A DNA stretch of 37,436 nt from a bacterium (GTDB lineage: Bacteria > CLD3), in NCBI GenBank assembly GCA_020850775.1, contig JADZEA010000127.1:1-37436 (forward strand), read 5' to 3'. The translations under genes were made by a program, and so were the position numbers. The notes beneath the pieces were generated by a model, which was not told where the DNA came from, ran no database searches, and saw only the letters and a program-made list of their open reading frames with translations. Positions within the stretch are counted from its first letter, which is position 1; every line of letters begins with the position of its first letter. Shown one piece after another: positions 1 to 37,436 of this stretch.

Positions 1-1567
1 CCGATAAAATAACCATTGCAGGAACTTCTTCTGTTTTCAAATTCTCAACTTTGATTGTCAAACCATCAACTTTCAGGTTGTGCCTGAAAATTTCTTCAAT
101 GATTTGATTTGAAGTTTTGTTCGTTACTGCATCAATAATTTCCGTTTTTCCTCTGTCAACAAGTTGTTCGCTAACGTCTGAATCAACTCTTGCAAACGAA
201 ACTTCGTGGTTTTTCATCTCAAGGTGTTGAACGTAGTGAGTGTCAATCTCAGAATCCATAAAAAGTGCTTCCAGGTCTTGTTCCTTGAAAAGTCTCAGGT
301 AAGAAGATTGTGTAACTTCGTTAGAAACGTAAAAAACTTTATTCTTATTTTTTTCTTTGTTCCGTTCAAGGTATTCTTCAATCGTTACAAAATCACCTTT
401 TGTTGATTTAAAAAGCACAATTTCCTTAACTTGTTCATAAAATTTTTCGTCGCTGAGAACTCCGAATTTCACAAAAGGACTGATGTCTTCCCAAAATTTT
501 ACAAACTGTTCTTTATCTTTTCTAAAAAGTTCGTTTAGCTTATCCGCAACCTTTTTTTGAATGTGGGTTGCAAGTTTTCTGACATTCGGGTCATTTTGCA
601 AAGCACTTCTTGAAACGTTCAAAGGAATATCCGGAGAATCGATTGCTCCTTGCAAAACTGTTAAAAATTGTGGAATTAAATCCTGACAATTGTCTGAAAC
701 ATAAACTTCGTTACAGTAAAGTTTGATGTGTCCTTTTGATGAATCGAATTCGTGTTTGAGTTTTGGAAAGTAAAGAATTCCTGTTAGATTTATTGGAAAA
801 TCAAGATTTAAGTGTATCCAAAACAAAGGCTTATCAGAATAAGGATAAAGATAGTCGTAAAATTCAACGTAATCTTTTTCTTCCAAATTCGTTGGTGATT
901 TTGTCCAAAGTGCTTCTTTTTCATTTATTTTTGAACCATTAAACTCAATTGGAATTGGAATGAATTTGCAATATTTTCCAAGAATTTCACGAATTCTAAA
1001 CTCGCTGTTAAATTCCAATGCGTCTTCTGAAAGGTGTAAAATTACGTCTGTTCCGTGTTCAGAACGTTCTGAACCTGTGATTTCAAATTCTGTCGTTCCA
1101 ACTGAAACCCATTTTATTGCCTGGCTTTCTTCTTTGTAGGAAAGCGAAATAAGTTCAACCTTTTCTGCAACCATAAAAGCCGAGTAAAAACCAAGCCCAA
1201 AGTGTCCAATCAATTGTTTTTGAGAATCACCACCCTGATATTTTTTTGCAAATTCTTCAGCCCCCGAAAAAGCAACTTGATTGATGTATTTTTTCACTTC
1301 ATCGGCAGTCATTCCAATTCCGTTATCGGAAATCGTGATTGTTTTTGCGTTTGTGTCAAGTTTGACTGTGATTTTAAAATCTTTTTCGCCTTTGTATTCC
1401 TGAGTTAGTGAAAGATGTTTTAGTTTTGCAATTGCATCGTGAGAGTTTGAGACAAGTTCACGTAAAAAAATATCCGTGTCTGCGTAAAGCCATTTTTTAA
1501 TAATTGGCAAAATGTTTTCAGTGTGGACTGAAATGCTGCCTTTTTCGTTAAATTCTTTGTTTATCAT
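1..1567 (-). CDS. htpG: Molecular chaperone HtpG (Hsp90 family); starts at 1567, C-terminus runs off the left window edge
   Basis: Reverse-strand translation from ATG at 1565-1567: MINKEFNEKGSISVHTENILPIIKKWLYADTDIFLRELVSNSHDAIAKLK...ITISDNGIGMTADEV...GHFGLGFYSAFMVA, with GHKL-type Hsp90 N-box/G1/G2 motifs. Frame stays open to the window start, which explains its absence from the ORF track. Confidence 0.95.
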   Translation of the reverse strand, partial: MINKEFNEKGSISVHTENILPIIKKWLYADTDIFLRELVSNSHDAIAKLKHLSLTQEYKGEKDFKITVKLDTNAKTITISDNGIGMTADEVKKYINQVAFSGAEEFAKKYQGGDSQKQLIGHFGLGFYSAFMVAEKVELISLSYKEESQAIKWVSVGTTEFEITGSERSEHGTDVILHLSEDALEFNSEFRIREILGKYCKFIPIPIEFNGSKINEKEALWTKSPTNLEEKDYVEFYDYLYPYSDKPLFWIHLNLDFPINLTGILYFPKLKHEFDSSKGHIKLYCNEVYVSDNCQDLIPQFLTVLQGAIDSPDIPLNVSRSALQNDPNVRKLATHIQKKVADKLNELFRKDKEQFVKFWEDISPFVKFGVLSDEKFYEQVKEIVLFKSTKGDFVTIEEYLERNKEKNKNKVFYVSNEVTQSSYLRLFKEQDLEALFMDSEIDTHYVQHLEMKNHEVSFARVDSDVSEQLVDRGKTEIIDAVTNKTSNQIIEEIFRHNLKVDGLTIKVENLKTEEVPAMVILS

Positions 1568-1675
1568 TTCTTAACCCTTAATTTATCTAAATTCTTAATT
1601 GTTTTAAGGCGTAAAAATAACTAAATTCTTGCAAGTAAAAAAATACTTTTTGGTTTTAAAATTAGGACAAAAAAA

Positions 1676-2962
1676 ATGGAAAAATCAGTTAAACTTAAAT
1701 ACAATGGAAGTGAGTTGGAGCTTCCGTTAATCACAGGGACAGAAAACGAACAAGCTTTTGACATTTCTAAGCTACGTGGAGAAACAGGTTTAATCACGCT
1801 TGACGAAGGTTACGGAAACACAGGAGCTTGTGAAAGTTCAATTACTTTTATTGATGGCGACAAAGGAATTTTACGTTACAGAGGCTACGACATTCAGGAT
1901 TTGTGTGAAAAATCAACTTTTATTGAAGTTTGCTACCTTTTGATTAATGGTTCTTTGCCAAACAAAGAAGAGCTTGCTAATTTCACCAAAAAAATTACAC
2001 GGCACACAATGGTTCACGAAGACATTCGTAAATTTTACGATGCTTTACCAAGTCAGGCTCATCCAATGGCATTACTTTCTTCAGTTGTTTGTTCGCTTAG
2101 TGCTTTTTATCAGGATTCAATTGACCCCACAAACGTAAAACACGTTGAAGTTTCTATTTTCAGGCTTCTTGCAAAAATTACAACAATTGCCGCGTACTCG
2201 TACAAAATCTCAATCGGACAACCTTTGATTTACCCGAAAAATTCTATGAACTACACACAAAACTTTTTAAATATGATGTTTGCTTTACCTTCTGAAGATT
2301 ACCAGGTTGATGAAGATGTTGCAAAAGCCCTTGATTTGCTTTTCATTCTCCACGCTGACCACGAACAAAACTGTTCAACTTCTACAGTGAGACTTGTTGG
2401 AAGTAGCCACGCAAATATTTTTGCGGCAGTTTCGGCAGCGATTTGTGCTTTATGGGGACCAAGACACGGCGGAGCAAACCAGGAAGTGATTACAATGCTT
2501 GATTGGATTAACGCAGACGGTGGAAACGTGAAAAAATACGTTGAGTTTGCAAAAGACAAAAAAAATCCTTTCAGATTAATGGGATTTGGACACAGAGTTT
2601 ACAAGAACTTTGACCCAAGAGCAAGAATCATCAAAACTTATTGTGATAAAATCTTGTCAAAAATGAAAATTCACGACCCATTGCTTGACATCGCAAGAGA
2701 ACTTGAAGAAGCAGCACTAAAGGATGATTATTTCATTGAAAAGAAACTTTACCCAAACGTAGATTTTTACAGTGGAATTATTTACAGGGCAATTGGTTTC
2801 CCGGTAAACATGTTTACAGTTTTGTTTGCAATTGGCAGAATGCCAGGTTGGTTAGCTCACTGGAAAGAAATGATGAGCGACCCAACTACAAAGATTGGCA
2901 GACCAAGACAAATTTATTCCGGCTCAACACTTAGAACTTACCTTCCGATAGAACAAAGATAA
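1676..2962 (+). CDS. gltA: Citrate synthase (type II)
   Basis: ORF 428 aa; ESSITFIDGDKGILRYRGYDI, GPRHGGANQEV, MGFGHRVYKNFDPRA, GRPRQIY. Confidence 0.97.
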   Translation: MEKSVKLKYNGSELELPLITGTENEQAFDISKLRGETGLITLDEGYGNTGACESSITFIDGDKGILRYRGYDIQDLCEKSTFIEVCYLLINGSLPNKEELANFTKKITRHTMVHEDIRKFYDALPSQAHPMALLSSVVCSLSAFYQDSIDPTNVKHVEVSIFRLLAKITTIAAYSYKISIGQPLIYPKNSMNYTQNFLNMMFALPSEDYQVDEDVAKALDLLFILHADHEQNCSTSTVRLVGSSHANIFAAVSAAICALWGPRHGGANQEVITMLDWINADGGNVKKYVEFAKDKKNPFRLMGFGHRVYKNFDPRARIIKTYCDKILSKMKIHDPLLDIARELEEAALKDDYFIEKKLYPNVDFYSGIIYRAIGFPVNMFTVLFAIGRMPGWLAHWKEMMSDPTTKIGRPRQIYSGSTLRTYLPIEQR

Positions 2963-2971
2963 TTTTAACGC

Positions 2972-3011
2972 AAACCTTCAAAATTTTCCAATAGTTTTGA
3001 AGGTTTTTTTT
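2972..3011 (+). terminator. Intrinsic terminator downstream of gltA
   Basis: Inverted repeat AAACCTTCAAAA (2972-2983) / TTTTGAAGGTTT (2995-3006) followed by a T-run. Confidence 0.85.
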
Positions 3012-3025
3012 AGGAAAGCAATTTT

Positions 3026-4555
3026 ATGAAAAATGTCCTTTTAATAATTCTTGATGGTTTTGGCTACAAAAAAGAAACGGAAGGAAATGCAATCAAACTC
3101 GCAAAACCAATTTTTTACGAAAACCTGATTAAAAGCTATCCAAACACGGTAATTGATGCTTGTGGCGAAGAAGTCGGGCTTCCGCAAGGTCAGATGGGAA
3201 ATTCAGAAGTCGGACACACAAACATTGGTTCAGGAAGAATTGTTTACCAGGACATTACAAAAATTGACGTTGAAATCCGGGAAGGCAGATTCTTCAAAAA
3301 TGAAGTCTTGTTAAACTCAATTTCACACGCAAAAAATAACCAAAAACCTTTGCACTTAATCGGGCTTGTTTCTGACGGAGGAGTTCACAGCAGCCTGAAT
3401 CATCTTTACGCAATTCTTGAACTGTGCAAAATCCAAGACTTGAAAGATGTTTTTGTTCACGCTTTGACTGACGGAAGAGATACTTCACCAAACAGTGGAA
3501 TCGGTTTTATCAAAGAACTTCACGAAAAAACACAAAAAATTGGTGTCGGAAAAATTGCCGTAATTTCAGGCCGTTACTACGGAATGGACAGAGACAAACG
3601 TTGGGAACGTGTGCAAAAATTCTACGAAGCCTGCGTTGAAAACAAAGGCGATTCCGCCGAAAATCCAGTCTTTGCAATGGAAAAATCTTACGAAAATGGA
3701 ATTTCTGACGAGTTTGTTTTGCCGACAGTGATTTTGGAAAATGGAAAACCTGCCGCAAAAATTTCTGACGGAGACGCTGTTTTTTGCTTTAATTTTCGCT
3801 CAGACAGAGTGCGTGAAATTTCAGAAGCACTGGCAAGTGAAAGTTTTGTTGGTTTTTTGAGGAAAAAAACGCTCAAACTTCACTACTCAACGATGACTCA
3901 GTACAAAAAAGAATTTACCTTTCCTGTAGCTTTTCCACCGGAACCACTAACAAACATTCTTGGCGAACTGGTAGCAAAAAAAGGATTGAAACAGCTTAGA
4001 ATTGCTGAAACTGAAAAATACGCTCACGTAACTTTCTTTTTTAACGGAGGACGTGAAGAGCCTTTTGCGAATGAAGACAGAATTTTGATTTCCTCACCAA
4101 AAGTTGCAACCTACGATTTACAACCTGAAATGTCTGCACCTGAAGTTACAAAAGAGCTTTTAGGAGCAATTCAAAGTGAAAAATATAGCTTGATTATTTT
4201 GAACTACGCAAACCCGGACATGGTTGGACACACAGGATTTTTAGAAGCTGCGAAAAAAGCAATTTCTACGATTGACAATTGTCTTTCACAAATTATTCCT
4301 GCATTTTTAGAAAAAAACGGCTCTGTAATTCTAACAGCTGACCACGGAAATTCTGACGAAATGATTGACGCTGAAGGAAACCCAATGACTGCTCATTCCT
4401 TAAACAAAGTGCCTTTTATTTTGATTGACAACGACTTGAAAAACGCTAAACTACGGGAAAACGGGAAACTTTGCGACGTTGCGCCAACAATTTTGGAACT
4501 GATGGAAATTGAGCAGCCAAAAGAAATGACAGGAAAAAGTATGATTGTAAATTAA
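3026..4555 (+). CDS. gpmI: 2,3-bisphosphoglycerate-independent phosphoglycerate mutase
   Basis: ORF 509 aa; [81 protein letters not shown]. Confidence 0.97.
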
Positions 4556-4574
4556 GAAAAATCTTAAAAAAATT

Positions 4575-6734
4575 ATGAATGTTTTACGAAGGATTGAAGC
4601 CGCAATTTTTTTAGGAGCAATTTTTACAGTTGCTTCCTGCAAAAACTCACAAAACGAGAAAGAAAATTTAATGCCCCGCACAAACCGTTTGATTAACGAA
4701 ACAAGCCCTTACCTTTTACAGCACGCTCACAATCCTGTTGATTGGTACCCTTGGGGAAACGAAGCTTTGGAACGTGCAAAAACCGAAAACAAACCAATCC
4801 TTGTAAGTATCGGTTACTCTGCTTGTCATTGGTGCCACGTAATGGAACGCGAAAGTTTTGAAATTGATTCTGTCGCAAAAATTATGAATGAAAATTTTAT
4901 TTGCATAAAAGTTGACCGCGAAGAACGTCCCGATATCGACCAAATTTACATGGCTTCTGTTCAAGCAATTACGGGACAAGGAGGTTGGCCTCTGAATGTT
5001 TTTCTAACTCCGGATTGTGAGCCTTTTTATGGCGGAACTTACTTTCCACCAACAAAAATGTACGGAAGACCAAGCTGGACAGATGTTTTGCATTCCATCT
5101 CAAATTATTGGAAACAAAATCCAAACGAAGCAAAACAACAGGCAAACGAACTAAAAATTCACATTGAAAAAATTTCTAAAATCCAGCAAACACAAGGCAA
5201 ACTTACTCCAACTCTTTTGGATTCCGCTTACGAACACTCTGCAAAGCATTTCGACACAATTCACGGAGGTTTTGGAATGCCTCCAAAATTTCCACACACA
5301 ATGGAACTGATGACTTTGTTACGTTTTTACAGCAGAACAAAAAACGAAGGAGCTTTGAAAATTGTTGAGTTTACTTTGCAAAAAATGGCAAACGGTGGAA
5401 TTTATGACCAGCTTGGCGGAGGCTTTGCACGTTACTCAACAGATGAAAAATGGCTTGTTCCACACTTTGAAAAAATGCTTTACGACAATGCTTTACTTTC
5501 AAGAACTTACCTTGAAGCCTTCCAAACAACGAAAAACCCGTTTTACAAACAAGTTGCAGAAGAGATTTTTGCTTACATTCTTGAAAAAATGACAAGCAAA
5601 GAAGGTGGTTTTTTTTCTGCTGAAGATGCGGACAGCGAAGGTGAAGAAGGAAAATTTTACGTTTGGACAAAAAAGGAGACGGAAGAAGTTTTAAACAAAA
5701 AAGAGGCTGAAATTTTTAATGGGTTTTACGACGTAACCGAACACGGAAATTTTGAAAATGGAAAAAGCATTTTAAACATTCAGTTTTCGTTTGAAGATTA
5801 CGCAAAAACAAACAAACTCTCAACTGCGGAACTTTCGCAAATTTTAAAAACTTGCAAACAAAAACTTTACGCAATTCGTGAAAAAAGAACTAAACCGGGT
5901 CTCGACGATAAAATCATTGTTTCCTGGAATGGAATGATGCTTTACTCCTTTGTTCAGGGCTACAATATTTTTCAAAACAAAATTTACCTTGAGACAGCAA
6001 AGAAAAACGCAAATTTTATTCTTGCAAAAATGACACAAAAAAGCAAAAGCACACTCAAAACTTATCTTTTCAGGACGCACAAAGACGGAAAAAGCCACTT
6101 GAATGCTTACCTTGAAGATTATTCAATTTTTGGGTTGGCTTTAGTTGAACTTTACTCGGCAACAGGTGAAACAAAATGGCTCGTTGAAGCTGAAAAACTC
6201 GCAAAAACAATGATTGACGAATTTTGGGACAACGATGAAAAAGGTTTTTTCTTTGTCGGTAAAAACCACGAAAAATTAATTGTCCGCACAAAGGATTTTT
6301 ACGACAATGCAACACCTTCAGGGAATTCTGTTGCTTTGGATTTTCTTTTGAGGCTTTCAACTCTGACCGACAACAAAACGTACAAAAAAAATGCTGCCGA
6401 AACTCTTGAAAGCATTGTTTTGGTTGCTGAAAAATATCCGGGCAGTTTTGGTTACGTTTTGCTGACGACTGATTTTGCGATTGAAAACCCAAAGGAAATC
6501 GTGATTTTGGGGAATGAAAACAAGGAATTTTTAAAGGCACTTTACAGCGATTTTTACCCGAACAAAGTTGTAGTTCTTGCAAATAATTTTACAAAAGATG
6601 ACGAAAAAATTGTTCCGCTTCTTGAAGGAAGAACAAAAATTGATGGGAAAACAACAGCTTTTGTTTGCAAAAATTTTGTTTGCAAACTTCCCGTAACCGA
6701 CGTGAAAGATTTTGAGAAGGCACTAAAAAATTAA
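4575..6734 (+). CDS. YyaL/SSP411 (DUF255) thioredoxin-domain protein with a possible lipoprotein signal peptide
   Basis: ORF 719 aa; [60 protein letters not shown] is the family hallmark; N-terminal extension [22 protein letters not shown]. Confidence 0.92.
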
Positions 6735-6743
6735 GAGAAAATT

Positions 6744-7319
6744 TTAATTTTGCAGTAAAAATAAAACTGTGCAAACAGCCAAAGGAACTGTTAGGTTGTC
6801 GTCAATTTTTGTTGTGTAAAGTTCCACCAAAGTCCCGACAAAGGCACTTGCCAAAGCTGGTAAAAAGCTACTTTCAGGAAAAGCAAAAACCACAAAAAAG
6901 GCACTTACAAAGAATGCAAACGAACCTTCTAAGGATTTTTGCCTAAAAATTTTTGTTTTGCCAAACCTTTTGCCAACTAATGCCGAAAAACTGTCTGAAA
7001 CACTTGCAACACAAAGTCCTGCTGTTGCAAAATATTTTTCGGGAAAAACTAAAGTACAAATCAAAGTTGCAAGCACAAAAAAACTTGCTCCGGTAAGCCT
7101 TTTACTTTCAAACTCACGAAGAATTTTCCCAAAAACCAAGTTAAAAAGCTTTCCGGCTGCGCTAATTTTTAGCCTCAAAAAGTCAGTTAAAACACACAAA
7201 ACCGCAAGTGGAATAAAAAAAGTGAAAAAATCCTGTTTGGGCAAAAAATAAAAACTTAGTGGAACTAAAAGGTAAAGCAAGTGAATTGTTTTTCGTAAAA
7301 TTTCATTTAGAAAATTCAT
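6744..7319 (-). CDS. SEC59/DGK1/VTE5-type membrane protein (CTP-dependent lipid/polyprenol kinase-like)
   Basis: ORF 191 aa, hydrophobic; EILRKTIHLLYLLVPLSFY, SDSFSALVGKRFGKTKI...KSLEGSFAFFVSAFFVV...FVGTLVELYTTKIDDNLTVPLA. Confidence 0.8.
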   Translation of the reverse strand: MNFLNEILRKTIHLLYLLVPLSFYFLPKQDFFTFFIPLAVLCVLTDFLRLKISAAGKLFNLVFGKILREFESKRLTGASFFVLATLICTLVFPEKYFATAGLCVASVSDSFSALVGKRFGKTKIFRQKSLEGSFAFFVSAFFVVFAFPESSFLPALASAFVGTLVELYTTKIDDNLTVPLAVCTVLFLLQN

Positions 7320-7393
7320 TTGAACAGCTTAATTTTATTGTTTGAAGATAAAAAATTTTTGTTCCAAACCTTCTTTAATTTTAAGGATAAAAA

Positions 7394-8419
7394 ATGATTG
7401 ATTTACGAAGCGACACGGTTACAAAACCTTCAAAAGCAATGCTTGAAGTGATGATTAAAGCAGAAGTTGGCGATGATGTTTTTGGTGAAGACCCCACAAT
7501 TAATTTGCTTGAAGAAAAAATTGCGGAACTTTTCGGGAAGGAAAAAGCACTTTTTGTTCCAAGCGGAACAATGGGAAACCAAATTTGTTTGCGAACTCAC
7601 ACAAATTTGGGTGATGAAGTGATTTTAGATTACAACGCACACATTTTTCAGTACGAAGCGGGTTCACCTGCTTCACTTTCAGGAATCCAACTTCACACAA
7701 TTGTTGGTGAAAAAGGGCTTCTGACTGTTTCACAAATCAGGCAGGTAGTTAGAACAGACAACGAACACTTTCCAAAAACAAAACTTGTTTGTCTTGAAAA
7801 CACGCACAATCGTGGCGGCGGAACTTTTTATGCGCTTTCACAACTTGAAGAAATTGGCAATTTTTGCAAGCAAAACAATCTAAAACTTCATCTTGACGGA
7901 GCGAGGCTTTTTAATGCAGCAGTTGCAAGCCAAACAAAAATTGAAGAACTTGCAAAACCTTTTGACTCCGTTTCGGTTTGTTTGAGCAAAGGTTTAGGTT
8001 GTCCAATTGGTTCTGTGATTGTTGGAACGAGGGATTTTATCAAAATGGCAAGGCGAGTTCGTAAATCTTTTGGCGGAGGAATGAGGCAAGCAGGATTTTT
8101 GGCTGCAGCGGGGATTTTTGCACTTGAAAACAATGTTAAAAGGCTTGAGGAAGACCACGTGAACGCAAAATTTTTAGCAGAAAAAATCAATGGAACTGGT
8201 GGAATCAGGGTTGCGGAAGTTCCGACTAACATTGTGATTTTAGAGATTTCAGGAACAAAGTTTAAGTCTGACGAAGAGGCATTGGAAAGTTTAAAAAAAG
8301 CAGGGATTTTGCTTGTTGGGTTTGGAGAAGGGAAACTTAGGGCGGTTACTCATCTTGATGTTTCACGGGAGCAAATTAAAACTGCAAGTGAAACAATTTG
8401 TAAAATTTTCAAAAAATAA
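7394..8419 (+). CDS. ltaE: Low-specificity L-threonine aldolase
   Basis: ORF 341 aa; MIDLRSDTVTKPSKAML, GDDVFGEDPTINLLE, FVPSGTMGNQI, ENTHNRGGG, LHLDGARLFNAAVA, LSKGLGCPIGSVIVG. Confidence 0.95.
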   Translation: MIDLRSDTVTKPSKAMLEVMIKAEVGDDVFGEDPTINLLEEKIAELFGKEKALFVPSGTMGNQICLRTHTNLGDEVILDYNAHIFQYEAGSPASLSGIQLHTIVGEKGLLTVSQIRQVVRTDNEHFPKTKLVCLENTHNRGGGTFYALSQLEEIGNFCKQNNLKLHLDGARLFNAAVASQTKIEELAKPFDSVSVCLSKGLGCPIGSVIVGTRDFIKMARRVRKSFGGGMRQAGFLAAAGIFALENNVKRLEEDHVNAKFLAEKINGTGGIRVAEVPTNIVILEISGTKFKSDEEALESLKKAGILLVGFGEGKLRAVTHLDVSREQIKTASETICKIFKK

Positions 8420-8486
8420 AATGCAGTTTTAAATGGATTTTATTGTTTACCACGTTTGGTTTTTCCAGATTTTTAAAGTAAAAAAA

Positions 8487-8510
8487 AGGCTTGCCAAAAA
8501 TGACAAGCCT
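8487..8510 (-). terminator. Intrinsic terminator downstream of the sigma factor gene
   Basis: Inverted repeat AGGCTTG (8487-8493) / CAAGCCT (8504-8510); on the minus strand it is followed by a T-run (A-run 8480-8486 on plus). Confidence 0.85.
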
Positions 8511-8518
8511 GAATTTTA

Positions 8519-9376
8519 TTAACCAAGGTAGCTTCTTAAAGGTCTGCTTCTTGATTTGTGTCTAAGTCTGCGAATTGCTTTTTTCTTGATTTGGCGTACT
8601 CTTTCGCGTGTCAGACTAAAAAGTTCGCCAATTTCTTCGAGAGTCAGAGGTTTTTCTCTTTCAATTCCAAAGTAAAGTTTTACAACTTTCTTTTCTCTTT
8701 CTGTCAAAGTGTCAAGCACTCTTTCAATCTCAATTCTCAAAGATTCTTGCATTAAAGCGTTGTCAGGAGCAGGTTTTTGGTCGCTTGGAATTACATCAAT
8801 CAAGCTGTTTTTATCTCCGGTTTGGAAAGGCTCGTCAAGTGAAGAATGTCTGCTTGAGATTTTTAAGGTGTTTGCAACTTCGAAAGATTGCAAAGCTAAT
8901 TCTTCAGCAATTTCCTGTGTAGTTGGTTCACGTTCATTGATTTGTTCAAGTTCGCTTGCAACTTTGCTGATTTTGTTTAGCGTTCCTACTCTGTTTAAAG
9001 GCAATCTTACAACTCTTGAGTGTTCTGCCAAAGCCTGCAAGATTGATTGGCGAATCCACCAAACAGCGTAAGAAATGAACTTGAAACCACGAGTTTCGTC
9101 AAATCTTTTAGCAGCTTTGATTAGTCCAAGATTTCCTTCGTTAATTAAATCACCTAAAGAAAGTCCCTGATTTTGGTATTCTTTAGCAACACTAACAACA
9201 AATCTAAGATTTGAAGTTGTCATTTTTTCTAAAGCCCATTGGTCTCCGTCACGAATTTTTTTTGCAAGGTTAATTTCTTCATCAACTGTCAGCAATGAAA
9301 CATCGCTAATTTCTTGCAGATACCTTTCTAATGATTGATTTTCTCTACTTTTATTCTTTGTCGTTATCGCTGTCAT
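8519..9376 (-). CDS. rpoD: RNA polymerase primary sigma-70 family factor (short RpoD/SigA type)
   Basis: ORF 285 aa; [74 protein letters not shown]. Confidence 0.95.
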
Positions 9377-9477
9377 TAAAATTCCTATTCTTAAATTTTG
9401 TTTTAACTCACAATCTAAAAAAACAAGGCTTTAAACTTGATAAATTGAAAATTGTTCCCTTGAATTTTTAAAAACCT

Positions 9478-9517
9478 AAAAAAACGCTTTTTTAAGGCAT
9501 TGCAAGAGCGTTTTTTT
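9478..9517 (-). terminator. Candidate terminator downstream of, and overlapping the 3' end of, the DegT-family gene
   Basis: Inverted repeat AAAAAAACGCT (9478-9488) / AGCGTTTTTTT (9507-9517). On the minus strand the 5' arm lies in the last codons and the 3' arm follows the stop at 9492. The loop is long (about 18 nt). Confidence 0.55.
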
Positions 9518-10691
9518 TAATAATTTCAATTGCGGTTTCGAGTGCTTTTCTACTGACTAAAGGGTGAGTTGGAATGAGTAAAATTTGTTTGGACATCAAA
9601 ACGGAATTTTGGAAAAGAGAAGTGTTTTTTGCCATTTCTCTAAATTCTTCGTACTCTTCAACCTTGTGAAGTGGTCTGTCGTAAAGTGTTGTAATTTCAA
9701 GACCTTGTGCTAAAACTTTGTTTACAATTTCTTGTCTGTTAGCCGGGTTTTTCAGCAAAAGCGGGAATTGATTAAAACACACAAAGCAATTTTTTTCAGG
9801 AAGTTCAGGAACCGTAACTTTAGAAAAATCTTTAAGTTGTGAGTAGAGAAACAATCCATTTTCATTTCGTTTTTCAAAAATCTTTCTGGCGATTCCAAAC
9901 TGCGAACTGCCAAGTTTTTTTTGAAAATTTGTGAATTGAAAACTTTCAAAATCAAGGTGAACTTCTTTGTACTTGAATTTTGAAATCAAAATGTTGAGCA
10001 AAGTGTAAAAAAATGGTCGTACAGCCAAAGTTAAAGCAATTGTCCGTAATTTTTGGTTTGTGAGTTCTTTAGTGCTGAGTTCCCGTAATTTTTTAACTTG
10101 TTCTTCACACGTTTGAAAAATTTGTTCGTTGTTTGTAAAAATTGCTCCGCCATTTAAAGTGGAGAAATTTTTTCCGCGGTTAAAACTGATAACTCCAACT
10201 TCACAAAGTCCACCTGTTTGCTGATTTTTAATTTCACTTCCCATTGAACTTGCTGCGTCTTCAAGTAAAAAAACTTTTTTGTCTGATTTTGTAATTTTAT
10301 CTCTAAGATTTTCAATGTTTTGAGGAATTCCAAACATGTGGATAACTAAAATTGCAAGTGTGTTTTCCGTGATTTCAAAACTGTTTTCATCAATGTTAAA
10401 AGTCTTGAGCGATGTTTCTGCAAGGATTGGTTTTAGCCCTGCTTTTCGGATTGGTAAAATTAAAGAAGGTGCTGTGTAATCTTGTAAAATCACTTCATTT
10501 TTGGTTGGAGAAAGTTTTTTTAGTGATTCTAATGCAAAGTAAATTGCTGTTGTTCCACTGTTTGTAAACAAAACGTGTTTGTTTTTAGTGAAATTTTTTA
10601 GTTGGTCTCCAAAATTATCTTTGCCAAAAAATCCCGCAAAAATGTCTTTTAGCCTCGTTGGAGTTCCTGCTGAAGGTGTAATTATTTTCAT
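9492..10691 (-). CDS. DegT/DnrJ/EryC1/StrS-family PLP-dependent aminotransferase
   Basis: ORF 399 aa; FTNSGTTAIYFALESL, EVILQDYTAPSLILPIRKAGLKPILAE, LLEDAASSMGS, VISFNRGKNFSTLNGGAIFTN (candidate PLP lysine). Confidence 0.85.
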   Translation of the reverse strand: MKIITPSAGTPTRLKDIFAGFFGKDNFGDQLKNFTKNKHVLFTNSGTTAIYFALESLKKLSPTKNEVILQDYTAPSLILPIRKAGLKPILAETSLKTFNIDENSFEITENTLAILVIHMFGIPQNIENLRDKITKSDKKVFLLEDAASSMGSEIKNQQTGGLCEVGVISFNRGKNFSTLNGGAIFTNNEQIFQTCEEQVKKLRELSTKELTNQKLRTIALTLAVRPFFYTLLNILISKFKYKEVHLDFESFQFTNFQKKLGSSQFGIARKIFEKRNENGLFLYSQLKDFSKVTVPELPEKNCFVCFNQFPLLLKNPANRQEIVNKVLAQGLEITTLYDRPLHKVEEYEEFREMAKNTSLFQNSVLMSKQILLIPTHPLVSRKALETAIEIIKKNALAMP

Positions 10692-10819
10692 AAATTTTTC
10701 TTAATTTTTTTTGGCTTGAAAATAATGAATGTTTTTTAGCTTTTTAAGTCTAAAGTGAAAAAAAGCTGAAATCGTAAAGTTTTTTTATTAAAATTGCACG
10801 TTGACTTTTTACTAAGGTT

Positions 10820-11566
10820 TTGGAGAAAATGGCTTACAACGAAGAAATGAACTTTTGGGACCATCTTGAGGAATTACGTTTTACAATTATTCGTGTAATT
10901 GTTGGGATTTTAGTTGGAATGCTTGTCTGCTACTTTTTTGGCGATGAGATTATTAAATTTTTAATCAAACCTTACGTTGAACACACAGGAAACAAAGTTG
11001 TAAATCTAAGACCAACAGAAGGTTTTGTAACGAAACTTGAGGTTTCAGCGATTGCAGGTTTTTTTTTAGCTTTTCCTTACGTGCTTTTAGAAATCTGGAA
11101 ATTTATTGCTCCCGGTCTTTACGCTGAAGAAAAAAAAATGATTTTTCCCGTAATTTTTTTTGCAACCCTTTTATTTTTTGGTGGCGGAGCGTTTGGTTAC
11201 TTTAACTTAAATTTTGCTTTTGATTTTCTGACTGATTTTGAAATCAATGATTACACACAAAATAGTTTTTCACTAAACGAAACTGTAAGTTTTATCTCAA
11301 GGTTTTTGCTGGCTTTTGCAATTTCTTTCCAGGAGCCAATCGTAATTTTTATTCTCGCAAAAATAGGAATTGCTACTCCTGAATTTTTGAGGCAAAAACG
11401 AAAGTATGCTTTTGTAATCATTTTAATTGTTGCTGCAATCATTACTCCGACAACTGACCCCTTTACATTTTTAATGATGGCTTTGCCACTTCAGGTGCTT
11501 TACGAAGTGAGTATTTTTGTTGCCGGAAGAGTGAACCCAAAAACTAAAGATGAAAGTTCGGAATAA
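10820..11566 (+). CDS. tatC: Sec-independent protein translocase TatC (start may be the second ATG at 10829)
   Basis: ORF 248 aa; MNFWDHLEELRFTIIR, multiple TM segments, RKYAFVIILIVAAIITPTTDPFTFLMMALPLQVLYEVSI. Confidence 0.96.
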   Translation: MEKMAYNEEMNFWDHLEELRFTIIRVIVGILVGMLVCYFFGDEIIKFLIKPYVEHTGNKVVNLRPTEGFVTKLEVSAIAGFFLAFPYVLLEIWKFIAPGLYAEEKKMIFPVIFFATLLFFGGGAFGYFNLNFAFDFLTDFEINDYTQNSFSLNETVSFISRFLLAFAISFQEPIVIFILAKIGIATPEFLRQKRKYAFVIILIVAAIITPTTDPFTFLMMALPLQVLYEVSIFVAGRVNPKTKDESSE

Positions 11567-11627
11567 TTTTGGTAATTACTAAATTTTTATTTAACTTAAA
11601 ATTTACTTTTAATTTGTGAGGTTTAAA

Positions 11628-11825
11628 ATGTTTGGATTAGGAGTTCCTGAATTAGCAGTGATTGGCTTAATAATTTTTGTTCTTTTTGGCGGGAAAAAAA
11701 TTCCTGAATTAATGCAAGGGCTTGGAAAAGGGATTAAAGAGTTTAAAAAAGCTTCAAAAGATGTTCAGGACGATTTGCAAAAATCTATTGACGACGAACC
11801 ACTGAAAAAAATAGGAGAGAAGTAA
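11628..11825 (+). CDS. tatA: Twin-arginine translocase TatA/E-family subunit (ATG start at 11628; the ORF track starts at GTG 11616)
   Basis: [47 protein letters not shown] helix plus FGxxKxPEL and amphipathic helix. Confidence 0.95.
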
Positions 11826-11827
11826 GT

Positions 11828-13213
11828 TTGTTATTTTTTCTTGAAGACGATTCTGTAAAAACAACTGTAAAAAAATACCTTACAAGAATTGAAAACAATA
11901 AAAAACTAAACGCTTTTATTACTGTTTGTGGTGATTATGCTTTGGAACAAGCAGAAAAAGTTGACGCAAAAATCCAAAATGGAAATGCGGGAAAACTTGC
12001 CGGACTTGTAATTTCAGTAAAAGATTTGATTTGTGTTGAAGGTATCAAAACAACAGCAGCTTCAAAAATCCTTGAGAATTTTGTCCCGCCTTACGACGCA
12101 ACTTTAATTAAAAAACTAAAAAATGAAGACGCAGTAATTATTGGAAAAAACAACTTGGATGAGTTCGCGATGGGTTCTTCAAACGAAACTTCTGCTTTTG
12201 GCAAAGTTTTGCACCCTTTGGATAATTCTTTAATTCCCGGCGGTTCAAGTGGAGGTTCTGTCGTTGCTGTTGCTTCTGAACTTGTGAGGGCTTCGCTTGG
12301 CTCTGATACCGGAGGTTCAATCCGCCAACCTGCAGCTTTTTGTGGAACTGTTGGTTTAAAGCCAACTTACGGCAGAGTCTCGCGTTTTGGAGTTGTTGCT
12401 TTTGCTTCTTCTTTTGACCAGGTCGGACCAATCGGAAAAACAGTTGAAGACGTTGCAAGAGTTATGGAAGTTATCGCCGGAAAAGATGTTTTTGACTCAA
12501 CTTCATCGCCAGAACCTGTTCCTGATTACACACAATTTTTAAAGCAAGATGTTAAAGGCTTGAAAGTTGGAGTAATTAAGGAATTTTTTACTGAAGGACT
12601 TGACGAAGAAATCAAAAATTCAGTTCTGACTTCAATTGAAAAACTTAGAGAAAACGGTGCAGAAATTGAAGAAATTTCTTTTCCGTTTTTAAAATACGGA
12701 GTTGCAGTTTACTACATTTTAACCACGGCAGAGGCTTCAGCAAACCTTGCCCGTTACGACGGAATTCGTTACGGTTACAGAAGTAAAAACGCAAAAGACT
12801 TGAACGAACTCTACGTTAAATCAAGAAGTGAAGGTTTTGGGGCAGAAGTTAAGCGAAGAATTATGCTTGGAACTTACGTTTTGTCTTCGGGTTACTACGA
12901 TGCTTACTACTCAAAAGGTCAAAAAGTTAGAACAGTGATGAAAAAGGAAATGGCAAAACTTTTTGAAAAATTTGATTGTTTGATTGCTCCGACAACTCCG
13001 ACGCTTCCCTTCAAAGCAGGTGAAAAAGTTGATAATCCTTTGGCAATGTACTTGAACGATGTTTACACAATTCCTGCAAATCTTGTCGGAATTCCGAGCT
13101 TAAACATTCCTTGTGGAAAAGCTAAAAATGGCTTGCCAATTGGCTTACAAGTGATGGCAAAAGCTTTTGACGAAGGAATGGTTTTCAGAGTTGGTAATTT
13201 TTTGATGAGTTGA
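11828..13213 (+). CDS. gatA: Asp-tRNA(Asn)/Glu-tRNA(Gln) amidotransferase subunit A (TTG start)
   Basis: ORF 461 aa; GLVISVKDLICVEG (catalytic Lys), GKNNLDEFAMGSSNETSAFG, PGGSSGGSVVAVA, SLGSDTGGSIRQPAAFCG. Confidence 0.96.
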   Translation: MLFFLEDDSVKTTVKKYLTRIENNKKLNAFITVCGDYALEQAEKVDAKIQNGNAGKLAGLVISVKDLICVEGIKTTAASKILENFVPPYDATLIKKLKNEDAVIIGKNNLDEFAMGSSNETSAFGKVLHPLDNSLIPGGSSGGSVVAVASELVRASLGSDTGGSIRQPAAFCGTVGLKPTYGRVSRFGVVAFASSFDQVGPIGKTVEDVARVMEVIAGKDVFDSTSSPEPVPDYTQFLKQDVKGLKVGVIKEFFTEGLDEEIKNSVLTSIEKLRENGAEIEEISFPFLKYGVAVYYILTTAEASANLARYDGIRYGYRSKNAKDLNELYVKSRSEGFGAEVKRRIMLGTYVLSSGYYDAYYSKGQKVRTVMKKEMAKLFEKFDCLIAPTTPTLPFKAGEKVDNPLAMYLNDVYTIPANLVGIPSLNIPCGKAKNGLPIGLQVMAKAFDEGMVFRVGNFLMS

Positions 13214-13276
13214 AAAGAAATTGTCAGAATCTAATTTTTTTGTGTTCTGAGTTTATTTTTCACTTAAAGACACACA

Positions 13277-14572
13277 CTACTTTCCGTTTTCAAGTTTTAA
13301 AACCCCTCTTGGGCAAACGGCAGCGCAAATTCCACAGCCAACACAAGAAGCACGTAAAATATTTTCTTGTCTTTGTGCGTAAAGGCGAACATCAATTCCC
13401 ATTTCACAATAAGTTGAACAATTGCCACAAGAAATGCACTGGCTTCCGTTTGTAGTAATTCTGAAACGTGAAAAATACTTTTGCAAAATCCCTAAAATTG
13501 CAGCCATCGGACAACCAAAACGGCACCAAACACGACTTCCCATTATTGGATAAAACCCAACTCCAATCACTCCTGAAAATGCTGAACCTATCAAAAATCC
13601 ATAAGTTGATTGAAAATTTGCGGATAAATTTCCTAAAATTTCACCTCCAAAAGAAAAGTTTAGCCATAAAAGAGAAGTTGTCAGAACCACAAAAACAAGA
13701 ATTGAATAAATCATCACACGTTCAATTTTCCAAGCCTTCAAAGACTTGTCAGAAAGTTGTCTGTACGGGTCGCCAAGTGTCTCTGCAAGTCCTCCACAAC
13801 CACAAACCCACGAACAGTACCAACGTTTTCCGTAAAAATAAGTCAGGATTGGAGTCGCAACAAAAGTCATCACAATTCCCCAAAAAACCATAAAAACTCC
13901 CAAACCTCCTTCGTGGCTCAAAAGATTTTGGATGTCGCTTGGATAAAGTGAGTAAGGTCTGAGTGGCCAAAAATAAGTAAAATAAAAATCAGGTTGGTTC
14001 AGGCTTTTTAAAATGCCTGGAATTAAAAATGCAAATCCAAGCTGGAAAAACATCACCGAACTTGTGCGTAAAATTTGGTAGTTGTTGTGTCTGTACCTGA
14101 TAATCATCCGCGTTCCCATTACCAAAACCGCAAGCGTGTAAAAAGTTCCGTACAAAAACCATTGGTCAGCTACAGAATTTCGTAAAAACAAACTCAAAGG
14201 GTCAACAAGTTTAATCCAATTTTGCAAAAACTCTGGAAACCAATAAAGCAAAATGTAAAATCCTGTAATCAAAATTCCAACAATCCAGGCAAGTGTTCCT
14301 TTTGAAGTCATCGAAGCAAAAAAGATTCCGTTGTTTTTAATTCCTTCGGGTTTTTCTCTAAAGTGTGGAACAAGGTAAAAAAATCCTCCGACAGTTGCTA
14401 AACCAATGCTTAAAAGAAAAAATAAAAGTGGCTTTTCGTTTGTGAAACCTGTTGCACTGACCAAAAGCACAAGCAAACCAATTGAGAAAAGTGCCAAACC
14501 TGTTTTTTTGATTGGTTTTTCAGTTTCAAAACTTTCTTTAAAATCGTAAGTTTTGCTTGAAGCAGAATCCAT
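13277..14572 (-). CDS. Membrane-bound 4Fe-4S polyferredoxin (NapH/MauN/Fer4_5-like)
   Basis: ORF 431 aa; several TM segments; WYCSWVCGCGG and VWCRFGCPMAAILG; C-terminal CISCGNCSTYC and CVGCGICAAVCPRG clusters. Confidence 0.85.
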   Translation of the reverse strand: MDSASSKTYDFKESFETEKPIKKTGLALFSIGLLVLLVSATGFTNEKPLLFFLLSIGLATVGGFFYLVPHFREKPEGIKNNGIFFASMTSKGTLAWIVGILITGFYILLYWFPEFLQNWIKLVDPLSLFLRNSVADQWFLYGTFYTLAVLVMGTRMIIRYRHNNYQILRTSSVMFFQLGFAFLIPGILKSLNQPDFYFTYFWPLRPYSLYPSDIQNLLSHEGGLGVFMVFWGIVMTFVATPILTYFYGKRWYCSWVCGCGGLAETLGDPYRQLSDKSLKAWKIERVMIYSILVFVVLTTSLLWLNFSFGGEILGNLSANFQSTYGFLIGSAFSGVIGVGFYPIMGSRVWCRFGCPMAAILGILQKYFSRFRITTNGSQCISCGNCSTYCEMGIDVRLYAQRQENILRASCVGCGICAAVCPRGVLKLENGK

Positions 14573-14589
14573 AAAATTCCTTTCTTTGT

Positions 14590-15921
14590 CTAATCAAAAA
14601 GTTGTGCAAAAAAACCTTTTTTGCCTTTTAGAATTAATTTTTTCTCGTTTTCCTGATTATAAAATTCAATTAATTCCTGCCCATAAGTTTCAAAAAATTC
14701 CGGGTCAAAGTACGCTTCACCCAAGTTTTCTAAAACGTACTCAACGGTTCGTTTTTCAGCAATCCATTTTTCAAAGGTTTTGTGCCGAAACCTGATTCCA
14801 AAAGAGTTCATTCCGGTAATTTCGTGTTTGTTTTCGCCATAAACCAAGCGAATACAATGCTTTCCATCCTTGTGTTCCCAATAAAGTGTCTTTTCACCTT
14901 CACGTAAAACATTTGCAACAAAGCCATAAGTCTGGTATTCAATGTCAAAAAATTTCGCAGAGTTGAACCAAATTCCCCTTTCGTACTTTGTTCTTTCCCC
15001 ACAAATTGTTTTTGCAAGTGCCTGAGCCTGCATTTTTCCTGTGTACCAAAGTTGCTCAAACCTGTTTTTTTCACCTTCAACTTTGATTTCTGCACAATCT
15101 CCCGCAGAATAAACGTCAGGAATGTTTGTTTCAAGAAAATCATTGACCAAAACCCCGCGGTTTGTTTCAATTTTTGATTTTTTTACAACGTCAATGTTTG
15201 GTGAAACTCCAGCCGTCAAAGCAACAAACTGGCAAGGGATTTCTTCTCCTGAAGTTGTTAGAATTGCTCTGACTTTACCGTTTTCATTTGCTAAAATTTC
15301 CTTGAGTTCAGTTTGTAAACGCAAGCTAAGTTTGTTTTCAAGAATGTGTTTTCCGACTAAAATTGCCTCTTCTTTTGGTAAAATATTTCCCCAATAAAAT
15401 TTTTCACGGACAAGAAAAGTTACGTGAATTTTTCTTGAGTGAAGCATTTCCGCAACTTCAATTCCAATCAAACCTCCACCGATAATTACAGCGTGAGAAA
15501 TTCCTTTTGTGTTTTTTTCCATCAAATCAAGGTCTTGTTTTGAGTAAAACCCCTGAACTCCGTCTGAATTTTCACCTTTCCAACCAAATTTATTGCTCTT
15601 GGAACCTGTTGCAACAACAAGTTTATCGTAATAAATTTTTTGGTTGTTGTCTGTAAAAAGTGTTTTTGTGTCTGTGTCAATTTCTGTAACGTGAGAAAAA
15701 ACAAGTTCAATTCTGTTCTTTTCCCAAAACCAGTCTTCGTAAGGTTTTGTGTGTTCGTACCTCATTTGTCCCATAAAAATGTACATCAAAGCAGTTCTTG
15801 AAAAAAAATATTTTGTCTCACCGGAAATCACAGTGATTTTTATTTTACTGTCTGTTTTGCGAACTTCACGGGCAACTGTTGTTCCTGTAACACCGTTTCC
15901 GATGATTACCAAGTGAGCCAT
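14590..15921 (-). CDS. FAD-dependent NAD(P)H pyridine nucleotide-disulfide oxidoreductase
   Basis: ORF 443 aa; MAHLVIIGNGVTGTTVAREVR, YDKLVVATGSKS, HAVIIGGGLIGIEVAEMLHSRKIHVTFLVRE, NIPDVYSAGDCAEI. Confidence 0.88.
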   Translation of the reverse strand: MAHLVIIGNGVTGTTVAREVRKTDSKIKITVISGETKYFFSRTALMYIFMGQMRYEHTKPYEDWFWEKNRIELVFSHVTEIDTDTKTLFTDNNQKIYYDKLVVATGSKSNKFGWKGENSDGVQGFYSKQDLDLMEKNTKGISHAVIIGGGLIGIEVAEMLHSRKIHVTFLVREKFYWGNILPKEEAILVGKHILENKLSLRLQTELKEILANENGKVRAILTTSGEEIPCQFVALTAGVSPNIDVVKKSKIETNRGVLVNDFLETNIPDVYSAGDCAEIKVEGEKNRFEQLWYTGKMQAQALAKTICGERTKYERGIWFNSAKFFDIEYQTYGFVANVLREGEKTLYWEHKDGKHCIRLVYGENKHEITGMNSFGIRFRHKTFEKWIAEKRTVEYVLENLGEAYFDPEFFETYGQELIEFYNQENEKKLILKGKKGFFAQLFD

Positions 15922-16083
15922 AAAAAATTTTACCTCTTTGAATTTGGGAAAATGTAACGTTTACCTTTTTAATTTTATGCCAAAGAAAACACCTTTTTTC
16001 CTGAAAAAATACCTGAAAAAAGTTTAAGTAAGCACTTCACTAAAAAATTTAATTAAGTTTACTCAAAAAAAATTAGCTAAAAA

Positions 16084-17730
16084 ATGCAAACCAAAGAACT
16101 TTTTACCTTACTTTTCAAAGAAAAAAAACTGCTTTTTCTACTTGTTTTCTGCCTTTTAATTTATGGATTTTTCAGCAGTTTGGCGATTTGGAGCGTTTCA
16201 CCTCTTTTTTCTGTCCTTTTTGAAAAGGAAATTGTCTTTACCAAAGTTGGGGCTTTTAACCCCAAAAATTTGCTTTTTTCTTTCCTCTCACAAGACAAAA
16301 AAAAACTTGTTGGTGAAGTTGCTTTTTTGATTCTTACCTTATTTTTACTCCGAAATATTTTTGCTTTTTGTTCTGATTTTTGCTTCACTTTGCTTAGCGA
16401 AAAACTTGCTTTCAGCCTTCGTAAACAAGTTTTTAAAAGCCTTCTGCAAAATCATTTTTCCTACTTTGAAACCGTTACAACCGGAGAAAATATTTCAAAA
16501 GTTACAAGCGACGTTGAAAAAATCAGAGACACAATTTTCCAAAATTTCGTGGTTTTTTTAAGAGAGCCGATTTTGGCAATTTCTTACCTTTTTGTTGTAG
16601 TCTGGATTTCACCAAAACTCACTTTCTTAGCTTTTTCCACTTCAATTTTCAGCCTTTTGTTGATTGTTTTCCTCAGCAAAAAATTAAAAACTTTTGGCAA
16701 ACTTGCTCAGGAAAAATTCGCAAAAATCACGCAAACAACAAAAGAAAGTTTTGACGGAATTCTCATTTTTAAAGCCTTTCAAAGCGGGAATTTCATTTTT
16801 GGCAAGTTTTCCGAACAATTAAAAAGTTATTTTTTGCTTCGTAAAAAATTAATTTTCAGGCAAAGTTTAGCTTCACCACTTTCGGAATTTCTGGGAATTT
16901 CAGCACTAACTTTTGTGCTTTTTTCGGGAAGTTACGAAGTGCTTGAAACCAAAACTTTGAGTGCTGACGAATTCGTAGTTTTTTTGCTTGGACTTTTTGA
17001 ACTGATGAGTCCAATCAAAAAATTAAGCCAGACAAATGCACTTTTTCAGGAAGGAAAAGGAGTTCTCAAGCAACTAAAACTGACAAACCAACAGTTCCAA
17101 AAAGTAAAGCTGACAGTTCCAAAACTAAAAGAAATTCGTTTTGAAAAAGTGAGTTTCAAGTATCCGCAAAGCGAAAATTTTGTTTTTACTGATTTTGATT
17201 TTACACTTGAAACAGGAAAAATTAAAGTTCTACAAAGCCCAAACGGAACAGGAAAAACGACTTTGGTAAAATTACTTTTAGGACTTTTAAAGCCAACTTC
17301 AGGTGAAATTTCAGCTTTTTCAAAAGAAGGAAAAACTTTTGGTGTTGACTGCAGTTTTTTCAGTTTGGTTCCGCAAGAAGTGAAACTTTTTGATTTTTCT
17401 TTGGAAGAAAATTTGACTTTCGGAGAAAAACTTGACTTGGCAAAAGCAGAGAAAATCTTTGAAATTCTTGGTTTAACGGCAGTTTTGGAAAAATTACCAA
17501 AAGGTTTGCAAACTAATGCCGGGGACCTTGGAAACAATTTTTCGGGTGGAGAAAAGCAAAAATTCTCACTTGCAAGAGGTTTACTCAGAGAAACAGAAGT
17601 TTTGATTCTTGACGAACCAACAACTTACCTTGACAAAAAAACCATTGATTCTTTGCTTACTTTTTTGGAAACTCAGAAGTGGTTTTCAATGGTTTTATTG
17701 ATTTCACACAGTCAAAAAATGAAAGAGTAA
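16084..17730 (+). CDS. ABC transporter, fused permease and ATP-binding protein (MsbA-like exporter)
   Basis: ORF 548 aa; N-terminal TM domain; Walker A SPNGTGKTTL, signature NNFSGGEKQKFSLARGLL, Walker B VLILDEPTT, H-switch LLISHS. Confidence 0.93.
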   Translation: MQTKELFTLLFKEKKLLFLLVFCLLIYGFFSSLAIWSVSPLFSVLFEKEIVFTKVGAFNPKNLLFSFLSQDKKKLVGEVAFLILTLFLLRNIFAFCSDFCFTLLSEKLAFSLRKQVFKSLLQNHFSYFETVTTGENISKVTSDVEKIRDTIFQNFVVFLREPILAISYLFVVVWISPKLTFLAFSTSIFSLLLIVFLSKKLKTFGKLAQEKFAKITQTTKESFDGILIFKAFQSGNFIFGKFSEQLKSYFLLRKKLIFRQSLASPLSEFLGISALTFVLFSGSYEVLETKTLSADEFVVFLLGLFELMSPIKKLSQTNALFQEGKGVLKQLKLTNQQFQKVKLTVPKLKEIRFEKVSFKYPQSENFVFTDFDFTLETGKIKVLQSPNGTGKTTLVKLLLGLLKPTSGEISAFSKEGKTFGVDCSFFSLVPQEVKLFDFSLEENLTFGEKLDLAKAEKIFEILGLTAVLEKLPKGLQTNAGDLGNNFSGGEKQKFSLARGLLRETEVLILDEPTTYLDKKTIDSLLTFLETQKWFSMVLLISHSQKMKE

Positions 17731-17877
17731 AAAATTAATTGAGAGAAAAAAATACCCTTCAGGCACACAAAATCCATTAAGCCGGCGTTTTCCAAAAACC
17801 ATTCACCTCTTTTTTAATTCTTAATTTTTTAATCACAAATTCTTTTCGTAAATTCGCTTCAAAAAAAAGGTGCAAAA

Positions 17878-19440
17878 TTGAACACGATTTTAGCGACAGA
17901 CCCCGTAAACGAAAAGGTTGTCAGGGATTTTACTGAAAAAACAGGAATTGAAATTCACCAAAAAACTTCTCTGACTGAAGAAGAATTGTTAAAAGAAATC
18001 GCAAACTACAAGTTTCTGGTTGTTCGCAGCGGAACACAAGTTACAAAAAAAGTCATTGAAGCAGGAAAAAAGCTAAAAATCATTGCCCGTGCAGGAGTTG
18101 GCGTTGACAATGTTGACACAAAAGCAGCAAGTTCAGCAGGAATTTTGGTGATTAATGCTCCGGACGGAAACACGGTTTCAGCAGCAGAACACACTTTAGC
18201 CTTGATTTTATCAAGTGCGAGAAACATTCCTCAAGCTCACCAAAGCCTCGTTTCAGGAAAGTGGGAACGAAAAAACGGCTTTGAACTCAATGAAAAAACC
18301 ATCGGAATCGTTGGCTTTGGAAAAATCGGACGTGAAGTCGCAAAACGTTCGCTTTCTTTTGGGATGAAAGTTCTTGCTTTTGACCCGTTTTTATCGCTTG
18401 AAGTTGCTGAAAAGCTAAAAGTTAAGCCGGCAACTTTGGAAGAAATTTGGGAAAACGCAGAAATTATCACGCTTCACGTTCCGCAAAACAAACAAACTGA
18501 AGGAATGATTAACAAGGAAACTTTCGCAAAACTCAGGAAAAAACCACTGCTTGTAAACTGTGCGAGAGGAAAATTAATCAACCAAAATGATTTGATTGAA
18601 GCACTTAAAACGGGAAAAATCCGCGGAGTTGCGCTTGATGTTTTCCCAACTGAACCACCAGAACCAACGGAGCTTTTCACACTTCCAAACGCTGTTCTGA
18701 CTCCTCACCTTGGAGCTTCAACGGTTGAAGCGAGCAAAAACGTAACGGCTTCAGTTCTTGACGAAATTGCCCTTTACGTCAAAACTGGAAGTGTTTTGAA
18801 TGCTGTAAACTCACCAATTTCGGATTTAACTTTGCTGACGAGCCTGAAAACTTTGCTTTCGCTTTCTGAAAACATTGGAGTTTTGGGGAACAAGCTCAGC
18901 GAAAAATTCCCGAAAAGGTTAAAAGTCAGTTACTTCGGTAAGGTTTCTGAACTCAAGCCAATCGCCTGTGCTTTTTTGGTTGGTTTTTTCAAGGAAACGA
19001 ACGACGTGAACTACTTTAATGTTTTTCCGCTTTGCAGCGAAAAGGGAATTGAAATTGTTGAAGAACTGGTTCAGACTACAGGGAACTTTGACGTTTTGCG
19101 TGTTGAAATCGAAAGCGAAGACGAAAAAATTGTGATTGAAGGAAGTTTGCTTACCGAAGACCATCCAAAAATTTTAAGAATTAATGGTTTTGAGTTTGAG
19201 TTTGAGCCAAAGGGAGAGATTGTTTTGATTGAAAACAGCGACATTCCGGGCGTTATCGGAAAAATTGGAATGACTTTAGCGGAAAAAAATGTAAACATTG
19301 CGGAGTTCAGGCTTGCACGAAACCCAAATTCACCAAACGCAATGGCTGTTTTGAAAATTGATTCTGAGGCAAACACTGAAATTCTTGAGGCACTGAAAAA
19401 GATTAACGGAGTCAAATCCGTGAAACAAATTAAATTTTAA
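17878..19440 (+). CDS. serA: D-3-phosphoglycerate dehydrogenase (TTG start; C-terminal ACT domain)
   Basis: ORF 520 aa; GRAGVGVDNVDTKAAS, TIGIVGFGKIGREVAKR, CARGKLINQNDLIEAL, TPHLGASTVEA, C-terminal DIPGVIGKIGMTLAEKNVNIAEF. Confidence 0.94.
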   Translation: MNTILATDPVNEKVVRDFTEKTGIEIHQKTSLTEEELLKEIANYKFLVVRSGTQVTKKVIEAGKKLKIIARAGVGVDNVDTKAASSAGILVINAPDGNTVSAAEHTLALILSSARNIPQAHQSLVSGKWERKNGFELNEKTIGIVGFGKIGREVAKRSLSFGMKVLAFDPFLSLEVAEKLKVKPATLEEIWENAEIITLHVPQNKQTEGMINKETFAKLRKKPLLVNCARGKLINQNDLIEALKTGKIRGVALDVFPTEPPEPTELFTLPNAVLTPHLGASTVEASKNVTASVLDEIALYVKTGSVLNAVNSPISDLTLLTSLKTLLSLSENIGVLGNKLSEKFPKRLKVSYFGKVSELKPIACAFLVGFFKETNDVNYFNVFPLCSEKGIEIVEELVQTTGNFDVLRVEIESEDEKIVIEGSLLTEDHPKILRINGFEFEFEPKGEIVLIENSDIPGVIGKIGMTLAEKNVNIAEFRLARNPNSPNAMAVLKIDSEANTEILEALKKINGVKSVKQIKF

Positions 19441-19448
19441 GGGAAAAA

Positions 19449-21638
19449 ATGCCTTTGTTAGATGAATTGAACGAAAAACAACAAGAAGCGGTGATTAATT
19501 TTAACGGACCTTCTTTGATACTTTCGGGAGCAGGAAGTGGTAAAACACGCGTTTTGACTTACAGAATTGCTTTTATGATTGAGAAAGGTGTTCGTCCCTG
19601 GAATATTTTGTCTGTAACTTTTACTAACAAAGCAGCAAAAGAAATGGTTGAACGGCTTGAACGGCTAATCGGAGCTAACGGAAGAGACGTTTGGGCAGGA
19701 ACGTTTCACTCTACTTTTGCAAAAATTTTACGAAGAGATGCTCACCTTTTAGGCTACGACAGAAATTTTAACATTTACGACAGCGACGACTCAAAAACAA
19801 TAATCAAGTCAATCATCACAAACGACCTGAAAGGTGATACAAAAATGCTCAACCCAAACATTGTTCGCTCAAAAATTTCAGGTGCAAAAAACAAGTTGGT
19901 TTCGCCTTCTGTTTTTGCGAGCCAGGCAGGAAATTTTTTTGAAAGGGAAGTTGCGGAAGTTTACAACGTTTACCAAAAAAGGCTAAGGCAAAACAATGCG
20001 ATGGATTTTGACGATTTGATTTTGGTTCCAATCCAGCTTTTTGAACAGCATCCAAAAGTTCTTGAAGCCTACCAAAACAAGTTTTCCTACATTCTTGTTG
20101 ACGAGTACCAAGACACAAACCACGCACAGTACAAACTCATAAACTTGCTTGCAGCTACTCACAGAAATCTTTGTGTGATTGGCGACGACGACCAGTCAAT
20201 TTATTCTTTTCGCGGAGCAGACATTTCAAACATTTTGAATTTTGAAAAAGATTACCCTGAAACAAAAATTTTTAAACTTGAACAAAACTACCGTTCAACA
20301 AAAAATATTTTGCAGGCAGCAAGCGACGTTGTTAGCAACAATGTTTTGCGGAAGGAAAAAACGATTTGGACAGCAAACGGAAAAGGTGAAAAAATTGCAC
20401 TTCTTGAAGCGTACGATGAAAAAGGAGAAGCCTTAAACGTTCTGACACACCTGACGAAGGAAATTACAATCAACAAGAAAAAATTCAGTGATTTTGCGGT
20501 TCTTTACAGGACGAACTCACAATCACGGGTTTTGGAAGACGTTTTGCGGATTAACGGGATTTCTTACAGAGTTTTTGGTGGTTTAAAATTTTACGACAGA
20601 AAAGAAATCAAAGACGTTTTGGCTTACCTGAAAATCCTTGTTAATCCGCGGGACGACCAGACTTTAAAGAGAATTGTTAATTATCCTTCGCGGAAAATTG
20701 GAGACACTTCAGTTACGGCAATTGAGGATTTTGCAAACAAAAAACAGTGTTCAATGCTTGAAGTTTGTGCGTTTCCGGAGAGTGTTTTTGGTCTTTCGGC
20801 GAGAAGTTACGGAGCGGTGAAAAGGTTTTACGATGAAATTTCAGAAGCAAAGGAAAAGGCAGAAATTTTGCCTTTGGATGAACTTGTAAACTTTGTGGCA
20901 GAAAAATTTCGCCTTGTAAAAGTTTACGAAGAAGAGGGTTCTGAGGAATCGCTTATCCGGAAAGAAAATATTTTAGAGTTGCTTGAGGGAATTAAGGAAT
21001 TTTACGAAGAACGTGAAGACAAAACTTTGACGGCATTTTTGCAGGAAGTTTCGTTAATTACCGATGTTGACAAAGCGAATGAATCCACTGAAGCAGTAAC
21101 TTTAATGACTGTTCACTCGGCAAAAGGGCTTGAGTTTCCTGTTGTTTTTGTTGCAGGACTTGAAGACGGGCTTTTCCCGATTCTTTCGCAAGACAAGCAA
21201 GAAAAAGAAATTGAAGAGGAAAGAAGGCTTTTTTACGTTGCGGTAACTCGTGCAAAAGAAAAATTGTTTTTGAGTTTTGCAAACAACAGAAGGCGTTTTG
21301 GTTACGACCTTGAGAGAGCCTCTAAATCCAGATTTTTGGAAGAGATTTCGGCTGAATTGCTTGACAATCTTTCTCAAACCAAGTTCAAATCTTACCTGAC
21401 AGAGACAAAAATTCCACAAAAAACGGTGAGTTCGGTAAGCCAACAAACGCAACCGGTAACTTTTAGTAAACCTTCGCAGAATTTTAGTGCGGGAATGGTA
21501 GTTACACACGAAGTTTTTGGAAAAGGTAAAATTTCAGCGGTTTCAGGAAGTGGAGCAGAGGCAAGATTAATTATTAATTTTGAAAGTGTTGGTGTAAAAA
21601 CTTTAATTGTAAAATTTGCGAAATTAGAGATTTTGTAG
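19449..21638 (+). CDS. pcrA: UvrD/PcrA-type superfamily I ATP-dependent DNA helicase
   Basis: ORF 729 aa; LNEKQQEAVINFNGPSLILSGAGSGKTRVLTYRIA, VTFTNKAAKEM, ILVDEYQDTNHAQY, GDDDQSIYSFRGAD, LEQNYRSTKNIL, TVHSAKGLEFPVVFVAG. Confidence 0.96.
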   Translation: MPLLDELNEKQQEAVINFNGPSLILSGAGSGKTRVLTYRIAFMIEKGVRPWNILSVTFTNKAAKEMVERLERLIGANGRDVWAGTFHSTFAKILRRDAHLLGYDRNFNIYDSDDSKTIIKSIITNDLKGDTKMLNPNIVRSKISGAKNKLVSPSVFASQAGNFFEREVAEVYNVYQKRLRQNNAMDFDDLILVPIQLFEQHPKVLEAYQNKFSYILVDEYQDTNHAQYKLINLLAATHRNLCVIGDDDQSIYSFRGADISNILNFEKDYPETKIFKLEQNYRSTKNILQAASDVVSNNVLRKEKTIWTANGKGEKIALLEAYDEKGEALNVLTHLTKEITINKKKFSDFAVLYRTNSQSRVLEDVLRINGISYRVFGGLKFYDRKEIKDVLAYLKILVNPRDDQTLKRIVNYPSRKIGDTSVTAIEDFANKKQCSMLEVCAFPESVFGLSARSYGAVKRFYDEISEAKEKAEILPLDELVNFVAEKFRLVKVYEEEGSEESLIRKENILELLEGIKEFYEEREDKTLTAFLQEVSLITDVDKANESTEAVTLMTVHSAKGLEFPVVFVAGLEDGLFPILSQDKQEKEIEEERRLFYVAVTRAKEKLFLSFANNRRRFGYDLERASKSRFLEEISAELLDNLSQTKFKSYLTETKIPQKTVSSVSQQTQPVTFSKPSQNFSAGMVVTHEVFGKGKISAVSGSGAEARLIINFESVGVKTLIVKFAKLEIL

Positions 21639-21684
21639 TTAATTAGCTTTCACAAAAATTTAGTAAGTGCAGGTTTCTCTAAAA

Positions 21685-22992
21685 TTAATTCCTGATTTCT
21701 TTAAAGCCAATCACGTCCATAAAAGCACTGACGCTAAAAACTGCTTTGCCAATTCCTGCTTCACCGTAGCCTTTGGGTGAAGGAAGTTTGTACTTTTCAA
21801 AAGTGTTTTTCCAGGCTAAAAGCAACTTGCAAAAATATTCCAAAGGAGCAGATTCCTGATGCCCTAAAGCTGCCAAAGGTTCAGGACACCAAGTCGTAAA
21901 ACGCGGAACAATTCCTTTGCTCATAAAAAATTCCAAACCTTCAGTTGTGCTTGAAATTGCTTCATCAATGTTTTGGAAGCCTGTTTGTTTGTTCATCTCA
22001 ACTCCGCCAACAAAGTTTGGAATTACGTTTTCTGCACCAAAAACTTCTGACGCTCTGACAACACGTTCAATCCAGTTTTCAAAACCAATCAGCCTTTCCT
22101 TTCCGGGACAGATTTTTGCAAACATTTCTTTTCCCCAAACTTCGTAGTTCGGATGATAAATTTCAACTCCAGCATTTTTTAGCTTTTGGCAATCCTCAAA
22201 AGTCCACGCCTGAACAACAGCCTTTGAAATCCAGCGGTTTGGAAACTTGTTGTTAATTGCTTCCGCGTACTTCAGGTAAAAATCAACTTCGCTTTCACCT
22301 TGCAAATCCGTAACAACGCTTCCACCAGTCAGAGTGTAGGCTTTTGCTGTTGTGTCAAACTCGTTCACGTAGTTTAGTGCTTCCAAAATTTCTTCAATGC
22401 TTTTAATTCCCGTGTAGGTTCTGCCTGCTTTTCGCTGCTGAATAAAATTTGTGTTCAGGTCGCAAAACTGACACTGCTCTTTCCCGTCAAAGTACTGACA
22501 CATCCGGTAAGCGGTCAGGTAAAGCAGGTAACCCCATTCAATCACAGGACAAATTTCACCGATTGGTTTTCCATTAATTTTTTCGTGCCTGTAGTAATCA
22601 GGAACTGGATGGTACTCAACTTCACCAAGGTTCATTTTGTCAAGCGTTAAAGTAATTTTTCCTTCGCACAAAGTTACTAAGTAAGGCGATTCCGGATTTA
22701 TTCTCACCGAAATCGTAGTTGGTAAAAGCCTGAAATCACCGTTTTTGATGCGGATTTCTTCAGGAGCTTTCAGGTTTTCCTGATTTTTCATTTCTTTGAG
22801 TTCAACAAGGTCAAACGTAAAAATGAAGTAATCCTTTGGTTTGTAACCACTTACAATTTTCAAGGCGTCTTCACTAAAGTTCAAACCACGTCGCAAAACA
22901 TCTTGTTTGATTATCGCTTCAACGGGAAGGTTTCTAAACTCTTCAATATTTTTTAGCAGTGTTTCAGAAAAAGTAGAATTTGTCGTAATCAT
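21685..22992 (-). CDS. Radical SAM superfamily protein with atypical CX8CX2C cluster motif, function unknown
   Basis: ORF 435 aa; CQYFDGKEQCQFCDLNTNF, YTLTGGSVV (GGE-like), VVQAWTFEDCQKLKNAGVEIYHPNYEVWGKEMFAKICPGKERLIGFENWIERVVRASEVFGAENVIPNFVGGVE (biotin synthase/HydE-like barrel pattern). Confidence 0.8.
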   Translation of the reverse strand: MITTNSTFSETLLKNIEEFRNLPVEAIIKQDVLRRGLNFSEDALKIVSGYKPKDYFIFTFDLVELKEMKNQENLKAPEEIRIKNGDFRLLPTTISVRINPESPYLVTLCEGKITLTLDKMNLGEVEYHPVPDYYRHEKINGKPIGEICPVIEWGYLLYLTAYRMCQYFDGKEQCQFCDLNTNFIQQRKAGRTYTGIKSIEEILEALNYVNEFDTTAKAYTLTGGSVVTDLQGESEVDFYLKYAEAINNKFPNRWISKAVVQAWTFEDCQKLKNAGVEIYHPNYEVWGKEMFAKICPGKERLIGFENWIERVVRASEVFGAENVIPNFVGGVEMNKQTGFQNIDEAISSTTEGLEFFMSKGIVPRFTTWCPEPLAALGHQESAPLEYFCKLLLAWKNTFEKYKLPSPKGYGEAGIGKAVFSVSAFMDVIGFKEIRN

Positions 22993-23009
22993 TTTTGCCT
23001 TTAAAAATT

Positions 23010-23038
23010 AACCTTCAAAGTTTTTCATTTTGAAGGTT
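23010..23038 (-). terminator. Intrinsic terminator downstream of glyA
   Basis: Inverted repeat AACCTTCAAA (23010-23019) / TTTGAAGGTT (23029-23038); on the minus strand followed by TAATTTTTAAAGG. Confidence 0.8.
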
Positions 23039-23047
23039 GGAAAAAAT

Positions 23048-24334
23048 CTAAGCGTAAAGTGGAAATTGCTTGCAAAGTTCTGAAACTGTTTCTCGTACTT
23101 CGTGAATTACTTGTTCGTTTTCAGCATTTTTAATAGTTTTTGCAATCAGGTTCCCAATGATTTTCATTTCATTTTGCTTAAAACCTCTTGTTGTCAGCGC
23201 CGGAGTTCCAATCCTGACACCACTCGTAACAAAAGGACTTTTTTTATCAAACGGAACCATATTTTTATTGGTTGTGATTCCTGCGTGTTCAAGAAGTGTT
23301 TCAGCTTTTTTTCCTGTAATTTCTTTGTCTGAAAGGTCAATCAAAATTAAGTGATTGTCTGTTCCACCGGAAACCAACTTAAAATCGTGTGAAAGCAAAG
23401 TTTCAGCCAGAACTTTTGCATTTTTAATGACTTGCTTTGAGTAATTTTGGAAATCTTCCGTTAATGCTTCACCAAAAGCAACAGCTTTTCCTGCGATTAC
23501 GTGCATCAAAGGTCCGCCTTGAATTCCAGGCATTACAGTAGAGTCAATTAATTCAGACATCATTTTTGTTCTTCCCGTTTTTGGGGCGGTTTTCCCAAAC
23601 GGGTTTTCAAAATCTTTTCCCATCAAAATCATTCCACCACGAGGTCCACGCAAGGTTTTGTGAGTTGTAGTTGTTACGACGTGGCAAAAAGGAATCGGCG
23701 ATTGCAAAAGCCCGGAAGCAATCAAACCTGCCGGGTGAGCGATGTCCGCAAACAAAAAAGCACCAACTTCGTCAGCAATTTCTCTGAATTTTGAGTAATC
23801 AATTTCTCTTGGGTAAGCGCTTCCACCAGCGATAATCATTTTGGGTTTGTGTTCGTGGGCTTGCTTTCTGACGTCGTCAAAATCAATCAGGTTCGTTTTT
23901 TCAGAGACGCCGTAAGGAACGATTTTGTAGAGTTGCCCTGAAAAATTTACTGGTGAGCCGTGAGTTAAGTGTCCGCCGTGAGCCAAATTCATTCCAAGAA
24001 CGGTGTCCCCAACATTTATAAAAGTAAGGTAAGTTCCGAGGTTTGCCTGCGAGCCGGAATGAGGCTGAACGTTTGCGTACTCTGCACCAAAAAGTTTTTT
24101 TGCTCTGTCTCTTGCAATGTTTTCGGCGACGTCAACAGCTTCACAACCTCCGTAGTAACGGTTTCCGGGATAGCCTTCTGCGTACTTGTTGGTTAGGACT
24201 GAACCAACAGCTTCAAGCACTGCTTTGCTGACAAAATTCTCACTTGCAATCATTTCCAAAGTGTTTTGTTCGCGGTAAAGTTCCTTTTGCAAACTTGCAA
24301 AAACTTCGGGATCCTGATTTTTTATGACTGACAT
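23048..24334 (-). CDS. glyA: Serine hydroxymethyltransferase
   Basis: ORF 428 aa; [73 protein letters not shown]. Confidence 0.97.
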
Positions 24335-24481
24335 TTTTATCTCCGTGTAAAATTGGTTTTCTTCTTTTTAACACTAAATTTAGCAACTTTAAGTTAAAAA
24401 ATAGAATGTTTTTTTAGCCATCTTTAGTTATCTTTAAGCCGTCAAAGGTTTTAGTTTTTACTAAACAATAAGAATTTAAAA

Positions 24482-25093
24482 ATGAAAAAAGCATTTTTTT
24501 TACTTCTGTTTTGCACAAATCTTGCTTTTGCAGACAAAATTTTCCTGAAAAACGGGAACGCTTTGGAAGGAAAATTTATCGGGCAGGTTGATTCAACAAT
24601 TACTTTTGAAGTTTGGCTCGGCAGAAAAATTATTTCTCTTGAGTTCCAACAATCAAAAGTTGACTCAATGGTTACAGGAACAGAAACAAAAAATGACAAA
24701 CTTTTGAAGGAACTAAAAGTTCAGCTTGACTCTTTGGACAGAAAAAATCCAAACGACTGGTTTGAGCTTGGGATTTGGTGCAGAAAAAACAGGCATTTTG
24801 AAGACGAGGCTCAGGAATGTTTTTACAAAGCATTGGAAGTTGACCCTCACCACCAGTTGGCTTTGATGGAATTAGGTTTGAAACAAAGTTCACCGCGTGC
24901 AATCCGCATTTCTTACACAAAAACCAAACCTTCAGGTTCGTCGGTTCCATCTTTAGATGCAGGAAATTTTGAAGACATTAATTCACTTGTTGGAAATATT
25001 TTAAATTCTGTGCTTTCAGGTTCTGATTCAATGGGTTCAGGTACGGAACTGAACAACCTTTTGAACCAGTTGACTAAACAGTCCGGAAACTAA
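24482..25093 (+). CDS. Secreted hypothetical protein: signal peptide, short LSm/SH3-like N-domain, TPR-like segment
   Basis: ORF 203 aa; MKKAFFLLLFCTNLAFA signal; DKIFLKNGNALEGKFIGQVDSTITFEVWLGRKIISLEFQQSKVDSM; WFELGIWCRKNRHFEDEAQECFYKALEVDPHHQLALMELG. Confidence 0.7.
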   Translation: MKKAFFLLLFCTNLAFADKIFLKNGNALEGKFIGQVDSTITFEVWLGRKIISLEFQQSKVDSMVTGTETKNDKLLKELKVQLDSLDRKNPNDWFELGIWCRKNRHFEDEAQECFYKALEVDPHHQLALMELGLKQSSPRAIRISYTKTKPSGSSVPSLDAGNFEDINSLVGNILNSVLSGSDSMGSGTELNNLLNQLTKQSGN

Positions 25094-25119
25094 AAAAAAT
25101 TAAATTTTAAGGTGCAAAA

Positions 25120-26289
25120 ATGCAAAATTTTATTGGTGTAGATTATTTTGATTTTGACTCTCTTCTTAACGAGGAGGAAATTTTAGTCAGAAATTCAGTT
25201 AGAGATTTTGTTTCTGAAAATCTCATTCCCGTAATTGAAAAACATTACGAGGAAGCAACTTTTCCAAATTACTTAATTCCAAAACTTGCAGAACTTGGAA
25301 TTTTTGGAGCGAACCTTCCTGAAAAATACGGTTGTGCAAATCTTAACAATGTTGCTTACGGTTTAATTATGCAGGAACTTGAAAGAGGCGACAGTGGAAT
25401 CAGGAGTTTTGCTTCTGTTCAAGGTGCTTTGGTGATGTATCCGATTTTCACTTACGGAAGTGAAGAACAAAAAGATTACTGGTTGCCTTTGCTTGCTTCA
25501 GGGAAAAAAATCGGCTGTTTTGGTTTGACTGAACCAGATTTTGGTTCAAATCCGGGCGGAATGATTACGCGGGCAGTTAAAGACGGAAATTCTTACGTTC
25601 TTAACGGTGCAAAAATGTGGATTACAAACGGAACTGTTGCAGACGTTGCAGTTGTTTGGGCAAAACTTGACGGAGTTGTCAAAGGATTTTTAGTTGAAAA
25701 AGGAACTCCCGGTTTTTCTGCTCCTGAAACAAAAGGCAAGTTTTCACTTCGTGCTTCCGTTACAAGCGAACTGATTTTTCAGGATGTCCGAATTCCACTT
25801 GAAAACTTACTTCCAAAAGCAGACGGTTTAGCTGGTCCTTTAGGTTGTTTAAATCAGGCACGTTACGGAATTGCCTGGGGCGTGATTGGTTCAATGCTTG
25901 CTTGCTACGATTCCGCTTTGAACTACTCAAAAACAAGAATTCAGTTTGATAAACCAATTGCTTCTTTCCAAATTATTCAGGATAAACTCGCAAAAATGCT
26001 TACTGAAATTGTTAAAGCACAATTTATGACTTTACAACTTGGAAGATTGAAAGATGCAGGAAAACTTCGCCACCAGCAAGTCTCACTTGCAAAACGAAAC
26101 AACTGCCGTGAAGCACTTGAAATTGCAAGAGCCGCAAGAGACATTCACGGTGCAAACGGAATCGCTAACGAGTATCCCGTAATGCGACACATGTGTAATC
26201 TTGAGTCTGTAAAAACCTACGAAGGAACGGAAGACATCCACGCTTTAATCATCGGTGCAGACATCACAGGAATTCAGGCATTCAGATAA
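25120..26289 (+). CDS. Acyl-CoA dehydrogenase (glutaryl-CoA dehydrogenase-like)
   Basis: ORF 389 aa; GCFGLTEPDFGSNPGGMITRA, YVLNGAKMWITNGTVADVAVVWAK, MRHMCNLESVKTYEGTEDIHALIIGADITGIQAFR. Confidence 0.92.
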   Translation: MQNFIGVDYFDFDSLLNEEEILVRNSVRDFVSENLIPVIEKHYEEATFPNYLIPKLAELGIFGANLPEKYGCANLNNVAYGLIMQELERGDSGIRSFASVQGALVMYPIFTYGSEEQKDYWLPLLASGKKIGCFGLTEPDFGSNPGGMITRAVKDGNSYVLNGAKMWITNGTVADVAVVWAKLDGVVKGFLVEKGTPGFSAPETKGKFSLRASVTSELIFQDVRIPLENLLPKADGLAGPLGCLNQARYGIAWGVIGSMLACYDSALNYSKTRIQFDKPIASFQIIQDKLAKMLTEIVKAQFMTLQLGRLKDAGKLRHQQVSLAKRNNCREALEIARAARDIHGANGIANEYPVMRHMCNLESVKTYEGTEDIHALIIGADITGIQAFR

Positions 26290-26303
26290 AAATTAGTGTT
26301 TTT

Positions 26304-26334
26304 AAGCCTTCAGTTTTTTTAATCCTGAAGGCTT
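26304..26334 (+). terminator. Intrinsic terminator downstream of the acyl-CoA dehydrogenase
   Basis: Inverted repeat AAGCCTTCAG (26304-26313) / CTGAAGGCTT (26325-26334) with a modest T-rich tail. Confidence 0.7.
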
Positions 26335-26367
26335 TTAACTTTTCAAAGCACTAACTTCGGGAAAACC

Positions 26368-27057
26368 TTGAAAAAACCAACCCTTTCAATCATCGTTCCA
26401 ATTTTTAATGAAGAAAAAATACTTGCAGAATTTTTGGAGCAGTTTGCAAATTTTGAAAACATTGAAATTTTGCTCGTTGACGGAAAAAGCACGGATAAAA
26501 CTCAAAAAATTGCTAAAAATTTTCCCGTGAAATTCTTCGTTTGCTCACAAAGAGGCAGAGCTTTTCAAATGAATTTTGGAGCAAAACAAAGCAACTCCGA
26601 AAATTTATTTTTCATTCATTCGGATACAAAAATTACTTACAAGCACATTGAAACGGTGTTTTTTTATTTAGAAAAAGCAAACTTTGTTGCCGGTGCTTTT
26701 GGAATTGAAATTAACTCAGATAAAAAAATATTTAAAATAATCTCAAAAACTGCTAACATTCGTTCTAAAATTTCAGGAATTGCTTACGGCGACCAAGGGC
26801 TTTTTCTCAAAAAACAAACCTTCAACAAAGTTGGTGGTTTTCCTGAAATCCAAATTGGAGAAGACATAAAAATTTCGCAAAAACTAAAAAAAACAGGTAA
26901 AATTACTTTTGTCGGGCAAACGTTGAAAACCTCTCCAAGACGCTGGGAAAACGAAGGAATTATTTTTGTAACTCTAAGGAACTGGTTTTTGGCTGTCCTG
27001 ATTATTTTAGATTTTAACCCCGAAAAAATTGCTAAATTCTACAAAAACAAAAGGTGA
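26368..27057 (+). CDS. Family 2 glycosyltransferase, TIGR04283-like (TTG start)
   Basis: ORF 229 aa; LSIIVPIFNEEKILAEFL, ILLVDGKSTDKTQKIA, QRGRAFQMNFGA, FIHSDTKI, GIAYGDQGLFLKKQTFNKVGGFPEIQIGEDIKISQKLKK. Confidence 0.85.
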   Translation: MKKPTLSIIVPIFNEEKILAEFLEQFANFENIEILLVDGKSTDKTQKIAKNFPVKFFVCSQRGRAFQMNFGAKQSNSENLFFIHSDTKITYKHIETVFFYLEKANFVAGAFGIEINSDKKIFKIISKTANIRSKISGIAYGDQGLFLKKQTFNKVGGFPEIQIGEDIKISQKLKKTGKITFVGQTLKTSPRRWENEGIIFVTLRNWFLAVLIILDFNPEKIAKFYKNKR

Positions 27058-27061
27058 AAAA

Positions 27062-28687
27062 TTGAGTTTTGAAACAGATTTTCTCATAATCGGAAGTGGA
27101 ATTGCTGGTTTAACCTTCGCACTAAAGGCTTCCACAAAAGGTAAAGTTACAATCGTTACAAAAAAACGAAAAAAAGAAAGCAGCACAAACTACGCTCAAG
27201 GTGGAATCGCTACCGTTCTTTCTCCGCTTGATTCCTTTGAAAACCACGTAAAAGACACTCTTGACGCAGGAGCCGGACTCTGTGATAAAAAAGCTGTCGA
27301 TTTTATTGTCAAAAACGGTCCTGAAGTCATTGAGGAATTGATTAATTTAGGTGTAAATTTCACAAAAGAAAAAAATTCCGGCAACTACGATTTAGGTCGC
27401 GAAGGTGGACACTCTCACAGCAGAGTAATTCATTCTCAAGATTTTACAGGAAAAGAAATTGAACGGGCATTAATTTCAGCTTGTAACTCTAACTCAAACA
27501 TTAAAATCCTTGAAAACCACCTTGCTTTTGACCTTTTGACTGATTACCACCTTCACGGAGCAAAAGAATTTGACAAAAATAACATTACTTGTTACGGTGC
27601 TTACGTTTGGGATTCAAAGAATTCAGTTGTAAAAATTTTTCGTGCAAAGTTCATAATTCTTGCAAGTGGTGGAATGGGAAAAGTTTACCTTCACACAACA
27701 AATCCGGAAATTGCAACCGGAGACGGAGTTGCAATCGCTTACAGGGCAGGAGCAAAAGTCGCAAACTTAGAATTTATGCAGTTTCACCCAACTTCACTTT
27801 ACGCTCCAAATCACCCAACTTTTTTAATCAGTGAAGCAGTTCGCGGGTTTGGTGGAATTTTGAAAACCGCTGACGGAAAAACTTTTATGGAAAAATATTC
27901 ACCAACTCAAAAAAGCCTTGCTCCAAGAGACATCGTTGCACGGGCAATTGATGCGGAACTAAAAAAACGTGGCGACGAGTTCGTTTACCTTGACGTTACA
28001 CACCTTCCGAAAGACGAAACAAAACGAACATTTCCAAATATTTACAAAAAATGTAAAGAACTTTTGAACCTTGATTTTACAAAAGAAAAAATTCCCGTTG
28101 TTCCTTCGGCTCACTACCAGTGCGGCGGAATTATCACGAATTTAAAAGGTGAAACAAACATCAAAAGGCTTTACGCTTGCGGAGAAGTTGCTTGCACCGG
28201 ACTTCACGGAGCAAACAGACTTGCAAGCAATTCGCTTCTTGAGGCACTTGTTCTTTCAAAAGCAATTTACCAGGAGCTTGAGACTAAAAACCTTGCAGTT
28301 TTTAACTGTCCAACTTTTCCTGAGTGGAGCGAAGAAGGTACCACAAGCGGTGAAGAATTGGTTTTGATTTCGCACAACATTAAGGAAATTAAAACTTTAA
28401 TGTGGGATTACGTTGGAATTGTTCGTTCAAATCTAAAACTTGAACGTGCCCAAAAAAGGATTAAACTAATTAAAAAAGAGGTGAAAGACTTCTACAACAA
28501 AACCAAACTAAGCTCCGAACTTCTTGAAGTTAGAAATTTGATTGCTTGTGCAGATTTGATTGTTCGCTGTGCAAAAATGAGAACCGAAAGTCGCGGACTT
28601 AATTTTAACATTGATTTCCCGAACCAAAACGAAAAAATTGAAGACTCAGTTTTGTGGCGGTTTGACGCACCTTCAACTTTGGAGTAA
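27062..28687 (+). CDS. nadB: L-aspartate oxidase (likely TTG start at 27062; the ORF track extends upstream to 27029)
   Basis: ETDFLIIGSGIAGLTFALKA, TNYAQGGIATVLSPLDSFENHVKDTLDAGAGLCD, EFMQFHPTSLYA, LISEAVRGFGGIL, VPSAHYQCGGI, GEVACTGLHGANRLASNSLLEALV. Confidence 0.95.
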   Translation: MSFETDFLIIGSGIAGLTFALKASTKGKVTIVTKKRKKESSTNYAQGGIATVLSPLDSFENHVKDTLDAGAGLCDKKAVDFIVKNGPEVIEELINLGVNFTKEKNSGNYDLGREGGHSHSRVIHSQDFTGKEIERALISACNSNSNIKILENHLAFDLLTDYHLHGAKEFDKNNITCYGAYVWDSKNSVVKIFRAKFIILASGGMGKVYLHTTNPEIATGDGVAIAYRAGAKVANLEFMQFHPTSLYAPNHPTFLISEAVRGFGGILKTADGKTFMEKYSPTQKSLAPRDIVARAIDAELKKRGDEFVYLDVTHLPKDETKRTFPNIYKKCKELLNLDFTKEKIPVVPSAHYQCGGIITNLKGETNIKRLYACGEVACTGLHGANRLASNSLLEALVLSKAIYQELETKNLAVFNCPTFPEWSEEGTTSGEELVLISHNIKEIKTLMWDYVGIVRSNLKLERAQKRIKLIKKEVKDFYNKTKLSSELLEVRNLIACADLIVRCAKMRTESRGLNFNIDFPNQNEKIEDSVLWRFDAPSTLE

Positions 28688-28693
28688 AATTTT

Positions 28694-29707
28694 TTAGTTT
28701 AAATCCGAGTAGAATTTTTTGCCTTGAAGAAAGTATTTTCGCACAATACTTTTTTTGTAAAGTGGAAGCTCAAAATTGTTAATTTTTAATTTTTTACGCT
28801 TCTTTAAAACATTAGAAAAATTCTCAAAAAACCACTTGTAAGCCCTGAAAATCCCTTTTGTCCGTTCAAAATCAAATTTCACAAGACCGAAAACGAGTGC
28901 TGCAAAATCCAAAAAAATACGGATTGGTAAAACCTTGGCAAGTGAAAATGCAGAGTAGTTTTTGAGAAGCATCAAAACACTGTTTCGGTGGTTCAGGAAA
29001 ATTTTGAACCAACTTTCCGCTCCAAGTGAAGCTCCGGAGTAGTGAAAAACAACAGAAGTTGGAACACTCCAAACTTCGTAGCCAAAAGAATTGATTCGCC
29101 AGCACAAATCAATTTCTTCAAAGTGCATAAAAAAATCTTCGTCAAGCAGCCCAACTTCGTCAAGCACATCTTTTTTAAGAAAACAAGCGGTTCCGGAAGC
29201 CCAAAAAATTCTTTTTGGTTTGTCGTACTGACCTGAATCTTTTTCCAAAGTGAAAAAAATCCGTCCTCTTGCAAAAGGGTAACCAAGCCAGTCGAGTTCG
29301 CCACCACAAGCTCCGGAGTAATCAAAAAGCGTTTTGTCTTTGATAAAAATCAATTTTGGCTGAAGTGCAACAGCTTTTGGATTTTGTTCAGCAAAGTTTA
29401 CAAGTTCGGAAATCCAGTTTTTTTCTTGTGTTGTGTCGTTGTTTAAAAAAACAACGTACTTTCCACTTGAAATTTTGTAACCAAGGTTGCAACCGCCTGA
29501 GTAACCAATATTTTTGGGGCTTTTGTGGAGTTTTACCCAAGGAAACTCATCTTCAATAATTTGAATGCTTTGGTCTGTTGAACCATTGTCAATTACCAAA
29601 ACCTCAAGATTTTGGTAATCACAATTTTTTAGTGAGTTCAGGCAGTCTTCTAAAATTTCTTCGCCGTTAAAGTGTGGAATTATTACACTTACGAGTGGCA
29701 ATTCCAT
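28694..29707 (-). CDS. Family 2 glycosyltransferase (rhamnosyltransferase-like)
   Basis: ORF 337 aa; LVSVIIPHFNGEEILEDCLNSL, VLVIDNGSTDQSIQIIE, KNIGYSGGCNLGY, VFLNNDTTQEKNW, FWASGTACFLKKDVLDEVGLLDEDFFMHFEEIDLCWRI. Confidence 0.92.
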   Translation of the reverse strand: MELPLVSVIIPHFNGEEILEDCLNSLKNCDYQNLEVLVIDNGSTDQSIQIIEDEFPWVKLHKSPKNIGYSGGCNLGYKISSGKYVVFLNNDTTQEKNWISELVNFAEQNPKAVALQPKLIFIKDKTLFDYSGACGGELDWLGYPFARGRIFFTLEKDSGQYDKPKRIFWASGTACFLKKDVLDEVGLLDEDFFMHFEEIDLCWRINSFGYEVWSVPTSVVFHYSGASLGAESWFKIFLNHRNSVLMLLKNYSAFSLAKVLPIRIFLDFAALVFGLVKFDFERTKGIFRAYKWFFENFSNVLKKRKKLKINNFELPLYKKSIVRKYFLQGKKFYSDLN

Positions 29708-29713
29708 TTTAAT

Positions 29714-32464
29714 TTACCTTTTAGTTTTATCAATAGTTTCATTAACCTGAAGTTGAGCAGTTGAGTCCTGAGTTGTTAAACTTCCGTCTCCGGCAAGCAT
29801 TTTTTTGAACAAGTCAAGTTTAGCTTTTGCTCTTCTATCGTTTGGAGATTCTGAAACCCATCTTTCAAGCAGTTCAATTCCTTTTTCATAATTTTCCTGA
29901 AGTTCGTAAAAACTAATCAGGTAAGTGCTTACTAAAGCACGTTTTGAAGGGTCAGAATCAAAACCTGAAACGAGAAATTTTTCAATTTTTTCAGCTAATT
30001 CAGGAGGATACTTTACGTCTGTTGAGAGCAAAGTTTGTCCGACGTCTTCTCTTTCCGTGTCTGAAATTTTTTGAGAGAAAAGGTTGTCAAGTTTTGTTTC
30101 CAAAGTTTTTGAGTCGCCTGCTTCGTGGTAAAAAAGTCCGATTTGAGTAGCAATTCCTTTGTGGCGAATCGGGACGACGGTTTCAGGTAAAATTTCGTCC
30201 ATTTGTTTTAGCAGTGCAAGAACTTTTGAGTTGTCATTTTTTTGTCTGTAATTGTACACCAAACGCAAAAATGCAGAGCGATAATTTTGTAAAAGTCCTT
30301 TAACGTTGTCATCAAAAAAGACACTTGGGTCGTTGATTTGGCGATACTTAAATTCCTGAGTGATTTTTTGTTCAAGGATTTCAGGCACAATTCCAAGCGG
30401 AAGATTTTTGTCAGGGTCAGGGTTTTTACTAACTTTGTAAGGTAAAATTTTGAAAGCAAGTCCATCCATTCTCATAAAATCAGCAAGCCCGACCTGATTG
30501 CTTTCAGGAATTGTTACAGCAAAATAAATTGGTCGTTTGTCAATGTTAAACTTGATTAATTGAATAATCATCAAGTCTTGAACTCTAATTCCTCTGCCCT
30601 GAAAAGTTGGTTTGACAAGAACGTCCATCGTTGTTCCCTGAGAAAGTTTGAACTCGTCAAGTGCAGTTTGTGAAAGTGGAATTTTTACTTCCTGAGTTTC
30701 CCAAAGCATTGGTCTGAACTCTTCAAGCACAGCATCTTTAAAAGGGATGTGAATTTTTGGTTCGTTATCCCGTAATTGTTTAATGTACCAATCAGTGTTT
30801 AGAAGGCTAAGGTTCACAATTTTTATGTCTTTACGAATTCCCTCAACTTCTTGCAGGTACCAAAGTGGAAAAGTGTCGTTGTCGCCGTTTGTGAAAAGGA
30901 TTGCGTTTGGTTCACAAGATTGCAAAATGTTGTAAGAGTAATCCCACGCAACGTAATTACCTTTGCGGTTGTGTTCAGGGAAATTTTTGTAAGCCATCCA
31001 AACAGGCAAAGCAAAAAATGAAATTGCAAGAATTCCGGTAAAAATCAGGGTTTTGTTAGTGTTTTTAAGTTTTTGGGTAAGTTCTTCAAGAATTGCTGAA
31101 AGCCCGATTCCAATCCACAAAGCAAAAGCGAAAAAAGAACCAACGTAAGAGTAGTCTCTGTCTCGTGGTTGAGGGTCAGGTTGATTTACGTAAAGAACGA
31201 TTGCGATTCCCATCAAAAAGAAAAAAACAAGGTTTGCCAAAGCGCGTTTCCAGTCTTTTACAAAATGGTGGTAAGCACCAATCAAACCAACTGCAAGAGG
31301 AATTCCTAAAAAAGTCATTCCGTAACCGGGTTCTCCTGTTCTGTAACCTTTTAAAACTTCGCCGAAATCGGGAGAAGTTTTGCCGACAAACTGCCAGGCG
31401 AAGTAACGGACGTACATTTTTTCGATTTGGTAAGACCAAAACGGAGCGTTTCTTTCAAAAACAGTGAGGAACTGGTTTTCGGTTCCGTACTGTTCGCGTT
31501 TCAGGTAAGAGATAAAATTTTTAGCGTTTTCGGGGTTGTTTTCATCAATGATTGTGTTTAAGCCGGAACGAATTAAAATCATTTCGTAGCTTGTGAAACC
31601 TAAAATCAACAAGAAAATGGAGTAAAAAGCAATTGAGAGCGTGATTTTGTTTTCTTTTTGGAATTTGTAGCCAAGGAAAGCGGAAAGGGTTAAAATTACT
31701 AAAATCAGAAGTGGTCCGTCAGTTACGTCGTAAAGCAAAGGAATTCCTGTAACAAAAAGGAAATTAATAAAACCAAGCACAATAAATGAAGCGGCAAAAA
31801 CGCCGAAAATTTTTGTGTAATCAATATTTTTGCTTTTGTCTTTTTGAAAGTAAATGATTAAGGCAATCGTTGGAACTGTCAGAATATTTAAAAGGTGAAC
31901 TCCCGAAGAAAGCCCAATCAGGTAAACAATCAAAAGCAGAATTGCTTCGTTTTCTTCGTCGTTTCGTGCTTGTTCTTCCCAAACAAGAATCAGCCAGAAA
32001 ACTACAGCGGTAAAAAACATTGAAATTGCATAAACTTCAGCTTCAACAGCATTAAACCAAAAAGAATCGGTTGTTGCAAGAGTTAAGGCACCGATTGCTG
32101 AGGAGCCGAAAGTAATAATTTTATCTTCAAAGGTTTTTGGTTTGCCTCGCCAAAACTCAATTAATCTTACAGTTATCAAGTAAGCTAAAAGCACACAAAA
32201 AGCACTTGAAATCACTGAAATTAAATTAATGCGAAAAGCAACATCGCCAAGGAAATCAGGTAGAAATGAAAAAAATCTGCCAAGCAGCAAAAAAAATGGA
32301 GCGCCGGGAGGATGAGGAACTCCAAGAGTGTAAGAACAGGCGATGAACTCACCACAATCCCAAAAAGAAACTGTTGGAGCCATTGTTAAGAAGTAAAGTA
32401 TCAAACTAAGTGTAAAAACTATTCCACCGACGATGTTGTTAGTTTTATCTTTTAATTGGTTCAT
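29714..32464 (-). CDS. DUF2723-family large membrane protein (GT-C / protein O-mannosyltransferase-like)
   Basis: ORF 916 aa; LYFLTMAPTVSFWDCGEFIACSYTLGVPHPPGAPFFLLLGRFFSFLP; many TM segments; INQPDPQPRDRDYSYVGSFFAFALWIG-like loop (VNQPDPQPRDRDYSYVGSFF); TNGDNDTFPLWYLQEVEGIRKDI. Confidence 0.9.
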   Translation of the reverse strand: MNQLKDKTNNIVGGIVFTLSLILYFLTMAPTVSFWDCGEFIACSYTLGVPHPPGAPFFLLLGRFFSFLPDFLGDVAFRINLISVISSAFCVLLAYLITVRLIEFWRGKPKTFEDKIITFGSSAIGALTLATTDSFWFNAVEAEVYAISMFFTAVVFWLILVWEEQARNDEENEAILLLIVYLIGLSSGVHLLNILTVPTIALIIYFQKDKSKNIDYTKIFGVFAASFIVLGFINFLFVTGIPLLYDVTDGPLLILVILTLSAFLGYKFQKENKITLSIAFYSIFLLILGFTSYEMILIRSGLNTIIDENNPENAKNFISYLKREQYGTENQFLTVFERNAPFWSYQIEKMYVRYFAWQFVGKTSPDFGEVLKGYRTGEPGYGMTFLGIPLAVGLIGAYHHFVKDWKRALANLVFFFLMGIAIVLYVNQPDPQPRDRDYSYVGSFFAFALWIGIGLSAILEELTQKLKNTNKTLIFTGILAISFFALPVWMAYKNFPEHNRKGNYVAWDYSYNILQSCEPNAILFTNGDNDTFPLWYLQEVEGIRKDIKIVNLSLLNTDWYIKQLRDNEPKIHIPFKDAVLEEFRPMLWETQEVKIPLSQTALDEFKLSQGTTMDVLVKPTFQGRGIRVQDLMIIQLIKFNIDKRPIYFAVTIPESNQVGLADFMRMDGLAFKILPYKVSKNPDPDKNLPLGIVPEILEQKITQEFKYRQINDPSVFFDDNVKGLLQNYRSAFLRLVYNYRQKNDNSKVLALLKQMDEILPETVVPIRHKGIATQIGLFYHEAGDSKTLETKLDNLFSQKISDTEREDVGQTLLSTDVKYPPELAEKIEKFLVSGFDSDPSKRALVSTYLISFYELQENYEKGIELLERWVSESPNDRRAKAKLDLFKKMLAGDGSLTTQDSTAQLQVNETIDKTKR

Positions 32465-32561
32465 TCAAAAATTATCCTAAATTTTTTTAGCTAAAGTTTG
32501 TTAAAAAACCTTGAAAAGTAGTTTTTTTTTTAGCTTTAGTCAATGCAAGAATTAAGAAAGT

Positions 32562-33491
32562 TCAGTTGTTGGCAGTAACGGTGTAAAAAACGTTTGTATT
32601 GTTTGAAACTGCGTTTGTGTCAGTAAAGTTTGTTGTTGCAACTGTAGTTAGAAAAATCATTGTTGTTGGCTCGTTTGTAGATTTATAAATTTTATAGCTT
32701 GTTGCGTTTGGGATTTGTGTCCAGAAAAGCTGTGCATTGTTTCCCAAAGTTGTGATTTGCAAATCCGTAACTGGTAGCAGAACGTCGTCAAACATCGTAA
32801 TGTTTTTGTTTACAGCGTTTCCGTTTGCGATTACGATTTGAGTTGGGTTTGCAAGGGAACCAAAAAATCCGCGTGGTTCGTTTGAATCTAATTGCAGGTT
32901 AGAATTTTTATCCATAAAAGCCATTGCGTAGTAGGTTCCGTTGGCTAAGTGAACTTCGTAGTTTCCGTTGCCGTTTCCTGTGAAAGTCAGGTTAAAGGCA
33001 GACGGAGTTCCTGTAAAATTTTGATTGTTGTAAGCAAAAATCACAGTTGGTCCGGAATCAGTTCCTGAGTAAGAGATGTTTCCGGCAAAGTAGTTGGTTG
33101 GCGGGACGGCGAGAGCGATATTTTTTCCTGTTTGGTTGCTTCCGCTGACTACAATTTGAGTTGGGATTGTTCCGCCGAAGTAGCCAATTTTATCTGTAAC
33201 GTCAAAGGCAGAATTGGCGTTCACGTCCTGAAAAGCCATTACGTAGTAGCTTCCGTTAGGGACGTTTTGCAGTGAGTAGTTGTAACTTGTTGAGAAAGGG
33301 AATGGGTTAGTTTGTGAGTAAGGCAAGTTAGTCGGGTCAATCGGAGCTGTAGGGAGTTGGCTAAGAGCGGCGACGATTAGTGTTTTCAGGGCACCTGTAG
33401 TTACGTTTGTAACTGTTCCGGTGATGTTTGCGGCAAAAAGGTTTGTGCAAGCTAAAGTTGTTGCAAGCAAGGTTAGTAAAGATTTATTCAT
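32562..33491 (-). CDS. Secreted protein with two tandem repeat units and a C-terminal FN3-like domain
   Basis: ORF 309 aa; MNKSLLTLLATTLACTNLFA signal; repeats GSYYVMAFQDVNANSAFDVTDKIGYFGG and GTYYAMAFMDKNSNLQLDSNEPRGFFGS; C-terminus LQITTLGNNAQLFWTQIPNATSYKIYKSTNEP...NVFYTVTAN. Confidence 0.75.
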   Translation of the reverse strand: MNKSLLTLLATTLACTNLFAANITGTVTNVTTGALKTLIVAALSQLPTAPIDPTNLPYSQTNPFPFSTSYNYSLQNVPNGSYYVMAFQDVNANSAFDVTDKIGYFGGTIPTQIVVSGSNQTGKNIALAVPPTNYFAGNISYSGTDSGPTVIFAYNNQNFTGTPSAFNLTFTGNGNGNYEVHLANGTYYAMAFMDKNSNLQLDSNEPRGFFGSLANPTQIVIANGNAVNKNITMFDDVLLPVTDLQITTLGNNAQLFWTQIPNATSYKIYKSTNEPTTMIFLTTVATTNFTDTNAVSNNTNVFYTVTANN

Positions 33492-35158
33492 TTTTCCTCC
33501 TGTTTTTTATGAATGTTAATCATATTTACGTCATCAATGTACTGAATCAACTCTGGTTCGTCAATTGACTGGAAATTTTCTAAAGTTCTGAAAAGTACGC
33601 GGATTGCGTTTCCTATTGCGTCAAGCACTCTTTTTTCTTTTTCGTCTAACTTGTCATAAATTAGTATTTTAATTATTGTTAAATTACCACTTAAAACAGT
33701 TAAGGGGTCATTAATTTTTTTGATTTCTGCAACTAAGTAGTTGAAGACACTTTTGATTTCACTTTGGATAATTTTATCTTGTGTTTCTGAAAGAATGTCC
33801 TGAAGTTTTTTTAAATCAATGTTTTTCAAGAAATAGATTTCTTTATCGGCTTGTTCATTTTCTACTTCGTGAGAAATTTGGAGGCTTTTTATTTTTTGGT
33901 TTGTTTGTTCGATGAAAGTTTGTTCTTCCACCTCGTGAAATTTTCTGAAAAATTCCAATGCTTTTTGTGGTTTTTGGAATTTTTTATAAGTTTCAAAAAG
34001 TGAGTAGCAAACTTTTTTGATCAGTGGTTTTGATTTTATTTCCTGAGCAAGGTAAAGAGCTTCTTCTAAAAATTTAGTTGAATTATTTATGTTTTTAATT
34101 TTTGCGTAAACGTTGCCAAGGAACAAAAGAGAGTGGATTTCGCCCTTGATGTTTCCAAATTTTCTGTTGTTTTCAAGGGCGTCAGCCAAAGTTGAAATTG
34201 CTTTTTCATTTAAATCCAAGTGATTGTAAGTTTCACCAATCAGGTTTAGAGAATCGCCTTTTTTAGAATTTTTATTTTTTTGTTCAATGATTTGGAGGCT
34301 TTTCATTTGGAATTCGAGGGATTTTTGGTAAGAACCTAATTCTTTGTAAACCTCTCCAATGTTACGAAAACAAGCTTCTCTTAAATCGTCATTGTTAATT
34401 TCCACAGCAATTTCAAGGCTTTTAAAATGATAATCTGAAGCAGTTTTAAAATCTCCTAACTCACTGTAAATATTTCCGATATTATTTAAGGAATTTCCAA
34501 GACCGTAAGAATCCTGAAGTTCCTCTTTAATTTTCATACTTTCGAAATTATACTCAAGTGCTTTTTCAAAATTTCCCAAGCTTCTGTGGATGTTTCCAAT
34601 GTTGTTCAGGCTTGAGGCGATGCTTCTTTTATCGCCAAAATTTTGTTTAATTTCAATGCTTTCAAGGTAATATTTTAGCGATAAATCAAGGTCTCCAATA
34701 AAATGGTAAACAATGCCAATATTATTTAAGATGCTTGCTTTGTTTTTTTCGTCTTTAAGTTGTTTGTAAATTTCTAAACTTTTCAGATAAAATTCTAAAG
34801 CATTGTTTGAGTTTCGTAAAATTCTGTAAGCATTTCCGAGATTGTTGTAAACAGAGGCTTCACCTTGTTTTTCTTTTGTTTGGATAAAAATTTTTAAGGC
34901 TTTTTCCAAGTTTTCAAAGGCTTCATCGAAGTTTGAAAGAACAATGTTGCAAGCTCCAAGGTTCCGTAAACTGTAACCTAAACCTTTTGTGTAGGAAATT
35001 TTTTCAGAAAATTCTTTAGCTTGTTTGCTTAGTTCAATGGCAAAAAGGGAATTATTATTTCTAATTTCCCAGGCAAAATCATTAAAAATATCAATTTTGT
35101 CTTTGATATCGTCAGTTGATTGCAGCTCAAGCTCAAAATCTTTAAAATTATTTGCCAT
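33488..35158 (-). CDS. Tetratricopeptide repeat protein with C-terminal degenerate DHp (HisKA-like) region lacking the phospho-acceptor His
   Basis: ORF 556 aa; many A-YNNIGNxYxxLGDF...ALEY units; coiled-coil ISHEVENEQADKEIYFLKNIDLKKLQDILSETQDKIIQSE; C-terminus EIKKINDPLTVLSGNLTIIKILIYDKLDEKEKRVLDAIGNAIRVLFRTLENFQSIDEPELIQYIDDVNMINI. Confidence 0.85.
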   Translation of the reverse strand: MANNFKDFELELQSTDDIKDKIDIFNDFAWEIRNNNSLFAIELSKQAKEFSEKISYTKGLGYSLRNLGACNIVLSNFDEAFENLEKALKIFIQTKEKQGEASVYNNLGNAYRILRNSNNALEFYLKSLEIYKQLKDEKNKASILNNIGIVYHFIGDLDLSLKYYLESIEIKQNFGDKRSIASSLNNIGNIHRSLGNFEKALEYNFESMKIKEELQDSYGLGNSLNNIGNIYSELGDFKTASDYHFKSLEIAVEINNDDLREACFRNIGEVYKELGSYQKSLEFQMKSLQIIEQKNKNSKKGDSLNLIGETYNHLDLNEKAISTLADALENNRKFGNIKGEIHSLLFLGNVYAKIKNINNSTKFLEEALYLAQEIKSKPLIKKVCYSLFETYKKFQKPQKALEFFRKFHEVEEQTFIEQTNQKIKSLQISHEVENEQADKEIYFLKNIDLKKLQDILSETQDKIIQSEIKSVFNYLVAEIKKINDPLTVLSGNLTIIKILIYDKLDEKEKRVLDAIGNAIRVLFRTLENFQSIDEPELIQYIDDVNMINIHKKQEEK

Positions 35159-35179
35159 TATTTTAAGTCTCTCAATCCA

Positions 35180-36721
35180 CTACTTTTTTTTACTAATGTT
35201 AATAATATTTATGTCATCAATAGTTTTTAGTAAAGTTGGTTCTTCAATTGAGCGTAATTTATTTAAAATATTAGAAATACTGTCAATAGATTTTTCCATA
35301 TTTTGCAAAATACGTATCTCTTTTTCGTTCAATTTTCCTTCTGAAAACATTTTTAGAATTGCCAAATTTCCTTTTAAAACTGTCAATGGTTGATTAAACT
35401 CGTGATTTGTCGTAACAACAGTTGCAACAAACATTGATTTTTTTTCGCTTTCAATGAGTTTATTTTGTGCCTCAATGAGTTTTTGGTTTAAATCAACTAA
35501 CTCTATATTTTTCAACCTGTAGATTTCTTTTTCTTTTTCTGCTTTTTCTACTTCAAAACTTATCTGTAATTTTTTTAGTTTGCTGTCGGATTCTTCGTTA
35601 AAAACTTCTTTTTCCAAACTATGAAATTTTTCGTAGTGTTCAAGTGCTTTGTCAAAATTCTCAATTGCTTCGTAAGTTTTTGAAAATGCTTCGTGAGTTT
35701 TATAAATTAAAGACTTTGCTCCGATACTTTCGGCAATCACAAGGGCATTTTGCAGGTTTTCCAAACTTTGATTGTAATCCTTTAAGTCAAAATAAATCTG
35801 ACCGTAAAACAAATGGCAGTTAGCTTCCTGAAGTTTGTAATTAATTTTCTTGCTAATTTCAAAACTTTTTGTGTTGTACTCTAATGCTTTGTCTGTTTCA
35901 CCAAGCTTTTGGTAAACAACTCCAAGCAAACCCAAATTTATACTGAAATTCTGTTTGTTACCAATTTGCGATGAAATTTCAAGACTTTGCTCTAAGTATT
36001 CAATGGCTTTTACGGGTTCATTCAACTTGAGAAAAATTTCTCCAATGCCTGTTAAAGCAGTTATTTTACTTTTTACCCCTTTTGTTTTTTCCGCAAGTTC
36101 TAACCCTTTTTCGTAATAATCCAATGCTTTTTGGTGTTCTTCCAAGTCAGAATAAACATTCCCAATATTATTGAATGAAGCACACAAGTCTTTTAAATCT
36201 TCTATTTTTTCACGGATTTTCATACTGCTTAAATGATAATCCAAAGCCTTTGGGTAATCACCTAAGTTTCGGTAAAGATTCCCAATATTGTTGTAAACAA
36301 CTGCCTCAAAGTTTTTATCTTTTTCCTTTTTTGCAATTACCAAACTCAAAAAATAACTTTCAAGTGCATTCTTAGAATCACCAATGTTTTTGTAAGCTAT
36401 TCCAATTTTATTTAAAGCAAGTGCTTCTATTTTTTTATTGTTACTTTTTCTTGACAATTCAAGCGTCTCGTTTAGAGTTATCAAAGCATCTTTGTAGTCA
36501 GACAAGTGATTTTGCAGGCTGCCAAGATTGTCTAAAGCCGTCAAAAGACCTTGTTCATAATTTATTTTTCTTGCAATTTCAATAGTTTTTTTAGCTATTT
36601 CATGGGCAAAAGTGTAATCAGAAGATTTTGTTAGTGAATACATCTGATTTAAAATATCAACCTTTTTAAACAGGTCTTTAGTAGATTTTAATTTTTCTTC
36701 AAGCTCAATAATTTTATTCAT
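35180..36721 (-). CDS. Tetratricopeptide repeat protein with C-terminal DHp (HisKA-like) region containing an H-box, no HATPase domain
   Basis: ORF 513 aa; TPR units; ISFEVEKAEKEKEIYRLKNIELVDLNQKLIEAQNKLIESEKKSMFVATVVTTNHEFNQPLTVLKGNLAILKMFSEGKLNEKEIRILQNMEKSIDSISNILNKLRSIEEPTLLKTIDDINIINISKKK. Confidence 0.87.
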   Translation of the reverse strand: MNKIIELEEKLKSTKDLFKKVDILNQMYSLTKSSDYTFAHEIAKKTIEIARKINYEQGLLTALDNLGSLQNHLSDYKDALITLNETLELSRKSNNKKIEALALNKIGIAYKNIGDSKNALESYFLSLVIAKKEKDKNFEAVVYNNIGNLYRNLGDYPKALDYHLSSMKIREKIEDLKDLCASFNNIGNVYSDLEEHQKALDYYEKGLELAEKTKGVKSKITALTGIGEIFLKLNEPVKAIEYLEQSLEISSQIGNKQNFSINLGLLGVVYQKLGETDKALEYNTKSFEISKKINYKLQEANCHLFYGQIYFDLKDYNQSLENLQNALVIAESIGAKSLIYKTHEAFSKTYEAIENFDKALEHYEKFHSLEKEVFNEESDSKLKKLQISFEVEKAEKEKEIYRLKNIELVDLNQKLIEAQNKLIESEKKSMFVATVVTTNHEFNQPLTVLKGNLAILKMFSEGKLNEKEIRILQNMEKSIDSISNILNKLRSIEEPTLLKTIDDINIINISKKK

Positions 36722-36844
36722 AATTCTTCTTTTGAATTTTAGTAAAGTAAGTTAAAAAAAAAATAAAGCTTTTTCAACAATCCTTATTCTTATCTTGAAA
36801 AAATTACTAACTTTAAGCCAAGTAAAATAAGTTTGGCAGGAAAA

Positions 36845-37345
36845 ATGAAAACACACACACTCACTCACGTTGACAATTCAGGAAAAGCAGCAATGGTTGA
36901 TGTTTCCCAAAAACCCGAAACAACACGAAAAGCCACTGCTCAAGCTAAAATCTTTCTTGGCGAAGAGGCTTTCCTGCTTGTCAAACAAAACCAAATCAAA
37001 AAAGGCGATGTTATTTCTGTCGCACAAATTGCAGGAATTTTAGCTTCAAAAAAAACAAGTGATTTAATCCCTCTTTGTCATCCTTTGTTTCTTTCAAAAG
37101 TCGATGTTTCTTTCGAACTTTGTGAAAATGATTTTGCAATTTTAATTAAAGGTTTCGTCCAAACTGAAGGAAAAACCGGAGTTGAAATGGAAGCTCTGAC
37201 TGCTGTTTCAGTCGCAAGTTTAACAATTTATGACATGTGTAAAGCTGTAAACAAAAAAATAGTAATTTCTGAAATCAAACTTCTTTCCAAAAGTGGTGGA
37301 AAAAGCGGTGATTTTAACTTCTCAAACGAAAGTGAACCAAAATGA
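36845..37345 (+). CDS. moaC: Cyclic pyranopterin monophosphate synthase MoaC (ATG start at 36845; the ORF track starts at TTG 36833)
   Basis: LTHVDNSGKAAMVDVSQKPETTRKATAQAKI, AQIAGILASKKTSDLIPLCHPL, GKTGVEMEALTAVSVASLTIYDMCKAV, LLSKSGGKSGDF. Confidence 0.97.
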   Translation: MKTHTLTHVDNSGKAAMVDVSQKPETTRKATAQAKIFLGEEAFLLVKQNQIKKGDVISVAQIAGILASKKTSDLIPLCHPLFLSKVDVSFELCENDFAILIKGFVQTEGKTGVEMEALTAVSVASLTIYDMCKAVNKKIVISEIKLLSKSGGKSGDFNFSNESEPK

Positions 37346-37436
37346 CAAAACCAACCTGGCTTGCTGAAATTCAAAACTGGATTTTTGATATGGACGGAAC
37401 TCTGACAATTGCAATCCACGATTTTGATGAAATCAG
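37342..37436 (+). CDS. HAD-superfamily hydrolase, N-terminal fragment (runs off the right edge)
   Basis: ATG at 37342 overlaps the moaC stop (ATGA); MTKPTWLAEIQNWIFDMDGTLTIAIHDFDEI contains the HAD motif I DMDGTLT. Confidence 0.8.
   Translation, partial: MTKPTWLAEIQNWIFDMDGTLTIAIHDFDEI

Follow-up and report, generated by a model that had tools for sequence, protein, structure and literature searches.

What does a bacterial protein do when it carries the phospho-acceptor half of a histidine kinase and then stops? The window (the whole 37,436-nucleotide stretch of DNA analysed here) raises this question with P0001, a 513-residue TPR-coiled coil-DHp protein encoded on the minus strand at positions 35180-36721 in an open frame of 513 codons with an ATG start and a TAG stop. 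The N-terminal part of the protein is a TPR solenoid (residues about 17-355, 35657-36673, minus strand) that matches Pfam TPR_12 at 6.9e-49 and forms helical pairs in the full-length model, with pLDDT mostly >90. A long coiled coil (residues about 356-436, 35414-35656, minus strand) runs from the solenoid into a DHp two-helix domain (residues 437-490, 35252-35413, minus strand), so that the model has a single helix at 356-459 followed by the second DHp helix at 466-490. The H-box NHEFNQPL (35384-35407, minus strand) was assigned from the sequence and the family alignment columns, and a direct count places His440, the candidate phospho-acceptor, at 35402-35404 on the minus strand, exactly where the first-pass annotation had put it. 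The chain ends only 23 residues beyond DHp helix 2, after a C-terminal beta-hairpin PTLLKTIDDINIINI (residues 495-509, 35195-35239, minus strand; model strands 497-499 and 505-507) that lies where the CA domain would follow in a kinase.

The identity of the helix pair was determined by sequence profiles and structure prediction. The match to Pfam HisKA (PF00512, residues 439-492) scores 32.8 bits in the whole protein and 36.1 bits in an 84-residue C-terminal fragment, both over the curated cut-off of 26.9 bits. Against a profile built from 86 relatives of other taxonomic families, the last 119 residues score 75.2 bits, while the best of 5000 shuffles reached 16.4 bits. An AlphaFold2 model of the C-terminus (mean pLDDT 94.1, alignment of 141 sequences) contains a long helix at 2-65 that comprises the coiled coil and DHp helix 1, a second helix at 72-96, and a beta-hairpin at 103-105/111-113 (model numbering), and the full-length model (mean pLDDT 87.2) reproduces these helices and the hairpin together with the TPR solenoid. 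The best PDB matches found by Foldseek are histidine kinases, mainly FixL-type chimeras but also GacS, RetS and CpxA, at probabilities of 0.94-1.00 but E-values of only 0.07-0.2, which are expected because the query is a short helical hairpin. When the family profile was compared with PDB sequences, kinases were recovered from 1.7e-15, with LvrB first. No Pfam match to HATPase_c or another CA domain was detected anywhere in P0001 at E <= 10. A HATPase domain hidden by a frameshift was also considered and was rejected because the gap to the next gene is only 21 bp (35159-35179) and the next ORF, which starts at 35158, encodes another TPR-DHp protein; the first-pass annotation, which had described a TPR protein ending in a DHp-like helix pair with an intact H-box, no kinase ATPase domain and no room for a frame-shifted one, is thus borne out on each of these points. 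Judged by its profile scores and predicted fold, the C-terminus of P0001 is a genuine HisKA/DHp domain without the kinase ATPase half, and this reading is well supported since the sequence profile, the fold model, the absence of HATPase and the conservation of the His in relatives all agree. A defence-system reading was discarded, as the PADLOC matches are to TPR repeats, except for a single weak match that also lies in the TPR region.

A profile search of 386 genomes from across the domain detected many further relatives, and profile searches gave 108 non-redundant HATPase-less DHps from 65 genomes and 50 families, a set that consists of the fetched matches reaching the profile end, with duplicates removed, and whose selection therefore favours tail-bearing members. 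The phospho-acceptor His is present in 102/108, a count to be read with the facts that the profile itself favours His and that relatives are not independent, and is followed by Asn at +3 in 96/108, by N/Q/T at the phosphatase-linked position +4 in 105/108 and by Pro at +5 in 100/108. Sixty residues beyond the His there is a Tyr in 100 of the 108 members and a Phe in three, and the tail after it reads M/I (105/108), a hydrophobic residue, Asp (85/108) and L/I (M/I-x-D-L). The ordinary kinases in the fetched loci fail to align here and have a gap at the Tyr in 91/100 and at the MxDL in 97/100, so the hairpin signature appears to be common to HATPase-less DHps and to have no counterpart in ordinary kinases. 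P0001 is itself a member of the family profile A2 and matches its positions 1-99, with the hairpin and His440 included, but it has Thr500 in place of the Tyr, which is near-invariant in the family and not strictly required for membership, and Asn508 in place of the signature Asp. A separate scan by sequence pattern covered named genomes and recovered 67 loci, whose ORFs in no case show a HATPase, in Calditrichota, Ignavibacteria (Melioribacter, Stygiobacter), Cloacimonadota, Delongbacteria, Deltaproteobacteria and Aminicenantes; its pattern contained NHE and so forced the His, and its 67/67 was left out of the conservation count.

The company kept by the domain is varied. Among 105 full-length members a receiver is found in 47, PAS in 25, GAF in 21 and TPR in 15, and the DHp module is also placed between PAS domains (L213) or between two REC domains (L211, L106). 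In two loci (L176, L195) the kinase-less DHp lies directly before an HD-GYP domain, a fusion suggesting phosphate-linked control of c-di-GMP breakdown. These placements before HD-GYP, between PAS domains and between receivers argue that the module is a self-contained domain and not a cut-off kinase. When ten members were scanned with NCBIfam, the solitary DHp was assigned to no family.

Which chemistry could such a domain perform? Work on the HisKA kinase CrdS determined that kinase activity, and not phosphatase activity, depends on the Glu at His+1, that the Asn at His+4 is needed for phosphatase but not kinase activity, and that the H371A variant retains much phosphatase activity; additionally, the isolated DHp of either EnvZ or NtrB is sufficient for phosphatase activity (PMC3510030). 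In the profile alignment, an acidic residue at His+1 is found in 87/110 solitary DHps (about 79%) and in 97/100 kinases (Fisher p 9e-5, where the 110 include two kinases and the p-value takes the sequences as independent despite their relatedness), while N/Q/T at +4 is found in 107/110 and 94/100, respectively. A relaxed +1 with a retained +4 fits the pattern of a DHp that is freed from autokinase activity yet acts on receivers, and the high conservation of the His would also fit phosphotransfer. Four relatives (L203, L205, L226 and L232) have Asp for the His and keep Thr at +4 (e.g. NDHINTPL, SDRINTPL) and are candidates for natural phosphatase-only modules.

The reading that we prefer, and to which we give an even chance, is that P0001 is a soluble sensor or adaptor in which a TPR solenoid and a coiled coil are joined to a kinase-less DHp that acts in trans on receivers by dephosphorylation or phosphate exchange. 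The TPR solenoid would be the input, probably sensing a protein or peptide partner. Two chains would form a four-helix bundle, with helix 1 as the binding surface for receiver domains, and the TPR input would control the bundle or its binding to the receiver. A bound receiver might then be dephosphorylated, with Gln444 at His+4 placing a water, or might exchange its phosphate with His440, and the net effect would be that phosphate from the conventional kinases of the cell is drained or rerouted. The hairpin, in place of the ATPase domain, probably holds the module in a non-kinase state. The receiver domains in 47 of the 105 members and the kinase-flanked Ignavibacteria loci described below also speak for this reading. 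Counted against it are T500 and N508 in P0001, the loss of the His in two other TPR-DHp proteins of the same genome (P0002 and the protein of contig C31), and the failure to find a two-component gene beside P0001 or a kinase near the TPR-DHp genes of the related genome.

A true phosphotransferase, in which His440 takes phosphate from a CA domain or a receiver and passes it to another receiver in an HPt-like relay with phosphatase action secondary, is a fairly unlikely alternative. The conservation of the His across relatives, which the first-pass annotation had singled out as a point to check and which holds, exceeds what phosphatase action alone should need, given the behaviour of CrdS H371A, and speaks for such a relay. 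So does the setting of an Ignavibacteria member, with a hybrid kinase that ends in REC on one flank and an NtrC-type regulator on the other, which is a relay layout; against a relay, the four Asp-bearing relatives that keep Thr at +4 are a better fit to a phosphatase, and P0001 has no adjoining partner gene. In that Ignavibacteria locus (Stygiobacter electus, L154), the REC-DHp gene has its start overlapped by the gene for a hybrid kinase (HAMP-HisKA-HATPase-REC) and is faced by genes for a HATPase-REC protein and the NtrC-type regulator. A kinase gene is adjacent in 37/67 loci, almost all of Ignavibacteria type, and these are not independent because the Ignavibacteria-type loci are mutually related. 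The arrangement of a hybrid kinase gene overlapping the REC-DHp gene and facing a HATPase-REC gene recurs in L154 (1190-7653) and other Ignavibacteria loci (L113-L162), with the NtrC-type regulator checked in L154, and is apparently an unstudied multi-component system.

The neighbourhood of P0001 is of another kind. No two-component gene was found beside P0001 in the window, where the neighbours of the pair formed with the next gene are moaC, a DUF2141-like gene and a TMEM260-like gene, and a HATPase match at the left end of the window is Hsp90. The next gene encodes P0002 (33488-35158, minus strand; 556 residues), a tandem TPR-DHp paralogue that is 36% identical to P0001 by BLASTP and has lost the phospho-acceptor; the first-pass annotation had noticed neither this paralogy nor the existence of a large family. 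Its H-box reads AEIKKINDPL, with Lys480 (33719-33721, minus strand) at the position of His440 in the BLASTP alignment and Asp at +4; the C-terminal Tyr is kept, and the C-terminal fragment matches Pfam HisKA at E 0.042, under the cut-off. Identity between P0001 and P0002 (36-38%) is similar to their identity to the best homologue in G001, the only same-family genome (40%), so the duplication is old. The start of the DUF2141-like gene (32562-33491, minus strand) overlaps the stop of P0002 by 4 bp, and this gene is probably in one operon with P0001 and P0002. As a suggestion only, P0001 and P0002 could possibly make good each other's missing residues in a heterodimer. Any activity of P0001 should be regarded as putative, given T500 in place of the signature Tyr and the loss of the His in P0002.

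Seven HATPase-less proteins with this DHp are encoded in the genome that contains P0001, namely four TPR proteins (P0001, P0002 and one each on contigs C103 and C31), two REC-DHp proteins (C34, C42) and one PAS-DHp protein (C117). The TPR-DHp protein of contig C31 (3835-4074; L006 1498-3027, minus strand) has Tyr for the His and Phe at +4 (INYELEFPL), and retains its C-terminal Tyr together with most of the tail signature. G001 belongs to Calditrichota, and the window probably does too. G001 has 12 matches, mostly TPR-DHp proteins, and its closest homologues, like P0002, keep the hairpin Tyr; no kinase was detected near its TPR-DHp genes within the fetched 5 kb. The same TPR chassis carries other ends in G001, as read from the sequence: a full kinase in L265 (1261-3186, plus strand) and a LuxR-type HTH in L268 (1492-3021, plus strand). 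The ends found on the shared TPR input module are apparently interchangeable outputs. A dedicated stand-alone CA partner was sought among the short HATPase ORFs of the P0001 genome, and the search for orphan HATPase_c proteins proposed in the first-pass annotation yielded no clear candidate because the five strong ones are of the RsbW type (HATPase_c_2).

The two genomes also bear on the possibility that the DHp is a scaffold that only pairs subunits, or that hetero-dimerises with the His-less P0002 or with a full kinase, its own chemistry being irrelevant. We consider this unlikely. P0002 and the C31 protein retain domain-level similarity without the His, and the siblings in G001 that put a full kinase or a DNA-binding end on the shared chassis would be at home in such a scheme, but the strong conservation of the His and the +4 residue over 50 families is difficult to reconcile with a domain whose chemistry does not matter. 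That the C-terminus is what is left of a TPR histidine kinase, now decaying and functionless, is improbable: the family Tyr and Asp are lost in P0001, the His is lost in its tandem copy and the related genome does contain complete TPR kinases, but the frame is open with an intact H-box, the C-terminus is 58% identical to that of a homologue in another genus and reaches the 75-bit profile score, and the HATPase-less state is common to the whole family and is therefore old and maintained.

Beyond the dephosphorylation or phosphate exchange preferred for P0001 itself, the family may represent a distinct bacteria-wide module, a DHp closed by a Tyr/MxDL hairpin and plugged into TPR, REC, PAS, GAF and HD-GYP proteins as a dedicated phosphatase or phosphotransfer unit on receivers, outside the annotation families searched; we hold this wider proposal tentatively, at slightly short of even chances. 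HisKA proteins without an ATPase domain frequently carry a kinase annotation or are set aside as incomplete. If the proposal is true, kinase-less DHp modules form a common layer within two-component networks and serve there to drain or relay phosphate.

Several known systems can be compared with P0001. Spo0B of Bacillus and ChpT of Caulobacter are dimeric DHp four-helix bundles that pass phosphate without being kinases, and P0001 may be likened to them by analogy. Spo0B keeps a CA-like domain after the DHp. ChpT does as well (PMC3433190), whereas P0001 ends in a short hairpin. The Spo0B-like role raised in the first-pass annotation stands only as this analogy, since P0001 has no match to the Spo0B or ChpT Pfam models or to HPt (PF01627) at E <= 10 and no second, CA-like C-terminal domain in the model. 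TPR histidine kinases such as FimS of Porphyromonas and L265 of G001 have a TPR input, a coiled coil and a DHp as in P0001, but both carry HATPase_c (L265 reads HELNTPIG and then an ATPase domain), and the match of FimS to P0001 lies mostly in the TPRs and scores far below the cut-off. LvrB and NmpS, in which REC is joined to a DHp and is phosphorylated by a partner kinase of the same operon, resemble the REC-DHp relatives of P0001 in layout but possess a CA domain and function as kinases (PMC5863495, PMC11841059). The 'split kinase' Hik36-Hik43 (PMC7656254) was set aside as a parallel, as the split is of the CheA type and not HisKA. Searches of the open-access literature yielded no publication that treats the bacterial family or its hairpin, which is not proof of absence. 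The closest description is that of the archaeal 'HisKA, no HATPase' HK-like proteins, listed as 'possible incomplete histidine kinase' in P2CS and found primarily in Archaeoglobi and Methanomicrobia with PAS, GAF or REC inputs (PMC5847659). Compared by description, the account of the class available to us mentions no TPR fusion, Tyr/MxDL hairpin or kinase-flanked locus (PMC5847659). In that account the class combines sensor domains with a C-terminal HisKA that has a conserved His and no HATPase, some members having REC, and its authors suggested, without experiments, a phosphatase or phosphotransfer activity (PMC5847659). P0001, with an N-terminal input domain, a C-terminal HisKA with its His and no HATPase, falls within the same definition.
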